Shown: one piece after another, positions 1 to 64,000 of the stretch | Layout of the letters: each line of letters begins with the position of its first letter | Numbering within the stretch: position 1 is the stretch's first letter | Source: Massilia sp. CF038 | Lineage (GTDB): Bacteria > Pseudomonadota > Gammaproteobacteria > Burkholderiales > Burkholderiaceae_D | Assembly: GCF_900129765.1 (NCBI RefSeq) | Contig: NZ_FQWU01000001.1 | Location: 2,046,001-2,110,000 of the forward strand | Reading direction: 5' to 3' | DNA: 64,000 nucleotides | Notes under the pieces: generated by a model | What the model saw: only the letters and a program-made list of their open reading frames with translations | Told to the model about the DNA's origin: nothing | Databases searched by the model: none | Position numbers and translations under genes: made by a program

Positions 1-713
1 GCGGCAGCCAGACGGCAGAAGCGAAAGCCCGAGTACACCATCAGCGACGAGCCAATCACCAGCAGGGCGTCTGCCGCTTCCATGGCGGCCAGGGCCTGTG
101 CGGTGCGCGCGGCCGGCACGCCGTCACCAAAGAACACGACGTCAGGTTTGAGCATGCCGCCGCAGTGCACGCACCAGGGAATGTGGAAGTCGGCCAGCGT
201 GTCCGGTTCCAGTTCGGCGTCGCCGTCAGGCAGGGCGCGCGCGGCGACCGTGCCAAACGTGGGATTGGCGTCATGCAGCTGCTGCTGCACAAAGCTGCGC
301 GTAAAGCTGGCCTGGCAATCGAGGCACACCACGTGGTGAATGCTGCCATGCAGTTCGAGCACGCTGGCGCTGCCGGCGCGCTGGTGCAGGCCATCGACGT
401 TTTGCGTGAGCAGCTGGCCAATGCGGCCCTGGGTTTCCAGCGCAGCCAGGGCATGGTGACCGGCATTTGGCGCCGCGCGCGACAGGGTCGGGTAGCCGGC
501 CATGCTGCGTGCCCAGTAGCGGCGCCGCACCGCATCGTGCTTGACGAAGTCGGGCCCCTGGACCGGCGGCTTGCCGCGCCGTACACCGTCCTTGTCGCGG
601 TAGTCGGGAATGCCGGAGGCGGTGCTCATGCCGGCGCCGGTCAGCACCAGCACGCGCGGGTGGCGCGCGATGAAGTGGGCAAGTTGGTGCAGCGGTTCGG
701 ACATGGCGTCCAT
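1..713 (-). CDS. Sir2-family NAD-dependent protein deacylase (3' end cut by window edge)
   Basis: Sirtuins remove acyl groups from protein lysines and consume NAD+. The visible N-terminal ~237 residues contain the NAD-binding signature TGAGMSTASGIPDYR near residue 25, the catalytic-region motif TQNVDGLH with its histidine in LELHGS, and the zinc ribbon as two Cys pairs (CLDC and CVHC). FFGDGVP follows the second pair, as in class II/III bacterial sirtuins. The start is ATG at 713, or the in-frame ATG at 704 three codons later; neither has a clear ribosome-binding site. The gene sits 6-15 bases after the EamA transporter gene in the same direction, so it is probably co-transcribed with nadB. 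The C-terminus lies outside the window. The family call is firm; the acyl preference is unknown. Confidence 0.93.
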   Translation of the reverse strand, partial: MDAMSEPLHQLAHFIARHPRVLVLTGAGMSTASGIPDYRDKDGVRRGKPPVQGPDFVKHDAVRRRYWARSMAGYPTLSRAAPNAGHHALAALETQGRIGQLLTQNVDGLHQRAGSASVLELHGSIHHVVCLDCQASFTRSFVQQQLHDANPTFGTVAARALPDGDAELEPDTLADFHIPWCVHCGGMLKPDVVFFGDGVPAARTAQALAAMEAADALLVIGSSLMVYSGFRFCRLAA

Positions 714-719
714 TTTATG

Positions 720-1622
720 CTATCTGCGCGCCGAGAACACGATGCCTGCCACGATCAGGACAAAGGCCGCTGCGTGGTAAGCGTGCGGCGTCTCGCCCAG
801 AAAAGCCGACGACAGCACGGCAGCAAACAAAGGGGTCAGATTGGTGAAAAAGGCGCCCACACTGGGCCCGGCGCGCTGCACGCCTGCCCCCCAGCAGCGA
901 AAGGCAATGATGGCCGGGCCGATGGCCACATACAGCAGCGCGGCGGCCACCGGCCAGCTCCAGACGATGTGCACGGTCTTGAGTGTCCATTCGCCGGCCG
1001 CGAACAGGCCGGACCACATCACGCCGTAGATGACCTGGGCCAGCAGAAACACGGCCCAGTCGGCGCGCTCCTGCGGGCGGTCCTGATCGGTGCGGGTAAG
1101 CAGCCAGCTATAGAAGGACCAGGCGATGGTCGCCAAAATCATGTACACGTCGCCCGCTACCAGGCGCATGGCCAGCAGCAGCTCCCACTGGCCCCGGCAC
1201 AGCACCAGCAGCACACCCGCAATCGACAGCACCGCACCGGCCATCTGCCGCCGCGTCACGGGAGCCTGGAAAAACAGCGCGCCCACCAGCATCATCCACA
1301 CCGGCATGCCGGCCGCCACCAGGGTGACATTGATGGGGGTGGAGCTTTGCAGCGCCAGGTACTGGAAGGAGTTGTACAGGCCGATGCCCAGCAGACCAAG
1401 CAGGGCGTAGCGGCGCCAGTTGCGCAGCAGGGCCGAGCCGGGGGCAAACAAAGCGCGGCCCAGGGGCAGCAAAATGAGCAGCGCGATCGACCAGCGCAGC
1501 AGATTGAGCGTCATGGGCGGCACCGCGTCGCGCACCAGCCGCCCGACGATGGCATTCCCGGCCCACAGCAGCGGGGGCAGGGTCAGCAGGGTGATGGTCG
1601 ACGGTGACAGGCGCGTGTTCAT
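720..1622 (-). CDS. EamA/DMT-family transporter
   Basis: This 300-residue inner-membrane protein has about ten hydrophobic helices arranged as two EamA repeats, the normal size and layout of the drug/metabolite transporter superfamily. The N-terminus reads LPPLLWAGNAIVGRLVRD, matching the first EamA helix with its conserved W-x-x-N, and the second repeat ends in a short basic tail (SARR). The start is the ATG at 1622; only 9 bases separate it from the nadB stop, so translational coupling is likely and the lack of a clear ribosome-binding site is not surprising. The substrate cannot be read from sequence. Family members export amino acids, nucleotides or other metabolites. Confidence 0.9.
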   Translation of the reverse strand: MNTRLSPSTITLLTLPPLLWAGNAIVGRLVRDAVPPMTLNLLRWSIALLILLPLGRALFAPGSALLRNWRRYALLGLLGIGLYNSFQYLALQSSTPINVTLVAAGMPVWMMLVGALFFQAPVTRRQMAGAVLSIAGVLLVLCRGQWELLLAMRLVAGDVYMILATIAWSFYSWLLTRTDQDRPQERADWAVFLLAQVIYGVMWSGLFAAGEWTLKTVHIVWSWPVAAALLYVAIGPAIIAFRCWGAGVQRAGPSVGAFFTNLTPLFAAVLSSAFLGETPHAYHAAAFVLIVAGIVFSARR

Positions 1623-1631
1623 GCGCAGCGT

Positions 1632-3242
1632 TTAGCGGCGCGGCGGGGTCAGCACGCTGGGCAGCGCCTTGGGCAGCGTGTTCGGGTAATCGCGGCTGAA
1701 ATGCAGGCCGCGGCTCTCGCGCCGGGTCAGCGCACTGTTGACGATCAGGGACGCCACGTCGACCAGGTTGCGCAGTTCCAGCAAGTCGTGGGTGATGCGG
1801 AAGTTGCGGTAGTACTCGTCGATTTCTTCCTTGAGCAGCGCAATGCGGTGCTGCGCCCGTTCCAGCCGCTTGGTGGTGCGCACAATGCCCACGTAATTCC
1901 ACATGAAGCGGCGCAGTTCATCCCAATTGTGGGCAATGACGACTTCTTCATCAGCGTTGGTGACGCGGCTTTCATCCCAGGCTGGCAGCGAAGGCGTGTC
2001 CCCCTGCGGCATCGCGGCAATTTCGTGGGCGCAGGCACGGCCCACCACCAGGCACTCGAGCAGCGAATTGCTGGCCAGGCGGTTGGCGCCGTGCAGACCG
2101 GTGCAGGCGGTTTCGCCCACCGCATACAGGCCTGGCACGTCGGTGCGCCCGGCCAGGTCGGTGACAATGCCGCCACAAGTGAAGTGCACGGCCGGCACCA
2201 CCGGGATCGGCTCCTTGGTGATGTCAATGCCCAGTTCCAGGCAGCGCGCGTAAATGGTGGGGAAGTGCTCCTTGAGGAATTCCGGGCTCTGGTGGCTGAT
2301 GTCGAGGTTGACGTAATCGAGACCGCGCTTTTTCATTTCAAAGTCGATGGCGCGGGCGACCACGTCGCGCGGCGCCAGCTCGCCCCGCTCATCGTACATG
2401 GGCATGAAGCGGGTGCCGGCGGCGGCGCCGGCTTCGGGCGGCAGCTTGAGCAAACCGCCTTCGCCACGGATCGCTTCGGTGATCAGGAAGGACTTGGCAT
2501 ACGGGTGATACAGGCAGGTCGGGTGGAACTGGATGAATTCCATGTTCGAGACGCGGCAGCCGGCGCGCCAGGCCATGGCAATGCCGTCGCCGGTGGCGGT
2601 GTCGGGATTGGTGGTGTACAGGTAGACCTTGCCGGCGCCGCCCGTGGCCAGCACCGTGTGCTCGGCTTCGAAGGTGAGGACCTGGCCGGTCTTTTCATCC
2701 TGCACGTACAGGCCGTAGCAATGGGGCTGGCTGCCGCCGGTGGGCTTGATGCCCAGCTTGTCGGAGGTGATCACGTCAATCGCGCAGTGCTGCTCGAACA
2801 GGGAAATGTTTGGATGGGCGCGTACCTTCTGTTCCAGCGTGACCTGGACCGCGTGGCCGGTGGCGTCCGCCGCGTGGATGATGCGGCGCTGGCTATGGCC
2901 GCCTTCGCGCGTCAGGTGGAAACCCAGTTCGGCGCTGGCGTCGCGCGTAAACGGCACCCCTTGCTCGATCAGCCATTCGATTGCCTCGCGTCCGTGTTCG
3001 ACAATGAAGCGGGTGGCCGCTTCGTCGCACAGGCCGCCGCCGGCAATCAGGGTATCGTCGATATGCTGCTGGTGGGTGTCGCCCGAATCGAGCACAGCGG
3101 CAATACCGCCCTGGGCCCAGTTGCTGGCGCCGTCGAGCAGGGCGCGCTTGGAAATGATGGCGACCTTGCGCGTCTGCGCGAGGTGGAGGGCAACCGAGAG
3201 GCCGGCAAGGCCGCTGCCGACAATAGCGACGTCAAATTTCAT
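1632..3242 (-). CDS. nadB: L-aspartate oxidase
   Basis: NadB oxidises L-aspartate to iminoaspartate, the first step of de novo NAD synthesis, with FAD as cofactor. The 536-residue length is normal (about 540 in E. coli). The N-terminus carries the dinucleotide-binding motif GSGLAGLS, followed by [11 protein letters not shown] and the substrate-side region with HPTCLYHP and [10 protein letters not shown]. The C-terminal FAD contact [16 protein letters not shown] is intact. The ATG at 3242 (MKFDVAIVG) was chosen because the Rossmann strand starts directly there. An upstream in-frame extension of 42 residues has no family character. The gene leads a minus-strand run with the transporter and the sirtuin, and is divergent from the sugar transferase gene. 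Confidence 0.96.
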
Positions 3243-3406
3243 GATGAGCAAGGTGGTTTGTACAGAAACACCACTATAGACTATTTGCCACGGCTTCGTC
3301 TGGCCTGTAGGAAATGGCCAAGCGCGCTTGTTCGTAGTCAATGCCCGCCAGTGCGCTCTCCGCCACACTCAAAGGGCTGTTTTCATCCCCAAGACGGAGG
3401 AGCCCC

Positions 3407-4798
3407 GTGATCCGGATCTTTAATCACTATGTTTCAAAAGTGGCATTTATTTTGCTCCTGCTGGAACTGGTGATGTTGCTGGCCACGGTCAGTGTGGCAT
3501 CGGCGATCTGGGTGTCGGACGGCCAGGCCTATTTCAGCCCCACCAATCTGTACATTTCTTCGCTTGCATTTGCGCTGGTAATCATCTTCAGCATGAGCGC
3601 CCTGGGCATGTACCAGCACAGCACGCGCGAGGGCATGCGCATCACGCTGTTCCGGATCATGCCCTCGTTTGCCCTGGGCTTTGCCCTGCTCAGCGCCCTG
3701 ATTGCCATCCGGCCCGATCTGTCGGTCGGGCGCGGCGTGAGCAGCATCATCTTTGCCCTGGGTGCTACCGGCGTGGTGCTGACCCGGCTGGTGGTGTTCA
3801 AGTCGGCCGAGTCGGCGCTGCTGGAAGCGCGCCTGATCTTCATTGGCAGCGGCCCCATTGCGCGCGAATGCATGGAGCTGGCCGTGCGCAAATTCGGTTT
3901 TCACCAGTTTAAGGTGGTGGGCTGCCTGCCGGTGGCGGGCGAAGCGACTTGCGTGCCTGACAGCTACTTGTTGCCAATGGCGGAATCGCTCTTGACGATG
4001 GCGCAAAAATACGAAGCCAGCGAGATTGTCGTGACGGTCGGGGAACGCCGCAGCAGCGCCTTTCCGGTCGATCAATTGCTGCAATGCGCGTTGGGCGGCG
4101 TGCGCGTGATCGATGCGGCCACCTTCTTCGAGCGCGAAGCGTGCCAGATCCGGCTCGATTCCTTGCAGCCCAGTTATCTGATCTTCGGGGGCGGGTTTGA
4201 CCAGAGCTTTATACGCGCCAGTTCCAAGCGCCTGTTCGATCTGCTGGCCAGCGTGCTGCTGTTCGTGCTGGGTTTGCCCGTGATGCTCGCTGCCGCCGCC
4301 GCCATTGCCATTGAAGGCAAGGGGCCGATTTTCTACCAGCAAGAGCGGGTTGGCCGCCATGGCCAGCTGTTCAAGGTGCTGAAATTTCGCAGCATGCGCA
4401 AGGATGCCGAGGAGGGCGGCTTGCCCACCTGGGCTGCTGCCAACGATCCCCGTGTGACCCGGGTCGGGCGGGTGCTGCGCACGCTGCGCATTGACGAATT
4501 GCCGCAACTGTTTAACGTGCTCAAGGGCGACATGAGTTTTGTAGGGCCGCGGCCCGAACGGGCCTACTTTGTCGATCAGCTGATTTGCGACGTTCCTTAT
4601 TACAACGTCAGGCACGGGATCAAGCCCGGCATTACAGGCTTGGCCCAAGTACGGTATCAATATGGCGCCTCCAAGGACGACGCCGTCCAGAAATTGCAGT
4701 ACGACCTCTACTACGTCAAGAACAACAGCTTATTCCTCGATATTCTGATCCTGATCGATACGGTCCAGGTGGTCCTGCTCGGGAAGGGCAGTCGCTAA
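3407..4798 (+). CDS. Initiating sugar transferase of the exosortase-linked exopolysaccharide system (EpsB-like)
   Basis: This 463-residue polyprenyl-phosphate hexose-1-phosphate transferase probably starts repeat-unit assembly on undecaprenyl phosphate in the inner membrane. The N-terminal half has four to five hydrophobic segments and a nucleotide-binding-like middle region. The C-terminal catalytic domain begins near KRLFDLLASVLLF and contains QQERVG, FKVLKFRSM, RIDELPQLFNVLKGDMSFVG and GITGLAQV, the hallmarks of the bacterial sugar transferase family. The start is taken as GTG at 3407: it follows a strong ACGGAGGAG site, and VIRIFNHYVSK matches the usual beginning of PEP-CTERM-associated sugar transferases. 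Earlier ATGs add only an unrelated stretch. The prsR gene follows after 15 bases. Confidence 0.92.
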   Translation: MIRIFNHYVSKVAFILLLLELVMLLATVSVASAIWVSDGQAYFSPTNLYISSLAFALVIIFSMSALGMYQHSTREGMRITLFRIMPSFALGFALLSALIAIRPDLSVGRGVSSIIFALGATGVVLTRLVVFKSAESALLEARLIFIGSGPIARECMELAVRKFGFHQFKVVGCLPVAGEATCVPDSYLLPMAESLLTMAQKYEASEIVVTVGERRSSAFPVDQLLQCALGGVRVIDAATFFEREACQIRLDSLQPSYLIFGGGFDQSFIRASSKRLFDLLASVLLFVLGLPVMLAAAAAIAIEGKGPIFYQQERVGRHGQLFKVLKFRSMRKDAEEGGLPTWAAANDPRVTRVGRVLRTLRIDELPQLFNVLKGDMSFVGPRPERAYFVDQLICDVPYYNVRHGIKPGITGLAQVRYQYGASKDDAVQKLQYDLYYVKNNSLFLDILILIDTVQVVLLGKGSR

Positions 4799-4813
4799 CG
4801 CAAGGAGAGGCGG

Positions 4814-6169
4814 ATGGGCAAACGCAAGTTGCTGATTGTGGAGGATGACAAGGGCCTGCAAAAACAGTTGCGCTGGCATTTCGATGCCTACGAGGTGATT
4901 GTGGCGGGCGAGCGCGACGCGGCCCTGGCCCAGCTCAGACGCCACCAGCCGGCGGTGGTCACGCTCGACCTGGGCTTGCCGCCCGATCCGGATGGCGCCA
5001 GCGAGGGCCTGGCCACCTTGACCCGGATCCTGGCTGAGGCACCCGCCATCAAGGTCATTGTTCTGTCGGGTAACCGCGAACGCGCCCATGCCCTCAAGGC
5101 GGTCGCCATGGGCGCCTACGATTTCCATCAAAAACCCTGCCAGCCGGAACTGCTGGCCCTGGTGATCGAGCGCGCGTTTGCCCTGTATGACATGCAGCAA
5201 GAAAATAACCGCATGCTGCAAATCGATGCCGATTCGCCGCTGGCAGGCATCGTCAGCCGCGATCCGGGCATGCTGCGCTTGTGCCGCAGCGTCGAAAAAC
5301 TGGCGTCCTCGTCAGCGACCGTCATGCTGCTGGGCGATTCAGGCAGCGGCAAGGAATTGTTCGCGCGCGGTTTGCACGCCTTGTCGGCACGGGAGGCCCA
5401 CCGCTTTGTGGCCATCAACTGTGCAGCCATTCCGGACGACTTGCTTGAAAGCGAGCTGTTTGGCCACGAAAAAGGCGCATTCACCGGCGCCGGGCAGCAA
5501 ACGCTGGGCAAGATCGAAATGGCACAGGGTGGCACCTTCTTTCTGGACGAAATCGGCGACATGGCACTGTCGCTGCAGGCGAAGCTGCTGCGCTTTGTGC
5601 AGGAGCGGGTGATTGAGCGGGTGGGCGGGCGCACCGAAATTGCCATTGATGCGCGCATTGTCTGCGCCACCCACCAGGATTTGAAAGCGCTGGTGCACAG
5701 CGGGCGTTTTCGGGAAGACTTGTATTATCGCTTGAGCGAAATCGTGCTGGCCATTCCACCGCTGCGCGCGCGCAGCGGCGACAGTGTCTTGCTGGCACAT
5801 CACTTCAAGCACCGCTACTGCCTGGCCGAGCGTCGCAGCCAGCTCCATTTTGCCCCCGAAGCCTTGCTGGCAATCGAGCAGTACGACTGGCCGGGCAATG
5901 TGCGTGAGCTCGAACATTGCATCAAGCGCGCCGTGATTCTGTGCGAAGGCCCGCAGATCAGACCGCGTGACCTGGGCTTGCCCGAGGCCGCGCCCGGCGT
6001 GCTGACGGTGAACCTGCGCAAGGCGCGCGAGGCGGCCGAGTACGATGTCATGGTCAAGGCGCTGGCGCGTGCGGACGGTTCGATCGTCAAGGCAGCCGAG
6101 CTGCTGGGCATCAGCCGCCCGACCTTGTACGACCTGATGCACCACCACGGCATCCGCAGCTCACCATGA
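4814..6169 (+). CDS. prsR: PEP-CTERM-system sigma-54 response regulator PrsR
   Basis: This 451-residue NtrC-type activator has three parts. The receiver has the acidic pair at D11/D12 and the phospho-acceptor D52 in TLDLGLP. The AAA+ domain has the Walker A motif GDSGSGKE and the sigma-54 contact loop GAFTGA, and the C-terminus holds a Fis-type helix-turn-helix (IVKAAELLGISRPTLYDL). In Zoogloea-type bacteria PrsR, with RpoN, activates PEP-CTERM protein genes, and a textbook sigma-54 promoter lies 8.5 kb away in front of a PEP-CTERM gene here. The partner kinase PrsK is not in the window. A good site (AAGGAGAGGCGG) precedes the ATG. The last 9 bases overlap the convergent hydrolase gene. Confidence 0.95.
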   Translation: MGKRKLLIVEDDKGLQKQLRWHFDAYEVIVAGERDAALAQLRRHQPAVVTLDLGLPPDPDGASEGLATLTRILAEAPAIKVIVLSGNRERAHALKAVAMGAYDFHQKPCQPELLALVIERAFALYDMQQENNRMLQIDADSPLAGIVSRDPGMLRLCRSVEKLASSSATVMLLGDSGSGKELFARGLHALSAREAHRFVAINCAAIPDDLLESELFGHEKGAFTGAGQQTLGKIEMAQGGTFFLDEIGDMALSLQAKLLRFVQERVIERVGGRTEIAIDARIVCATHQDLKALVHSGRFREDLYYRLSEIVLAIPPLRARSGDSVLLAHHFKHRYCLAERRSQLHFAPEALLAIEQYDWPGNVRELEHCIKRAVILCEGPQIRPRDLGLPEAAPGVLTVNLRKAREAAEYDVMVKALARADGSIVKAAELLGISRPTLYDLMHHHGIRSSP

Positions 6170-6919
6170 CGCGATCCAGTTGGCACTGAGTTCGGCCACT
6201 TCGTCGCGCCATGCGCGGCTGGCAAAGGTGTGATTGGCACCGGCAATGGTGATTTGCCGGCACGTTGCCTGGTGCTCTGCCATGAGGCTGGCGAACTGGC
6301 GCCCGATGCGGTCTTCGCTGGCGACGATGAGCAGCGCGGCGCCATCCAGGCAAGCGAGCGCAGCGATGATACGCTGGGGCAGCGGCAAATTGGCCTCGAC
6401 CGCATGCGCGTGGCGGGTGCCGGTTTTTTTCCAGAAGCCGATTTCGCCAAAGCGTGCCAGCAGTTGCGGCAACAGTGCGCTTTGGGTGGATGCGTCTGCG
6501 CCCGGCCAGGGATTGAGCAGGACCAGGCCGCGCACGCGCGGGTCGGTGTGGGCATACAGCGCGGCGGCACTGGCGCCGTCGCCCAGCGCCCAGATCACGA
6601 CTTCATTGAGCTCGGGCATCTGCCGGAAGAACTCATCAATGGCGCCACTGATGTCAGCGTCGATGGCCGGCAAGGGCAGCGCCGGGGCGTCCCCTTCGCT
6701 GTCGCCCGTGCCGCGGCAATCGAAACGCATCACGGCAATCCCCCGCGGGGCCAGCAAACGCGCCATGAGCGTGTATTGACGATGGCTGCCGACCCGGTAC
6801 TGGGGACCGGCGCTGACGACCAGCACACCACGCGGCAGCGGCCGTTCCGGCACGTCGAGAATGCCCACCAGCGAGTGGCCGTTGCAGCTGAACTGCAGGG
6901 CGCGCTGTTCGGCCTTCAT
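6161..6919 (-). CDS. Exosortase-A-associated hydrolase 1 (alpha/beta fold)
   Basis: This 252-residue alpha/beta-hydrolase-fold protein belongs to the small hydrolase pair that travels with XrtA exopolysaccharide loci. FDCRGTGDSEG marks the strand before the oxyanion region, and VLVVSAGPQYRVGSHRQ is typical of the family. The nucleophile elbow reads LGDGASAA rather than a classical GxSxG, so a serine-hydrolase mechanism is not assured. ATG at 6919 was chosen because it overlaps the stop of hydrolase 2 by four bases (ATGA), a normal coupling arrangement, while the extension to an earlier start has no family similarity. The substrate is unknown for the whole family. Confidence 0.88.
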   Translation of the reverse strand: MKAEQRALQFSCNGHSLVGILDVPERPLPRGVLVVSAGPQYRVGSHRQYTLMARLLAPRGIAVMRFDCRGTGDSEGDAPALPLPAIDADISGAIDEFFRQMPELNEVVIWALGDGASAAALYAHTDPRVRGLVLLNPWPGADASTQSALLPQLLARFGEIGFWKKTGTRHAHAVEANLPLPQRIIAALACLDGAALLIVASEDRIGRQFASLMAEHQATCRQITIAGANHTFASRAWRDEVAELSANWIASW

Positions 6920-7743
6920 GGGAGCAGGCTGCCAAACACGGCATCGGTGGCAGCGAGCAAGGCCGGACACTCGGCCACGCTGCCCTGCCAGAAGGGCAGG
7001 CCGTCAATCGGGTGCAGCCGGACCTGGACGCCATGCTGGCCCCAGCGCGCACCCAGGCGAGCGGCCTCGGCCGACAAACGCGCAGGCGCGCCGCCATGGC
7101 TGGCAAACCAGTCAATCGTGCAGGCAGGCAGCTGCATGCTGGCTGCGTCGCAGGCATCGATGGCGCGTGCCAACGGGGCCACCAGTTCATAGCCATTGAT
7201 TTCAATTTGTCCATGGGTGGCAAGCCGCGCCCGCAGGGCAGCGCTGGACTGGGGCCCGGTTTCGGTGGGCAGGCGCTGACGCAAAAACTGGTTGATGGCG
7301 CTGCGGCCATTGAGGACCGGTTGCCACAGAATCAGGCCATCGACCGCACTGCTGCGGGCCGCGTCCAGTGCCAGCAAGGCGCCCAGGCGAATCCCCCACA
7401 GGTGCATGGGGCCCGGACTGCGCTCGGCCAGCCAGGCGCGCGCGGTGGCCAGATCACGCTGCCACAGCTCCCAGCGCGCTGCATTGAAGTCGCCGCAGCT
7501 GTCACCGCAGCCGAACAGATCGATCTGCAGCACTGCGTAGCCCAGCGCGGCAAAGCGGCGCGATTGCAAGGCGGCCATGCGGCGGCACCAATTGAGTTCT
7601 TCGGCAAAGGGGTGAACGTAGAGAATGGCGCCGCGGGCTGGGATGTGCGGGGCCGGGGCGTGGTACAGGCTGAAACGGGTTCCGGGATCGGCGTCAAAGA
7701 AAAACGGTTCCACGCGCGGCGCGGATAGCAGCGGGGCGTTCAT
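6916..7743 (-). CDS. Exosortase-A-associated hydrolase 2 (alpha/beta fold)
   Basis: This 275-residue alpha/beta-hydrolase-fold protein is the upstream member of the hydrolase pair. The N-terminus (EPFFFDADPGTRFSLYHAP) and YVHPFAEELNWCRRM match the hydrolase-2 type. DLFGCGDSCGDF precedes the elbow, which reads LWGIRLGALLA, with Arg at the position where a nucleophilic Ser is expected. The ATG at 7743 has a GGAGAG site seven bases upstream. The stop overlaps hydrolase 1 by four bases. In XrtA loci this pair often lies next to an acyl-CoA ligase and an acyl carrier protein; neither is present here, and the 168 bases before it hold no gene I can see. Confidence 0.87.
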   Translation of the reverse strand: MNAPLLSAPRVEPFFFDADPGTRFSLYHAPAPHIPARGAILYVHPFAEELNWCRRMAALQSRRFAALGYAVLQIDLFGCGDSCGDFNAARWELWQRDLATARAWLAERSPGPMHLWGIRLGALLALDAARSSAVDGLILWQPVLNGRSAINQFLRQRLPTETGPQSSAALRARLATHGQIEINGYELVAPLARAIDACDAASMQLPACTIDWFASHGGAPARLSAEAARLGARWGQHGVQVRLHPIDGLPFWQGSVAECPALLAATDAVFGSLLP

Positions 7744-7911
7744 GCTGTAGCTCTCCTGCACGGCTGCCAGCAGGGCCGGCGCCCGCAAAATGGACGGCGC
7801 CAATGACCGCCTTGTGGACAGCCTTGTGCGCTCTCGGAAGTCTCCTCAATACCCATGCATTACACACCTGCGGCTGGGCCCGGATATTGCGCACGCTCAA
7901 ATGCAGCCGTG

Positions 7912-8829
7912 TCAGTTTGCCATGGGCATGGCCGGCCCGGCGCAGGACAGCCAGTGGCGCGTCAGCGGCAGGCACAAGCCTGGCCCTGCACGCTTACCGA
8001 GCGTGACGCGGGGCAGGGCAAACACATCGCTGCCGCAGTGCGCCGCAGCCTGGGCTGTTGTCACGGCTGCCGCAAACCCGGCCGCGCGCAGCATGTTGCC
8101 GTGACGGCGCTCGAAGTCGTTTCCCGGCATCCCGTTTGGATAGGAAAACAAGGTGACTGGCGCTTGCACGATGTCTTCCAGCTGGGCGCGGCTGGTGGCA
8201 ATTTCGGCGCGCGCCTCGGCATTGGACAGGCGCGTCAGCGGGTGCTCGCTGATCGCGCAGGCGCCGATCTCCATGCCAGCGCGGTGCAGTGCCAGCAGGT
8301 GATCAGGATGGAGTCCACCGCCCGTGTCACTCTGCGGCACGGCGGCCATGCGGCGCCGGCGTTCGGCAGCAGGCAGGCTCGACAGGGCATCGAGCAACAG
8401 TGCAATCACCGCACAGCGCCGCCGCAGGCAGCCGATATCGAAGCTGCCGAAGCCAGCACGTGCCAGGCACAGGCGCGGTCCGGCGGCCTGCCGCACCAGC
8501 GCGATGATGTTGTCGCGCCAGCTCGGCTGACCATCAAGCAGGCCGCTGGACACAAAAAAGGCGGCCGGTACGCCATGCCGCTGCAAGACCGGCAGGGCCA
8601 GATGCAGGTGGTCGGCGCACACGTCCTCGAACGTCAGCGCAATGGCGCGCGCAGGCAGGGTGCGCTCTTGCAGCTGGCGCACCGCCACGCTCACGGGCAG
8701 CAGGCGACACCACTGCTGCAGCCAGCGTATCTGCCGTTCGAAATGCTGCACTTGCAGGGCGCCCGGATGCAGGAGCGCGGGAAGGGTGACGATACGCCGG
8801 TATAGAAGGATGGGCAGGGGAAGCTGCAT
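7912..8829 (-). CDS. Polysaccharide deacetylase (NodB-like) with altered active-site motifs
   Basis: This 305-residue protein has the NodB-homology layout of carbohydrate esterase family 4, which removes N-acetyl groups from polysaccharides. The region LTFEDVCADHLHLALPVLQ aligns with the usual TFDDG motif, and HGVPAAFFVSSG follows as expected. However, the first Asp of motif 1 (catalytic base) is Glu, and motif 2 reads IGACAISEHPLTRLS, in which the first metal-binding His of the HxxxH pair is replaced or displaced (Cys at that place). FSYPNG in motif 3 is kept. Activity is therefore uncertain. The ATG at 8829 was chosen over an upstream in-frame start because it has an AGGA site. A perfect FNR-type box lies just upstream. 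Confidence 0.8.
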   Translation of the reverse strand: MQLPLPILLYRRIVTLPALLHPGALQVQHFERQIRWLQQWCRLLPVSVAVRQLQERTLPARAIALTFEDVCADHLHLALPVLQRHGVPAAFFVSSGLLDGQPSWRDNIIALVRQAAGPRLCLARAGFGSFDIGCLRRRCAVIALLLDALSSLPAAERRRRMAAVPQSDTGGGLHPDHLLALHRAGMEIGACAISEHPLTRLSNAEARAEIATSRAQLEDIVQAPVTLFSYPNGMPGNDFERRHGNMLRAAGFAAAVTTAQAAAHCGSDVFALPRVTLGKRAGPGLCLPLTRHWLSCAGPAMPMAN

Positions 8830-8842
8830 GAGGGAAATCCTG

Positions 8843-8856
8843 TTGATATGGATCAA
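8843..8856. promoter_or_regulatory. FNR/Anr-type box
   Basis: The sequence is TTGAT-ATGG-ATCAA, a perfect match to the FNR/CRP-family palindrome TTGAT-N4-ATCAA. It lies between the divergent deacetylase gene (start codon 14 bases away) and the glycosyltransferase gene (125 bases away). Its position so near the deacetylase start would fit repression of that gene or activation of the other. A perfect ten-base match is expected by chance about 0.06 times in 64 kb. Confidence 0.45.
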
Positions 8857-8980
8857 AGTTGCACAGGGATGCGCCACTACACTGATTTTTGGCTAAAGAA
8901 ATATTAGTGCAGCAAGCACGCGGCCTGTTGCGCGTGCTCAGCTGCGAATGCTGTTGCATCCTGAGCCAACGAGGTCATCA

Positions 8981-10024
8981 ATGCGTATTGGAATCGCCCA
9001 CAGTCCGGTTCTTTACCAGCATGAGGCAGCCCTTGTGCAGCAGATCCGTGCGACCACAGCCGCACTGCAGGCGGCGCATGCCGCGGTGGTGCTGGCGGGC
9101 AGCAACGCTAAGCTGGCACGCTTGGATCTGCTGCATGTGTATTCACTTGGCGGCGGCAATGCCCCGCTGCTGGCCGCGGCAGCTGCGCGCGCGCTGCCGG
9201 TGGTGTTCTCGCCCTTGATGGCGCCTATGCAGCCGCAGCGAGGCGAAACTGGCAGGGCGGCCTCAGCGCACGGCACCCCAGACGATCTGCGGCGTGCCAT
9301 GGCGCAGGCCAGTCTGGTGCTGGCGCTCGGTCCGCAGGAACAACAAGCAATTGCGCGCAGCTTTCTGGTTGAACGGCAGCGGCTGGGTGTGCTGCCGAGC
9401 GGCGTCGGGGCGGGAATGTTCCATGTCAGTGGCGACTTGTTCCGCTTGCGTACCGGGATGCGCACGCGCTTTGTCTTGATTGATGCACCGCTGGCCACAG
9501 TGCAAGCGCAGCTTGCCTTGGCCAGCGCGCTGGCCCAGCGCGGCATGCGTCTGCTGTGGCTGACCAGCACACCGAGCGAGGCGGCGCGCGCCGTGTGCAC
9601 GGTTCCGATCGTGCCGGGCATCGGCTACCTGAGTCCGCTACAGCACGACCCTGCCATGCTTGCCAGCGCACTGGCCGCGGCGTCAGTCCTGCTGATTCCG
9701 GGATGCGACGACCGCTGCGCGCGCACAGTGCTGGCCGCCCTGGCCAGCGGGACGCCGGTGGTGACCAGTCCCGCTGCCGCTGCCGGCCTCGGTGCTGACC
9801 CGGCCGTGCTGCGCCGGGTCGGGACGCGCGACCATGCTGCCTGGCGCAGTGCGGTCCTCGACCTGTTGACGCTTGCTGCGCCACGGCCAGCGGCGCAAGC
9901 GCTGGCGCGGCCGTGCAGCTGGGAGCACGCCGCGCAGGCATTGATCGCGCACTACGCCCGCGTGTTGGCGCGGGCGCGGGCGCGACCAGCCGTTCAGGCC
10001 GAGGGCAGGCTGGCTGCCGCCTGA
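8981..10024 (+). CDS. Putative glycosyltransferase (GT-B fold, GT4-like, divergent)
   Basis: This 347-residue protein resembles group 1 glycosyltransferases in its C-terminal half. VLLIPGCDDRCARTVLAALASGTPVVTSPAAAAG corresponds to the nucleotide-sugar region that normally reads E-x7-E before ALAxGxPVV, but the first acidic residue of that pair is not evident. The N-terminal half (MRIGIAHSPVLYQHEAALV, then LDLLHVYSLGGGNAPLL) is compatible with the acceptor domain but is not strongly recognisable. The ATG at 8981 follows ACGAGG. It is divergent from the deacetylase gene and its end overlaps the convergent glycosyltransferase gene by 31 bases. The role is inferred from the exopolysaccharide context; the donor and acceptor are unknown. 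Confidence 0.6.
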   Translation: MRIGIAHSPVLYQHEAALVQQIRATTAALQAAHAAVVLAGSNAKLARLDLLHVYSLGGGNAPLLAAAAARALPVVFSPLMAPMQPQRGETGRAASAHGTPDDLRRAMAQASLVLALGPQEQQAIARSFLVERQRLGVLPSGVGAGMFHVSGDLFRLRTGMRTRFVLIDAPLATVQAQLALASALAQRGMRLLWLTSTPSEAARAVCTVPIVPGIGYLSPLQHDPAMLASALAAASVLLIPGCDDRCARTVLAALASGTPVVTSPAAAAGLGADPAVLRRVGTRDHAAWRSAVLDLLTLAAPRPAAQALARPCSWEHAAQALIAHYARVLARARARPAVQAEGRLAAA

Positions 10025-11184
10025 CAGGGGTACAGCTCGCGCGTGAGGGCGTCGTAGACCGCCGTGTAGCCGCGCGCCATCTCGGGCAGGGAGTGGCGCG
10101 CAATGACATGGCTGCGCGCGCGCATGCCGTGGCGGGCGCCCATATCCGGAATCCGGCAATAGTCGGCGATGGCGGCAGCGAGCAAGTCCGGGGTGCGCGG
10201 CGGCACCAGAATGCCGGTAAAGCCGGGATGGACCAGGCCGGGGTTGCCACCGACGGCACTGGCGACGACCGGCAGGCCGGTGGCCATGGCTTCCAGGATG
10301 GTATTCGAACTGCCCTCGGCCAGCGAAGGCAGCACAAACAGGTCCATCGCGCGCATCAACTGGGCCACATCGGTGCGTTCGCCCGGCAACCAGGCGCGCT
10401 CCATGGCGCCGGCGCGCACCAGCATGTCGAGGCATTGTGCGCGCTGCGGGCCGTCGCCCACAATCAGCAGGCGCATGCGCTGGTGGGCGGGGTGGGGCGA
10501 CGCAATCAGGCGCAAAAACGCTTCGACCAGGGTGGGATAATCCTTGACCTCGTCCATCTTGCCGACACTGCCGATCACGAACGCATTGTCACGCATGAAG
10601 CCAGCCGGACCGATGGCCGCTGGCGGCCCCAGGCGTGGGTGGAACTGGATGCTGTCGACGCCGTTCGAAATGCGCGACACCTTGTCCGGCTCGGCGCCCA
10701 CACTGTCGATCAGCCATTGTTCCAGGTCGCTGCTGACGGCGATAAAGTGGCCAATCAATGGCCGCAGCATGCGCCGCAACACCTGATACTTCAAGCGGCG
10801 TCCATGCAGATCGTTCATTTCGCGCCCATGTTCGCCATGCACACGCAATTTGACCCCGGCCAGGGCGGCAACCAGCTGGCCTTCAATGCCATGCAGGTTG
10901 CGCGTGTGGATCAGATCGGGCTGTAAGGCGCGCAGCGTACGGAACATGCGCAGATAGTGGCCAAAATCCTTGCCTTCGCGCTTGTTCAAACTGATGATCT
11001 CGACCCCGCGCGACTGGATATGGGCATGGTAGGTGGAATAGTCCTTCAGGCAGACAATGGCATGTCGGTAGCGGTCGGCCGGCATGTGGCGAATCAGGTT
11101 GATGAGGCCATTTTCAATGCCTCCCACCTCAAGCTGTTGCACCAGGTGCACCACCAGGCGCGGCCGGTCGAACGTTATCGTCAT
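9994..11184 (-). CDS. Glycosyltransferase of the PEP-CTERM/exosortase polysaccharide system (GT4)
   Basis: This 396-residue GT4 retaining glycosyltransferase is of the type found in EpsH1/XrtA loci. The N-terminus HLVQQLEVGGIENGLINLI is characteristic of that subfamily. HGEHGRE and ISNGVDSIQFHPR mark the inter-domain region. The C-terminal LPSLAEGSSNTILEAMATGLPVVAS has the E-x7-E donor-phosphate motif intact. It presumably adds one sugar to the lipid-linked repeat in the cytoplasm. The start codon is ATG at 11184. It is the third gene of a minus-strand unit with the chain-length protein and the tyrosine kinase, 66 bases after the kinase stop. Confidence 0.92.
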   Translation of the reverse strand: MTITFDRPRLVVHLVQQLEVGGIENGLINLIRHMPADRYRHAIVCLKDYSTYHAHIQSRGVEIISLNKREGKDFGHYLRMFRTLRALQPDLIHTRNLHGIEGQLVAALAGVKLRVHGEHGREMNDLHGRRLKYQVLRRMLRPLIGHFIAVSSDLEQWLIDSVGAEPDKVSRISNGVDSIQFHPRLGPPAAIGPAGFMRDNAFVIGSVGKMDEVKDYPTLVEAFLRLIASPHPAHQRMRLLIVGDGPQRAQCLDMLVRAGAMERAWLPGERTDVAQLMRAMDLFVLPSLAEGSSNTILEAMATGLPVVASAVGGNPGLVHPGFTGILVPPRTPDLLAAAIADYCRIPDMGARHGMRARSHVIARHSLPEMARGYTAVYDALTRELYPCQAAASLPSA

Positions 11185-11250
11185 GATCTCACTCCGGGTC
11201 AGGACCGGCGCCGCCTGGCGCCGGCAATACGCAAAGCACCGGCAGGCCGG

Positions 11251-12009
11251 TCAATCGTCGTCGCTGTCGTAGGCTTGCCCGGCAAAGGCGCGCGCCTTGT
11301 TGCAAATTAGGTCGATCGGGGCACAATGGTCAAGCCGGCGCAGCGCTTCCGTGACCGCGCGCCGGCTCGTCACGTCCGATGCCACCACCAGCAGCACCTG
11401 ACCCATCTGTCCGGCCAGGACCGCCGCCTCGGAGCTCAGCAGGATCGGCGGCGAATCGAAAATCACGATGCGCGCGGGGGCCTCGCTGGCCAGCTCGGCA
11501 AGCAAGCTGCGCATGGCCTGGCTGGCCAGCATTTCCGCCGCGTGCGGGTGCGCCTGGCCGGCTGAGAGCAGGCTCAGGCCGGCAATGTTGGTGCGCAAGA
11601 TCAGCGCGGACGGCTTGCGGCCGGGCTCGCCCAGCAGATCCAGCAAACCGGGGGTACGCTGCAGTCCAAGCAAGGCTGAAATGGCGGGCCGCGCCACGTC
11701 GGCGTCGACCAGCAGCACCGTGTGGTCGCGCTCCATGGCCAGGCTGACAGCCAGGTTGACGCTGCAAAAAGTCTTGCCTTCCCCAGGCAAGGCGCTGGTC
11801 AGCAAGACTAGATTGGCGGGCGCGGCGGGCGCGGCCGTGACAGCGCAGGCGCGCGCCAGCAGCCTGCGTTTGATCAGGCGAAACGCTTCGGCTGCGTGGC
11901 TGCGGGCGCCGTCCGGCGTCAGGATGCCCAGTTGGGCCAGACGTGCCAGGTTGATGACGACCGGAGCAGGATCGTCAGATGAGTTCGCTTGTGGGCGCAG
12001 CGCTTCCAT
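11251..12009 (-). CDS. Exopolysaccharide tyrosine autokinase (BY-kinase)
   Basis: This 252-residue cytoplasmic ATPase domain is of the bacterial tyrosine kinase type, separate from its membrane activator, as is usual in XrtA loci. It shows Walker A LTSALPGEGKT, Walker A' VLLVDADVARP and Walker B IVIFDSPPIL. The C-terminus is short, with a single tyrosine (GQAYDSDDD) instead of a long Tyr cluster, so the extent of autophosphorylation is uncertain. It is expected to act with the chain-length protein encoded 18 bases upstream to control polymer length and export. The start is ATG at 12009. Confidence 0.93.
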   Translation of the reverse strand: MEALRPQANSSDDPAPVVINLARLAQLGILTPDGARSHAAEAFRLIKRRLLARACAVTAAPAAPANLVLLTSALPGEGKTFCSVNLAVSLAMERDHTVLLVDADVARPAISALLGLQRTPGLLDLLGEPGRKPSALILRTNIAGLSLLSAGQAHPHAAEMLASQAMRSLLAELASEAPARIVIFDSPPILLSSEAAVLAGQMGQVLLVVASDVTSRRAVTEALRRLDHCAPIDLICNKARAFAGQAYDSDDD

Positions 12010-12027
12010 GGCATTCCTTGGTATCGG

Positions 12028-13554
12028 TCAGGTGCGCAGAACACTGGCGGCAAGCACCGCACCGTAAGCGAACACGAGGGCGCCAAAGGCGCTGGCCAGC
12101 ACCAGCCGGCTGTGGCGCCGGCGCGCGCGCTCGGCCTCGGTCCAGGTCAGGGACACGGTGCCCAGCACGGGCAGACCGGTCAGTTCGCGCAGGGCGGCCG
12201 GGCTGGCAAAGGTGGGACGCGCCTGGCCGATCAGGACGGCAGTCAGCATGCCAGCGCAGAGCGCCCCGCACAGCGTCAGGGTGGTCAGCAAAGGCCGGTC
12301 AGGACCGACGGGAGTGAGTGGCAGGGTGGGTGGGTCGATGATTTTGAAGGTCATCATTTCGGTTGTGGAACTGAGCTCACCGGACAATTTGGCCGCTTCG
12401 CGCTTGCTGATGAGCTTTTCGTAATTGTCCTTGTTGATCTGGTAGTCGCGGTTCAGCTGGGACAGCTGGGCTTCCACCTCGGGCACGGCCTTGCTTTGCT
12501 CAAGCAGGCGCGCATGGCGGGCGCCAAACTCCGCCACCCGCACGCGAATGGCCGCCAGTTTGGCGTCCGCCTCGGTCTGGGCGACCTTGAGCTGCTGCAG
12601 CATGGGGCTATAGTTGCGGCCAGGATCGTTGTCGCGATAGGGATGCTTGCTTTCCTCGATCTTGCGCGCTTCAAGCTGGCCAATGAGGCGCTTGGCGGCA
12701 ACGATGTCAGGATGCTGTTCGGTGTACTGCAGGCGCAGCGCATCGAGATCTTTCGCCACCAGGGCGATGCGGGCATCGAGTTCCGGGTTGTTGATGCGCA
12801 CGGGGCGGCGGTCTTTCCCCTTGCGCGGCGGCTCGCCCCCCATCTGCGCGCGAATGGCGTTGCGCGCTTGCTCGGCCTCATCCATTTCGAGGCGCGCCGT
12901 GTTGAGCGCGTCGGCAGCGTCAGCCAGCTGGGCGCTGTAATCGCCCTGGCGCGGCAGCAGGCCGGTATACCGTACCTTGAAATCCTTGAGGGCATTTTCA
13001 GCGCTGATCAAGCGCGTTTCGTAGCCACGAATCTGGTCGTCGATGAAGCGCACGGCCTGGCGCGAATCGTCGCGCTTGCCCGTGAAACTGCCTTCGACGA
13101 AGATCGTCAGCAGCGACTGCACCACGTCGCGCGCCTGTTTGGGCTCGCCGCCGCGGTAACTGATGGTATAGATGTCGTGACTGCTGGTGCCAGTGATCTT
13201 GATGGTGGCGGCCAGCTGGTCCAGCGCGCGTTCGCGCTGGCGTGCACTGTTTGACTGGAGATCGAGGTCGACCATGCGCATGACGCGCTCCAGATTGGGC
13301 CGGCTGAGCAGGGTGCGGCTCATGATCGACACTTGCTGTTCCACATTGGGGACCGTGGTCATGCCGGACAGCAGGGGTTTGAGAATGCTCTGGGTGTCGA
13401 CGTAGACCCGGGCCGACGCCTGATAGTCGCTGGGCATCGTCAAGACCGTGGCCCAGCCAGCCAGCGCGCACAGCCACATGACGCCCATGGCATACCACCG
13501 ATACTTCCAGAAGCGGCGGGCATGGACCTGCAACTGGCTGATCAATTCCTCCAT
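12028..13554 (-). CDS. XrtA-system polysaccharide chain-length determinant (Wzz-like)
   Basis: This 508-residue inner-membrane co-polymerase has a transmembrane helix near residues 22-40, a long periplasmic coiled-coil region with the tyrosine-kinase-type conserved stretch around YQINKDNYEKLISKREAA, and two closing hydrophobic segments near the C-terminus. The start MEELISQLQVHARRFWKYRW is typical of the PEP-CTERM chain-length family. The gene is the first of a three-gene minus unit with the kinase and the glycosyltransferase. A promoter with a perfect TATAAT lies about 65-90 bases upstream. A GGAGA site precedes the ATG at a slightly long distance. Confidence 0.93.
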   Translation of the reverse strand: MEELISQLQVHARRFWKYRWYAMGVMWLCALAGWATVLTMPSDYQASARVYVDTQSILKPLLSGMTTVPNVEQQVSIMSRTLLSRPNLERVMRMVDLDLQSNSARQRERALDQLAATIKITGTSSHDIYTISYRGGEPKQARDVVQSLLTIFVEGSFTGKRDDSRQAVRFIDDQIRGYETRLISAENALKDFKVRYTGLLPRQGDYSAQLADAADALNTARLEMDEAEQARNAIRAQMGGEPPRKGKDRRPVRINNPELDARIALVAKDLDALRLQYTEQHPDIVAAKRLIGQLEARKIEESKHPYRDNDPGRNYSPMLQQLKVAQTEADAKLAAIRVRVAEFGARHARLLEQSKAVPEVEAQLSQLNRDYQINKDNYEKLISKREAAKLSGELSSTTEMMTFKIIDPPTLPLTPVGPDRPLLTTLTLCGALCAGMLTAVLIGQARPTFASPAALRELTGLPVLGTVSLTWTEAERARRRHSRLVLASAFGALVFAYGAVLAASVLRT

Positions 13555-13618
13555 GAAAGACGGGTCTCCATCGCGTTTGCAATGCGCGCTGGCCGCGGGC
13601 CGCGGCGCAGCAGGGTCA

Positions 13619-13645
13619 ATTATAGGATCGGGGAACCTTGAACAA
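13619..13645 (-). promoter_or_regulatory. Sigma-70-like promoter of the chain-length/kinase/glycosyltransferase unit
   Basis: Reading the minus strand, TTGTTC is followed after 15 bases by a perfect TATAAT (plus-strand 13619-13624). Shifting the -35 by one base gives a 16-base spacer. It is about 65 bases upstream of the chain-length gene start and is the best promoter-like sequence in the 175-base gap. Confidence 0.5.
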
Positions 13646-13676
13646 TGTGCTACCCGGTCAGCTGTTGACCAGTGTC

Positions 13677-13712
13677 AAAAAGGGCCCGCGCACCGCGCCT
13701 GCGCGGCGCCCG
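13677..13712 (-). terminator. Rho-independent terminator of the PEP-CTERM gene
   Basis: On the minus strand, a GC-rich hairpin of about eight pairs with one wobble is followed by GGGCCC and then TTTTT at 13681-13677. It begins about 18 bases after the PEP-CTERM gene stop, separating that gene from the downstream chain-length unit. Confidence 0.55.
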
Positions 13713-13729
13713 AGCGAGCCCGGCAACGA

Positions 13730-14665
13730 CTAGCGACGGCGGCGTTTGAAGGCCGTCATGCCCAGCAAGCCCAGCCCGAAAATGGCGAGCGTGGCCGGTT
13801 CCGGCACCGCGACGGTGCTTTGCAGGGCGTTGGCCAGGGTGTTGTGCTGGATGGTCAGCTGGTAAACATCGGTCGCGTTGAGCAAGGGCGAGGTGGCCGA
13901 GAAACTCAGGGTGCCCGGGTTATAGGTGGTCAGGCCGGGGAAGGTGCCGGTGCGGCTGGCATTGGCTTCGCCGTTGAGTTCGCCCGGCTGGAACACGTAC
14001 ACAATTTCGCCGGTGGTCTGATTGACGATGTTCAAGCTCCAGGACAGACGCGCGATGGCATTGGTGGCCGTGCCATCGGTGGTGTAGGCCTGGGTGAAGG
14101 GCGTGGCATCAAAGGCGAAGCTCATGGTGCCAGCCGAGCCGAGCGTGAAGCTGAAGGTGGTCGAGGTGCCAACGTCGGAATCGCCCGAGGCGGAACCATC
14201 GGACTGCAGCGACGCGTCGGCGCGGGTTTGGGCCGAGGCGCCGGCCGGTGCACCGCCGATCGTCAGGGCGCTGCCAGTCAGGTTCTGGTCGGCATACCCG
14301 AAGGTGCCGGGCAGGGCGGGCGGACTGGGGAAGGGCGTGAACGAGTTTTCCGGGCGCGGCGGATTGGGCAGGCCGACGAACTGGTGCGCGACATCGGGAT
14401 TGAGACCGCTCAGGATGCTGAAGTCCTGCGGCGTGGCCACGGCGCTGACGCCATTCAGGCTGGCGCGTGCGTGGGCCGAATTGACACCGTCGAGCACATC
14501 GAAATCGCTGGGGGCGAAGGCGGTGCCGTCCGCTTGCAGCAGGCGGAAATTATTGATGGTGAGGATGGATTGGGCGAAGGCGTCGGCTTTGGCGGGACCG
14601 GCTAAACCGACGCAGAAAGTGGCCAGTGCGGCGGACAGAATCAATGTTTTTCTGACGATTTTCAT
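13730..14665 (-). CDS. PEP-CTERM sorting-domain protein (extracellular matrix candidate)
   Basis: This 311-residue exported protein has a signal peptide (MKIVRKTLILSAALATFCVGL, cut after AKA) and ends with the sorting signal VPEPATLAIFGLGLLGMTAF plus KRRRR, that is the PEP motif, a helix and a basic tail. Exosortase XrtA is expected to cleave at this site. The mature part is rich in Ser, Thr, Gly and Asn, low in Cys, and lacks a recognised enzyme domain. It lies inside the polysaccharide region and is preceded by a near-ideal sigma-54 promoter, which makes it the likely PrsR target, analogous to PepA of Zoogloea. A good AAGGAG site precedes the ATG. Confidence 0.93.
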   Translation of the reverse strand: MKIVRKTLILSAALATFCVGLAGPAKADAFAQSILTINNFRLLQADGTAFAPSDFDVLDGVNSAHARASLNGVSAVATPQDFSILSGLNPDVAHQFVGLPNPPRPENSFTPFPSPPALPGTFGYADQNLTGSALTIGGAPAGASAQTRADASLQSDGSASGDSDVGTSTTFSFTLGSAGTMSFAFDATPFTQAYTTDGTATNAIARLSWSLNIVNQTTGEIVYVFQPGELNGEANASRTGTFPGLTTYNPGTLSFSATSPLLNATDVYQLTIQHNTLANALQSTVAVPEPATLAIFGLGLLGMTAFKRRRR

Positions 14666-14727
14666 GCTTGAATCTCCTTGGGGAAAAGAAAAAATGTGAG
14701 CAGCGCTCGGCTGCGTATCTGTCCCAA

Positions 14728-14743
14728 TGCAGCATCCGTGCCA
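14728..14743 (-). promoter_or_regulatory. Sigma-54 (-24/-12) promoter of the PEP-CTERM gene
   Basis: On the minus strand the sequence is TGGCACG-GATG-CTGCA, matching the sigma-54 consensus TGGCACG-N4-TTGCA in all but one base, with the required ten bases between GG and GC. The expected transcription start is about 12 bases downstream, giving a leader of roughly 50 bases before the ATG at 14665. It fits control by PrsR, whose gene is in this window and carries the GAFTGA loop. Confidence 0.85.
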
Positions 14744-14970
14744 CCGCAGAATTTCCTATCAATTCAAGCGCTTACGACTGGTGCCTAGGTGCATTCCCGT
14801 CCATGCCGGCGCCATGGCAAATTTTCCGACGCTGCGAAGTTTGTCGAAGAACAAATTCTTTAATGAAGCTTTCGGGAACTTCTGTACAGATGGCCCTGTC
14901 TGACCTTGCACAACATATCGTTCGCGCCGGAAATCGGCGCCAAAACGCTTACCTGGAAGGACGACAAATC

Positions 14971-15714
14971 ATGATGAAAGAGGACTTGCCCATTGCGACC
15001 TTTGCAACGCCCGTCGGCTTGCGCGATTTGTGTATCGGCGAAGCTGGCACCCCACCAAACCTGGACCATCCCTTGGACGTCCAGGTTTTTCATATCAGGA
15101 TGGCAAATTCCGCGGGGCGGCGTGAAGCGGCCAGCTTGCTGATCCGGAAAATGTACGGCTGGCGCGGCTACTCGGTAGAAGCGCATCAGCCGCAAGAAGC
15201 GAACAAGATCACGCTGTACGCCGAAACCGGCGGCGTGGTGGTGGGGACCATGAGTCTGTGCCTCGATAGCCAGGCCTTGTTGCCGGCCGATGACAACTTC
15301 AGCGACAAGCTTGACGAATTGCGCGCGCAGGGGCGGCGCCTGTGCGAGCCATCCCGGCTTGCCATTGACAAGGGCGTGACCAAGCGCGTGTTCGCTTCGC
15401 TGATCCACATTTCCTATATCTATGCGCACAACATCCACGGTTTCACCGACTACGTGATCGAAGTCAACCCGCGCCACGTGATGTTCTACAAACGGATGCT
15501 GGGATTTGTCGATTTTGGCGAGGAACGCACGTGTGACCGGGTGGGCGCGCCAGCGGTCCTGCTGCGCCTGCCTTTGTCCGACATGGGCGCCCAGATCCGC
15601 AAATGGGGTGGCCTGATGGAGCAGCATGGCGAGGAGCGCTCGTTCTATCCCTATTTCTTTCCCATCCGCGACGAGCCCGGTATCACGGGCCGCCTGCTGG
15701 CCGGGCGCAACTAG
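14971..15714 (+). CDS. Long-chain N-acyl amino acid synthase-like acyltransferase (FeeM/exosortase-associated)
   Basis: This 247-residue GNAT-fold protein is of the type called the PEP-CTERM/exosortase-associated acyltransferase, related to FeeM, which joins a fatty acyl group from acyl carrier protein to an amino acid such as tyrosine. Supporting regions are LLIRKMYGWRGY near the start of the fold, the acyl-donor strand TGGVVVGTMSLCLDS, the CEPSRLAID segment and the C-terminal NPRHVMFYKRMLGFVDFGEE, all typical of the family. The start is ATG at 14971 (GGAAGG upstream, with a second ATG directly after). Upstream in-frame codons do not look like protein. The oxidase gene follows after 9 bases. 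The acyl acceptor cannot be read from sequence. Confidence 0.82.
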   Translation: MMKEDLPIATFATPVGLRDLCIGEAGTPPNLDHPLDVQVFHIRMANSAGRREAASLLIRKMYGWRGYSVEAHQPQEANKITLYAETGGVVVGTMSLCLDSQALLPADDNFSDKLDELRAQGRRLCEPSRLAIDKGVTKRVFASLIHISYIYAHNIHGFTDYVIEVNPRHVMFYKRMLGFVDFGEERTCDRVGAPAVLLRLPLSDMGAQIRKWGGLMEQHGEERSFYPYFFPIRDEPGITGRLLAGRN

Positions 15715-15723
15715 AGCGCGTCC

Positions 15724-17358
15724 ATGGCCACCCCGCTCACTGCCACAGCGCTGGACGCGCTGTTTGCTGCCCTGCGCCAGATCGTGGGCGCCGATCATCT
15801 CTTGTCCGATCACGCCACTCTGGCGGCCTATGCGCGCAGCACGGCGGCGCGGCCCACACTGCCGTGCGCCGTGGTGCGGCCCGGCTCGCACCAGGAAGTG
15901 GTGGCGCTGATGCAGGCCGCGCGTCAGTTCAAAATCCCGGTGTATCCGCTGAGCACAGGAAAAAACTGGGGCTACGGCGATGCCTGTGCCGTGCAGGCAG
16001 GCCAGCTGATCGTCGAGCTGGCGCGCATGCGCCGCATCGTGCATGTCGATCCGGAGCTCGCCTACGCGGTCATCGAACCTGGCGTCACCCAGCAGCAGCT
16101 GGCCGACCATTTGCATGCGCAGGGCTACCCGCTGTGGATGGATTGCACCGGGGCGGGCCCGGACACCAGTTTGATGGGCAACATTCTGGAGCGCGGCTTT
16201 GGCCACTCGCCCTATGGCAACCGGCTCGCCCATGTATCGGGCATGCAAATCGTGCTGGCCGACGGCACGGTGCTGCACACGGGCTTTGGTCACTACCCGA
16301 ACGCGCGCACCACGCACTTGTTTCCCTACGGCGTTGGGCCATTCATCGATGGCCTGTTTACCCAGTCCAATCTGGGCATTGTGACCCAGATCGGCCTGTG
16401 GCTGATGCCCAAGAGCGAGGCCTTGAATCATTTTCTGTGCCAGGTTGCGCAGCACGAGGATATCGGTCCCGTGGTGGACGCCTTGCGGCCGCTGCGCCTG
16501 GACGGCACCTTGCGCAGTATTTTGCACATTGGTAATGATTTGCGCGTGCTGTCGGGTGGCCAGGTATTTCCCCGTGAAGCGGCCGGCGGTGCCAGTTGCT
16601 TGCCCGACGCCCTGCGTCAGCAATTGCGTGCCCGCGCCGGCGGTGCGGCCTGGGTGGTGTCGGGCGCCTTGTACGGCAGCCGCGCCCAGGTGGCCGCGGC
16701 CAGGGCGGCAGTGCGCAAGGCGCTGGCGCCCACGGCGGCCAAGCCGCGCTTTCTCGATGAGCGCAAGCTGCGCGTGGGCAGCTGGCTGGCACGGGTGCTG
16801 GGCAATAGCGCAAGCGGTCAGCGTCTGCAGGCACAAGTGGCGCTCGGTTCCGCGCTGTTTGCCATGAACCGCGGCATGCCCAACGGGCGCTTTCTGGCTG
16901 GTGCCTACTGGCGCCGGCGCGGTGGCTTGCCGCCCGCATTCCCGCAGCGGGCCAATCCCGCGCAGGACAATTGCGGCTTGCTGTGGGTCTCGCCCATCTT
17001 GCCCATGCGCGGGGCCGAGATGCTGGCCCTGCATGCCCTGGTCGCGCCCCTGTTCCAGCAATATGGCTTCGACTTGTTTGTGACCTTCAGCATGATCAAC
17101 GAGCGCACCCTGGGCGGCGTCATCACGATTGCCTTCGATCAGGATGACCCGGCTGAGGTCGCGCGCGCGCAAGCCTGTTACCAGGCGCTGTTCGACTGTG
17201 TCATGCGGGCTGGGTACATCCCTTACCGTGTGGGCAACCAGTCCATGGCGCAGCTCGATCCGCACGGCGACGTGTATTGGCAAACGGTGGCGCGCATCAA
17301 GCAGGCGCTCGATCCCGACATGCTGATTGCGCCCGGCCGCTATCAGCCGGGGGCGTGA
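15724..17358 (+). CDS. FAD-linked oxidase of the vanillyl-alcohol-oxidase/4-cresol dehydrogenase type
   Basis: This 544-residue flavoenzyme has the PCMH-type FAD-binding domain at residues ~45-240 (VRPGSHQEVVALMQAA, PVYPLSTGKNWGYG, VIEPGVTQQQL, GNILERGFGHSPYG) and a C-terminal cap ending in the VAO-family tail DPDMLIAPGRYQP. Relatives oxidise para-substituted phenols. It directly follows the N-acyl amino acid synthase gene with a nine-base gap and no clear ribosome-binding site of its own, so the two are probably translated together. A phenolic N-acyl amino acid, such as N-acyltyrosine, is a natural candidate substrate; this is inference from adjacency and from the analogous fee cluster. It is convergent with prsT. 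Confidence 0.85.
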   Translation: MATPLTATALDALFAALRQIVGADHLLSDHATLAAYARSTAARPTLPCAVVRPGSHQEVVALMQAARQFKIPVYPLSTGKNWGYGDACAVQAGQLIVELARMRRIVHVDPELAYAVIEPGVTQQQLADHLHAQGYPLWMDCTGAGPDTSLMGNILERGFGHSPYGNRLAHVSGMQIVLADGTVLHTGFGHYPNARTTHLFPYGVGPFIDGLFTQSNLGIVTQIGLWLMPKSEALNHFLCQVAQHEDIGPVVDALRPLRLDGTLRSILHIGNDLRVLSGGQVFPREAAGGASCLPDALRQQLRARAGGAAWVVSGALYGSRAQVAAARAAVRKALAPTAAKPRFLDERKLRVGSWLARVLGNSASGQRLQAQVALGSALFAMNRGMPNGRFLAGAYWRRRGGLPPAFPQRANPAQDNCGLLWVSPILPMRGAEMLALHALVAPLFQQYGFDLFVTFSMINERTLGGVITIAFDQDDPAEVARAQACYQALFDCVMRAGYIPYRVGNQSMAQLDPHGDVYWQTVARIKQALDPDMLIAPGRYQPGA

Positions 17359-17368
17359 TCGGGCAGCC

Positions 17369-20140
17369 TCACAGCGACTCGAGCAAGGCCTGCGCTTCCT
17401 GGCGGCGGGCAAAGCCCGGGCCGCTGGCAAGCGCCTTCTGCAGTTGACTGCGGGCAGCGCGCTTGTCGCCTTCCTTTGCCAATAGCATGCCGTAGTGGTA
17501 AAGAATTTCCGGCGCATGGGGCGCCAGCGCGTTGGCTTTTTTCAGCAGGGGCGCCGCACGCGCAAGATTGCCCTGCGCAAGGTGGATCCAGCCCAGTGTG
17601 TCGAGCACGACCGGGCTATCGGGCGCCCTTGCGTAGGCACGCTCGGCAATGGCCAGCGCTTGCCGGTTGCCGACCCGCTGATAGCACCAGGCCAGATCAT
17701 TGAGGGCACTGAGGTTGGCAGGCTCGACTTGCAATACCGCTTCCAGGTGCGGAATGGCGGCGCCAGGATTGCCACCCACCAGCTTGCGGCTGGCCACATG
17801 CAAACGCGTGGGGACGTCTGCCGGATGCTGCGCGAACCAGCGTTCGGCCAGGGCGTCGGCCTCCGCCGCGCGCCCCAGACGGTCCAGCGCGCCACTGATC
17901 TGAATCAGGGCCGCGCCCGAGGGCTGCTTTGAGAACGCCAGCTGATAGGCGCCCAGCGCTTCCTTGTCGCGCCCCTGCGCGCTGTACACATCGCCTTCGA
18001 GCTTGTCACCGGCGCTGGCACCGGGCTGGCTTTTTTTCAGGGCGCTGGCGACCGCCAGCGCCTGAGCCGGCTTGCCTTGATGGAGCAGCAGGTTGACCAG
18101 GGTGATCCGCGCTTCCAGCAAGCCCGGTTCGATCGTCAGCGCCTTGTCCAGCGCCGCCAGGGCAGCTGCGTCCTGCTTTTGCGCGATATGGAGCGAGGCC
18201 AGATACACATGGGGCCGGCCTGAACCAGGACTGAGGGCGGCCAGGCGTGCATAGGCCTCCATCGCTTGCGCAAAGCGCCTGGCGGCGACCGCGCTCTGGC
18301 CCAGCATGCCCAGCACGGCAGCGTTGCCGGGGTGGAGCGACTGCAGTTGCTGGGCCAGCAAGAAGGCTTTGTCAGGCTGGCCGGCCTGCAAGTACAGCTG
18401 GGCCGCGCGCAGTGCCAGCGGCAGCGCATCGGGCTGGGCGGCGCGGGCGCGCTCGATCCAGCTGAGCGCCTCGGGCACCCGCTGCTGTGCCAGGGCCAGA
18501 CGCGCCAGCGCTTCCATCAGCGCGCTGTCACGCGGCATTTTTTCGAGCGCCTTGAGATAGCGCGGCCGGGTATCGGCACTGCGCTGCTCGAGCGCGTCGA
18601 GCCGTTCGAGGTTGGTCAGGGCGGGCAGGTAGGCGGGGTACAGCGCCAGGGCCTTGTTGAAACTGATACGGGCAGCGCGCGCATCGGCGCGTGCCAGGAA
18701 AATGCCGCCCTTGAGGTTTTGTACCAGCGGATTGTCGGCCCGCTGTTCCATCTCCTGGGCCACTTGCAATGCCTTGTCGGTCTGGCCGGCGCGCAGATAG
18801 CTCATGGCCAGCAGGACCCCGGTGGCGGCCGGTTTGTCGCGCGCCAGCTGGTTCGCGTGTTCGAGTTCGCCAATGGCCCGCTCGCTGTCGCCATGGCCCA
18901 GGTGGCTCACTGCCAGCCCGGTGCGGAACGCGGCGCTATCGGGCCGCAGGCTGGCAGCGCGTTCGAACAGCTGCGCCGCCTGGTCGAAGCGGCCGCCGCG
19001 CAGACTGGCCTCGCCAGCGAGAGAGAGCAGTTCGAGGTCATCGGGATAGCGCCCCAGCAGCGGTTCCAGCAAGGACCAGGCTGCCTGCGGGTCGTTGGCA
19101 GCCAGCCGGATCGACACCAGCAGCTTGCTGGCGTAGGGATGGCCCGGATAGGCTTGCAGGAAGCGCTGCAGATGGGCGGCAGCCTCCTGGTGCGCGCCTT
19201 GCGTCATTTGCAGCGCCCCGGCCAATAGCAGACTGGGGTAATGCTCCGGTGCCGCACGCAGCACCCGCTGGACTTTTTCGAGGGCGGCGGCGCGCTGATT
19301 GTCGCGAAAGTCGAGCATGGCTTCGGCGTACAGCAGGCCGACACTGTCGCCGGTGAGCTTGCGCGCGCTGGCCAGGGCGCTGCGGGCCGGGCCGATGCGG
19401 CCGGCATCGATGTGCAGGTTGGCCACATCGACCAGCGCCTGCGCATTGTGGGGATGCCGGGCCAGGATGGCTTGCTGCAGCGCCAGCGCTTGCTCAGTCT
19501 GGCCTTCGGCACGCAGCAGGTCGGCGCGGTAGCGCAGGCAGTCGATCTCGCCTGGATGGGCCGCGAGCGCGCGCACGAGCAGGGTGTGCGCGCGCGCCGT
19601 TTGCTTTTCCCATACCGCAATGCGTGCCAGACCCAGCAGAGATTGCGCCGACTCGGGACTGAGCTTGAGTGCCTCCGAGAACTGGGTGCGCGCCTCGTCC
19701 ACTTTGCCCTGGCCAAGCAGGGCGTTGCCGCGCAAGGCCAGGATGGCGGGGCGCTGCGCGGGCGCCGTTGCCGGCCCGATTTCGCTCAGGACCTGGTCGT
19801 AGCGGCCCTGCATGAGGAGCGCCTTGCCCAGCAAAAGCATGACCTTGCCAGCGTCGGCACCGAGCCCGCGTGCGCGGCGCAATTCCTGTTCCGCCGCTTG
19901 CGGATCGGCCTGCGCGAGGTACACCTCGCCCAGCAGCAGGCGGGCGCCGCGATGGGTGCTGTCCTTTTGCAGGGCGCCTTTGAGCATGATGACGGCCGTG
20001 CGCGGCTCGCCTTGCTCCTGGGCGTGACGCGCCGCCAGCACCATGCTGTCCGGGTCGCGTGGACTGCAGGCGCCAAGACAGCCTGCCAGCAACAGGGCAA
20101 GGACCACAGTGACGGGGGAACGACGGGCTTGCGTGGGCAT
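17369..20140 (-). CDS. prsT: PEP-CTERM-system TPR lipoprotein PrsT
   Basis: This 923-residue protein starts with a lipoprotein signal (VVLALLLAGCLGAC) and otherwise consists of tandem tetratricopeptide repeats, roughly twenty or more, covering the full length. This is the architecture and size of PrsT, the large TPR lipoprotein that accompanies XrtA/PrsK/PrsR loci. It probably sits in the periplasm anchored to the outer membrane and helps assemble or export polysaccharide or PEP-CTERM proteins; that role is inferred for the family. The ATG at 20140 was chosen because the lipobox lies about 24 residues in; a longer start would bury the signal peptide. It is divergent from the epimerase gene. 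Confidence 0.92.
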   Translation of the reverse strand: MPTQARRSPVTVVLALLLAGCLGACSPRDPDSMVLAARHAQEQGEPRTAVIMLKGALQKDSTHRGARLLLGEVYLAQADPQAAEQELRRARGLGADAGKVMLLLGKALLMQGRYDQVLSEIGPATAPAQRPAILALRGNALLGQGKVDEARTQFSEALKLSPESAQSLLGLARIAVWEKQTARAHTLLVRALAAHPGEIDCLRYRADLLRAEGQTEQALALQQAILARHPHNAQALVDVANLHIDAGRIGPARSALASARKLTGDSVGLLYAEAMLDFRDNQRAAALEKVQRVLRAAPEHYPSLLLAGALQMTQGAHQEAAAHLQRFLQAYPGHPYASKLLVSIRLAANDPQAAWSLLEPLLGRYPDDLELLSLAGEASLRGGRFDQAAQLFERAASLRPDSAAFRTGLAVSHLGHGDSERAIGELEHANQLARDKPAATGVLLAMSYLRAGQTDKALQVAQEMEQRADNPLVQNLKGGIFLARADARAARISFNKALALYPAYLPALTNLERLDALEQRSADTRPRYLKALEKMPRDSALMEALARLALAQQRVPEALSWIERARAAQPDALPLALRAAQLYLQAGQPDKAFLLAQQLQSLHPGNAAVLGMLGQSAVAARRFAQAMEAYARLAALSPGSGRPHVYLASLHIAQKQDAAALAALDKALTIEPGLLEARITLVNLLLHQGKPAQALAVASALKKSQPGASAGDKLEGDVYSAQGRDKEALGAYQLAFSKQPSGAALIQISGALDRLGRAAEADALAERWFAQHPADVPTRLHVASRKLVGGNPGAAIPHLEAVLQVEPANLSALNDLAWCYQRVGNRQALAIAERAYARAPDSPVVLDTLGWIHLAQGNLARAAPLLKKANALAPHAPEILYHYGMLLAKEGDKRAARSQLQKALASGPGFARRQEAQALLESL

Positions 20141-20362
20141 GGTTTCTCCGGCTCGGGACAGGGGCAGACCAGCCATAGAGTACGGACATGTGGCGCGCGC
20201 ACGTTTGAGCCAGCTCAAGCATTTCCAACTGGCACGCTCAAGTGTGAATGTTCACGCATTTGCTGATTATCAAAGGTGTGACCGGTCCGGTCCGTAGAAT
20301 TTCCCCATCGCCCCTCAGCGGGCCTTGCCTGCCGTTCCACACGGCGTTTCGGAGGTCGACCC

Positions 20363-20422
20363 ATGAAACATGCTAATTCCAGTGGACCGCTGCGGTCCCT
20401 GCCTGGTGCGAGGCGGTGCTGA
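20363..20422 (+). CDS. Possible 19-residue leader peptide coupled to the epimerase gene
   Basis: An ATG at 20363 has a strong CGGAGG site seven bases upstream and opens a 19-codon frame, [19 protein letters not shown], ending in TGA whose final A is the first base of the epimerase ATG (TGATG). The arrangement would couple translation of the epimerase to this small frame. There is no homology evidence. It could be a leader peptide or a chance frame, but the ribosome-binding site here is better than that of the epimerase itself. Confidence 0.45.
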
Positions 20423-21483
20423 TGGGGACCGCCAAGCCGCAGGCGGCAACCGCTTACGATCGTGCACTGTGCGCCTTGCGCGCGCAGCCCAGGCGCTGGC
20501 TGATCACCGGCGTGGCCGGCTTTGTCGGCTCCAATCTGCTTGAAACCTTGCTGCGCAACGGACAGCAGGTCACCGGCCTGGATAATTTCATGACAGGCTA
20601 CCGCGACAATCTCGACCAGGTGCAAACCCTGGTACCGGCCAGTGCCTGGCAACGCTTTCAATTTATCGAAGGCGATATCCGCTGTCTGGCCAGCTGCAAG
20701 CGTGCCTGCAGCAATGTGGACTATGTCTTGCATCAGGCTGCGCTTGGCTCCGTCGGGCGCTCGATCGAAGACCCGATCCTCACCAGCGACATCAACATGA
20801 TCGGCTTTCTGAACGTGCTGGTGGCCGCGCGCGACGCCGGCGTACGCCGCCTTGTGTATGCCGCATCCAGTGCGACCTACGGTGACCACCCGGAATTGCC
20901 CAAGGTGGAAGAGCGGATCGGACGCCCCCTGTCGCCGTACGCGCTGACCAAGCACGTCAATGAAGTGTATGCCGACATGTTCGCGCGCTGCTACCAGACC
21001 GAGGCCATCGGGCTGCGCTACTTTAATGTGTTCGGTCCGCGCCAGGACCCGAACGGGCCGTATGCCGCCGTGATCCCGCAATGGTTCAGCGCCATGATCA
21101 ACAATGCCCGTCTCAATATCAACGGCGATGGCAAAAGCAGCCGCGACTTCTGCTTTGTCGACAATGCGGTCCAGGCCAATCTGCTGGCCAGCCTCAGCAC
21201 GGACCCGGCCGCGGTCAACCAGGTGTACAACGTGGCGGTCAATGCGCGTACCAGCCTGAACGAATTGTATGCGCTGATGCGGCGCATGCTGGACCAGCGT
21301 TTCCCGCACCTGCTCGACTACCAGCCGCACTACACCGATTTTCGCGCTGGCGATGTGCGTCATTCCCAGGCCGATATTTCGAAAGCGGCGCGTTTGCTCG
21401 GCTACGAGCCTACCCACCGCCTGGAGGATGGCTTGCGCGAATCCCTTGACTGGTATGTGGCGCACCTGCGCACCCGGCAATGA
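20422..21483 (+). CDS. UDP-GlcNAc/GlcNAcA C4-epimerase-like enzyme (WbpP/TviC type)
   Basis: This 353-residue short-chain dehydrogenase of the extended class interconverts UDP-GlcNAc and UDP-GalNAc or their uronic acids, supplying building blocks for the polysaccharide. The N-terminal NAD site is [14 protein letters not shown], the catalytic region shows [18 protein letters not shown] and the YxxxK pair YALTK, and [20 protein letters not shown] is very close to WbpP/TviC enzymes. The ATG at 20422 was chosen (GAGG eight bases upstream); a GTG two codons earlier is an alternative. Its start overlaps the stop of a small upstream frame. Confidence 0.92.
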
Positions 21484-21504
21484 GCGCACCCGTGCCGCGC
21501 GCGG

Positions 21505-22890
21505 CTAGGGCAGGGCCTTGCGCACGGGTAGCACGCGTACCACGCCCCGAAAATCGACCGTGTGCAGGGTGACTGGCCGGCGCCACAGGCGGGCCACGTA
21601 GTCGATGACTTTTTCGGCTTGGGTCAGCTCCAGGCCGCGGCCGTCGCGCAGATAGTCGTGCTCCAGTTCCAGCGTGCCGTCGGCGCCAGTGCGCTTGACG
21701 GTGATGGTGGGGGCACCGTAATTGTATTTGGGCCCCAGAATGGCTTCACGGATTGCCACGATATCGCGGTTGACCATGCGTGTTTCGCCGTCCTTGCGTG
21801 TCTCGTAGACGAACAGATCGAGTTCGTCGGCCAGTGCCTGATCGAGATAATTGCGCACAAAGCCGAAATCGTCTTCCTCGCGGCAGATCTGGCGCGCTTT
21901 CTCCATGCCCTGATGCGCAATGATGTGCTCCCACATGGCAAATCCCAGGTGGTAGGGGTTGACCGACAGGGCCAGGGCTTGATCGTTGCCAAAGGGCCGC
22001 ACCACGTCGGAGTGGGCCTTGAGGGCGACCAGGTACAGCGCTTCGGGCAGAAAGCGCGCCTCCCGCAGCAGCCGGGCATGCCAGTACGAGGCCCAGCCTT
22101 CGTTCATGATCTGGCAGGCAAAGATGGGATGGAAGTAAAACGCTTCTTCGCGCACGGCCAGAAAGATGTCCCGTTCCCACTCGGCCATGTCGGGCGCGTA
22201 ATGGGCAATGAACCAGAGCAGATCGGCCTCGGGCTGGGGCGGCAGAGGAGCGCGCCGCGGCGCGTCAGCGGCGCCGTCGGGCGGCTCGGCGCCGGCCAGC
22301 TTTGCGAAACGCAGGGCGAAGGGATCGGCGCCGGGTGCGGGCGGCGGCGCGAGAAATTCGGGATACAGCGGCCGATGCAGCGGCTGGTTGACATCGATAT
22401 GGGTTTCCAGTGCCAGCGCGGCGTCCAGCACGGCTTCGACCCTTTCCTGGCCGTGCGCCGTCAATGCCCGTTCCAGGCGGTGAGCCCGGGCTGCGCTTTG
22501 CTCAAGGATATGGCCGCCAGCCATGGCCATGAAACGGGTGAAGAGCTGATTGTTTTTGGCGAAATCGGCGTGGCCCAGGACGTGGGCGGTGACCAGGGTG
22601 TTTTCCGCCAGCGAGTTTTGTTCCTGTAAAAACGCCTGGCAAGGGTCTCCTGGAAACATGACCTCGAAAATACGCGAGTGGCCCATGTGCTGACGCACCA
22701 GCTGGTGGATGTAGCGCACCCCAAAGGACCAGTGGCGCATGCGTACCGGTAGACCATACACGGCAATTTCAAGCATGAAGTTTGCCGGCACCAGGTCAAA
22801 ACTGACAGGGTAAAAGTCCAGCCCCAGTTCCTGGGCCAGGACGAGAAATTGCTCGGCGTAGTTGTCGAGCGCGGCACTGGTGCTGTTCAT
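21505..22890 (-). CDS. SpoVR/YcgB-family protein
   Basis: This 461-residue SpoVR-family protein is somewhat shorter than E. coli YcgB (about 510). It contains FYPVSFDLVPANFM and HWSFGVRY near the N-terminus, NTLVTAHVLGHADFAKNN in the centre, and ACQIMNEGWASYWHARLL, all typical of the family. The biochemical function is unknown; in spore formers SpoVR affects cortex formation, in proteobacteria it travels with prkA and yeaH under nutrient stress. The ATG at 22890 overlaps the stop of the yeaH-like gene by four bases, which fixes the start. It is the third gene of the prkA operon. Confidence 0.95.
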   Translation of the reverse strand: MNSTSAALDNYAEQFLVLAQELGLDFYPVSFDLVPANFMLEIAVYGLPVRMRHWSFGVRYIHQLVRQHMGHSRIFEVMFPGDPCQAFLQEQNSLAENTLVTAHVLGHADFAKNNQLFTRFMAMAGGHILEQSAARAHRLERALTAHGQERVEAVLDAALALETHIDVNQPLHRPLYPEFLAPPPAPGADPFALRFAKLAGAEPPDGAADAPRRAPLPPQPEADLLWFIAHYAPDMAEWERDIFLAVREEAFYFHPIFACQIMNEGWASYWHARLLREARFLPEALYLVALKAHSDVVRPFGNDQALALSVNPYHLGFAMWEHIIAHQGMEKARQICREEDDFGFVRNYLDQALADELDLFVYETRKDGETRMVNRDIVAIREAILGPKYNYGAPTITVKRTGADGTLELEHDYLRDGRGLELTQAEKVIDYVARLWRRPVTLHTVDFRGVVRVLPVRKALP

Positions 22891-24050
22891 GGGCTCACCG
22901 CCGTATCTGTCGCCATTTCGCGCATGAAAAAGGCACGCAGTGCGCGCCAGATATCGTCGGGCCCGGACAGCGCGCTGCTGCCCACGGGCAGGCCGCGCCG
23001 CTCCAGTTCCTTGCACAGGCGCCGCATTTCGGTCTCGAGTGCGCGGGGCACGCCCGGCAGGGTTTCGACGTAGCCAATATAGTTCACCTGGCTGGCCAGC
23101 TCGGCCAGTGCCAGCTGGGCCGGCTGGCGATCTTCGGTAAAGTTTTCGCCGTCGGAGGCGTAGAACAGGTAGATGTTGTCGCGACTGGGGTCGAGTTCCT
23201 TGCGCAACAGATCGAGAATCAGGCGGAAGGCGCTGGAGGCGATGGTGCCGCCCATGCCCGATACCTGGAAGAACTCTTGTTCGGTAAATTCCCATGCGTG
23301 GGTCGTATGCGCGATAAAGCGCGTGTCAACACGGGCATATTTGCGCCGGATGCCTTGCAGGGCGAAGAAAAAGAAGGACTTGGCCAGCTTGCGTTCGAGC
23401 TGGGTCATGCTGGCAGAGACGTCAATGGCGAACAGGATGGTGGCGCTGGTGCTGGGCCGCACCCGGGTGACGATCTGGCGAAAGCGCAGATCGTCATTGG
23501 TAAAGGGCAGGGGATCGGTCTGCATGGCGCGGCGTTTGATGGCTTCTTTGACGGTGCGGCGCCGGTCCAGGCGCGAGGGCGCGCCGCGTTTGTCCCAGCC
23601 CTGGCGTACCAGCTCGGCCTGGTCGATTCTGGACCCGGGCCTGGGTTGCAGATCGGGCAGTTGGAGTTCTTCCCAGATCCAGTCCATGACATCGTCGATC
23701 GACAGTTCCATCAGCAAGCGCACGGCGCCGTCTTCGCTGCCGCCAGCAGCGCCCGCGTCGGGGCCACCATCGTCGGGCAGACCGGGCTGCAGCAGGTCGC
23801 CGGGTGCGCCGCCGCCCTGGCCCGCGCCGCGCTCGCTACGGCCTTCGGCCAGCTTGAACCTGGCGTGCTCAAGCATGCGAACAGGCACCTGGACTGTCCG
23901 TTGCTGCGGCCCGGTGATCAGGTCCGGACCGGCAATCAGGTCAGGCAAGTGGCTCTGGACCGCGTCGCGCACCTTGTTGTTGTGCCGCAGCCAGTCATGC
24001 GCCCCGCGGGAAAACAGTTCGTACCAGGCGCTGTTGTTGCTTGCGCTCAC
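22887..24050 (-). CDS. YeaH/YhbH-family protein (DUF444, VWA-like)
   Basis: This 387-residue protein of the DUF444 family has a C-terminal von Willebrand A-like fold with the metal-site sequence FAIDVSASM (DxSxS). It also has a Gly-rich variable linker around residues 75-105, and the N-terminal WYELFSRGAHDWLRHNNKVR. It acts with the PrkA kinase and the SpoVR protein in a conserved three-gene stress unit; the molecular role is not established. The gene starts 16 bases after the prkA stop and overlaps spoVR by four bases. Confidence 0.94.
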   Translation of the reverse strand: MSASNNSAWYELFSRGAHDWLRHNNKVRDAVQSHLPDLIAGPDLITGPQQRTVQVPVRMLEHARFKLAEGRSERGAGQGGGAPGDLLQPGLPDDGGPDAGAAGGSEDGAVRLLMELSIDDVMDWIWEELQLPDLQPRPGSRIDQAELVRQGWDKRGAPSRLDRRRTVKEAIKRRAMQTDPLPFTNDDLRFRQIVTRVRPSTSATILFAIDVSASMTQLERKLAKSFFFFALQGIRRKYARVDTRFIAHTTHAWEFTEQEFFQVSGMGGTIASSAFRLILDLLRKELDPSRDNIYLFYASDGENFTEDRQPAQLALAELASQVNYIGYVETLPGVPRALETEMRRLCKELERRGLPVGSSALSGPDDIWRALRAFFMREMATDTAVSP

Positions 24051-24066
24051 CTTGCCTCCGATGTGG

Positions 24067-26022
24067 CTACTCTTGCGCCAGCAGGGTGGTTACGTAATTG
24101 AGCGCCTCGCGCGCGCTGTGATTGTCGTAACCGTATTCGTCGACCATGCGCTGTTCAACGGCCGATATTTTGCTGCGGACTTCGTCGTCAGGGCGTTTGG
24201 TGGAACTGACCAGGCGCAGCACATCGCGCCGCTGTTCGAACAGGTATTGTTGTACCGCGTCGTTCAATTGCAGATGGCTTTCGAGGCTGAACTTGAGGCC
24301 ACGCTTGTAGGCACCCATGGCCTTGCGTACGACTTCCTGGCGGAACGATTGTTTGCCCGATTCGGAAATGTGGATCTTTTCCTCGACCGCACGCAGAAAG
24401 CGTTCGTCGGGGCGCCGTTCTTCGTTGGTGATGGGATCCTTGATGTGGCGGTTGTCAAGCATGGCTTCGACCTCGTCGATGTACTTGTTGAGCAAATCTT
24501 GCGCCTCCTGTTCGAAGGAGACAAACAAGGCCTTGTGCACGTCCTCTTTGACCCAGCGGTTGTAAAAGTCCTTGCGCGTCAGGACCAGGTAATCGACCCA
24601 TTTGCGCTTTTTTTTGGGATCGATCCGGGCATCGCTTTCAATGCCGTCCTTGAGTGCAAGCAGGACATCCATGGTGGACAGGCTCTGGCGGTTGGATTGA
24701 ATGATGGCGTTGGACAGGGCATTGATCACGAAGCGCGGCGAGACGCCCGCCAGGCCTTCATCGGGTGCTTTTTCGCGTTCCTTGACGCGCCGCACGTCGG
24801 CCCGGTTGACCCCGTCCACCTCTTCGTCGGCATGGATACGGATATTTTTGACCAGTTCCACGTCCTTGTCGTCGCCGTCCTGGATGCGGCTGAGAATGGC
24901 AAACACGGCAGCGGCGTGCAGCACATGCGGGTCGAGGTGCACATCGCGAAACGCCGGCGCGGCGGCCGAGATCAGCTTGCGGTAGATGCGCGCTTCCTGG
25001 CGGTAGTTCAGCGTGTAGGGCACCTGGATGATGACCATGCGGTCCAGCAGCGCCTCGTTCTCGCTTTCTTGCAGAAATTTGCGAAATTCGGCCAGATTGG
25101 TATGGGCCAGGATGGTTTCGTCCAGGTAGATCAGGGGAAAGCGCGCCACCTTGACGTTTTTTTCCTGGGTCAGGGTCAGCAGCAGATAAAGAAACTCGCG
25201 CTTGACCTTGAGAATTTCGATCATTTCCAGAATGCCCCGGCTGGCGGCGTACACGGCTCCGGACCAGGACCAGGCGCGCGGGTCGCCTTCGTCGCCGTAC
25301 AGGGCCACTTTGGACAGGTCGACCGAGCCGACCAGATCTGCCAGATCGGCCGTGGTGGGATCGTGCGGTGCATACGTGCCGATCGCACTGCGCCCGGATT
25401 CGGAAATGAAGAAGCGCTCGATGGGCATTTGCAGGAAGTCGCCCTGATACTGGTCTTCGAGACGCGCGCGGCAGTGGGGGCAGATGTCGCCGCTGATGTC
25501 GATGCCATAGGTATTGCGGCAGCTGGCGCGCATGGTATGCGGCACCAGGTGCAGGGGCGACTCGTGCACGGGGCAGCCGGCAATGGCATACAGGGCGCCG
25601 TCGTCGGTGTAGCTGTATTCTTCCAGCGCGCGCTTGAGCAGGATGACCAGCGACGACTTGCCTCCCGACGGCGGCCCCAGCAACAGGAGCAGGCGGCGTC
25701 CGACCTCGGACCCGGCAGCGGCCGCCTTGAAATAATCAATCACACGCTCGAGCGCGTCGTCAATGCCGAACAGCTCGTCCTCGAACAGGCCGCAGCGCAG
25801 CCGGCCCTCGCTGTCGTGGGTGCAGCGCGCGCGGATCATGTCCCAGATATATTGGTGCGAGCTGCGGGCAAGTTGCTGGGCGGCGCCGGGGAAGCGCTGC
25901 TCCATGAACGCGGAAAACGGGCCGGACCAGTGCTCGGCGCGGTGCTGCCGGGTAAAACGCCCCAGATCACGGAGGAATGCGTCTTGCTGTTCTGGCCTTG
26001 CATTACCAATGTCGTCGCTCAC
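24067..26022 (-). CDS. prkA: PrkA/YeaG serine protein kinase
   Basis: This protein of about 651 residues is of the PrkA family: an AAA+-like N-terminal domain with Walker A GPPSGGKSSL and a C-terminal kinase domain related to cAMP-dependent kinases. The family length is about 640. In enterobacteria YeaG-YeaH respond to nitrogen and carbon starvation. The start is set at GTG 26022, which has GGAGG four bases upstream; a TTG six codons earlier contains that same Shine-Dalgarno sequence in its codons and is less likely. It leads the prkA-yeaH-spoVR operon. No sigma-54 promoter with correct spacing was found in the 234 bases upstream. Confidence 0.95.
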   Translation of the reverse strand: MSDDIGNARPEQQDAFLRDLGRFTRQHRAEHWSGPFSAFMEQRFPGAAQQLARSSHQYIWDMIRARCTHDSEGRLRCGLFEDELFGIDDALERVIDYFKAAAAGSEVGRRLLLLLGPPSGGKSSLVILLKRALEEYSYTDDGALYAIAGCPVHESPLHLVPHTMRASCRNTYGIDISGDICPHCRARLEDQYQGDFLQMPIERFFISESGRSAIGTYAPHDPTTADLADLVGSVDLSKVALYGDEGDPRAWSWSGAVYAASRGILEMIEILKVKREFLYLLLTLTQEKNVKVARFPLIYLDETILAHTNLAEFRKFLQESENEALLDRMVIIQVPYTLNYRQEARIYRKLISAAAPAFRDVHLDPHVLHAAAVFAILSRIQDGDDKDVELVKNIRIHADEEVDGVNRADVRRVKEREKAPDEGLAGVSPRFVINALSNAIIQSNRQSLSTMDVLLALKDGIESDARIDPKKKRKWVDYLVLTRKDFYNRWVKEDVHKALFVSFEQEAQDLLNKYIDEVEAMLDNRHIKDPITNEERRPDERFLRAVEEKIHISESGKQSFRQEVVRKAMGAYKRGLKFSLESHLQLNDAVQQYLFEQRRDVLRLVSSTKRPDDEVRSKISAVEQRMVDEYGYDNHSAREALNYVTTLLAQE

Positions 26023-26256
26023 AGTGCCTCCGCAGATCAAGGCACAGGGCCTTTTTTCCTAGTATCTGTGGGTGCGCCACGAATCGGATGAGGCGCGTCA
26101 ATGTGCGCCATTGAACCTATTGCCAGCGCCAACGGGCTGAGCCAATTGCGCACCCGCCTCACAAGTTGACTCGACGTAAGTTCGAACCCGCACAGACCTG
26201 CCCAGCGTGCGGCGCTAGCATGCAGGCTCTACTTATGCACAAGAAAAGGAAGCCGC

Positions 26257-26754
26257 ATGTCCGCCTACGACCACTCCAGCCAGGTTGCCGAACTCCAGTC
26301 CAAAGTCAAAGCAATCAAATTCGCCATGTTTACTACCGTGGATCAGTACGACCACCTGATCAGCCGCCCCATGACGTGCCAGGACATCGACAGCGAAGGC
26401 AATCTCTGGTTCTATACCTCGACCGAGGCCGATATCTGGGAAAACATCGCTGCCCAGCCCGACGTCAATCTGAGTTTCGCCAACCCCGACGACAGTGTGT
26501 ATGTGTCCGTCAGCGGGCGCGCCGAGCGCGTGGTCGACCGCGAGGAAATCAAGGCGCGCTGGAATGCGGCGGTGCAAGCCTGGTTCCCCGCCGGCCCCGA
26601 CGACCCGCACGCCGTCCTGATCCGCGTGGTGTCCGACACGGCCGAGTACTGGGATTCCAATTCCAGCAGCATGGTCCAGCTGTACCAGATGGCCAAGTCG
26701 GTGCTGACCGGGACCAAGCCCCATGACGGCGAACACGGCCGCCTCAAGCTCTGA
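26257..26754 (+). CDS. General-stress-protein-26-like flavin-binding protein (PNPOx fold)
   Basis: This 165-residue split-barrel protein of the pyridoxamine-phosphate-oxidase-like superfamily has the conserved order MFTTVDQYDHLISRPM, LWFYTSTEADIWENI and NLSFANPDDSVYVSVSGRAE, followed by the C-terminal region with AEYWDSNSSSM. Members bind FMN or FAD and are linked to general stress responses, but their catalytic activity is mostly unknown. The ATG at 26257 has an AGGAAG site. The downstream DUF445 gene starts within or just after its end. Confidence 0.92.
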   Translation: MSAYDHSSQVAELQSKVKAIKFAMFTTVDQYDHLISRPMTCQDIDSEGNLWFYTSTEADIWENIAAQPDVNLSFANPDDSVYVSVSGRAERVVDREEIKARWNAAVQAWFPAGPDDPHAVLIRVVSDTAEYWDSNSSSMVQLYQMAKSVLTGTKPHDGEHGRLKL

Positions 26755-26782
26755 ACGGTCCGGCCCGCGTGCAGGGCCGGCC

Positions 26783-28018
26783 ATGACGGCCGAGGCGGTG
26801 CAGGCACAAGGCCTGGCGCGCATGCGCCGCCTGGCCACCGGACTGCTGCTGCTGATGGCAGCGCTGTTTGTGGTTGCCAAATTGCTGGAACCGGGCCGCC
26901 CGGCGCTGGGCTTCGTGGCCGCCTTTGCCGAGGCGGCCATGGTGGGCGCCATCGCCGACTGGTTTGCCGTAACGGCACTGTTTCGCCACCCCCTCGGCTT
27001 GCCCATTCCCCACACCGCCATCATCCCCGCCAACAAGGAGCGCATCGGCAATAACCTGGCCAGCTTTCTTGAGCAAAACTTCATGAGTTACGACGTCGTC
27101 CATGGCGAACTGTCACGCATTGACTTCACCGGCGCGGCGGCGCAATGGCTGGCGCATCCCGGCAATGCACGCGCGGTGGCCCAGGAAGTAAGCAGCGCCG
27201 TGCCCGTCCTGCTGCGTATGGCGAACGACAAGGATGCGGCCGACGTGCTGGGACAGGCGCTGGAAGGGGCGATGCGCAATGTCAAGCTGGCGCCCTTGCT
27301 GTCACGCTTGCTCAGCGTGCTGGCCGCAGGACGCCAGCATCATGTGCTGCTGGAAAATCTGCTACGCCTGGTGGCCGACGCGCTTGAGCGCCACCGGCCT
27401 TACATCCGGCAAAAAGTGCATGACCATAGTCCGCGCTGGTTGCCCAAGGCCATCGATGAAAAATTTTACGAGCGCCTCATGGCGGGCGTGCAATCCACGC
27501 TGGACGACATGCAGGGCGAGGACAGCGAGTGGCGGGCACGCTTCCAGAGCGCGACCGAAGAGCTGATTGCCAATCTCGCCACGTCCGACGAGTACGAACA
27601 GAAGTTACGGGGCCTGCTGGACAGCACCCTGGGCCACCCCATGTTTCGCAGCTACATGGGCCAGGTGTGGGACGACATTCGCCAGCGCTTGCTGGCCGAC
27701 ACCAGCAAGCCCGATTCGCGCATCGCGGCCCATCTGGAACAAGCCTTGCTGGCCCTGGGCAGTGCGCTGGCGCGCAACCCGGCCGTGCAGCACAAGCTCA
27801 ACGCATGGATCCGCACCTTCGCTGCCGATACCATTGTCGCCAAACGGGTACTGATCGTCGACCTGGTGCGGCGCGTGATCCATAGCTGGGATACCGACAC
27901 GCTCACACGCAAGCTCGAGCTGCACGTTGGCCGCGATCTGCAATATATCCGCATCAACGGCACCCTGGTGGGCGGCATGGTCGGCCTGCTGTTACATGCG
28001 GTCGGCTTGCTATTTTGA
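26783..28018 (+). CDS. DUF445-family inner-membrane protein
   Basis: This 411-residue protein has an N-terminal membrane helix (LATGLLLLMAALFVVAKLLE), a second conserved hydrophobic segment with IADWFAVTALFRHPLGLPIPHTAIIP, which is the signature of the family, a long amphipathic helical middle, and a C-terminal hydrophobic end GGMVGLLLHAVGLLF. No activity is known. The ATG at 26783 avoids overlap with the upstream gene and has AGGG upstream; an earlier in-frame ATG at 26723 would add 20 residues and overlap the previous gene by 32 bases. Confidence 0.88.
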   Translation: MTAEAVQAQGLARMRRLATGLLLLMAALFVVAKLLEPGRPALGFVAAFAEAAMVGAIADWFAVTALFRHPLGLPIPHTAIIPANKERIGNNLASFLEQNFMSYDVVHGELSRIDFTGAAAQWLAHPGNARAVAQEVSSAVPVLLRMANDKDAADVLGQALEGAMRNVKLAPLLSRLLSVLAAGRQHHVLLENLLRLVADALERHRPYIRQKVHDHSPRWLPKAIDEKFYERLMAGVQSTLDDMQGEDSEWRARFQSATEELIANLATSDEYEQKLRGLLDSTLGHPMFRSYMGQVWDDIRQRLLADTSKPDSRIAAHLEQALLALGSALARNPAVQHKLNAWIRTFAADTIVAKRVLIVDLVRRVIHSWDTDTLTRKLELHVGRDLQYIRINGTLVGGMVGLLLHAVGLLF

Positions 28019-28089
28019 GGCATTTTTGCAAATAAGTTGCCCATAAATTATTAAAATGTCGCAAAGGCATTGTTTAATTAGTATTCCCG

Positions 28090-28105
28090 TGGCAAGATGT
28101 TTGTT
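28090..28105 (+). promoter_or_regulatory. Weak sigma-54-like element upstream of the second PEP-CTERM gene
   Basis: The sequence TGGCAAG-ATGT-TTGTT has the -24 element nearly intact and the correct ten-base distance, but the near-invariant GC of the -12 element is GT. It lies 28 bases before the ATG at 28134. It may be a weak PrsR/RpoN target or chance. Confidence 0.25.
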
Positions 28106-28133
28106 CTTTTGGAAATCACGGGGAACCATAACA

Positions 28134-28769
28134 ATGAAAAAACTGACGATTCTTGCCTTTGCAGCAGCAGCCCTGTGCGGCAGCGCCCAAGCCAGTGTGA
28201 TCAAGATCGAAACTGCCAGCGCGACGTCACCGTTCCTGGGTAGCGCCGCCGCCTACCTGAGCGCAGTCGACAGCGCCTTGCTTGACGCCAGCTACGCGTC
28301 GCAACTGGTCGGCAGCTACGACAGCATCAGCCATCAAGCCCTGTTCGGTGGCAATTCGAATTTTGCGTTCAAGTCGACCATCCAATTCAGCCTGGCAGCG
28401 GCCACCAGCATGGCCGTGCGCGCCGGTGTTGATTTCGGCTTCGGTGGCGCCATGTTCATTGACGGTGTTGCAGTTGATTTCAAGTCAAACGACATGTGGT
28501 GGAGTGGTAACTACAGCAATCCATCCCAGTTCCTGGCAGGCGCCGGCGCCCTGGCCGCGGGCAACCACACTGTGACCATCGTCGGCTTCGAAGGTTGCTG
28601 CGACGGTGCCCAGCAGGTGCAATTCCAGCAGGCCGGTGGCAACTGGACCAGCTTTGCCGGTACCGATGGCTTGAACGGCGTGGTGCCGGAACCAGCATCG
28701 ATCGCGCTGCTGCTGACGGGTGTGGGCCTGATTGGCGCCAGCCGCCGGCGCAAGACGCCGCAAGCCTGA
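28134..28769 (+). CDS. PEP-CTERM sorting-domain protein, CCxG type
   Basis: This 211-residue exported protein has a signal peptide (MKKLTILAFAAAALCGSAQA). Its mature domain contains GFGGAMFIDGVAVDFKSNDMWW and the adjacent-Cys motif EGCCDGAQQVQFQ, and it ends in VVPEPASIALLLTGVGLIGASRRR. The PEP motif, helix and basic tail mark it as an exosortase substrate for surface anchoring or release. The CC motif with the surrounding GAQ is shared by a small PEP-CTERM subfamily of unknown function. The ATG at 28134 was chosen because it opens directly on the signal peptide. It is far from the main polysaccharide genes. Confidence 0.92.
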   Translation: MKKLTILAFAAAALCGSAQASVIKIETASATSPFLGSAAAYLSAVDSALLDASYASQLVGSYDSISHQALFGGNSNFAFKSTIQFSLAAATSMAVRAGVDFGFGGAMFIDGVAVDFKSNDMWWSGNYSNPSQFLAGAGALAAGNHTVTIVGFEGCCDGAQQVQFQQAGGNWTSFAGTDGLNGVVPEPASIALLLTGVGLIGASRRRKTPQA

Positions 28770-28789
28770 TCACCAGGCAAGCAGGCAGA

Positions 28790-28825
28790 AAAACAGCGCG
28801 GCGCCGCAAGGCGCCGCGCTGTTTT
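28790..28825. terminator. Strong bidirectional rho-independent terminator
   Basis: A perfect 16-base-pair stem with a GCAA tetraloop (28806-28809) is flanked by A-rich sequence on the left and TTTT on the right, so it can terminate transcription from both directions. It separates the convergent PEP-CTERM gene and the M23-like peptidase gene. Confidence 0.9.
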
Positions 28826-28836
28826 CATTTCATGGC

Positions 28837-30705
28837 TCAGGCCCAGGCCGCGCCAAAGCGGTGGCCGTCCGCCTCTTCGTAGCCAGTGATGAACTGGGTG
28901 CGGCGGTTTTCCGCCATCTGCTTGTTGAACTCAGCCTGGAACTGGGCCGCGTCCTGGCCGTGGCGTGCCAGTACCGCAGGCGCCTTTTCTTGCCAGATGG
29001 CGGTAAAGTGCGGCGTGCCAGCGTGGGTATAGGCGTTCAGATACATCAGTTTGCGGCCCGCATTGGTGTTGGCGGTGAACTGGCTCTGGTACTCGGCAGG
29101 CGTAAGGAAACTCTTGGCGAAGAAGCCGCCCACATCGCGCTTTTCATACAGGCCGGCATAGCACAGCTTATTGTTCGGCGACACCACACTGATGTTGATC
29201 GGGCGCCAGCCGTCCGCCGTCAGCGCATTGAAGCGGGCCTGATGCTGATCGCGGCTCAGGCCGTGGTAAGCGGTGCGCGCCGTGGCTGCGCTCTTGATGA
29301 AAATGCTGGCATAGCGCACTTCATTGCCACTCAAATAGGATTCAATCTGATGCAGGTGGAAGCCCTGGGCTGAGCGGGCGTCAAATTCCGCCTGGTACTG
29401 GGCGCCGCTCATGCCGTGGCGCGCTGCCCAGGCGTGGCCATCATTGGGGTGGAAGATGGCGTTGAAATACACCTTGCCATTCACCTCATACGCATCGACC
29501 CACACTGGCCGGTAGCCGGCGCCGGTGGCATGGTCGAACTCGGCCTGGTAGGACGCTTCGGGAATGCCGCTGCGGCTCACTTCTGCCCAGCCTGGTGGAT
29601 ACCAGGCGGGCGCGGTGGTCGCGGGCCACACGGCCATCGGGGTGCTGGAAAAGCCCAGGTCTTCGCCCTTGACCCATTTACCCTCGGGGCTGGGCGGCTT
29701 GAGTGCGCTGCGGTCAATCATGTAGAGATTGCGGAAGGGCAGGGGACGCAGCGGGCCGCCCCAAGGCTTGTTGGCCTCGATCGCATGGATGTGCAAGTGC
29801 GGGTTGGTCGAATTGCCCGAATTGCCGGCCAGGCCCAGGAATTGGCCCCGTTGAATGACGGCGCCGATCTTGGTCAATGCCGGATTGAGCGATCCCGGCT
29901 GCATGTGCGCGTAGACCACCGCTTCGTCACCATGCTGGAGCCAGAAATGGTTGCCTTCGACCGGATTGGGCGTGGGCACCTGGGTCCCCATCTTGGTGTT
30001 TTCCGGCATATCGTTCTTGAAGCCGATCACGGTGCCGTCGGCCATCGCATAAATCGGCTTGCCATAAATGCGGTAGTGGCTGTTCAAGCTGCCATCCTTG
30101 CCGGGCAGCTTGTCATTCCAGGCATTGGTCGCCTTGTCAAAGGCGATGACTCCCATGTCGTAAGCAAACAGCTGGCTGCCGTCGCCCGCGGCCGCGTGCG
30201 ATTCTGCGCGCCCGGACCAGTATTCGCCCATGCGGAAGTCCTGCGCCTTGGCAGGAAAATCGTAAGAGCCGCCAGCCACCGGGCTGGTGTGCGGTTTCAG
30301 GGGCATGCTCAGGCTGACGGCATCGGCGAAGGTGTCGGCACTGATGCTCATCTTGATCTGACCGGGGGCCGGCACTGGCACCGTAATATTGTTTTCAGGC
30401 TGGAAGAACCAGGACACGCTGGCGCCGGCGGCAATTTGCAGCGGCTTCATTTCCACCACATTGGTGATAGGATTCTTCACGCCCACCAGGAGCGGGATCG
30501 CCACGGCCGGCAGCACAGGTGCGCCGATAAACGAGACCACCAGGTTTTTCATGGTCACCGTTTTGGCTTCATTGTTCTTGATGGTGATCTTCAGGGCCAC
30601 CTGGCCGCTGGCTTCGCCGCCTGCCGTTTTGGGCGACAAGGGCAGATACACAATCGCGCCCGCTTCGGCGGGCTGGGCGCTCAAGACCAGTTTTGGTGCA
30701 GTCAT
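28837..30705 (-). CDS. M23-like metallopeptidase with five C-terminal tandem repeats (BTRD1-like)
   Basis: This 622-residue protein has three parts. Residues 1-150 are an unassigned beta-rich region. A lysostaphin/LasA-like M23 domain follows with VVYAHMQPGS and the metal motif NPHLHIHA; the upstream ligand pair may be H-x12-D in ESHAAAGDGSQLFAYD, the spacing of LasA. From about residue 375 come five repeats of roughly 50 residues with the pattern YQAEFD-x-GY/F...YA.IF, matching the bacterial tandem repeat domain 1 type. M23 enzymes cleave peptidoglycan cross-links or glycine-rich peptides. No signal peptide is visible, which is odd for such an enzyme. AGGAGA precedes the ATG. Activity is unproven. 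Confidence 0.82.
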   Translation of the reverse strand: MTAPKLVLSAQPAEAGAIVYLPLSPKTAGGEASGQVALKITIKNNEAKTVTMKNLVVSFIGAPVLPAVAIPLLVGVKNPITNVVEMKPLQIAAGASVSWFFQPENNITVPVPAPGQIKMSISADTFADAVSLSMPLKPHTSPVAGGSYDFPAKAQDFRMGEYWSGRAESHAAAGDGSQLFAYDMGVIAFDKATNAWNDKLPGKDGSLNSHYRIYGKPIYAMADGTVIGFKNDMPENTKMGTQVPTPNPVEGNHFWLQHGDEAVVYAHMQPGSLNPALTKIGAVIQRGQFLGLAGNSGNSTNPHLHIHAIEANKPWGGPLRPLPFRNLYMIDRSALKPPSPEGKWVKGEDLGFSSTPMAVWPATTAPAWYPPGWAEVSRSGIPEASYQAEFDHATGAGYRPVWVDAYEVNGKVYFNAIFHPNDGHAWAARHGMSGAQYQAEFDARSAQGFHLHQIESYLSGNEVRYASIFIKSAATARTAYHGLSRDQHQARFNALTADGWRPINISVVSPNNKLCYAGLYEKRDVGGFFAKSFLTPAEYQSQFTANTNAGRKLMYLNAYTHAGTPHFTAIWQEKAPAVLARHGQDAAQFQAEFNKQMAENRRTQFITGYEEADGHRFGAAWA

Positions 30706-31139
30706 AATATTATTCTCCTAGATTAATTTTTGTGGTGATTCAGTTAAATGGCGACCAATCTGAAAACCAGGTCAGACAGCTGTTTTGCCGGGAGATTGAT
30801 TTTCGATTCAGTGGCCGGATAATCCCCGCATTCACATAGCGCGTCAATACTTTTTGGTGTTAAATACACAATGAATTTTTCGTGTATATCCTTGATTTTA
30901 TTGGCTTCCCTATGGCGTGGGCCGCGCACGTGACCAAGCGCGTATATCCAGTCGGCGACATGATGACCGCATTCTTTCACTTTGGCGCAGCGAATATTTT
31001 CTTAATTGAATTAATGCAAGCCGACGATATTTAATTAATAACTTCGTGAATCGTTATTTTGCGTTTGACCCGGATTATTTTTCTTTGCCTCAGTCCATTT
31101 TCATGGACAAGGACGTGTCCGGATGGCAAAGTGTCGGCC
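30706..31139. other. AT-rich intergenic stretch without a convincing gene
   Basis: This 434-base gap between divergent genes is clearly richer in A and T than its surroundings. It presumably holds promoters for both the M23-like gene and the DUF748 gene. The only frame of any size is a 78-codon minus-strand one, listed separately at low confidence. Confidence 0.6.
30744..30980 (-). CDS. Doubtful small hypothetical protein
   Basis: A 78-residue frame opens with GTG at 30980 and has no clear ribosome-binding site. The product contains four Cys/His-rich positions (ECGHH, CECGD) and a mixed charged middle, with no recognised domain. It lies 38 bases upstream of the M23-like gene in the same direction. 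The base composition differs from that of surrounding genes. It could be a horizontally acquired small gene or a chance frame. Confidence 0.25.
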   Translation of the reverse strand: MKECGHHVADWIYALGHVRGPRHREANKIKDIHEKFIVYLTPKSIDALCECGDYPATESKINLPAKQLSDLVFRLVAI

Positions 31140-34100
31140 ATGAACACTCGTCTTTATGTCCTCCGCGCCGCCGGGACTGCAACTGCACTGCTTGCGCTGT
31201 ACACCGCCTTCGGCTTTCTGGCTGTTCCGGCCATTATCAAGAGCCAGGCCCAAAGTCTGGCCGCAGAAAAACTCCATCGCCAGCTGACCATCGAGGCCGT
31301 CGACTTCAACCCGTACACGCTGGCACTGTCGGTGCGCGGTATCAAGATGATGGAAGCGAAGGGCGGCAAGGTGTTCGTCAGCACCGAGCGCATCGGGCTG
31401 GACCTGGCCGCCGCCTCGCTGTGGCGCATGGCGCCTGTGATTGAGCAATTGCGCGTGGAAAAGCCTTACCTGCATCTGGTGCGCACGCAAGATGGCCACT
31501 ACAGCATTGACGACATCCTTGCCTTGCTCGCCAGCACGCCGCCGTCACCGGAACCGGCGCGCTTTTCCTTGAACAATATTGCGATCGAGGCTGGCCGGAT
31601 CGTGTTCGACGACCAGCCCGCTGGCAGCACCCACAAGGTGGAGCAGCTGCGTCTGGGCATTCCATCGCTCTCGTCCATGCCGGCCCAGGTCCAGATATTT
31701 GTCGAGCCGCTGCTGTCGGCCAAAATCAACGGCGCGCCGCTGCTGCTCAAGGGCAAGGCACGCCCGTTTGCCGACCCCAAGGACATGGCGCTCGAGCTGC
31801 AACTGGACGATGTGGACCTGCCGCGCTATCTGGCGTATTTGCCGTACCAGCCGCAATTCAAGGTCACTGGCGCGCGCCTGGACGCGCGCCTGACAGCCAG
31901 CTTCCGCCAGCCGCACGACAAGGGCGCCTCGCTGGTAATTGGCGGTCAGCTCCAGCTCAAGGACGTTGCCGTGCGCGACGGCGCAGACAAACCCATGCTC
32001 AAGTTCGCGTCACTCGACGTCGGCCTGGGCAGCCTGGATATTTTTGCAGGCAAGTTCGACCTGGCCCGCATTGCGCTTGATGGCCTCGATACCGCCATCG
32101 TGCGCGCCGCAGACGGCAGTCTGAATCTGGCGCAGCTGGGCGGCCCGGCGCTGCCGCCTGCACCGGATACCCCGGCCAAACCGGGGCCGGGCGTCCGCGT
32201 GACGCTCAAGGAATTGCGTTTGCGCGATGCGCTGCTGCACTACGCCGAACCCGGCTTGCAGACCGAGCTAGAAAAATGCAATCTGACCGTGCAGGGCATT
32301 GCTGCCGATACGGGCAAGAGGACTGTGGCCATCGCTGCCATTGCATCTGACGGCGCGCAATTGCTGGTACGGCGCGACACGGCACCCGCGCACAAGGCAG
32401 CGCCGGCGGCAACCGCGCCGGCCGAGCCCGCGTATGCCTACGCCGTCGACAAGATCGGCCTGCAACATTGGTCCCTCAAGGTCGATGACCGCACCCACGC
32501 CGAACCCATCGAGATGGCATTTGCGCCCCTCACGCTGGACCTGAAGGCATTCTCGTCAGCAGCCGGTGCGCCCATGCAGCTGGCCTTGCAAAGCGGCGCA
32601 GGAAAAATGGGCAAGATTGACGCGAACGGCACGCTGGCACTGGCGCCGCTGCAGCTTGACCTGGCCCTGGCGCTGGACAAGGTCAGCCTGCTGCCGCTGC
32701 AGCCTTACGCCAGCGAATCGGTCAATCTGCGCCTGACCCAGGCCCTGTTCACCAGCAAGGGCAGGGTGGCGCTGAAAGCCGATGCCAAAGGCGACCTGAG
32801 CGGCGGCTACATAGGTGACGCCAGCATCGAGCGCCTGGCCACGGTGGACAAGGCCAGCGCCAGCGACTTCGTCAGCTGGAAGTCCCTGGCGCTGGGGGGG
32901 ATGGATGTGCAGATCGCGCCATTTAGCATGACGGTGGACAAGGTCGCGCTGTCGGATTTTTTTGCCCGCGTGATTATCGACCCGACTGGCCGCATCAATC
33001 TGCAAGACGTGCGCCGCACCGAAGCCAGCGGCGAGCGCAGCCTGACCGATGCCGGTGAGCGCGCTGCCGCCCCGGCGCCGGTTGCGCAGGCCGTGCCGGC
33101 GCCAGCGCCCGCTACTCCGTTGCCGCCGATCCGCATCAATTCCCTGGCCCTGTCAGGCGGGCGCGTGCGCTTTACCGACAATTTTATTCGCCCCAACTAT
33201 TCGGCCAGCCTGCAGCAGCTGGGCGGCAGCGTCAACGGCTTGTCGTCCGATCCGGCCGCCAACGCCGAGCTGAGCCTGCGCGGGGTCGTGAATGGCGCGC
33301 CGCTCTCGATTGCCGGGCGCATCAATCCGCTCAAGCGCGACTTGTTCCTTGACGTCAAGGCCGAGGTGCGCGGCATCGAACTGGCGACCTTGTCGGCTTA
33401 CTCCGACAAGTATGTCGGCTACGGTATCGACAAGGGCAAGCTCTCGTTCGAGGTGGCCTACAAGCTCGACAATCGTCAATTGCAATCGGAAAACCGCCTC
33501 ATTCTCGATCAGCTCGCGTTTGGCAGCGAAAGCACCAACCCCGAGGTCAAGAAGCTGCCAGTGCGCCTGGCGGTGGCCTTGCTCAGTGACCGCAACGGCA
33601 TCATCGATATCAGCGTCCCGGTCGGCGGCACCCTCGATGATCCGCAATTTTCGATCGGCGGGATCATCCTTAAAATCATCGGCAACGCCATCATGAAGAC
33701 GGTGACATCGCCGTTCTCGCTGCTCGCTTCCGCCTTTGGCAGTGCCGAGGAACTGTCGGCGCTGCCTTTCGATGCAGGGCGCGCCACCATCAGCAGCAGT
33801 GGGGAAAACACCATGGGCACCCTGGCCAAGGCCTTGCAGGAACGGCCCGCACTGAAGCTTGACATTGCCGGTCACGCCGATCCGGCCGTCGACCTGGATG
33901 CCTTGAAACAGGTGAGCCTGGAGCGCAAACTGCGCACGATCAAGACGCGCGACCTGCAGGAAGCCGGTACGGAACTGCCGTCCGGCGGGGTGGTGGTCAG
34001 TGCCGAAGAATACCCGGCGCTGCTGGCGCGCGCCTTCAAGGCCGAGACCTTCAAAAAGCCGCGCAATGTGATTGGCTTGCCGAAGACGCTCACCAATGCC

Positions 34101-34313
34101 GACATGGAGCAAATGATCCTGGCCAATGTGGAAGTCGACGACGACGATCTGCAAAGTCTGGCGCGGCGCCGTAGCCAGGCCGCCAAGGATTGGCTGATCA
34201 AAAACGGGCAGGTGAAGGAGGAGCGGGTGTACATCGTGGCGGCGCACAGCGCGGATGCGGCCGACAAGAACGGGAAGAAGTCCGGACCGCGGGTCGAGTT
34301 CGCCCTGCGATGA
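31140..34313 (+). CDS. Large DUF748 (AsmA-like) envelope protein
   Basis: This 1057-residue protein has one N-terminal membrane anchor (LRAAGTATALLALYTAFGFLA), a typical IEAVDFNPYTLALSVRGI segment just after it, and long beta-rich repeats characteristic of the AsmA/YdbH/DUF748 superfamily, whose members bridge the periplasm and are thought to move lipids between membranes. The C-terminal part contains FDVKAEV-type repeats, then an OmpA-like stretch (DIAGHADPAVDLDALKQ). The start MNTRLYVLRAAG at 31140 directly precedes the anchor, while an upstream extension is non-homologous. The gene stands alone. Confidence 0.88.
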   Translation: MNTRLYVLRAAGTATALLALYTAFGFLAVPAIIKSQAQSLAAEKLHRQLTIEAVDFNPYTLALSVRGIKMMEAKGGKVFVSTERIGLDLAAASLWRMAPVIEQLRVEKPYLHLVRTQDGHYSIDDILALLASTPPSPEPARFSLNNIAIEAGRIVFDDQPAGSTHKVEQLRLGIPSLSSMPAQVQIFVEPLLSAKINGAPLLLKGKARPFADPKDMALELQLDDVDLPRYLAYLPYQPQFKVTGARLDARLTASFRQPHDKGASLVIGGQLQLKDVAVRDGADKPMLKFASLDVGLGSLDIFAGKFDLARIALDGLDTAIVRAADGSLNLAQLGGPALPPAPDTPAKPGPGVRVTLKELRLRDALLHYAEPGLQTELEKCNLTVQGIAADTGKRTVAIAAIASDGAQLLVRRDTAPAHKAAPAATAPAEPAYAYAVDKIGLQHWSLKVDDRTHAEPIEMAFAPLTLDLKAFSSAAGAPMQLALQSGAGKMGKIDANGTLALAPLQLDLALALDKVSLLPLQPYASESVNLRLTQALFTSKGRVALKADAKGDLSGGYIGDASIERLATVDKASASDFVSWKSLALGGMDVQIAPFSMTVDKVALSDFFARVIIDPTGRINLQDVRRTEASGERSLTDAGERAAAPAPVAQAVPAPAPATPLPPIRINSLALSGGRVRFTDNFIRPNYSASLQQLGGSVNGLSSDPAANAELSLRGVVNGAPLSIAGRINPLKRDLFLDVKAEVRGIELATLSAYSDKYVGYGIDKGKLSFEVAYKLDNRQLQSENRLILDQLAFGSESTNPEVKKLPVRLAVALLSDRNGIIDISVPVGGTLDDPQFSIGGIILKIIGNAIMKTVTSPFSLLASAFGSAEELSALPFDAGRATISSSGENTMGTLAKALQERPALKLDIAGHADPAVDLDALKQVSLERKLRTIKTRDLQEAGTELPSGGVVVSAEEYPALLARAFKAETFKKPRNVIGLPKTLTNADMEQMILANVEVDDDDLQSLARRRSQAAKDWLIKNGQVKEERVYIVAAHSADAADKNGKKSGPRVEFALR

Positions 34314-34353
34314 TGTACAGAGTGCACAGGCCTTGCTTGTATGCACAATTTTC

Positions 34354-34382
34354 TTGCCATTTGTTAATGTTGCCCTTATGAT
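34354..34382 (+). promoter_or_regulatory. Sigma-70 promoter of the small exported protein/phospholipase pair
   Basis: TTGCCA and TATGAT are separated by exactly 17 bases, and transcription would start about 45 bases before the ATG at 34434. It is the best promoter match in the 120-base gap. Confidence 0.6.
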
Positions 34383-34433
34383 CTTTCCCTTTTGACAAAA
34401 GAGAACGCTGGCCGTTCCATCTAGGGAAAAACC

Positions 34434-34739
34434 ATGAAAAAATTATTCTGTGCGCTGATGCTGGTTTGCGGTGCCGCCAATGCCTCGAGTGGCTTCACGG
34501 CCGTGCCATCGAGCTGGAAATTGGAGAGCTACAGCGAGCGCGGCGTGGCACTTTGGTTCACGCCATCGACCTGCAACATGGGTTCAGTCGGCTTGCCAGC
34601 GACCGCCACCGTCACCGATCATAATCGCCTGTACGCCACCGTCATGGCAGCCAAAATTTCTGGCTCCAAAATGTTCATCTATTACGACGTGGTGGGTGTG
34701 AATTGCGTCATCGTCAGCTACGGCATGGCTGAACAATGA
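34434..34739 (+). CDS. Small exported protein of unknown function
   Basis: This 101-residue protein starts with a clear signal peptide (MKKLFCALMLVCGAANA). The mature ~84 residues have two cysteines (TCNMGS and NCVIVS) that could form one disulfide, and alternating hydrophobic strands suggesting a small beta-fold. I do not recognise a family. Its stop overlaps the start of the phospholipase-like gene by four bases (ATGA), so the two are translated together. It might be a periplasmic partner or inhibitor of that protein; this is inference from coupling only. Confidence 0.75.
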   Translation: MKKLFCALMLVCGAANASSGFTAVPSSWKLESYSERGVALWFTPSTCNMGSVGLPATATVTDHNRLYATVMAAKISGSKMFIYYDVVGVNCVIVSYGMAEQ

Positions 34740-37042
34740 GATTGGCCCTGATCCGCAAGGCCGCGCTGGCACTGACGCTGGCGTGCGCGCTGGTGCCCGC
34801 TGCCCAGGCATTCAAGGCCGACACCCACATCTGGGTTGGTCAGCAAGTCATCAACGATCTGGCCGATGACGGCAAAATCACGGTCCGTCTGAACGGCCGC
34901 AGCGTCACGCTCGACGTGCCTGCCGATGTACGCGATGCCATTCTCGCCAACCGTTCCGACTATTTGCTTGGCAATATCGGTCCCGATTCGGCGCCCGACC
35001 TGATCGTAGGGCAGACCATCGTCCACCCGGGCCTGGAGCACGGCTGGAAGACCAATGACTGGCTGCAGCATTTGCTCGACAACTCGCGCGCCAATGCGCC
35101 CGCCAAGGCCTACACCTATGGTTACCTGGGACACGCGGCGGCCGATACCTTTGCCCATACCTACGTCAATCAGTACTCCGGCGATATTTTCCTGCTGGAG
35201 GACCGCGAAATTCTGGTGGAAGAACGCCACATTGCGCTGGAAGGCTTCATCTCGAAGCTGACCCCGCCGTTGACCGATCACACCGGCAAAGTGCTGGGCC
35301 CGGTGACCAGCGTGGTCAAGCCAACCAACGCCTTCGGCACTTTCGCGCGCGATACCCTGGTCATGAACGACACGGTGTACCAGCAATACAGCAGTGTTGC
35401 CACGGGCGCGCACCTGGCCGCTTTTTACAAGCTGCGCAAAGGGATCGACAGCCTGGCGCAAGACCCGCGCTGGAACCAGATCGATGCCGCCGTCCTGCGC
35501 ATCATCGCCCTGCAGTTCAACATCAATCTGTCGCAAGCGAACAGCCAGAAGATCATTGACCGCGCCAACGTAATTATTCCCAAGCTACAAAGGAAGGAAG
35601 ACAACGTTCAAAGTGCGTTCAACGATATCGTCAACGCCGCAGGCGGCCTGGACGATCGCGTGTTCAAGGGTTTTGTGTCGACGGCAAATCGGATGAATAC
35701 CCTGGAACACGAGGTGGTGGACCTGAGTATCCGGATTGCGCAGGCAAATAGCCGGCTCATCAGCAAGTCGTGCCCGCCGAAGTGGCTGGACCCGTTATGC
35801 AGTGCGGTCCTGAGCGCAGTTGAAAGGGAAATCAATGAAAAGATCTACGCCGAGCTCAGGGGCTTGAATGACAGTGCTGCCAACAAGCGCCAGGAGTTGA
35901 TCAACCTGACCGTCGGCATCCGTGACGCTGCCGTAAAGGGCCAGAAACTGATCCAGATTGTGACCAACGCGCAAATCGATTTCGCGCAGCGCATGGGCAG
36001 CAACACCTCGCCCATCAAGGCCGCGCTGCTGGGCTGGCGCAACGATCTGGACCTGGGCATGCTGGAGTACACCAAGGCAACCAGCCAGATGATCCTCAAT
36101 TCCACCGATCCCAATGCGGACGCGCTGGCGCCGATGACGCGCTGGATCGATTGTTACGGAAAAAGTGTCATTGGCATTCCACTGGAAGTGAGCGGCTGTG
36201 CCGTCATGGATGGCGCCAAGGACTTCACCTGGGCCGTCGACCGGGTCACCAAGCTGGCTGACGAACTGACCTCGGTCGGCGAGCTGTTCGGCCTGCCAAG
36301 TCCATCGGATATCGAAGCCTGGAAGAACGAACAGATCGAAAACCTGAAGGCGGAACTGACCGATCAGATCCTCAACCACTTGCTGTCCGACGAAGTCAGG
36401 CAATTGATTGGCTTGTTCAAGACCGACATGACCGATGATGCCTTGAATATGTACTTCACCAAGCCTGAGTCGCGCGTCGACAAGAAGTTGATCAGCATTC
36501 CGGACATGGCAGCGCGCGTGCGTGCCGAGATGTATCTGAAGAACGGTTACTTCGATCCGGACCGCTACGCTGTGGCGCGCAATGCCGTCACGCTCGCCAA
36601 GCTGGCCCTGCTGGACAAAGCCGGCCTGACCCGTCTGGCCGAGCAGGCCGGTGTGGGCGCCAACGCGCCGTTTGCCGCGACCGACAATGTTGTCGCTGGC
36701 GCGTTTGCCAGCATCGACGGCAACCACCAGTGGATGGCATTGCCACCCAAGCGGCCGAACTACGAGGGCGGCGCCTCGTACAAGCAGCCGCCATCGTACG
36801 CAGCGCCAGCCGGATTCATTCCGTGGCGCTCGGACGTGCGCAGCTCGCTGTTCCGCGCCTTGTTCACTGGTCCATTGTCGCCCGGTATTGACGCACCGGC
36901 ACTGATCGGGTTCCCGGCCCTGTTGCCCAACGACTATCCATACCGTCCTTGCGTCGGCAGGCCTTTCCCGTCCGACGAAAATGACCGCACCTGCGCTTAT
37001 CTGCAGGTGATGCCGTCGCTCATGCAATTGCTCGGCATGTAG
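34736..37042 (+). CDS. Zinc-dependent phospholipase C-like exported protein
   Basis: This 768-residue protein has a signal peptide ending at AQA and a domain similar to zinc-dependent phospholipase C. The early histidine occurs in FKADTHIWVGQQVINDL, and the second metal cluster in YTYGYLGHAAADTFAHTYVNQYSGD. The catalytic-like domain occupies about the first 200 residues, after which a long helical region of unknown function follows. The typical bacterial enzyme is only about 250-400 residues, so two thirds of this protein is additional. The start is fixed by the ATGA overlap with the small exported gene. Whether it hydrolyses phospholipids is untested. Confidence 0.78.
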   Translation: MRLALIRKAALALTLACALVPAAQAFKADTHIWVGQQVINDLADDGKITVRLNGRSVTLDVPADVRDAILANRSDYLLGNIGPDSAPDLIVGQTIVHPGLEHGWKTNDWLQHLLDNSRANAPAKAYTYGYLGHAAADTFAHTYVNQYSGDIFLLEDREILVEERHIALEGFISKLTPPLTDHTGKVLGPVTSVVKPTNAFGTFARDTLVMNDTVYQQYSSVATGAHLAAFYKLRKGIDSLAQDPRWNQIDAAVLRIIALQFNINLSQANSQKIIDRANVIIPKLQRKEDNVQSAFNDIVNAAGGLDDRVFKGFVSTANRMNTLEHEVVDLSIRIAQANSRLISKSCPPKWLDPLCSAVLSAVEREINEKIYAELRGLNDSAANKRQELINLTVGIRDAAVKGQKLIQIVTNAQIDFAQRMGSNTSPIKAALLGWRNDLDLGMLEYTKATSQMILNSTDPNADALAPMTRWIDCYGKSVIGIPLEVSGCAVMDGAKDFTWAVDRVTKLADELTSVGELFGLPSPSDIEAWKNEQIENLKAELTDQILNHLLSDEVRQLIGLFKTDMTDDALNMYFTKPESRVDKKLISIPDMAARVRAEMYLKNGYFDPDRYAVARNAVTLAKLALLDKAGLTRLAEQAGVGANAPFAATDNVVAGAFASIDGNHQWMALPPKRPNYEGGASYKQPPSYAAPAGFIPWRSDVRSSLFRALFTGPLSPGIDAPALIGFPALLPNDYPYRPCVGRPFPSDENDRTCAYLQVMPSLMQLLGM

Positions 37043-37053
37043 ATGGCAGCAAG

Positions 37054-37081
37054 AGGGAAGGTGGCTAGCGCTGCCTTCCCT
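37054..37081. terminator. Candidate bidirectional terminator between convergent genes
   Basis: An inverted repeat with eight perfect pairs (AGGGAAGG/CCTTCCCT) extended by wobbles to twelve, with a TAGC loop, lies just after the phospholipase-like gene and overlaps the last codons of the opposing gene. There is no strong T tract. Confidence 0.45.
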
Positions 37082-38159
37082 TGTCTTGCCGCTTCGGCAT
37101 GGCCTGGTCCGACATGGCCCGCATCAAGTTGTCCGACAGCTTGGTGTAGGGTGGCCAGAAGTGCGAGGACCGGAAGAAATTCGGGTTCTCGCGCAACAGC
37201 GGATTGTCGACCGTGCGGGTGACGGCGACCATGTTCAAGCTGTGTACCACGCGCTGCTGCACGGCATTGCTGAGCATGTAATCCATGAACAGATAGGCCG
37301 CTGCCAGCTTCGCTCCCTGCACATTCTTGTGCAGATTCATGGTGTCCAGCCACACCGTATTGCCCTCCTCAAACTGCACCATGCGCCAGCGTTCACCGCG
37401 CGCGCGCCGCTCTGAAATCTCCGGACCATAGCTGGCCACGAGCCAATCGCTGGCTGGAAACTGGGGCGCTTCATACCAGAACTGTGCCACCTGGCCATAC
37501 AGTGCGCGCAGGAAGGTTCTAGCCTCGCTGTGCACCAATTCCTGTTTGGCGCGCTCTCTGCGATCCTGGCGCACCAGGTCATCAAGCACAAAGGGCGGCT
37601 GGCCACTGGCCATGTAGGCCAGCGCGACGTTGGGCTGGACCTGGCCCGCAGACAGCGCCAGATGGTGTTTCCATTGCGGCGCCAGCAAGTCGTGCAGCCG
37701 GCGCGGCAATTGCGCCGCTTTCAGCTGATCCATGTTGGCCCAGATTCCATACGCGCCGCCACCGAAGGGCACATACAGGGGACGCCCCTTGCTCATCCCC
37801 ATGGGCAGGGCGCGCAACTGGGGCAGGGTGTGGCGGTAGTTTTTCAGGCGGGCCACATCGACAGGCTGCAGCTGGCGCCCGATGCGCCCATCCTGCATCT
37901 GGATGTAGTTCACGGTCAGAAAACTCAGGTCGGCGCCGTTCTGCCGCATCACCTGGAACATTTGTTCCGGTCCCTGGGCGTAACTGGCGCTCATGGCCAC
38001 CGTCACATCGATGCCACGCTGTTGGAGCAGGCGGTTGACGGCGGCCACATCCTGCGCGGTCACATAGCCTTGCCAGGCAAATATGCGCAACACGTCCGCG
38101 CCCCGTGCTGGCGCGGCCACGCATGACAACATGGTCAGGACGATCACAAGACTGCGCAC
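37065..38159 (-). CDS. Periplasmic solute-binding protein of a spermidine/putrescine-type ABC system
   Basis: This 364-residue exported protein has a signal peptide (cut near ARG-ADVLRIF) and begins with LRIFAWQGYVTAQDV, the typical first strand of polyamine-type binding proteins (PotD family). VPFGGGAYGIWANMDQL and QFEEGNTVWLDTMNLHKN fit that family as well. No permease or ATPase gene is adjacent, so the protein is an orphan here and may have a sensing or scavenging role. The ligand is unknown. The start is ATG at 38159. Confidence 0.82.
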   Translation of the reverse strand: MRSLVIVLTMLSCVAAPARGADVLRIFAWQGYVTAQDVAAVNRLLQQRGIDVTVAMSASYAQGPEQMFQVMRQNGADLSFLTVNYIQMQDGRIGRQLQPVDVARLKNYRHTLPQLRALPMGMSKGRPLYVPFGGGAYGIWANMDQLKAAQLPRRLHDLLAPQWKHHLALSAGQVQPNVALAYMASGQPPFVLDDLVRQDRRERAKQELVHSEARTFLRALYGQVAQFWYEAPQFPASDWLVASYGPEISERRARGERWRMVQFEEGNTVWLDTMNLHKNVQGAKLAAAYLFMDYMLSNAVQQRVVHSLNMVAVTRTVDNPLLRENPNFFRSSHFWPPYTKLSDNLMRAMSDQAMPKRQDKGRQR

Positions 38160-38245
38160 GCGCCTGCCTCCATCCGAATGATCAATTTCTCTAATGCAAA
38201 TTTATCACTGATCCGCGCTGTACGGAAACTTTCCTTTGCACGCCT

Positions 38246-39133
38246 TCAAGGGAAGCGCGCCAGGACCAGCGCACGCAGCCAGCGGTGCGCCGGATCGGCG
38301 TCGAAACGAGGGTGCCACAACAGCGATACGGTCAGCTCGGGCAAGGCGAAGGGGAGCACAAAGGTGTGCAGCCCCGCGCGCAGCACACCAGTCTGGCGTT
38401 CTGGCACGGTGGCGATCAGGTCCGATTGCGCTGCCAGGGCCAGGGCGCTGGCAAAGCTGCCGGTGACGGTGGCCACCGAACGTTCCAGCGCCAGGGCAGC
38501 CAGGGCGGTATCGAGCTGGCTGTGCGCCTGGCCGCGGCGTGAAACCGCAATGTGCTGGCCGCCAGCGTAACGCGCCGCCGTCACCTTGCCGCGTGCAAGG
38601 GGATGGCCGGGCCGCACCACGCCCACGAAACGGTCGCGAAACAGCGCCCGCGTGCGCACTTCCGGTCCCGTTTCTTTGCCGACCACGCCGGTATCGAGAT
38701 CAATCCGGCCGTCCCGCAAGCCGGTGCTGTCCTTGTCGCTTTTCTGGATGAAAGACAGGCGCACGCCCGGTGCGGCGCGGGCAGCGTCGGCAATCAAGGC
38801 GGCGCCGACGTTTTCAACAAAGCCTTCGCGCACGCGCAGCGTAAAGCTGCGTCGCAAGCTTGACAAGTCCACGGCGCTGGCAGGGCGCAGCACGCTTTCG
38901 GCTTCGTGCACCAGGCGGCTGACCTGATCGCGCAGTTCGATGGCGCGCGGCGTGGGCACCAGGCCACGGCCGGCGCGCACCAGCAGCGGGTCGCCCGTAG
39001 TGGTGCGCAAGCGGGCCAGGGCACGGCTCATGGCAGAGGGACTCAGGTGCAGCCGCTGGGCAGCCCGTACCACGCTGCCTTCGCTCAGCACCGCGTCCAG
39101 CGTCAGCAGCAAGTTGAAATCAGGGATGGACAT
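38246..39133 (-). CDS. LysR-family transcriptional regulator
   Basis: This 295-residue regulator starts with a winged helix-turn-helix (SVVRAAQRLHLSPSAMSRALARLR) followed by the effector domain. The ATG at 39133 is preferred to an upstream in-frame ATG because the family's N-terminal IPDFNLLLTLDAVL begins there. It is divergent from an MFS exporter gene and likely controls it from the shared 116-base gap, which holds a perfect inverted repeat. The effector is unknown. Confidence 0.93.
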   Translation of the reverse strand: MSIPDFNLLLTLDAVLSEGSVVRAAQRLHLSPSAMSRALARLRTTTGDPLLVRAGRGLVPTPRAIELRDQVSRLVHEAESVLRPASAVDLSSLRRSFTLRVREGFVENVGAALIADAARAAPGVRLSFIQKSDKDSTGLRDGRIDLDTGVVGKETGPEVRTRALFRDRFVGVVRPGHPLARGKVTAARYAGGQHIAVSRRGQAHSQLDTALAALALERSVATVTGSFASALALAAQSDLIATVPERQTGVLRAGLHTFVLPFALPELTVSLLWHPRFDADPAHRWLRALVLARFP

Positions 39134-39137
39134 GCTG

Positions 39138-39180
39138 GCAGTGTAGCGCACACCTGGCGTTGCATGCACTCATACACTGC
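39138..39180. promoter_or_regulatory. Inverted repeat in the LysR/MFS intergenic region
   Basis: GCAGTGTA (39138-39145) is repeated inverted as TACACTGC (39173-39180), with the palindrome TGCATGCA (39161-39168) between them. The location next to the LysR start suggests an operator for the regulator, though the half-sites do not follow the strict T-N11-A pattern. Confidence 0.4.
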
Positions 39181-39249
39181 ACATGGTGCGTCTTCCGCCA
39201 TGTCTGACCCAGCGTTACTGTATCGGCATAGCCACTGCAGGAGCGCCCC

Positions 39250-40602
39250 ATGAAAACCGCCGTCCCCACCTTGCACCCGCACACTTCCCCCGCGGGCGCC
39301 CTGGCCGCCCTGGCGCTGCCCATGCTGCTGGCGTCGCTCGGGACCAGCAGTATCAGCATCGCCCTGCCCACGCTGGCACAGCAATTCGGCGTCGCGGTGG
39401 CCCCGGTACAGTGGATTGTCCTGTCCTACTTGCTGGCGGTCACGACCCTGGTGCTCAGCATGGGGCGCCTGGGCGACCTGCTGGGCCGGCGCCGCCTGCT
39501 GCAATGTGGCCTGCTGGTGTTTATTGCCGGCGCCTTGCTGTGTGCGGCGGCACCGGACTTGCCGCTGCTGGTGGCCGCGCGTGCCGCGCAGGGCCTGGGC
39601 GCCGCCATCATGATGGCGCTCAGCCTGGCGATGGTGGCTGATGTGGCGGCCCATGGCCGCAGCGGTAGCGCCATGGGCTGGCTGGGCACCACCTCCGCCA
39701 TCGGCACGGCGCTCGGTCCTTCCCTGGGCGGAGCACTCCTGTCCGCTTACGGCTGGCAAGCGCTGTTCCTGCTCAACCTGCCGCTTGGCGTGTTGGCGCT
39801 GGTGCTGGTGCGCCGCTTTCTGCCGTCCGTGCCGCCTGCGCGCGCAGGCGCGCTTGCCGCGTTCGACTTCGCCGGCACCGTGTGGCTGGCGCTGACGCTG
39901 GGCATGTACGCGTTTGCCCTGAGCGCCAGCCGCGCCAGCTTGTTGCTGGTGGCGGCCATGACCCTGGGCCTGTTTCTGCGGCGCCAGATGTCCGCCGCGC
40001 AGCCCTTGCTGCCACTGGCGCTCCTGCGCACTCGCACCATGAGCGCAGGCACCATCATGAGCGCCATGGTGTCCGCTGTGGTCATGGCCACGCTGGTGGT
40101 GGGACCGTTTTACCTTACCAGTGCTGTGGGTTTGACGGCGGCGGCCACCGGCCTGGCCATGTCGAGCGGCCCGCTGGTCTCCGCGCTGTGTGCCTGGCCA
40201 GCAGGCAGACTGGTCGATCGATTTGGCAGCGCGGCGCTGGTCGCGGCCGGCCTGGTTGGGATGCTGCTTGCGTGCATCCTGTTTGTCCTACTGCCGCCGG
40301 CAGCAGGGCTGGCTGGCTACGTGGCGCCGCTGTGCCTGCTGACAGCCAGTTATGCCTTGTTCCAGACTGCCAACAATGCCGATGTCATGGGCCAGGCCGC
40401 GCCTGGTCAGCGTGGCCTGGCATCGGGCCTGCTGAACATGGCGCGCAACCTGGGGTTGATCAGTGGCGCGGCGGCAGCCGGGGTCCTGTTCGCCAGCGCG
40501 AGCGGGCCGCACGCCGGCTTGCAGCGCGTGTTTGCGTGGGCAGGCGGACTGATCACTATCGGCTTGGTCATGGGCCTGGCGCGCCGCCGCGCCAAGCCGT
40601 AG
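39250..40602 (+). CDS. MFS exporter of the DHA2 (EmrB-like) type
   Basis: This 450-residue membrane protein has about 14 hydrophobic helices, the layout of drug:H+ antiporters of the 14-helix class. The cytoplasmic loop motif LGRRRLLQ follows helix 2, and the repeated motif with LGGALLSAYGWQALFLLNLPLG is typical. The ATG at 39250 follows AGGAGCGCC. It is divergent from the LysR gene, a common pairing for inducible efflux. The substrate is unknown. Confidence 0.92.
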   Translation: MKTAVPTLHPHTSPAGALAALALPMLLASLGTSSISIALPTLAQQFGVAVAPVQWIVLSYLLAVTTLVLSMGRLGDLLGRRRLLQCGLLVFIAGALLCAAAPDLPLLVAARAAQGLGAAIMMALSLAMVADVAAHGRSGSAMGWLGTTSAIGTALGPSLGGALLSAYGWQALFLLNLPLGVLALVLVRRFLPSVPPARAGALAAFDFAGTVWLALTLGMYAFALSASRASLLLVAAMTLGLFLRRQMSAAQPLLPLALLRTRTMSAGTIMSAMVSAVVMATLVVGPFYLTSAVGLTAAATGLAMSSGPLVSALCAWPAGRLVDRFGSAALVAAGLVGMLLACILFVLLPPAAGLAGYVAPLCLLTASYALFQTANNADVMGQAAPGQRGLASGLLNMARNLGLISGAAAAGVLFASASGPHAGLQRVFAWAGGLITIGLVMGLARRRAKP

Positions 40603-40783
40603 CCACATGGAAGGCAGGGCGGTTGTCCGTGCGTGGCGCGCCCGTTTGGGGCTTTTGCCCCAGCCGGGCCACGCCGCGGCGGGACAAAGTGTTTGTTCTT
40701 CACTCGCGTGACAAACTGCGAGTTTCTCAGGCCAAATTTGCGCGCAGACTTGTGATTTCGATCAAACATTGCAGGGGCGCGAC

Positions 40784-42901
40784 ATGGCAAAGGCAATTGG
40801 CAAGGGCAGCATTTCGAAGGCAACCGTGAAAGCCCGGGCCAAGTCGCCCGTGGCGCCGGCGCGCAAGGCATCGGGCCAGAAAAAGGCGGCATCGAACACC
40901 CGCATCTTCAACGCGCGCCCGGACACGCTCGACTTTCGCGACAAGATGTACACCCCGACCTTGATCGAAGTGCCGACCGTGGTCCCGGTGGAAGACTTCC
41001 TCAAGCATAAGATCCCCGTGCTGGACCAAGGCCAGGAAGGGGCCTGCACTGGCTTCGGCCTGGCCACGGTGGCCAATTATCTGCTGGCGCGCCGCGTGTG
41101 CGTGCCGGACCGCAACTGCGTCAGTCCGCGCATGTTTTACGAACTGGCGCGGCGCTATGACGAATGGCCAGGCGAAGCCTACTCCGGCTCCAGTGCGCGC
41201 GGTGCAATGAAAGGCTGGAACAAGCATGGCGTGTGCGCCGAATCCGACTGGGCCTACAAGGTCGTGGCAGCCAAGAACGACGGGTTCAACCAGAAACGCA
41301 TGAGCGAAGCCAAGCGCCGGCCGCTGGGGGCGTATTTCCGTGTCAACCACCTCGACCTGATTGCCATGCATGCCGCCATTGCCGAGGTTGGCGTGCTGTA
41401 CGCCACCGCCAATGTGCACGAAGGCTGGCAGAACGTGGGCCCGGACGGCAAAATCAAGCTCAGCGACAAGGCATTGGGCGGCCACGCGTTTGCCATTGTT
41501 GCGTATGACGCCCAGGGTTTCTGGATCCAGAATTCCTGGGGCAAGGAGTGGGGGCGCAAAGGGCTGGCCCAGATCAGCTACGACGACTGGCTCAAGAACG
41601 GCACTGATGTGTGGGTGGCGCGCCTCGGGGTACCTGTGGTGCTGTCGAATCCGGTTTCGTTTGCCACCGCGCATGCAGCCGCATCCGGCCAGTCAGCGGC
41701 CTACTCGTATGCGGAACTGCGCCCCCATCTGGTGAGCATTGGTAACGAAGGCTTGCTCAAGCCGGGCGGCGATTACGGTACCACCGAGCGCGAACTGGCC
41801 ACCATTTTCGAGCAGGACATTCCCCAGTTTCTCAAGGCGAACAAGCGCAAGAGTCTGCTGCTATTTGCCCACGGTGGCCTGGTGGGCGAAGCGGCCGCCG
41901 TGCAGCGCGTGGCCGAATACCGGCGCGCCCTGATGGAAGCCGGCGTGTTCCCCCTGGCGCTGATGTGGCACACCGACTACTGGTCGACGGTGACGAACGT
42001 GCTGCAGGACGCCGTGCGCCGGCGCCGTCCGGAAGGCTTGCTCGACCGCGCCAAGGACTTCATGCTGGACCGGCTCGACGATGCGCTCGAACCGCTGGCG
42101 CGTGCCCTGAGCGGCAAGATGGCCTGGAGCGAAATGAAGGAAAATGCGCTTGCCGCCAGCAGCGGGCAAGGCGCAGTTCGCCTGGTGCTGGACCACTTGC
42201 TGAAGTTGAAGGAAACCTTCCCCGATCTGGAACTGCACCTGGTCTCGCACAGTGCTGGATCGATCATTCTGGCGCCGCTGGTGCAGTTGTGGACGACGGC
42301 AGGCAGCATAGCGCGCGGGCCCATGCAGGGCAGGGTGGGCGCCGGCCTGCCGCTGGCGACTTGCACCATGTGGGCACCGGCCTGCACCGTCAAACTGTTC
42401 GACGACAGCTACCGGCCGGCCATCGAGTCGCGCGCCATCGCCAACTTCTCGCTGTTCTGCCTGAACGACAAGGCTGAGCAGAAGGACGATTGCGCCAATA
42501 TCTACAACAAGTCGCTGCTGTATCTGGTGTCAAACGCGTTTGAAGACAGCGCCCGCATACCGGGCTTCCGCGAGGGCGTACCCATCCTGGGTATGGAAAA
42601 GACCATCCGCGCGGACGAAGGTTTGAAGACGCTGTTCGCGACCAGCAATGCGCAACTGGTCGTGGCGCCCAACAACGACGGTCCCGAATCAATGGCAGCG
42701 TCAACGGCGCGCAAGCACGGCGATTTCGATGACGACGCGGCCACGGTGCGTTCCACCTTCATGCGCATACTGGCCAGTGCCCAAAGTGGTGCCGCGCCGC
42801 AAGCGATCAAGGAAGATGCCATATCGTTTGCCGCATCGGCGACCCATTTGTCGAGCATCCGGCTGGCAATTGACGAACAGACCCGCAGGAGTCATCCATA
42901 A
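40784..42901 (+). CDS. Papain-like C1 peptidase fused to an alpha/beta hydrolase domain
   Basis: This 705-residue protein has two enzyme-like halves. The first is papain-like: oxyanion Gln and nucleophile in DQGQEGACTGFGL (C88), the histidine in GGHAFAIVAYD (H234), and the Asn in IQNSWGKEWGRKG (N250). The second half has alpha/beta-hydrolase features, an HGG oxyanion-like turn in LLLFAHGGLVGE and an elbow SHSAGSII with Ser490. The N-terminus is a Lys/Ala-rich tail without a signal peptide. The ATG at 40784 follows AGGGG. No operon partner is adjacent. Known papain-like domains joined to a lipase-like domain are not something I can place; the function is unknown. Confidence 0.8.
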   Translation: MAKAIGKGSISKATVKARAKSPVAPARKASGQKKAASNTRIFNARPDTLDFRDKMYTPTLIEVPTVVPVEDFLKHKIPVLDQGQEGACTGFGLATVANYLLARRVCVPDRNCVSPRMFYELARRYDEWPGEAYSGSSARGAMKGWNKHGVCAESDWAYKVVAAKNDGFNQKRMSEAKRRPLGAYFRVNHLDLIAMHAAIAEVGVLYATANVHEGWQNVGPDGKIKLSDKALGGHAFAIVAYDAQGFWIQNSWGKEWGRKGLAQISYDDWLKNGTDVWVARLGVPVVLSNPVSFATAHAAASGQSAAYSYAELRPHLVSIGNEGLLKPGGDYGTTERELATIFEQDIPQFLKANKRKSLLLFAHGGLVGEAAAVQRVAEYRRALMEAGVFPLALMWHTDYWSTVTNVLQDAVRRRRPEGLLDRAKDFMLDRLDDALEPLARALSGKMAWSEMKENALAASSGQGAVRLVLDHLLKLKETFPDLELHLVSHSAGSIILAPLVQLWTTAGSIARGPMQGRVGAGLPLATCTMWAPACTVKLFDDSYRPAIESRAIANFSLFCLNDKAEQKDDCANIYNKSLLYLVSNAFEDSARIPGFREGVPILGMEKTIRADEGLKTLFATSNAQLVVAPNNDGPESMAASTARKHGDFDDDAATVRSTFMRILASAQSGAAPQAIKEDAISFAASATHLSSIRLAIDEQTRRSHP

Positions 42902-42963
42902 ACAGACAGGCCGCGTCCCCACGGACTGGCCCATGACGCATCAATAAGCGGTAGCCTTAACCT

Positions 42964-43063
42964 ATCGTCCTCGCGCAGGTGCTGGGGCATGCCCCAGCCC
43001 CATAGCACGCATGCTATGTGGTGCTTCGTATTTGCTATAGGTCCCCGCCTGCGCGAGGACGAT
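42964..43063. repeat. REP-like composite palindrome
   Basis: The 16-base sequence ATCGTCCTCGCGCAGG at 42964-42979 is repeated inverted at 43048-43063. Between them is a perfect 18-base palindrome (GCTGGGGCATGCCCCAGC, 42980-42997) and a smaller inverted pair around CATAGCACGCATGCTATG. The whole 100-base unit lies between two genes and resembles a REP doublet. No other copy was noticed in this window. Confidence 0.65.
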
Positions 43064-43150
43064 GTGCATCTGACCGCGGCGCGAAGGGGGCGGATTGCGG
43101 ATTTGCCTGTATCACGGCAAGACGGCCTTGCCAACGTTATAATAGCGACC

Positions 43151-43489
43151 ATGCTGTTCCGACGCTTACTCGCCATCCTGCTCATGTTCATCCTTCCGCT
43201 GCAAGCAACCCTGGCGGCGGTGGATGGCTGCTGCATGCCGGGCCGCGCAAGCACCTCGCAGCAACTGGACACAGCGTTCGAATCCGGCCACACCGCGGCC
43301 GTGCCGGATGCTGCCAGCGACGATTGCTGCGTCAGCTGCGATTTTTGCCAGCATGCCGGCTCGGCCTGCTTCCCCGCGACCCACGCCGCCCCCTTGCTCG
43401 CGCAAACGAGCGCGCCGCCGGTCCATCCGGACGCCCCCATCCATTCCTTCATTCCTGATTTAGTCCCCCGGCCCGATCTAGCGGCCTGA
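43151..43489 (+). CDS. Small exported Cys-rich protein, CzcI-like
   Basis: This 112-residue protein has a signal peptide (MLFRRLLAILLMFILPLQATLA) and a mature part with clustered cysteines (GCCMPG, DDCCVSCDFCQHAG) and a few histidines. It heads the metal efflux operon in the place of CzcI, the small periplasmic protein that opens czc operons in Cupriavidus; the identity is inferred from position and composition. A TATAAT lies directly before the ATG with no clear ribosome-binding site, so the message might be nearly leaderless. The next gene starts 79 bases downstream. Confidence 0.72.
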   Translation: MLFRRLLAILLMFILPLQATLAAVDGCCMPGRASTSQQLDTAFESGHTAAVPDAASDDCCVSCDFCQHAGSACFPATHAAPLLAQTSAPPVHPDAPIHSFIPDLVPRPDLAA

Positions 43490-43568
43490 CCTTCCTCCGA
43501 CTGGCTGCAGCAGCAGCCGTGCATGGCTTTTGCCATCGATTTTCATCGTTTTCACTCGGAGTTTCACC

Positions 43569-44828
43569 ATGAAGGCAATATTATTGACCTTGCTGGCGGC
43601 CGCCCTGGCGGCGCCGGCAAGCGGGCAGGCGCATGACGCTGCCCCAGAGCAAACGGTGACGCTGCCCGCCCTGGTCACCAAAGCGGTGCACAGCAATGGC
43701 GAACTGCAGGGGCTCAGGCTCGAGCTTGCCGCATTGCAGGCACGCGCTGAGCAGGCCGGCCTATCCCCCAATCCGACCCTGGACTATCTACGCGAAGGCG
43801 ACGCAGCCCAGGGCGGCGCGCGCAGCTGGCAACTGTCCATTCCGCTTGAGCTCGGCGGCAAGCGCAGCGCGCGCGTCGATGCCGCAGCGGCAGACCTGGC
43901 CGTCGCCGAGCTTGCACTGGCCGCAGGCGTTCTGCGCGTTCAGGCGGAGACGATTGCCGCTTATCACGATGCCTACCTGGCGCAACAGCGACTGGCGCTG
44001 GCCGAGCGCGCCGCGCAATCGGGCGCGCAGACGGCGCTCAGTACGCAGCGCCGTGTCAAGGCAGGCAAGGTTTCCCCGGTCGACGAAACGCGTGCCCAAC
44101 TGGCCCACGCCCACTTGAAAATCGAGACCATTCAAGCGCGCAGCGAGCTTGGCAAAGCCATGCTGACCCTGGCGTTGCTGTCCGGCGCGGCGCCCGATCC
44201 TTCCGTGCGCTTGGCGTCCCCGCAGACCGCCTTGCCAGTCGTACCCAACGATAAGGAAATTGCCGCGCGCCTGCTGGAAGGTCCCTCCATGCAGGGCGCT
44301 GGGGCGGAACTGGCCGTGCGCGGCGCTGCCGTGCGTCTGGAGCGGGCCAACCGCATGCCCACCATCGGACTGATCGTTGGCACCCGCCGCGAAGGCCTGG
44401 CCCAGGAACGGCAAACCATCCTTGGCCTATCGTTGCCGCTGCCATTGCGCGACCGCCATCAAGGCGCCATCCGCGAAGCGCAATTGCGCGTTGAACAGGC
44501 CGAAACCACCGTGACGGCGACGCGCCAGCGCTTGCTGACCGAGGCGTTGCAAGCGGCGACCCGTCTGCAAGCGGCGCTGGCCGAAGAACAAGTCCTGCGC
44601 GAGGACGTCCTGGCCGGCGCCGCGTCCGCTTATGACGCCACGCGCAAAGGCTTCGAGGCAGGCAAGTTCGGCTTTCTCGATGTGCTGGACGCCCAGCGCA
44701 GCCATGTACAAGCGCAAACCCTGCATCTGCGCGCAATCTCGCAAGCGCACCGCGCTGCGGCCGAGCTTGCTGCGCTGATCGGCCCGACTGCGCCATCGAA
44801 TAGCAGCATTTCCATTCAGGATAAATAA
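43569..44828 (+). CDS. czcC: Outer-membrane efflux channel, CzcC-like (TolC family)
   Basis: This 419-residue exported protein of the outer-membrane-factor family has a signal peptide (MKAILLTLLAAALAAPASG), two coiled-coil hairpins rich in Ala/Gln/Arg, and the repeat signature around AGLSPNPTLDYLREG and FEAGKFGFLDVLDAQRSHVQAQ. It forms the exit duct of a tripartite metal efflux pump with the CzcB-like adaptor and CzcA-like pump. The ATG at 43569 is preferred over an upstream start because the signal peptide begins there. Its stop shares one base with the next ATG. Confidence 0.92.
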   Translation: MKAILLTLLAAALAAPASGQAHDAAPEQTVTLPALVTKAVHSNGELQGLRLELAALQARAEQAGLSPNPTLDYLREGDAAQGGARSWQLSIPLELGGKRSARVDAAAADLAVAELALAAGVLRVQAETIAAYHDAYLAQQRLALAERAAQSGAQTALSTQRRVKAGKVSPVDETRAQLAHAHLKIETIQARSELGKAMLTLALLSGAAPDPSVRLASPQTALPVVPNDKEIAARLLEGPSMQGAGAELAVRGAAVRLERANRMPTIGLIVGTRREGLAQERQTILGLSLPLPLRDRHQGAIREAQLRVEQAETTVTATRQRLLTEALQAATRLQAALAEEQVLREDVLAGAASAYDATRKGFEAGKFGFLDVLDAQRSHVQAQTLHLRAISQAHRAAAELAALIGPTAPSNSSISIQDK

Positions 44829-46018
44829 TGAACAAGCGTCAAACCATCACCATTGGCATCATGCTGGCCGCCGCCCTGGCGCTCGGCGCCAGCGTGCTCG
44901 TGCGGGACCGCCTGGCGCGCGCACCCCATGCAGAAGCGCCGCACGAAGCGCCACATGAAGCAGGCCATGCTGACGACCAGCACGGACCGCAAATCATCGC
45001 ATTCACCGATGCCCAGATCCGCTCGGCCGATATCGCGCTGCGCACCGCCGGCCCAGCCCGCCTGGAGACCTTTATCCGCATGCCGGGCGAAATCAAGTTC
45101 AATGAAGACCGCACCGCCCACGTGACCCCACGCGTGGAAGGCATCGTCGAAAACGTCCACGTCAATCTGGGCCAGCAAGTGCGCAAGGGAACGGTACTGG
45201 CGGTACTGGCCAGCGCCGACATTTCCGAACAGCGCAGTGCGCTGGCAGCGGCCATCAAGCGCGCCCAGCTTGCCCACACCATCTACCTGAGCGAAAAACA
45301 GCTGTGGGAGGACAAGATTTCGGCCCGCCAGGACTATCTCCAGGCGGAACAAGCCTGGCAGGAAGCCGACATTGCTGTTCGAAATGCGCGCCAGAAGCTG
45401 CTTGCCTTTGGCGCGGACAGCGACGCCAGTGGACCGTTTAACCGCCTGGCGCTGCGCGCGCCCTTCGACGGCATGATCGTGGACAAGCATATTGCCGTGG
45501 GCGAGGCGGTCGGCGCGCAGACCAAAGTGTTCACCTTGTCGGACCTGAAAACGGTGTGGGCCGAGGTGGTGGTGCCCGCCAAGGACCTGGGCATTGTGCG
45601 GGTCGGCACCGAGGCGCTGTTGCACTCGGCTGCGACCCAGGACCAGGTCAAGGGCAAGGTCAGTTTCGTCAGCGCCATGATCGGTGAGCAAACCCGCTCT
45701 GCACGGGCACGGGTGGTCATCGAGAACCCGGCGCTGGCCTGGCGGCCGGGCTTGTTTGTGGATGTCGACGTGGTGACCGGCACAGCCAGCGTGCCGGTGG
45801 CGGTCGAGAAGGAAGCGATTCAGCTGCTCGATGGCAAGCAGGTGGTGTACTGCCGCGTGCAGGAGGGCTTCGTGGCGCGCACGGTGGTGCTGGGCCGCTC
45901 CGACGGGCGCCTGGTTGAAATCCTGTCCGGCGTGCCTGCCGGCGCAGTCTACGCCGCTGCCCACAGCTTTACCGTCAAGGCAGAGCAGGGCAAGGGCGCT
46001 GCCGGACACGACGACTGA
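44828..46018 (+). CDS. czcB: Periplasmic adaptor, CzcB-like (membrane fusion protein)
   Basis: This 396-residue adaptor has an N-terminal membrane or signal segment, a His-rich stretch after it (HAEAPHEAPHEAGHADDQHG), a lipoyl/barrel-sandwich part (EGIVENVHVNLGQQVRKG) and the beta-barrel with LRAPFDGMIVDKHIAVGEAV. The histidine-rich segment may bind the exported metal. It links the CzcA-like pump with the CzcC-like channel. The start overlaps the czcC stop by one base and its stop lies at the start of czcA. Confidence 0.93.
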   Translation: MNKRQTITIGIMLAAALALGASVLVRDRLARAPHAEAPHEAPHEAGHADDQHGPQIIAFTDAQIRSADIALRTAGPARLETFIRMPGEIKFNEDRTAHVTPRVEGIVENVHVNLGQQVRKGTVLAVLASADISEQRSALAAAIKRAQLAHTIYLSEKQLWEDKISARQDYLQAEQAWQEADIAVRNARQKLLAFGADSDASGPFNRLALRAPFDGMIVDKHIAVGEAVGAQTKVFTLSDLKTVWAEVVVPAKDLGIVRVGTEALLHSAATQDQVKGKVSFVSAMIGEQTRSARARVVIENPALAWRPGLFVDVDVVTGTASVPVAVEKEAIQLLDGKQVVYCRVQEGFVARTVVLGRSDGRLVEILSGVPAGAVYAAAHSFTVKAEQGKGAAGHDD

Positions 46019-46032
46019 TGGAGACGACCGGC

Positions 46033-49000
46033 ATGTTCAACCGCATCTTACAAACAAGCATCGGCCAGCGCTGGCTGGTCATGTGCATTGTCGCTGCCAT
46101 GGCCGTTCTGGGCGTGGTCAACTACCAGAAGCTGCCCATTGATGCCGTGCCTGACATCACCAATGTCCAGGTACAGATCAACACCGCCGCGCCCGGCTAT
46201 TCGCCCCTTGAAACCGAGCAGCGCATCACCTTCCCGATCGAATCGGTGATGGCGGGGCTGCCCAGGCTGGAGTCCACGCGTTCGCTGTCGCGGTATGGCC
46301 TGTCGCAGATCACGGTGGTGTTCAAGGATGGCACCGACATCCATTTTGCCCGCCAGCTGGTGGCCCAGCGCATTCAGGACGCGCGCGCGCAATTGCCGGC
46401 GGGATTGACGCCAACCATGAGCCCGATCGCCACTGGTTTGTCCGAGATTTACCTGTGGACCGTGGACGCGGCGCCGGGCGCAAAAAAGGCCGACGGCAGC
46501 GCCTACACCCCGACCGATCTGCGTGAAATCCAGGACTGGATCATCAAGCCGCAGTTGCGCAACGTGCCGGGCGTGACCGAAATTAATGTGATTGGCGGCT
46601 ACGACAAGCAATACCTGGTGGCCCCCAGCACGGCCAGGCTGGCATCGCACGGCTTGAATCTGGCCGACGTGGTCAACGCCCTCGAGCGCAACAACGCCAA
46701 TGTCGGTGCCGGCTATATCGAGAAGGAGGGCGAGCAGTACCTGCTGCGGGCGCCCGGTCAAGTTGCCTCCATGGACGACATCGGCAACATCGTCGTGGCA
46801 ACCATCGCCGGCACCTCGATCCGCGTGCGCGATGTGGCCGAGGTAGGCATTGGCGCGGAATTGCGCACTGGCGCTGCCACCCGCAATGGCAAGGAAGTGG
46901 TGCTGGGCACTGTCTTCATGCTGATCGGCGAAAACAGCCGCGCCGTATCGCAGGCGGTAGACCGCAAGATGGTGGAGATCAACCGCAGCCTGCCCGCCGG
47001 CGTCAGCGCGACGACGGTGTACGACCGCACCATCCTGGTGGAAAAGGCAATTGCCACGGTACAGCGCAATCTACTGGAAGGGGCGGTCCTGGTGATTGCC
47101 GTCCTGTTCCTTTTCCTGGGCAATCTGCGCGCGGCCCTGATCACGGCCATGGTGATTCCCTTGTCCATGCTGTTTACTTTTTCGGGCATGGTGGCCAACA
47201 ACGTCAGTGCCAACCTGCTCAGTCTGGGCGCGCTTGATTTCGGCATCATCATCGATGGCGCTGTCGTGATTGTAGAAAATTGCGTGCGCCGCCTGGCCCA
47301 TGAGCAGCAGCGCCTGGGCCGCCAGCTCAGTCGCCAGGAACGCCTGGACATCGTATTTGCCGCCAGCGCCGAGACCAGGCGCCCCCTGATCTATGGGCAG
47401 CTGATCATCATGATCGTGTATCTGCCCATCTTCACGCTGTCTGGCATTGAGGGCAAGATGTTCCATCCGATGGCGTTCAGCGTCGTGACCGCGCTGCTGG
47501 GCGCGATGCTGCTGTCGGTCACCTTCATTCCGGCGGCGGTGGCACTGTTTATTGGCGACTCGGTCAAAGAAGGCGAGAGCAAGCTGATGCACCACGCGCA
47601 GCGGCACTACGCCCGCTGTCTCGAGTACGTGATGCAGAACCGTCCGGTCGCGGCTGCGGCAGCTGCCATTCTTCTGGGCTTGTCGCTCCTGTTTGGCACG
47701 CGCCTGGGCACCGAGTTCGTTCCTAACCTCAACGAAGGTGATTTTGCCGTTCTCACGATCCGCATTCCCGGTACGGGCCTGGCGCAGTCAGTGCAGATGC
47801 AGCAACAGATTGAAAAAACGCTGATGGCCGGGTTCCCGGAAATTGCCACCGTGTTCGCCCGCACGGGCACGGCGGAAATTGCCTCCGATCCCATGCCGCC
47901 CAGCATTTCTGACGGCTACATCATGCTCAAGCCAGAGAAGGACTGGCCCAAGCCGCGTAAATCGCGCGAGCAACTGCTGTTGGCCATACGCGACGCGGTC
48001 GAGCAATTGCCGGGCAATAGCTACGAGTTCAGCCAGCCAATTCAGTTGCGCGTCAATGAATTGATTTCCGGCGTGCGCAGCGACGTGGCCATCAAACTGT
48101 TTGGCGACGACCTTGACGTACTGAACGCCAAGGCGGCCGAGCTGGCAGCGACCCTGGCCGGCATTCCCGGCGCGGTGGAAGTGAAAGCAGAGCAAAGTAC
48201 GGGCTTGCCGATGCTGCAGATTCAAATCGACCGCGAGCGTGCCGCGCGCCTGGGTTTGAACATCGCCGAAGTACAGGAAATGATTGCCACAGCAACTGCC
48301 GGGCGCGAAGCGGGTGTGATGTTTGAAGGTGACCGCCGCTTCGCCATCGTGGTGCGTTTGCCGGAAGCGGTGCGTGCCGATATCGAAGCGCTCAAGCGCT
48401 TGCCCGTGCCCTTACCGAAGCGCTCGCCCGGCGAGGAGGGATCGAATTACATTACCCTTGGCGAGATTGCCAGCTTTGTGACCGCGCCCGGACCCAACCA
48501 GCTGAGCCGGGAGCAGGGCAAGCGGCGCGTGGTGGTTACCGCCAATGTACGTGGGCGCGATATCGGTTCCTTCGTCTCGCAAGCGCAGGCGGCAATCATC
48601 AAGCAGGTGGTTCTGCCAGCTGGATACTGGACGGCCTGGGGTGGCCAGTTCGAGAATCTGCAAAATGCCGCCAGACGCCTGCAACTGGTCATTCCCGCGT
48701 CCCTGGCGCTGGTATTTGCCCTCTTGTTCCTCATGTTTAAGAACGCCAAGGATGGTTTGCTGGTATTTAGCGGCATTCCGTTCGCGTTGACCGGCGGCGT
48801 GTTTGCCCTGGCGCTGCGCGGCATTCCCTTGTCGATTTCGGCGGCCATCGGCTTTATTGCGCTGTCCGGCGTGGCGGTCCTGAACGGTCTGGTGATGATC
48901 GCCTTCATCCGCGCATTGCGCGAGCAGGGCATGGCGCTTGATCAGGCCGTGCGCGAAGGGGCACTGGCGCGCCTGCGGCCGGTATTGATGACGGCGCTGG

Positions 49001-49164
49001 TTGCATCGCTGGGATTTGTGCCGATGGCGATTGCCACCGGCACAGGCGCCGAGGTGCAGCGTCCCCTTGCCACCGTGGTGATCGGCGGGGTGCTGTCATC
49101 GACGGCACTGACCTTGCTGCTATTGCCGCTGATGTATTTGCTGGCGCACCGCCGCAAGGCCTGA
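46033..49164 (+). CDS. czcA: Heavy-metal RND efflux pump, CzcA-like
   Basis: This 1043-residue RND pump has twelve transmembrane helices in two halves and large periplasmic loops. The fourth helix reads LDFGIIIDGAVVIVEN, keeping the two Asp and the Glu of the proton relay in the Zn/Co/Cd-type pumps (CzcA, CnrA); copper/silver pumps of the CusA type differ here. Exported ions are therefore most likely Zn, Co, Cd or Ni. The start is ATG at 46033, which has GGAGA at a good distance, while an in-frame ATG at 46018 overlaps the czcB stop. No czcD or regulator gene is present. Confidence 0.95.
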   Translation: MFNRILQTSIGQRWLVMCIVAAMAVLGVVNYQKLPIDAVPDITNVQVQINTAAPGYSPLETEQRITFPIESVMAGLPRLESTRSLSRYGLSQITVVFKDGTDIHFARQLVAQRIQDARAQLPAGLTPTMSPIATGLSEIYLWTVDAAPGAKKADGSAYTPTDLREIQDWIIKPQLRNVPGVTEINVIGGYDKQYLVAPSTARLASHGLNLADVVNALERNNANVGAGYIEKEGEQYLLRAPGQVASMDDIGNIVVATIAGTSIRVRDVAEVGIGAELRTGAATRNGKEVVLGTVFMLIGENSRAVSQAVDRKMVEINRSLPAGVSATTVYDRTILVEKAIATVQRNLLEGAVLVIAVLFLFLGNLRAALITAMVIPLSMLFTFSGMVANNVSANLLSLGALDFGIIIDGAVVIVENCVRRLAHEQQRLGRQLSRQERLDIVFAASAETRRPLIYGQLIIMIVYLPIFTLSGIEGKMFHPMAFSVVTALLGAMLLSVTFIPAAVALFIGDSVKEGESKLMHHAQRHYARCLEYVMQNRPVAAAAAAILLGLSLLFGTRLGTEFVPNLNEGDFAVLTIRIPGTGLAQSVQMQQQIEKTLMAGFPEIATVFARTGTAEIASDPMPPSISDGYIMLKPEKDWPKPRKSREQLLLAIRDAVEQLPGNSYEFSQPIQLRVNELISGVRSDVAIKLFGDDLDVLNAKAAELAATLAGIPGAVEVKAEQSTGLPMLQIQIDRERAARLGLNIAEVQEMIATATAGREAGVMFEGDRRFAIVVRLPEAVRADIEALKRLPVPLPKRSPGEEGSNYITLGEIASFVTAPGPNQLSREQGKRRVVVTANVRGRDIGSFVSQAQAAIIKQVVLPAGYWTAWGGQFENLQNAARRLQLVIPASLALVFALLFLMFKNAKDGLLVFSGIPFALTGGVFALALRGIPLSISAAIGFIALSGVAVLNGLVMIAFIRALREQGMALDQAVREGALARLRPVLMTALVASLGFVPMAIATGTGAEVQRPLATVVIGGVLSSTALTLLLLPLMYLLAHRRKA

Positions 49165-49167
49165 GTT

Positions 49168-49200
49168 GCCGTTCACGCTGCCCACGGTGGCGTGAACGGC
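49168..49200. terminator. Candidate bidirectional terminator hairpin
   Basis: GCCGTTCACGC (49168-49178) and GCGTGAACGGC (49190-49200) form a perfect 11-pair stem with an 11-base loop, starting four bases after the czcA-like gene. It covers the last codons of the opposing cupin gene. There is no T tract on either side. Confidence 0.45.
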
Positions 49201-49547
49201 GCCTGCCCGGCCAGCATGGCCTGGCCACCGACGGGAAGTACGGCGACTGCCCGGAACGGCGCGTCCGAGTGGTTGTTGATTGTAAACGTGGTATGGGCCG
49301 GCACGATCAAGGCACTGCCAGGCGTGATCTCGTGGGTTTCGTCGCCCACAGTGGCGCTGGCTTGTCCTTCCAGGCCGATGAACACTTCTTCGCGTGTGAG
49401 CTGATGCGGCGTGCCCGGCGTTCCCGGGGCAAGCGCGACCAGCCAGACGGCAGTTTCTGTGGCACCGCGCGTGGGCGAGGCAAGTCCGGTAAAGCTGGCG
49501 CCGTGCAGGCTGAAGGCGGGGGCGTCGTGATGAGCAATAAATGGCAT
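49173..49547 (-). CDS. Cupin-domain protein
   Basis: This 124-residue single-cupin protein contains the first motif region PGTPHQLTREEVFIGLEGQA, with the conserved His and Glu, and the second motif TPGSALIVPAHTTFTINN, with its His. It could bind a metal and act on small molecules, or act as a sensor. It is divergent from the MarR gene and they share a 52-base gap with an operator-like palindrome. It is probably regulated by MarR together with the downstream monooxygenase. Confidence 0.88.
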   Translation of the reverse strand: MPFIAHHDAPAFSLHGASFTGLASPTRGATETAVWLVALAPGTPGTPHQLTREEVFIGLEGQASATVGDETHEITPGSALIVPAHTTFTINNHSDAPFRAVAVLPVGGQAMLAGQAPFTPPWAA

Positions 49548-49564
49548 GGGGGTTTCCTGTTATA

Positions 49565-49598
49565 TAATTCACCAAAGATTATAAACTGAGGTGAATTA
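49565..49598. promoter_or_regulatory. Operator-like inverted repeat between cupin and MarR genes
   Basis: TAATTCACC (49565-49573) is mirrored by GGTGAATTA (49590-49598), nine perfect pairs around a 16-base centre that contains TATAAT-like sequences on both strands (49563-49568 plus; 49578-49583 minus). It overlaps both likely promoters and the MarR ribosome-binding site, fitting autorepression and control of the cupin gene. Confidence 0.7.
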
Positions 49599-49599
49599 A

Positions 49600-50061
49600 A
49601 TGTCGACGCAAGCGGAAATTAATTTTGGCATCTTGCTCAATGTCGGCTTCGGGGTGTTCAAGACCGAGCTGCACAAGGTACTGGCGAAGAAAGGGTATGA
49701 CGATCTTGGCTCCTCGTTCGGCTACGTGTTTCGCATGCTCAAGGAAAAGCCGCTGAGCCTGAAGCAAGTGGCGTCCAATCTGGGCATTACGGCGCAAGGC
49801 GCGCTCAAGGTCATCAACGACATGGAGGCGAAAGGTTACGTCGAGCGCCACGAGGAGCCGGGCGACGGCCGCATGAAGCGCCTGGCGCTGACGGCGCGTG
49901 CACTGGCGGCCATGGCCGAAGCGCAGCGCTTCCATATTCAGTATGAACGCGACCTGGCCGAAAGGTTCGGCGACAAACAGGTGGCCAGCATGCGCCGCAT
50001 TCTCGAAGCAATTTACGCCGGCGCCAGTGCCGATGGCATGGCGCTGGTGCGTCCGTTCTAA
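49600..50061 (+). CDS. MarR-family transcriptional regulator
   Basis: This 153-residue winged-helix regulator has the DNA-binding part LSLKQVASNLGITAQGALKVINDME and the wing with RHEEPGDGRMKRLALT, characteristic of MarR proteins. It starts within a few bases of a perfect palindrome that probably is its own operator. The FAD monooxygenase gene follows after 10 bases, and the cupin gene is divergent. The three probably form a detoxification or catabolic unit for an aromatic compound; the ligand is unknown. Confidence 0.92.
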   Translation: MSTQAEINFGILLNVGFGVFKTELHKVLAKKGYDDLGSSFGYVFRMLKEKPLSLKQVASNLGITAQGALKVINDMEAKGYVERHEEPGDGRMKRLALTARALAAMAEAQRFHIQYERDLAERFGDKQVASMRRILEAIYAGASADGMALVRPF

Positions 50062-50071
50062 GGTCATCCAT

Positions 50072-51580
50072 ATGAAATACGACGTCATCATTGCCGGCGC
50101 CGGCCCGGTCGGCCTGTTTCTGGCCTGCGAGCTGGCTCTGGCCAGGTGCGCGGTCCTGGTTCTTGAAAAGGCAGCCGATCCCGTCTCGCCGTTCAAGCAA
50201 TTTCCTTTTGGGATAAGGGGATTGTCAGCGCCCACGCTGGAAGCCCTGGATCGGCGCGATCTTCTCAATGCACTGGACACACCGCAGCGCCGCGCGCATC
50301 CCTTCAGCAAAGAAGCGCAGGCACAGGCACCACGCCAGGCCGGGCACTTCGCCGGCATCGGCTTTAACGCCGACCGCATCGACAGCACGCAATGGCCTTA
50401 TCGCTTGCCCACATCGACGCCGACCAGCCTGATGTCCGAGATGGCGGCGCTGGAAGCCGTACTGACTGACCGCGCCGCGCAGCTGGGCGTGGACATCAAG
50501 CGCGGGCAGGCCGTGACGGCGATCAGCCAGAGCGAGGACGCGGTCACAGTCTTCACCGACAGCGCCGCGTTCGGCGGGCGCTGGCTGGTCGGTTGCGACG
50601 GCGCCCGCAGCGCCGTGCGCAAGGCAGGGCGCTTCACCTTTGCCGGGACCGAGCCCAGTTTTACGGGCTATTCCATCAAGGCCGATCTGGCCGATCCGAG
50701 TGTCCTGGCACCGGGACGCAACCTGACCTCGAACGGCATGTACTTCCAGTCGCAGCCGGGCTTTCTGGTGATGCAGCAATTCGATGGCGGCGCCGCGCAC
50801 GACACAGGTTTGTGCACGCTCGAGCACGTGCAGGCAGTGCTGCGCCGCGTCTCGAACAGCAACGCCACCATCGCAGCCTTGCATACGGCCAGCACCTGGA
50901 CCGACCGCGCGCGCCAGGCCACCGAGTATCGCGACGGGCGCATTCTGCTGGCCGGGGACGCGGCCCACATTCATGCGCCTCTGGGCGGGCAGGGCTTGAA
51001 TCTCGGCCTTGGGGACGCGATGAACCTGGGCTGGAAGCTGGCCGCCACCGTGCATGGCACAGCAGCTCCCGGTCTGCTCGACAGTTATCAGCGCGAGCGG
51101 CATCCGATTGGCATGCGTGTACTCGACTGGTCGCGCGCCCAGGCGGTGCTGATGACACCCACACCCGAGGCGAATGCCTTGCGCGCCATTGTGTCGGACC
51201 TGATGCAGACTGTTGATGGCGCCACCTATATTGCCGGCCGGGTCTGGGGGATCGGCACCCGGCTCGATCTGGGCGATGGGCACCCATTGGACGGTCACAG
51301 CGTGCCCAATTTTGCACTGGACACGGGCGCCACGGTGGGCGAACTGCTGCGCGACGGGCGCGCGCTGCTGCTTGACTTTGGCGGCCTGCGATCAGGCGAT
51401 GCGCTGGTGCGTGGCTACCGCGGGCAGATCCGTTACCTGGCCGCGCGCGCGCATGACCAGCTGGGACTGGGTGCGCTGCTGATTCGCCCGGACGGCATTG
51501 TCGCCTGGGCCTGTGATGCCGGCGTCGATACAGGCACGCTGGCACACGTGGTCGCGCGTTACTGGCTGCCCGAACGGTAA
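50072..51580 (+). CDS. FAD-dependent aromatic monooxygenase (phenol hydroxylase/TfdB type)
   Basis: This 502-residue flavoprotein has the N-terminal FAD site IIAGAGPVGLFLA, the middle DG motif GCDGARSAVRKA, and the GD motif RILLAGDAAHIHAPLGGQGLNLG, the three hallmarks of class A aromatic hydroxylases. A C-terminal thioredoxin-like part follows. Relatives hydroxylate phenols, polyketides or antibiotics such as rifampicin. The ATG at 50072 was chosen because the FAD-binding strand begins there. A longer frame starting inside the MarR gene is an artefact. Regulation by the adjacent MarR is likely. Confidence 0.92.
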   Translation: MKYDVIIAGAGPVGLFLACELALARCAVLVLEKAADPVSPFKQFPFGIRGLSAPTLEALDRRDLLNALDTPQRRAHPFSKEAQAQAPRQAGHFAGIGFNADRIDSTQWPYRLPTSTPTSLMSEMAALEAVLTDRAAQLGVDIKRGQAVTAISQSEDAVTVFTDSAAFGGRWLVGCDGARSAVRKAGRFTFAGTEPSFTGYSIKADLADPSVLAPGRNLTSNGMYFQSQPGFLVMQQFDGGAAHDTGLCTLEHVQAVLRRVSNSNATIAALHTASTWTDRARQATEYRDGRILLAGDAAHIHAPLGGQGLNLGLGDAMNLGWKLAATVHGTAAPGLLDSYQRERHPIGMRVLDWSRAQAVLMTPTPEANALRAIVSDLMQTVDGATYIAGRVWGIGTRLDLGDGHPLDGHSVPNFALDTGATVGELLRDGRALLLDFGGLRSGDALVRGYRGQIRYLAARAHDQLGLGALLIRPDGIVAWACDAGVDTGTLAHVVARYWLPER

Positions 51581-51956
51581 CCATCGCAACACGGCACACG
51601 GTCCTGTTGATTTATAAATTTTAGCAAAGTGACATTCCGTGTACCTTCTCGCGTTTACGTTTGCTATGCTGGTTTAACGGTTTAACGCACTGCCAATTCC
51701 CAGGCCTGCCATTGCAGCGCGAGGGAGCAGGGCGCTGCCGTGTGGTCGCGCCGACGTCACTTTTGTTCTTGTACTTGCGTCAGCAACTACCCATACCAAT
51801 CAGGTTCACTCCAGGTCTGCAACGGACCTTTCCGGAGCCGGTCGTTCGCGACTATTGGCAGTTACCTCAACGATAAAAGCTGTTCCATCGCTGGAAGCGC
51901 CGTCCCATGGCGCGGCCACGCCGATCTATTGTCCTGAAAAAGAAGGAGAAGCTGTC
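51581..51956 (+). other. Noncoding stretch upstream of the metallopeptidase operon
   Basis: This 376-base gap begins AT-rich (around TTATAAATTTTAGC) and becomes GC-rich. No gene, tRNA or strong hairpin was seen. It likely holds the promoter and a long leader for the downstream operon. The last bases contain a very good AGAAGGAGA site. Confidence 0.5.
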
Positions 51957-54900
51957 ATGAATGAACTCTATCGTCCCGACTTGAAAGCACACGTACTGAC
52001 CGACGAACGCAATCGGGTGCGCACCATCCGCCACTCGCAGGAATATTGGGAAAGCCCGACCGGCGGTGGCTTGATGAGCGCTGCCGCCTACCTGCGCGAA
52101 TTCGCCGGCGTGTATGAAATACCGGTCGCAAAATTTGATCGGCTCACCAGCAAAGTGGCGTTTCTCGATCCGGCCGAGCAAGGCGAAGAATATCGCCTGT
52201 CCGAAGAAAAACGCCAATTCGATTCCGAGACGTTTGGCTTCTACCAGACTTACCTGAATGTGCCTGTGTGGCGCGCCGGCCTGAAAGTCACGCTCAAGCA
52301 TGGCCCGAACCGCGTCATCAAATCCGATGACACGTCGCAAAGTGGGGTGAATGCCAAAATGCCTTCGCAGGAGGCGATCGACAAATACAAGCGGCTGTTC
52401 ACCACAGCCAATTCGACCACCGTGCAACGGCAAGCCCTACAAGCAAATCCGGACCTGCGCGCCGCTGCCGTAACCGCGGTCAACGCGGCTGGCGAAGACG
52501 AGAACGATCGCGAAGGCGTGGCGCTGCTGGGCCGTCTGTTCAAATTCGACACCGATGGCGAGGCGCGCGTCACGCAGACGCGCCTGGTACGTGGCCGCTT
52601 CTGGATCTATCGCTATGACGCAGCGGCGCGCCTGCCGGACGATGAAGGCGGCACCGTTCCCGTCCCCAAAGAGCAGCCGGCTCCTGAAACGCGCCGCAAC
52701 TTGAAGAAGGGTGGGGGAGAGGTCGACGACGGCGTGCAGCCTTTGCCGTTTGATCTGCCGGAAGTGTCGCAAAAAATCCGCGACGGCATGTACTACATGG
52801 TGGCGGAAATCACCTTCGAGCTGACCTACGGGCAGGATAAGCACATGTGGCGTGCCCTGTTCGAACTTGAGACCGATTCAATTCTCTATCTGCGCCCGCT
52901 CGAAGGGCACGTGAACGGCTTCGTACACGCCACCGATCCGATCACCAAGACCGGCACCACGGCACCGTCGAGCGGCTCCACCAATGCCACCTTGAATGCC
53001 CTGCGCGACGACATGCTGCTGCAAAATCTGAACGGTCCAAGCGGCGGCGTGCAGCATTTGCGCGGCAGTTTTGCCGAGGTGCGCCAGGTCGAGGGCCCGG
53101 ACATTGTGGCGCCCACGGAAACGGCGGGTACGAACTTCCATTACGATACCCGCAGCAACAACCTGGCCTCGGTCAGCGGCTACTTCCATGTGGACCGGAT
53201 TTTCCGCACCATGCAGGACCTGGGCTTTAACGTGGCCACCTACATGGCCAATACTGTATTCCCGATCCCGGTCGACATCCGCTGTTTCAATGATGTGAAC
53301 GCGCATTGCGTGGGCAACGGCACCGGCGGTATTGGCCACGCCGGTTTTGGCACCATGGACAGCAGCCTGCCGGGCGATCCGCTCGGGCGCGCCTGCGACC
53401 CGCGCGTGCACCTGCACGAAGTGCTGGGCCACGGCATTTTGTACGAGGCGGTCGACGGGGCCAACTTCGGGTTTGCGCACAGCGCGGGCGACTCATTGTC
53501 GCTGATCTATTTTGATCCCGATTCGCATTGCAAGGGCGTCGACGGCACCGCGGTCGGCAAACCGGGCGACCTGCGCTTTACGTATGTGCCGTGGCACCCC
53601 AGTCTGAACCGGCGTTGCGACCGCAGCGTGGCCACTGGCTGGGCCTGGAATGGCGCGCAGGACAATGGCGGCTACGGTTCCGAGGAAATCCTCGCGACAA
53701 CACTGTTTAATTTCTACCGCTCCATCGGCGGCGACCATCCGGATCTGGGACGGCGCCAGTTCGCCTCGCGCATGGCCATGTACCTGATCATGCGCGCCAT
53801 TGGCGACCTGACCCCGGCCACCAATCCGCAATACGCGCGCGACTTTGCGGCAGCGCTGATGGCCACCGATGCGCTGAACTGGACCAGCGAAGGCGTGTAT
53901 GGCGGCGCCTACAACAAGGTGATCCGCTGGGCCTTCGAAAAGCAGGGCGAGTACCAGACCCCGCTGGTGACCAATGGCAGCGCTGCCGACGGCACCATCA
54001 CCACGGCCGGCAAGCCGCCCCAGGTGGACGTCTACATCAACGACGGCCGCAACGGGGAATACCCGTTCCAGCACGTGCACTGGCAGACCACGACCATGTG
54101 GAACCGGCGTGCGGCCGACGGCATCGATGCGCACCAGGAACCGGAGCTGGGTGCGACCAACTATGCCTACGTCAAGATCCGCAACCGTGGCACCCAGCAG
54201 GCGCACAACGTGGTGGTGCGCGCCTTCCACACCAAACCTGGCGCCGGCCTGAACTGGCCTGCCGACTTTGCCGCGTTTGCCACGCCTTCCATCAATGTGG
54301 GCACCTTAAATGCCAACAACACCGAAGAGAAAATTGTCGGCCCCTTCGAATGGACGCCGAACATCAATGCCTACGGCCACGATTGCATGCTGATGGTGGT
54401 CTCGGCCGATGGCGACCCGTCCAATATCGATAACTTCACGGCGGGCGAAACCGTGCCCGAGTGGCGCCTTGTGCCGAACGACAATAACGTCGGTCAGCGC
54501 AATGTGACGGTCCTGCCAGCCGGCGGCGGCGAACTGGGCCTGATGGCCGGTCTGAATGGTAAGAGCTTCTTTGTCGGCAATCCTGACCCGAAACGCGGCA
54601 AGATCACCTTCAATGTGGTGCTGCCGGCACTGCTGGTCAAGCTGGGCTGGCGGCTGGAACTGGTGGACGTGGAAGGCGGCTTCACGCTTGCGTCCGGGGC
54701 CAAGCGCGAAGTCTTCATGCAGCTGCATCCAGGCAAAAACTTCACGCCCGCAGAGGTGGAGGCGACCACCGACCGCGCGTTCCGGATCGATGTCCTGTCC
54801 AACGATAACTTGATCGGCGGCATGACCTACCTGCTTGATCCGGCCTTGACCCGCCCTTGGAACGATGACAAGCCAAAAGATGGCGCCTGCTTGAACCAGG

Positions 54901-55004
54901 CGCAGCGGCTGGCCGAGTGCCTGGGCATCAAGCAGGATGTCGACCAAGTCTGCGTCAAGGAAATCACGGTGAGTCTGAAGATGAAGGGCAATTGCGGTTG
55001 CTGA
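51957..55004 (+). CDS. Putative metallopeptidase with HExxxH motif and C-terminal CARDB-like module
   Basis: This 1015-residue protein has a fungalysin/thermolysin-propeptide-like part near residues 90-115 (FYQTYLNVPVWRAGLKVTL). The metal-site-like sequence HEVLGHGILYE (H487, E488, H492) follows, then FGFAHSAGDSLSLIY (H508, D512) and YGSEEILATT. HEVLGH is an HExxxH motif, one residue longer than HExxH, like HELLGH of dipeptidyl peptidase III; the third ligand could be H508 or a Glu of the SEE pair. A CARDB-like module occupies roughly 700-850, shared with the next gene's protein. Five Cys lie in the last 40 residues (ending GNCGC). There is no signal peptide. AGAAGGAGA supports the ATG. The peptidase call is inference. 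Confidence 0.7.
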   Translation: MNELYRPDLKAHVLTDERNRVRTIRHSQEYWESPTGGGLMSAAAYLREFAGVYEIPVAKFDRLTSKVAFLDPAEQGEEYRLSEEKRQFDSETFGFYQTYLNVPVWRAGLKVTLKHGPNRVIKSDDTSQSGVNAKMPSQEAIDKYKRLFTTANSTTVQRQALQANPDLRAAAVTAVNAAGEDENDREGVALLGRLFKFDTDGEARVTQTRLVRGRFWIYRYDAAARLPDDEGGTVPVPKEQPAPETRRNLKKGGGEVDDGVQPLPFDLPEVSQKIRDGMYYMVAEITFELTYGQDKHMWRALFELETDSILYLRPLEGHVNGFVHATDPITKTGTTAPSSGSTNATLNALRDDMLLQNLNGPSGGVQHLRGSFAEVRQVEGPDIVAPTETAGTNFHYDTRSNNLASVSGYFHVDRIFRTMQDLGFNVATYMANTVFPIPVDIRCFNDVNAHCVGNGTGGIGHAGFGTMDSSLPGDPLGRACDPRVHLHEVLGHGILYEAVDGANFGFAHSAGDSLSLIYFDPDSHCKGVDGTAVGKPGDLRFTYVPWHPSLNRRCDRSVATGWAWNGAQDNGGYGSEEILATTLFNFYRSIGGDHPDLGRRQFASRMAMYLIMRAIGDLTPATNPQYARDFAAALMATDALNWTSEGVYGGAYNKVIRWAFEKQGEYQTPLVTNGSAADGTITTAGKPPQVDVYINDGRNGEYPFQHVHWQTTTMWNRRAADGIDAHQEPELGATNYAYVKIRNRGTQQAHNVVVRAFHTKPGAGLNWPADFAAFATPSINVGTLNANNTEEKIVGPFEWTPNINAYGHDCMLMVVSADGDPSNIDNFTAGETVPEWRLVPNDNNVGQRNVTVLPAGGGELGLMAGLNGKSFFVGNPDPKRGKITFNVVLPALLVKLGWRLELVDVEGGFTLASGAKREVFMQLHPGKNFTPAEVEATTDRAFRIDVLSNDNLIGGMTYLLDPALTRPWNDDKPKDGACLNQAQRLAECLGIKQDVDQVCVKEITVSLKMKGNCGC

Positions 55005-55039
55005 TGTTGGCATGCGCGCGTCGCGCCAGGGAGAAAATG

Positions 55040-57361
55040 ATGGCTATAAACTTTGACTTGGCGCCACCGCCAACCACCGTCGATGGGCTGCTGGCTGTGC
55101 CCATCGACATCCAGAGCGTCGATGCCGTGTTCGTGTTTGACGGTGCGGCGTCGACCGGCACGGCCGATGTGACCATGGCCTACACGGTCGGCCCGACGGC
55201 AGGTAACCCAATCTTCGATCTGCGCCAGAGTATTGCCGCGGCCTGGATCGATGGGGTGGCCGTGCCGCCGGCGCAACTGGCGCACCACAGCTTTGGCAGC
55301 GGCAGCTTTACCGACCTGCGCGTGATGGCGGCCGTGCAAGCGGCTGGTTCGGTCCACACCCTGCGTGTGCAGTATGCGCTGGCCCTGCCAGACGCGCAGC
55401 TGGGCGGCAGCTATCTGCCCGCCCTGGCGTGGACGCCGGGACCGCGCCTGCGCTTCGTGTTCGGCTTGTCAGACCTGAACCGGGCGCGTTACGCGGAAGC
55501 CTGGCTCCCTGCCAATTTGCTGTTTGACCAGTTTGCGCTCACGCTTGAACTAGCGGTGACAGGCACGCTGGCGCCGCATTCGGTGATCACCAACGCGGCC
55601 ATCACCGTGCTGGGGACCAACCACTGGCGCCTGGTGTTCCCGGCGCGGTTCAGCGCGCTGTCACCCATGCTGGAAGTGCGCGCCAGCGATACGCTGGAAA
55701 TGCAGACCGACAGCACGATACTGCCGGTATCGGGCACCAACGTCACGCTGGAGGGCTGGAAGCTGGTCGGCAGCGCGACCAATCTGACCACGGCACTCAA
55801 TTCACTCAAGGTCCTGCTTGCCGAAAACGAGAACGACTACGGCCCTTACCTGCACGGCAACCGCTACGTCGCCTTCTTCAACGGCAGTGGCGGCATGGAA
55901 TACGAGGGCGGCACCACCACCTCCACCAGCGCGCTCGCGCACGAAACCTTCCACAGCTGGTTCGCACGCGGCATCAAGCCCGCGTCCCAGGCCGATAGCT
56001 GGTGGGACGAGGGCTACACCACCTACCATGACGACGGCGCCGACGACGCGCTTCCGTTCGACTTCAGCGCGGCGCCGGTGCTACTGTGTTCGCGCGACCC
56101 ATGGCAGCGCCACACTGCGGGCAATGCCTACAGCGACGGCGCGCGCTTCTGGAAAGGTATAGCCGCCTTGCTGGGCGTGGCCACCTTCAAGACGCTGATG
56201 AAAGACTTGTACCTCACTTACCGTGGCAACCCGGTCTCGACCGCGATGATCGAGGAATATCTGCTGCGTCGTTCTGGCAACCCGCAAGTGGTCGATGCCT
56301 TCCATCGCTTTGTGTATGGCCTGGCCAATCCGTCGCCCGCGCCCGACCTGTGGTTGCGCGACGCATCTGGCGACCCGGGCAACGACAGCTGGGATGGCGC
56401 CTTCTGGAATTCGCCCGACCTGTGGATCCGCCGCGACAACGACAACGGCATCGTCCACCAGGCGCCCGAATACGGCCAGGACAACTGGTTCCATGCACGG
56501 GTACGCAACAAGGCAGGCAGCGGGGCGGCCCAGCACTTCGTGGTGACCTTCCACGCCAAAGGTTTTGCGGGTACCCAATTTCAATATCCGGCCGACTTCC
56601 TGCCAGCTATTGCCGCACGCGCCGAGTTCGACCTGGCGCCCGGTGCCACCAAGATCGTCAAAGCGCGCTGGCCACGTGCCCTGGTCCCGGCCGAAGGCAC
56701 CCACACCTGCCTGCTGGCCTCGGTTATCGCGCGCGGCGATCACCCGATTGCAGGGCGCCATGTTTGGGAGCACAACAATCTGGCACAAAAAAACTTGACG
56801 GTCGTGGACATGCTGCCCGACACCTTCTTGATTGTGCCGGTGATCATCGCCAACTGGGAGCCGCGCTTCGGGCGCGAGTTTGCATTGGAACTGCTTGAGG
56901 TACGCGGTTCGGCGCCATTTGGCGCCAGTCTGCTGCATGCCTCACCCGAGATCTTTCGCAAGGCGCGCACCAAACCGAAGCAGTTCACGCCGTTTGCCGA
57001 CCGCAAGCCGCCGGTGGCGCACGACATGGAACTGGAGTGCGGCGGCCACATCGACGGCGGCGCGCACCGTCACGATGGCAGCATCATGACGTCCAACCGG
57101 CGCGACCTGATCGAAAAACGTTTTCCTATTAGTTGGGAAATGCCGTTTGCCGCCGACGGCGCTGCCCGCATGACGATCGAGCTGGCGCCGTTTGACCAGA
57201 TTGTGATGGGCTTGAAGGTCATGGTGCCGCGCGACGCCCAGCCGGGCCAGGTGATCCGCCTGCATTTCGCGCAGCGCAGCCTGAAGGGCAAACACTTGGT
57301 TGGCGGCATCTCGGTCGAAGTGCGGGTGCCGAAAAAGGAGGAGCAGCGCTCAGCTTCGTGA
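55040..57361 (+). CDS. M1-like aminopeptidase with CARDB-like module
   Basis: This 773-residue protein has the complete M1 zinc signature: ALAHETFHSW (H301, E302, H305), then exactly 18 residues to the third ligand in WWDEGYTTY (E324). The region before it is beta-rich as in M1 N-terminal domains, and AGNAYSDGARFWKGIAALLG is consistent with the helical part. From about residue 463 comes a module with WIRRDNDNGIVHQAPEYGQD, similar in order to that in the upstream protein. A final beta-rich part ends in a charged tail. No signal peptide is visible. The start is ATG at 55040 (GGGAG six bases upstream; another ATG is three bases earlier). The gene is 35 bases after the HExxxH gene. Confidence 0.8.
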   Translation: MAINFDLAPPPTTVDGLLAVPIDIQSVDAVFVFDGAASTGTADVTMAYTVGPTAGNPIFDLRQSIAAAWIDGVAVPPAQLAHHSFGSGSFTDLRVMAAVQAAGSVHTLRVQYALALPDAQLGGSYLPALAWTPGPRLRFVFGLSDLNRARYAEAWLPANLLFDQFALTLELAVTGTLAPHSVITNAAITVLGTNHWRLVFPARFSALSPMLEVRASDTLEMQTDSTILPVSGTNVTLEGWKLVGSATNLTTALNSLKVLLAENENDYGPYLHGNRYVAFFNGSGGMEYEGGTTTSTSALAHETFHSWFARGIKPASQADSWWDEGYTTYHDDGADDALPFDFSAAPVLLCSRDPWQRHTAGNAYSDGARFWKGIAALLGVATFKTLMKDLYLTYRGNPVSTAMIEEYLLRRSGNPQVVDAFHRFVYGLANPSPAPDLWLRDASGDPGNDSWDGAFWNSPDLWIRRDNDNGIVHQAPEYGQDNWFHARVRNKAGSGAAQHFVVTFHAKGFAGTQFQYPADFLPAIAARAEFDLAPGATKIVKARWPRALVPAEGTHTCLLASVIARGDHPIAGRHVWEHNNLAQKNLTVVDMLPDTFLIVPVIIANWEPRFGREFALELLEVRGSAPFGASLLHASPEIFRKARTKPKQFTPFADRKPPVAHDMELECGGHIDGGAHRHDGSIMTSNRRDLIEKRFPISWEMPFAADGAARMTIELAPFDQIVMGLKVMVPRDAQPGQVIRLHFAQRSLKGKHLVGGISVEVRVPKKEEQRSAS

Positions 57362-58516
57362 CACCTTGTGCGCGGTGAGTGGAATCAGCGCCAACGCGAC
57401 GGCGAGCATCCAGAATGCCGCAGGCAAGCTGCTTGCCTTGGCCACGAAGCCCACTGCTGCCGGCCCCAGTAGTACGCCAGCGTAGCCGGTGGTCGTCATC
57501 GCGGCAATGGCCAGGCTGGTCGGCATATCCTGCTGCGCGGCAGCCTGGCGGAAGAAGACAGGCACAATATTGGACGCGCCCAGGCCAATAAGCACAAACC
57601 CGGCCAGGGCGAGCGGCGCCAGCGGCGCCGTCAACAACATCACAAACCCGCCCACAGCGAGGGCGCCGCCCCACTGCAGAACGGTGCGGTCGCCCAATCT
57701 TGCCGTAATGGCGTCGCCGCTCAAACGGCCGGCGGTCATGGCAATGGAAAACAGAATATAGCCCAGTCCCCCATAACTGACCGGCACCAGGTTTTTCTCG
57801 GTGATCAGCAGGGCGCCCCAGTCGAGCATGGCGCCCTCGGCCAGGAAGGTGATGCCGGCAAGCGGCGCCAGCAACAAGACAATGCCGCGCGGGCGCGCCA
57901 GGAATGCACCACTTGCAGCCGGCCCGCTCGCCAGGAGGCGCGACGGCAGGAAGAGGGCAACGACGGCCATCACGGCCGCGCAAATGCAGGTGCTGGCCAG
58001 TGGCGACAGGCGGGCCGACAGCAGCGCCGTCATGACGGTGGCGCCAGCAAAACCGCCAATGCTGAACAGGGCGTGAAAGCCCGACATCAAGGGTTTGCCC
58101 GCCAGCTTTTCCACCTCGACCGCATGCACGTTCATGGCGACATCGATCGAGCCCAGCGCTGCGCCAAACACCAATAGCGCCGCAGCAATCTGCAGTGGCG
58201 TGGTGGCCAGCGCCAGCAGCGGCACCGTCAGCGCCAGCCCCCAGGCACAGGCGACGATGACCAGTTTGCTGCCGAGACGGCTGCACAGTCCGCCTGTAAC
58301 CAGCATCGACAGTACCGAGCCCACGCCCATACACAAGAGCAGCATGCCCAGCAGCCGTTCGTCCAGGTTCAGACTGTGCTTCACGTACGGCACCAGGGGC
58401 GCCCAGCACGACAGGGCGAAGCCGGAAATCAGGAAGGCGAGCCGGGTTGCCAGCGCCGCGCGGGAGGGCGGGGCGGGGTGGCGTACGGGCGCAGCGTCGA
58501 CAATATGCGGTTCCAT
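57350..58516 (-). CDS. MFS transporter, YbjJ-like
   Basis: This 388-residue membrane protein has about twelve helices. LISGFALSCWAPLVPYVKHSLNLDERLLGMLLL at the N-terminus and the ALGSIDVAMNVHAVEVE region resemble the YbjJ subfamily of MFS proteins. The ATG at 58516 was chosen; an in-frame TTG eight codons upstream is less likely. Its last 12 bases overlap the end of the M1-like gene in the opposite direction. The substrate is unknown. Confidence 0.9.
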   Translation of the reverse strand: MEPHIVDAAPVRHPAPPSRAALATRLAFLISGFALSCWAPLVPYVKHSLNLDERLLGMLLLCMGVGSVLSMLVTGGLCSRLGSKLVIVACAWGLALTVPLLALATTPLQIAAALLVFGAALGSIDVAMNVHAVEVEKLAGKPLMSGFHALFSIGGFAGATVMTALLSARLSPLASTCICAAVMAVVALFLPSRLLASGPAASGAFLARPRGIVLLLAPLAGITFLAEGAMLDWGALLITEKNLVPVSYGGLGYILFSIAMTAGRLSGDAITARLGDRTVLQWGGALAVGGFVMLLTAPLAPLALAGFVLIGLGASNIVPVFFRQAAAQQDMPTSLAIAAMTTTGYAGVLLGPAAVGFVAKASSLPAAFWMLAVALALIPLTAHKVSRS

Positions 58517-58583
58517 GTTTTCTGATTGCCCAACGGTCAAAGAATGGGTTATTGTTCGGCTATTCTACATTGGGAGCGCTTCC

Positions 58584-59771
58584 ATGAGTAATTCCAGCCG
58601 ACTTGATTTGCTTGATGCCTTGCGCGGCTGCGCCATCGTGGCGATCATGCTTTTGCACAATGTAGAGCACTTCAACCTGATGGTGCCGGTGCCGGGCACG
58701 CCGAACTGGCTGGCCATGGCCGACCATTTTGTGCTTGCCGCCGGCTACCTGCTGTTTGGCGGCAAGGCCTACGCCGTGTTTGCCTTGATGTTCGGCGTCA
58801 CCTTTTATCTGCAATTTCGCAGCCGCGCCTTGCAGGGAGAAGACTTCCGGGCTCGTTTTGCCTGGCGCCTGCTGCTCCTGTTCGGGTTTGGCATGGTCAA
58901 TACGCTGTTTTACGATGGCGACATCCTGTCGCTATATGCCGTGCTGGGCTTCACGCTGATTCCGGTGGCAGGCCTGGGCAATCGCGCCTTGCTGGCAATT
59001 GCCATCGTTTTATCGCTGCAGCTGTGGCAGTGGGGCGTGCTGGCCGTGGCGCTGACCGAGCCGCCGCATGCGCTGGGCGCACCGGCGGCAGATGCTTACT
59101 TCATCCGTTCTGCCGAGTATCTGGCAAATGGCACGGTGCTGCAGGTGTGGTGGGGCAATCTGACCAACGGCAAAATGGCCACCATTGTGTGGAGCTGGGA
59201 AGCAGGGCGTCTGCTGCAAATTCCTGCCCTGTTCATGGTGGGCATGGTGCTGGCGCGGCAGGAACGGTTTCACGTGTCGGAAGCAAACCGGCAGTTCTGG
59301 CGCCGCGCATTCGTTTGGGGTTTGCTGGCCTTGATCCCGCTGGCGGCGCTGAAAGCGTCGCTGCCAGCATGGATTGCGAATGAAGCGGTGCGGCGCCCGC
59401 TGGGATCGATCGTGCAATCGTGGGCGCAACTGGCGGCATTGCCGGTACTGCTGTCGTGCTTGATTCTGGCCTACCATGCCGGCTTCGCCGGCCGCTTGTT
59501 TGCCTGGCTGTCCCCGATGGGCAGAATGAGCCTGACCAGCTACATGAGCCAGTCGCTGGTGGGCACATTCCTGTACTACGGTTTCGGACTGGCCCTGTAT
59601 CGAACCGCAGGGCCGGCATTGTCGCTGCTGATCGGCGTGGTCATGATCGGCGCGCAGATTGTTTTCAGCATCTGGTGGCTGCGCACGCATCGGCAAGGCC
59701 CGCTGGAAGCCTTGTGGCACAGGGCGACCTGGATCGGCAGCGAGAAACATGCGCGGCGGCTAGCCACCTAG
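58584..59771 (+). CDS. DUF418-family membrane protein (acyltransferase-like)
   Basis: This 395-residue protein has about ten hydrophobic helices. The start RLDLLDALRGCAIVAIMLLHNVEHF fits the DUF418/acyltransferase-3-like superfamily, and the C-terminal PMGRMSLTSYMSQSLVGTFLYYGFG is the diagnostic DUF418 stretch. The biochemical role is unknown; some relatives act on cell-surface glycans. The ATG at 58584 has GGGAG upstream. It is convergent with the TonB-dependent receptor gene. Confidence 0.9.
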   Translation: MSNSSRLDLLDALRGCAIVAIMLLHNVEHFNLMVPVPGTPNWLAMADHFVLAAGYLLFGGKAYAVFALMFGVTFYLQFRSRALQGEDFRARFAWRLLLLFGFGMVNTLFYDGDILSLYAVLGFTLIPVAGLGNRALLAIAIVLSLQLWQWGVLAVALTEPPHALGAPAADAYFIRSAEYLANGTVLQVWWGNLTNGKMATIVWSWEAGRLLQIPALFMVGMVLARQERFHVSEANRQFWRRAFVWGLLALIPLAALKASLPAWIANEAVRRPLGSIVQSWAQLAALPVLLSCLILAYHAGFAGRLFAWLSPMGRMSLTSYMSQSLVGTFLYYGFGLALYRTAGPALSLLIGVVMIGAQIVFSIWWLRTHRQGPLEALWHRATWIGSEKHARRLAT

Positions 59772-59785
59772 CGCTGGCCTTACCA

Positions 59786-61882
59786 TCAGAACCGCACGGA
59801 CATGCCCAGATCGACCGAACGTCCCTGCCCAGGCAAGGGCCGCAGTGCTCCTTTGTCAGCCGCAAGACCGCTCAGGTAGACGCCGCCCAGCGGGTCGTTG
59901 TAAAACTTGTCGAACAGATTGTTAACTCCGGCGCTGAGCAAGACGCTAGTGCTCAGTTGATATCCGGCGCGCAGGTTCAGCAGGGCGTAGCCCGCTGTCC
60001 TGCTTTCCAGCCGGCGCTGATCGACCCGGTGCTTCGGACCGACGAGTTTCATTTCAAATTGGCTATTCCAGTGACCGCTTCGCTGTTCCAGCGCAAGCAA
60101 AGCAGTCGGTGGCATGATGCGGTACAGCGCGCCGCCGTCCTCACGGCTGCCACGGGTGAAAGCCGCGTTGCCCGAAAAGTGAAGTTCACCAAACGGTGCG
60201 GTATGCGCAATTGGCACTTTCCAGGACAGATTGGCGCCGTACAGCGTGGTGTCGTGATTGGCAAACTGCAGCAGCGCGCCTTGCGCCTGTTTTGCCATGT
60301 AGGGCGTGAAGCTGGCCAGGGCATCGACGTCAATATAATCATGCACACGGTTGTAATATGGCGCGAGTTTCACAAACCAGCCGTTCGCATCTGTTCCGTG
60401 CCAGTGGGCAGTCAAGCTGACAGTGTTGGCAATTTCAGGGCGCAGGTCAATTCGGCCGACGTAGCCATTCCCATCGCCAAACCAGTTTGTCATGGTCATG
60501 GCCATGGTGCTGCGGCCCCAGGCAAAGCGCTCATAGAGATTGGGTGAACGGGTTTTGCGCGCATAGCCGAATTCAATCGCGTGCGTGGCGCTGCTCTCGT
60601 ACTGCGCCGTCGCCGTCAAGTCCAGATTGGCGTCGCGCCGCTGATGCGCGCTTGTGTTGAACAGGGCTGCCGCCCCGGCGTCAGCTGCATTCATCATGTT
60701 GCTGCCGTAGGCCTGCACCCGGCCCGCGTCCGAATTAACCCATTCCCCGCGCGCACCGAACTGGGAAATCCAGGCCGTGCCATGGTGAGTCACCAATTCT
60801 GCAAACAGGGCAACGCGGTCGCGCTTACCATCCTTGATATTAACGTAGGTCTGCGGGCCCATCATCACCGAGCCCGGTACTGCAGGCCAATAGTCGTTCA
60901 GGCGGAAGATGTGGTACTCCTGGCCGGCGCGCAGCAACTGGCGCTCGCCCAGCGGGACGGTGGCGCGCACCGTGTACCCGAGATTGCGGCCCTCAGTCAC
61001 CATGGGCATCGTGCCGCGCCGCTCCGGCGTGAAAAATCCCATCTCATGGGTGGTGTTTTGCCAGTACAGCGCGCTTTCCAGCTCGCCCCATGCCATCTGG
61101 CCGACGTAACGCAGGGTCGCATAGTGACCGGTGTTGTCGGTCATGTCCATGTATTGATTCGGGAAGCCTTCGTATGGAATGCGCTGCACCCCGGCCCGTA
61201 ACGTCAGGCGGTAGGCATCGCCGCGCAGACCGAATGTCAGGCCGTGGTTCACGCTTTTGAACATGCTGGCCAGCACCCGATCACCATGGCCGTCCTGATA
61301 GCTGTGCGCGCGGGTATAGGCGCCATCGTAAGAAAGGCTGAGGCTGTCACTGGCGACCGATGCGCTGACGCCAGTCGAAAGCGCCTGATTGCTACTACGG
61401 CCAGTGACGGAAATGCTGCCCTGCGTACGCAAGCCAGCGCCTGGCTTGGCGAATACGGGCGCCGCGGTGGTCATCGAAATGGTCCCGCCGATATTGTCAC
61501 CGCTGATACTGACGGGCGTAATACCCGCAGCGAGCTCGATGCTTTGTACTTGCTTGGGATCGACGTACGACATCGGGGGATTCATATGATTGGCGCACGC
61601 GGCAGTGACTTCGAGCGCATCGACCCTGATTTTGAGACGATCGTCGGCCAAGCCATTTACCACCGGCAGGGCAGAGACGCCGCCACTCGCCGCAACGTTG
61701 TAGCCAGCCGTGTTGCTGAGCAAGTCTGCGCTGTCGCTGGTGGGCGCCACGCGATAGGGATAGTGTTCGAGCAGCTTGGCCGTAATCACTACCGTGGGCA
61801 AGGGACCATTTTGATCGCTGGCGCGAACAGTTCCATAATTAAGTGCGAGCAAAACGGCGAGCGGGAGAGGTGCGAGCTTCAT
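59786..61882 (-). CDS. TonB-dependent copper receptor, OprC/NosA-like
   Basis: This 698-residue outer-membrane receptor has a signal peptide (MKLAPLPLAVLLALNYGTVRA), a plug domain (residues ~30-145) and a beta barrel ending in Phe (GMSVRF). The plug contains EVTAACANHMNPPMSYVDP, with C96 and M100 as a CxxxM pair. A HxM pair (H279, M281 in NTTHEMGFF) lies 183 residues later, the same order and nearly the same distance as the CxxxM-HxM copper site of Pseudomonas OprC. It probably imports copper. FNR-type boxes lie 35-80 bases upstream, in line with anaerobic expression of OprC/NosA. It is divergent from the YeeE genes. Confidence 0.88.
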   Translation of the reverse strand: MKLAPLPLAVLLALNYGTVRASDQNGPLPTVVITAKLLEHYPYRVAPTSDSADLLSNTAGYNVAASGGVSALPVVNGLADDRLKIRVDALEVTAACANHMNPPMSYVDPKQVQSIELAAGITPVSISGDNIGGTISMTTAAPVFAKPGAGLRTQGSISVTGRSSNQALSTGVSASVASDSLSLSYDGAYTRAHSYQDGHGDRVLASMFKSVNHGLTFGLRGDAYRLTLRAGVQRIPYEGFPNQYMDMTDNTGHYATLRYVGQMAWGELESALYWQNTTHEMGFFTPERRGTMPMVTEGRNLGYTVRATVPLGERQLLRAGQEYHIFRLNDYWPAVPGSVMMGPQTYVNIKDGKRDRVALFAELVTHHGTAWISQFGARGEWVNSDAGRVQAYGSNMMNAADAGAAALFNTSAHQRRDANLDLTATAQYESSATHAIEFGYARKTRSPNLYERFAWGRSTMAMTMTNWFGDGNGYVGRIDLRPEIANTVSLTAHWHGTDANGWFVKLAPYYNRVHDYIDVDALASFTPYMAKQAQGALLQFANHDTTLYGANLSWKVPIAHTAPFGELHFSGNAAFTRGSREDGGALYRIMPPTALLALEQRSGHWNSQFEMKLVGPKHRVDQRRLESRTAGYALLNLRAGYQLSTSVLLSAGVNNLFDKFYNDPLGGVYLSGLAADKGALRPLPGQGRSVDLGMSVRF

Positions 61883-61917
61883 TTCTTGTTTTCCTTGACA
61901 TGTTTTCTTTTTATGAC

Positions 61918-61931
61918 TTGACCATGATCAA
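61918..61931. promoter_or_regulatory. FNR/Anr-type box 1 (receptor-proximal)
   Basis: TTGAC-CATG-ATCAA differs from the FNR palindrome TTGAT-N4-ATCAA in one base. It lies 35 bases before the copper-receptor start codon and 34 bases centre to centre from a perfect second box. Confidence 0.5.
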
Positions 61932-61951
61932 TGGTCTGCCTCGGAATTTCA

Positions 61952-61965
61952 TTGATGGAGATCAA
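61952..61965. promoter_or_regulatory. FNR/Anr-type box 2 (central)
   Basis: TTGAT-GGAG-ATCAA is a perfect FNR palindrome. A TATACT hexamer at 62009-62014 would place the transcription start of the YeeE genes near 62021, putting the box centre at about -62, a classic activating position for FNR/CRP-family proteins. It is 70 bases from the receptor start on the other side. Confidence 0.7.
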
Positions 61966-62008
61966 TAACTAGAATGTCATCTCAAGAAGCGGATTCGCAC
62001 GCTGTCTG

Positions 62009-62014
62009 TATACT
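62009..62014 (+). promoter_or_regulatory. -10 element for the YeeE-like gene pair
   Basis: TATACT sits 30 bases before the first YeeE gene start. No good -35 is seen at the normal distance, fitting a promoter that needs an activator at the upstream FNR-type box. Confidence 0.4.
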
Positions 62015-62043
62015 GCCAACGATCAAACCGAACAGGACATGCC

Positions 62044-62475
62044 ATGACGATTGACTCGATCCACTTCACACCCTGGACTGCACTGGCCGGCGGCGCCATG
62101 ATTGGACTGGCAGCCGTGCTGCTTCTGATCGCCAATGGCAGGATTGCCGGCATCAGCGGCATTGCGGGCGGATTGTTACGGCCCACCCGCGGCGATGTCG
62201 GGTGGCGCCTGGCGTTTCTGGCCGGTCTGGTGCTGTCGCCATTCGCGTATGGGCTGGCCGCGCCGTTGCCGACGGTGCAGGTGGACGCCAGCGGCCTGCT
62301 GCTGATTGTGGCGGGCTTGCTGGTGGGCGCGGGAACGCGCTACGGTTCAGGCTGCACCAGCGGTCACGGTGTGTGCGGCCTGTCGCGCCGGTCACCGCGC
62401 TCGATGGCGGCCACCGCTGCCTTCATGGGCGCGGGGTTTGTCACTGTGTATCATCTGCGGCACCTTGCCGCCTGA
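62044..62475 (+). CDS. YeeE/YedE-family sulfur transporter, first half-size subunit
   Basis: This 143-residue membrane protein has four to five helices and the signature GSGCTSGHGVCGLSRRS, whose cysteines are needed for thiosulfate transfer in the full-length YeeE/TsuA type. It corresponds to the N-terminal half of a full-size transporter; the other half is encoded 9 bases downstream. The ATG at 62044 has AGGAC upstream. The substrate is probably thiosulfate or a related sulfur compound; this is inferred from the family. Confidence 0.9.
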   Translation: MTIDSIHFTPWTALAGGAMIGLAAVLLLIANGRIAGISGIAGGLLRPTRGDVGWRLAFLAGLVLSPFAYGLAAPLPTVQVDASGLLLIVAGLLVGAGTRYGSGCTSGHGVCGLSRRSPRSMAATAAFMGAGFVTVYHLRHLAA

Positions 62476-62484
62476 GGTGGACTG

Positions 62485-62913
62485 ATGAAATCCTCCCTCA
62501 GCGCGCTGGCAGCCGGACTGCTGTTCGGCATTGGTTTGATCTTCTCGGGCATGAGCAATCCGGCCAAGGTGCTGGGCTTTCTTGACTTGGCAGGGCAGTG
62601 GGATCCCTCGCTGGCGTTTGTCATGGGTGGCGCCTTGCTTGTGGGCCTGGCCGCGTTTCCGTTTGCCGTGCGCATGCCACGCTCGCTCACCGGCGAAGCC
62701 ATGCAAATTCCCACGGCAACCCGGGTCGACCGCCGATTGATACTCGGCAGTGTGACCTTTGGCGCGGGCTGGGGTCTGGCAGGGTATTGCCCCGGCCCCG
62801 CACTGGCCTCGCTCGCGACGGGCGGCACGCAGACGCTGCTATTCTGCATTGCCATGGTCGCGGGGATGGCCTTGTTCGCTTGGATCGAAGGCGCGCGCGC
62901 CAGCCCGGGCTAG
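62485..62913 (+). CDS. YeeE/YedE-family sulfur transporter, second half-size subunit
   Basis: This 142-residue membrane protein has about four helices, the N-terminal motif GIGLIFSGMSNPAKVLGFLD and the cysteine motif WGLAGYCPGPALASL, which pairs with the Cys motif of the preceding subunit. The two-gene split form is common in proteobacteria. It starts 9 bases after the first subunit, with a GAGGTGG site. Together they probably form one sulfur-compound channel in the inner membrane. Confidence 0.9.
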   Translation: MKSSLSALAAGLLFGIGLIFSGMSNPAKVLGFLDLAGQWDPSLAFVMGGALLVGLAAFPFAVRMPRSLTGEAMQIPTATRVDRRLILGSVTFGAGWGLAGYCPGPALASLATGGTQTLLFCIAMVAGMALFAWIEGARASPG

Positions 62914-62918
62914 TCGCC

Positions 62919-64000
62919 TCAACGGTGGGCTGGCGGGCTGGTCTCTTCTTCGCCGGCCGGCGCCACGTCTCCGGCTTTTTCTGCGATCGGTCTGGCGTAG
63001 CGCACCAGCGAAACAAGCATCTTGCCCGGTTCCTCGTTGAACATTTCGTGCGCCGAGTTCTCGAACCAGACCAGCGCCTTCGATGGTGCTTTTACGCGCG
63101 CGTACCATTCTGCTGCAGCACTGGCCGACACGTTGTAGTCGTGCCGGCCGTTGAACAGGATGATCGGGCACTTGAAGCGGGTGTAGCTGGTGTAGTCGAG
63201 GCCGACCACGTCTGCCAGCAAATGTTCAGTTGAATAATCATTGGCTTTCCACATGGTGCTCAAATCAGCGTCGGTATATTCGGGCGCCAGACGCGCCGCG
63301 CGCCCTTCGTGTTTGGCATCCTTGCGCCCGTACACGGCGCCACCGTAGTAATTGAGCCACTTGCGTTGCTTGTAGACGTCGGAAAGTGCGGCTGCCCGTC
63401 CGGGCGCGGCGTAGTCGCCCAGCGCTTCCAGCTCCGAGATCGCCTGGTCGTTCTTGTCGCGGCGCGCGGCTGCCAATGCGAACTGCAGACCACGGCGCTC
63501 GCTTTCTGGCGCGCTGGAGATTTGTCCCATCCCGATGTAGGCATGCAGCCATTCCGGGTGGCGATGGGCGAGCTCAATACCAAGCACGCTTCCCCAGGAA
63601 TGCCCCAGTACGAAGATGCGCTCCTTGCCGAATTCGCGGCGCAGCCAGGTGACCATTTCCTCGGCGTCTTCAATCATCCGCGCCCGGTTCATGGTGGGGG
63701 CCACTTTGGCCGGATCATTGGCCGCGTACGTTTTGCCAGCGCCGCGCTGGTCCCATTGAACGACCGTGAAATAATCTTCCCAGCCACGCTGGAAATACCA
63801 GCTGGTCGGCATGGAGACAAACCCAGGCCCGCCGTGCAGCATCAACAAAACCGGATTGCGGCGATCGGTGCCGCGCACCGTAATCCATTGATCAATGCCG
63901 CCGATTCGCACCGCTTCCGTGCGTTCGATTCCCTGCGGCGTGACGATGCGCCGCATGTCGGCGATCAGCTTGACTGCTTCGGCGCGGCTGGCGGGACTTT
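62919..64000 (-). CDS. Proline-iminopeptidase-like alpha/beta hydrolase (5' end cut by window edge)
   Basis: The visible ~360 residues form an alpha/beta hydrolase of peptidase family S33. There is an oxyanion loop LMLHGGPGFV, a WDQRGAGKT segment, the nucleophile elbow VLGHSWGSVLG, the acid in FNGRHDYNVS and the histidine in ENSAHEMFNEEPG. An internal ATG at 63956 is not the true start: the frame stays open to the window edge and reads RAEAVKLIADMRRIVTP, which fits the usual N-terminal part of the family, so the start lies outside. The gene is convergent with the YeeE pair. The substrate is unknown; prolyl aminopeptidase or tripeptidyl activity is possible. Confidence 0.9.
   Translation of the reverse strand, partial: SPASRAEAVKLIADMRRIVTPQGIERTEAVRIGGIDQWITVRGTDRRNPVLLMLHGGPGFVSMPTSWYFQRGWEDYFTVVQWDQRGAGKTYAANDPAKVAPTMNRARMIEDAEEMVTWLRREFGKERIFVLGHSWGSVLGIELAHRHPEWLHAYIGMGQISSAPESERRGLQFALAAARRDKNDQAISELEALGDYAAPGRAAALSDVYKQRKWLNYYGGAVYGRKDAKHEGRAARLAPEYTDADLSTMWKANDYSTEHLLADVVGLDYTSYTRFKCPIILFNGRHDYNVSASAAAEWYARVKAPSKALVWFENSAHEMFNEEPGKMLVSLVRYARPIAEKAGDVAPAGEEETSPPAHR

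Follow-up and report, generated by a model that had tools for sequence, protein, structure and literature searches.

In a 64,000-nucleotide stretch of the genome of Massilia sp. CF038 (contig NZ_FQWU01000001.1; hereafter the window), two adjacent genes, A and B, encode metallopeptidase-like proteins that carry homologous C-terminal modules. The locus comprises the following features:

51957..55004, + strand: gene A, a putative 1015-aa zincin combining an FTP-like pro-region, a catalytic region remotely resembling fungalysin (motif HEVLGH) and a C-terminal module
52059..52370, + strand: residues 35–138 of A, fungalysin/thermolysin propeptide-like region (profile–profile E 5.8e-6)
52908..53996, + strand: residues 318–680 of A, catalytic region (hhalign E 7.5e-12 over 318–497)
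53415..53492, + strand: residues 487–512 of A, predicted metal site H487-E488-x3-H492-x15-H508-x3-D512, its five residues invariant in 16/16 sequences
54009..54536, + strand: residues 685–860 of A, predicted Ig-like (CARDB-like) module, homologous to the module of B
55005..55036, + strand: intergenic gap between A and B, with a ribosome-binding-like ggag ahead of B
55040..57361, + strand: gene B, a putative 773-aa M1-like aminopeptidase with a C-terminal module; alternative ATG at 55037
55889..56011, + strand: residues 284–324 of B, GGMEY and HExxH-x18-E, predicted M1-type active site
56324..56818, + strand: residues 429–593 of B, module homologous to that of A

Gene A is preceded by gaaggag, starts with the ATG at 51957 and has a stop codon ending at 55004, whereas B can start at either of two ATGs (55040 or 55037) and has a stop codon ending at 57361. 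Measured to B's second ATG, the gap is 35 bases long, the spacing given in a sequence-only reading of this DNA; measured to the first, it is 32. An MFS transporter gene adjoins B on the opposite strand.

No Pfam family matched A at E up to 1, so A has no match to PF02128 (M36). When 16 members of the A family were compared with Pfam at E up to 0.1, only FTP and CARDB were returned; the FTP matches occurred in 3/16 members, all below threshold, and A itself was not among them. In profile–profile comparison at the family level, residues 35–138 of A match the FTP-bearing part of M36-like proteins, and residues 318–497 align with the M36-like profile at the E-values listed above; the C-terminal limit of the catalytic region was placed at 680, where the module begins. 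The M36-like family related to A matches 4k90_B in the pro-region (E 9.5e-5) and 7qfy_A around HExxH (E 0.004), both of which carry the name extracellular metalloproteinase. These profile comparisons place A as a distant relative of the fungalysin-like (M36) enzymes of bacteria rather than a member of M49. The fungalysin-type propeptide proposed earlier is borne out for the family, but A lacks a Pfam match of its own, and the remark that the protein fits no known family was overstated. Among viral contigs, 51 pattern matches included no relative of A, and phage records gave no match to it; in the portions of the open-licence literature available on the motif, DPP III, the third ligand, CARDB and fungalysin, no description of this family was found.

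The HExxxH motif and the further His pointed out in the first protein are both present: HEVLGH occupies residues 487–492, and H508 lies within FGFAHSAGD. H487, E488, H492, H508 and D512 are invariant in all 16 aligned A-family sequences, which include the window and represent both HExxH and HExxxH types, and the three His are the sole invariant ones in this alignment. Since these His are kept in 20/20 family members read (window included), 14 of which have HExxH and 6 HExxxH, and since the five HExxxH rows of a 19-row tree form one clade (support 99/98, with the inserted column retained in the alignment), HEVLGH seems to have arisen when a single residue was inserted into an otherwise ordinary zincin helix. 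Identity to A is 46–68% for HExxxH members and 32–36% for module-bearing HExxH members. In A, His (H508) probably replaces Glu as the third zinc ligand. The two positions are equated through the shared x3-D pattern, as the 17 HEYGH M36-like loci read have Glu-x3-Asp, parallel to H508-x3-D512; however, the hhalign match between A and M36-like proteins stops at the HExxH helix, and the spacing after the second His is 19 residues to Glu in M36-like proteins versus 15 to H508 in A. In G015, where an M36-like region is fused to M28, the Glu is one residue off the H508 place in the alignment and is followed by x4-Asp, which gives loose support only for a Glu at that place. An AlphaFold model of A 264–683 built from two sequences had a mean pLDDT of 29 and was discarded.

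A shares with M36 fungalysin (and M4 thermolysin) an FTP-type pro-region and an N-terminal part of the catalytic region that is alignable as far as the zinc helix. It differs from them in the HExxxH of the window's clade, in the probable His ligand, and in lacking both a signal peptide-like start and a Pfam M36 match; where M36 enzymes combine HExxH with Glu as third ligand, A has HEVLGH and H508, with His there in 20/20 members. Export is the norm for M36 enzymes, and FTP pro-regions and Ig-like modules are common features of exported peptidases. Over the N-terminal 55 residues, the most hydrophobic 12-residue stretch scores 0.91 in A and 1.47 in B, compared with 2.12–2.30 in three secreted-type M36-like controls. 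B proteins score 1.23–1.73, between A and the controls, and a scan of 11 A proteins, 5 B proteins and 2 HAD proteins found no stretch as hydrophobic as those of the controls. Judged by hydropathy only, neither protein has a signal peptide-like start, as the sequence-only reading had noted.

The likeness of HEVLGH to DPP III (M49) holds at the level of the motif, as it fits HEXXGH, and natural M49 members with HEXXH and with HEXXGH are both known, as in the A family (PMC5805324; PMC9820243, in the parts available). Kinship to M49 was not found with either Pfam or NCBIfam profiles at E up to 1, the nearest kin found being M36-like. According to the accessible parts of PMC5810440 and PMC10499314, TldD and TMCP1/KIAA0895L also have one extra zinc-helix residue; their third ligands are Cys in TldD and a putative EEG-motif residue in TMCP1, and kinship of these proteins to A was searched by Pfam only. 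If the assignment of A is correct, its family would be the second beside M49 with HExxH and HExxxH zinc helices among relatives, and its natural members would allow the cost or benefit of the extra residue to be tested. Likewise, if His has taken the place of Glu as third ligand on a scaffold of the fungalysin type, the boundary between Glu-zincins and three-His zincins would become less sharp.

In B, the exact M1 signature claimed for the second protein was confirmed as H301-E302-H305-x18-E324, and HExxH-x18-E is present in 5/5 B proteins read. The exopeptidase motif of M1 aminopeptidases is GxMEN; all five B proteins have MEY instead of the canonical MEN. Against PF01433, B reaches 17.2 bits, under the cut-off of 27.7, and its nearest solved M1 relatives are 6a8z/6iff (phmmer E 1.2e-4 over B 289–405). 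B is likely an M1-like aminopeptidase, being similar to M1 enzymes in its signature and the surrounding region and differing from them in the sub-threshold Pfam score, MEY for MEN and the attached Ig-like module.

The similar modules of the two proteins, whose homology had been set as a test, are homologous: A 684–853 and B 429–589 share 31% identity over 176 columns (E 4e-12). As for their CARDB-like nature, 13/21 module sequences match CARDB (PF07705) weakly under an E limit of 0.1 (the best at 0.0011; P0005 scores 14.5, under the cut-off of 22.7), but A's own module has no match at this threshold. A model of the module has a mean pLDDT of 56.5, with core blocks at 62–81, and is nearly all beta; its best Foldseek match is to GH3 enzymes (E 4.2e-3), with none below 0.001. 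The weak matches and the all-beta model core recall CARDB and related Ig-like domains, whereas the conserved HxC and NNxxQRN are particular to the module. It occurs after M36-like, M1, HAD, M28 or S8 domains, or without a recognized domain, and by it unrelated peptidases, together with a HAD enzyme, can be recognized as one set. Subtilases of the S8 family are among its bearers, and CARDB repeats on a subtilase were listed earlier (PMC2605481, in the part available). PADLOC returned nothing for 6/7 proteins and one subtilase match, from an S8-module protein.

Both genes were searched for in 600 genomes; the genome of the window is one of them, and 248 belong to a sample centred on a genome that had itself been found through A. 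Genomes with HExxxH-type A also have B in 5/5 cases (window included; B broken in one), and those with B also have A in 5/6. The pair is present in G000 and, in line with the co-occurrence elsewhere that the sequence-only reading had proposed as a check, in G688, G846, G645 and the planctomycete G890, spanning Pseudomonadota and Planctomycetes; only G057 has B without A, and there B accompanies another protein. Chance linkage was rejected (5/5 among 600, Fisher 9e-12); the 292-genome sample alone contains three genomes with both genes and none with one (3/3, Fisher 2e-7), and these values treat genomes as independent, although G688 and G846 are of one genus. Searches of 60 relatives used single proteins, and in the larger genome searches only the best 2–4 candidates per genome were scored. 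Paracoccus (HExxxH) and Mesorhizobium (HExxH), for which only plasmid records were searchable, were not counted; these records gave a module match and no M1 part.

In G688 and G846, abutting genes follow the order B, HAD-plus-module, A, the HAD domain matching Pfam PF00702 at 2.6e-9 in one and falling just under the cut-off in the other. Other partners of exopeptidase type also occur. Downstream of HExxH-type A, an M28 gene stands in place of B as the second gene on in Mesorhizobium and as the next same-strand gene in G795, and in G015 M28 is fused to the M36-like region plus module; at two of the four module-bearing HExxH-type loci (G752 and G885 C16), the ORF lists, partly Pfam-tested, contained no M28 neighbor. 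Signs of mobility are the two plasmids and the IS6-type transposase genes flanking the locus in G846, and the A–B set may move horizontally between bacteria. A recent composite transposon in G846 was unsupported, the flanking transposases being 78% identical. On the Paracoccus plasmid, A has an RTX-repeat gene beside it; on the Mesorhizobium plasmid, a LodA-type oxidase gene is located at a distance of a few kb from A.

Starting from the observed homologies, conservation, co-occurrence and operon structure, we infer metal ligands, enzymatic activities, a role for the module, transfer and a substrate, and we narrowly favor the view that A and B form a horizontally moving set of an endopeptidase and an aminopeptidase joined by the Ig-like module. 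A would act as an endopeptidase and belong to a divergent family of fungalysin-like zincins; its FTP-like pro-region is presumably inhibitory. H487, H492 and H508 would probably hold the zinc, E488 acting as the general base; H508 would sit about where M36/M4 have Glu, and HEVLGH would be a one-residue insertion confined to one clade, the remaining family having HExxH. B would trim the peptides released by A, while the module probably brings A, B, the HAD enzyme and the subtilases to one substrate, surface or complex. Between the two functions suggested earlier, degradation and maturation of peptides, the recurring pairing of endopeptidase-like and aminopeptidase-like proteins favors degradation, and no positive evidence for maturation was found. 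More tentatively, and with doubt prevailing, A may found a subclass of zincins that pairs a fungalysin-type scaffold with three His ligands and in which one clade acquired HExxxH by a natural one-residue insertion, independently of DPP III, and the module may mark signal-peptide-less hydrolases (M36-like, M1, M28 fusion, S8, HAD) forming an interchangeable, horizontally moving protein-degrading complex.

At the metal site, E576 or E661 could serve as third ligand instead of H508. These acids are conserved in 15/16 and 16/16 rows and lie 84 and 169 residues from H492, and DPP III itself has the motif HExxxH-aa52-E (PMC3268031, in the part available); H487 and H492 would then complete a full DPP III-like site, with H508 a second-shell or substrate-binding residue. 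We consider this unlikely given the missing Pfam M49 match and the retention of H508 in all 20 members, HExxH-type ones too, where the fourth residue after it is Asp, matching the Glu-x3-Asp of the 17 M36-like loci; the Glu near this place in the G015 fusion adds only loosely to the case against it. That the insertion in the metal helix destroyed the zinc site, leaving A a dead or degenerate copy kept for its module, is very improbable: although both genes are broken in G645, the HExxxH clade retains every metal-site residue across two phyla, activity with an HExxxH motif has been reported for DPP III, TMCP1 and TldD/E (PMC5805324, PMC10499314, PMC5810440, in the parts available), and codon conservation between the window's A and the planctomycete A is lowest at third positions (0.50 vs 0.75 and 0.84), the bias of a selected protein.

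The favored endopeptidase–aminopeptidase set also competes with other functions. The pair might mature or inactivate one particular protein or peptide, with the module as specificity element, which the rare, patchy distribution and the presence of the module on unrelated enzymes, including the HAD protein of the same operon, would suit; we nevertheless think it improbable, as nothing among the listed ORFs positively suggested a substrate gene and the partner peptidase varies by lineage between M1 and M28. Both are weak points against it, since the lists covered ORFs from 80–90 aa upward and an MFS transporter gene adjoins B. Rather less probable still is release or delivery through a signal-peptide-free route, against competitors or for extracellular protein feeding. 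No secretion or injection gene set was noticed in the neighborhoods read, a minority of whose genes were profile-tested, and the A, B and HAD proteins scanned lack a hydrophobic stretch at control level; in its favor are the export-associated FTP pro-region and Ig-like module and the RTX-repeat and LodA-type oxidase genes on the two plasmids.

Both genes proved to be as the sequence-only reading had described them, with the coordinates and the HEVLGH, FGFAHSAGD and HExxH-x18-E motifs all re-read:

A: 51957-55004, + strand, predicted zincin of 1015 aa; HEVLGH at residues 487-492, H508 within FGFAHSAGD
B: 55040 (alternative start 55037)-57361, + strand, putative M1-like aminopeptidase of 773 aa; HExxH-x18-E at residues 301-324

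The similar C-terminal modules claimed for the two proteins do align (A 684-853 with B 429-589, 31%, E 4e-12). In GC and third-position GC both genes are close to the window and to two neighbouring genes, and the least conserved codon positions in A are third positions. No family was named in A by Pfam or NCBIfam; B gave a sub-threshold match to Pfam M1 (0.0041; 17.2 bits, cut-off 27.7), and among solved structures it is closest to 6a8z and 6iff (best E 1.2e-4).

Judged by its sequence matches, A is a remote M36 (fungalysin-like) relative with two departures in its predicted metal site. Membership in M49, the dipeptidyl peptidase III (DPP III) family, was rejected because the nearest kinship by BLAST, hhalign and pro-region matches is to M36-like proteins. 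BLAST links the A family to bacterial M36-like proteins with a HEYGH motif (3e-6 and 9e-6), hhalign joins the two groups with an E value of 7.5e-12 over A 318-497, and the pro-region of A matches the fungalysin/thermolysin propeptide-type (FTP) part of the HEYGH proteins (E 5.8e-6). The fungalysin-type pro-region suggested earlier is thus retained, while the view that A fits no family gives way to remote M36 kinship. The HEYGH proteins have a hydrophobic start, and FTP was above cut-off in two of the three scanned. The profile of the HEYGH relative family matches 4k90_B and 7qfy_A, both named extracellular metalloproteinase and presumably fungalysins; its top match, to a collagenase domain, lies outside the catalytic region. 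The window's genome also has, at locus L054 (2767-4902), an M36-like protein of the usual HEYGH kind whose N-terminus is hydrophobic and resembles a signal peptide.

The alignment of A to M36-like proteins ends at the zinc helix. Beyond it, H508 probably occupies the place of the M36/M4 Glu, since Asp follows at x3, as it does after Glu in the HEYGH loci (17/17 read). The second His and the third-ligand candidate are separated by 15 residues in A and by 19 in the HEYGH proteins; in the M36-like region of genome G015, Glu lies one residue off the place of H508.

A has relatives in a planctomycete MAG (68%) and on plasmids of Paracoccus (44%) and Mesorhizobium (40% over residues 267-991). In a profile search, 15 of the 292 genomes of the order around G173 matched A; six proteins (G645, G688, G752, G795, G846, G885) cover most of the profile and ten are more distant, G885 having one of each. 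Across a 16-row alignment including the window, the only invariant His are H487, H492 and H508, with E488 and D512 also invariant. HEVLGH is present in the window, planctomycete, G688 and G846 rows and HEMGGH in Paracoccus, and the other 11 rows have HExxH with the same third His. Adding G645 (HEVLGH), G780, G861 and G837 brings the members read to 20, 6 of them HExxxH and 14 HExxH; every one keeps the third His. In a 19-row tree that took in three M36-like rows, the five HExxxH rows form one clade (99/98), so that the extra residue is most simply explained by a single insertion. The family resembles DPP III in holding both types, for which natural HEXXH members are described (PMC5805324). The HExxxH motif does not preclude activity: DPP III (PMC5805324), TMCP1 (PMC10499314) and TldD/E (PMC5810440) are reported to be active with it. 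Genes of the more distant HExxH clade adjoin a gene that opens with a low-complexity, Gly-rich stretch and matches the PAP2 superfamily, scoring above cut-off in L048, L111 and L113 and below it in L110, L112 and L114. Next to it is a cyclase/TPR-like gene, above cut-off in L111, with a cyclase match below cut-off in L112, and recognised from opening residues alone in L048, L113 and L114.

Recurrence of the A/B pair, expected from the earlier reading, was observed. Both proteins were sought in 600 genomes (60 relatives plus sets of 292 and 248): HExxxH-type A occurs in five and a long match to the M1 part of B in six, with both in five; short, weak B-profile matches in other planctomycetes were excluded from the B count. 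G688 and G846 have three abutting genes: the first product is a B homologue (43-44%), the second a HAD-like protein that also carries the module (Pfam HAD 2.6e-9 in one, 24.2 against a cut-off of 26.4 bits in the other) and the third an A homologue (66 and 62%, respectively). In G645 the front of B lies directly 5' of A, with A split across two frames and B without its middle (L108 7111-11404), which may reflect decay of the set or an assembly error. The planctomycete G890 has A and a 70%-identical B on different contigs, and a degraded stretch resembling A 915-985 (38%) precedes its B (L139 621-1244), as if the two genes were formerly neighbours, ordered as in the window. G057, the sole B genome of the 600 without HExxxH-type A (B 51-52%), has before B a 680-aa protein with HEITHGFNQIH (L023 11404-13446), which we take as a possible metzincin-like motif; it had no Pfam match above cut-off. 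HExxH-type A had no adjoining B in the loci read, and the M1 part was absent elsewhere in the HExxH-type A genomes of the 292-genome sample.

The module itself appears to be Ig-like, judging from weak matches among 21 aligned copies (CARDB in 13, NPCBM-associated in 5) and a moderate structure model with weak Foldseek matches. Both H and C in HxC are invariant, as is the final N of NNxxQRN. Carriers include A, B, the HAD and M36-like/M28 proteins, S8 subtilases (Pfam S8 in L024, L025, L026, L050, L051, L116, L117 and L140, the last left out of the alignment) and proteins without any Pfam enzyme domain (L027, L052, L118). The two S8 proteins scanned, L024 and L026, have no signal peptide-like start. 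As CARDB repeats on a subtilase are already listed in PMC2605481, a peptidase bearing a domain of this kind is no novelty; what stands out is one module common to several proteins of an operon.

In the proposed working, A would be synthesised as a pro-enzyme and, as a putative endopeptidase, would cut proteins internally; the peptides would pass to B, a putative aminopeptidase, and the module is predicted to gather both at one place. An M28 gene lies downstream of HExxH-type A in Mesorhizobium (second gene on) and in G795, and G015 encodes a single fusion protein with sub-threshold FTP, an M36-like region containing HEYGH, an M28 domain and the module (L022 7083-10310); in G752 and G885, the two remaining module-bearing HExxH loci, no M28 gene was seen. 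This pairing of an endopeptidase-like protein with two unrelated exopeptidase types, M1 and M28, is the best evidence, from few loci, favouring stepwise breakdown of a common substrate.

Cross-phylum identities, rarity in the family, plasmids and flanking transposases together suggest horizontal transfer of the A/B set. A is about equally near to its planctomycete homologue (68%) and to those of G688 and G846 (66 and 63%). No other near full-length A was among the matches listed for 294 genomes of the window's family, where the 17 catalytic-region loci read were all HEYGH. Two A relatives are plasmid-borne (Paracoccus, Mesorhizobium), and in G846 two inverted transposase genes of IS6 type, sharing 78% identity, flank the operon of B, HAD and A (L105 4096-13017). 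Separately, the A-like cluster of G766 (L114 5118-13280) has IS6-type transposase genes on both sides, and one lies 5' of A in G885 (L109 7026-7592).
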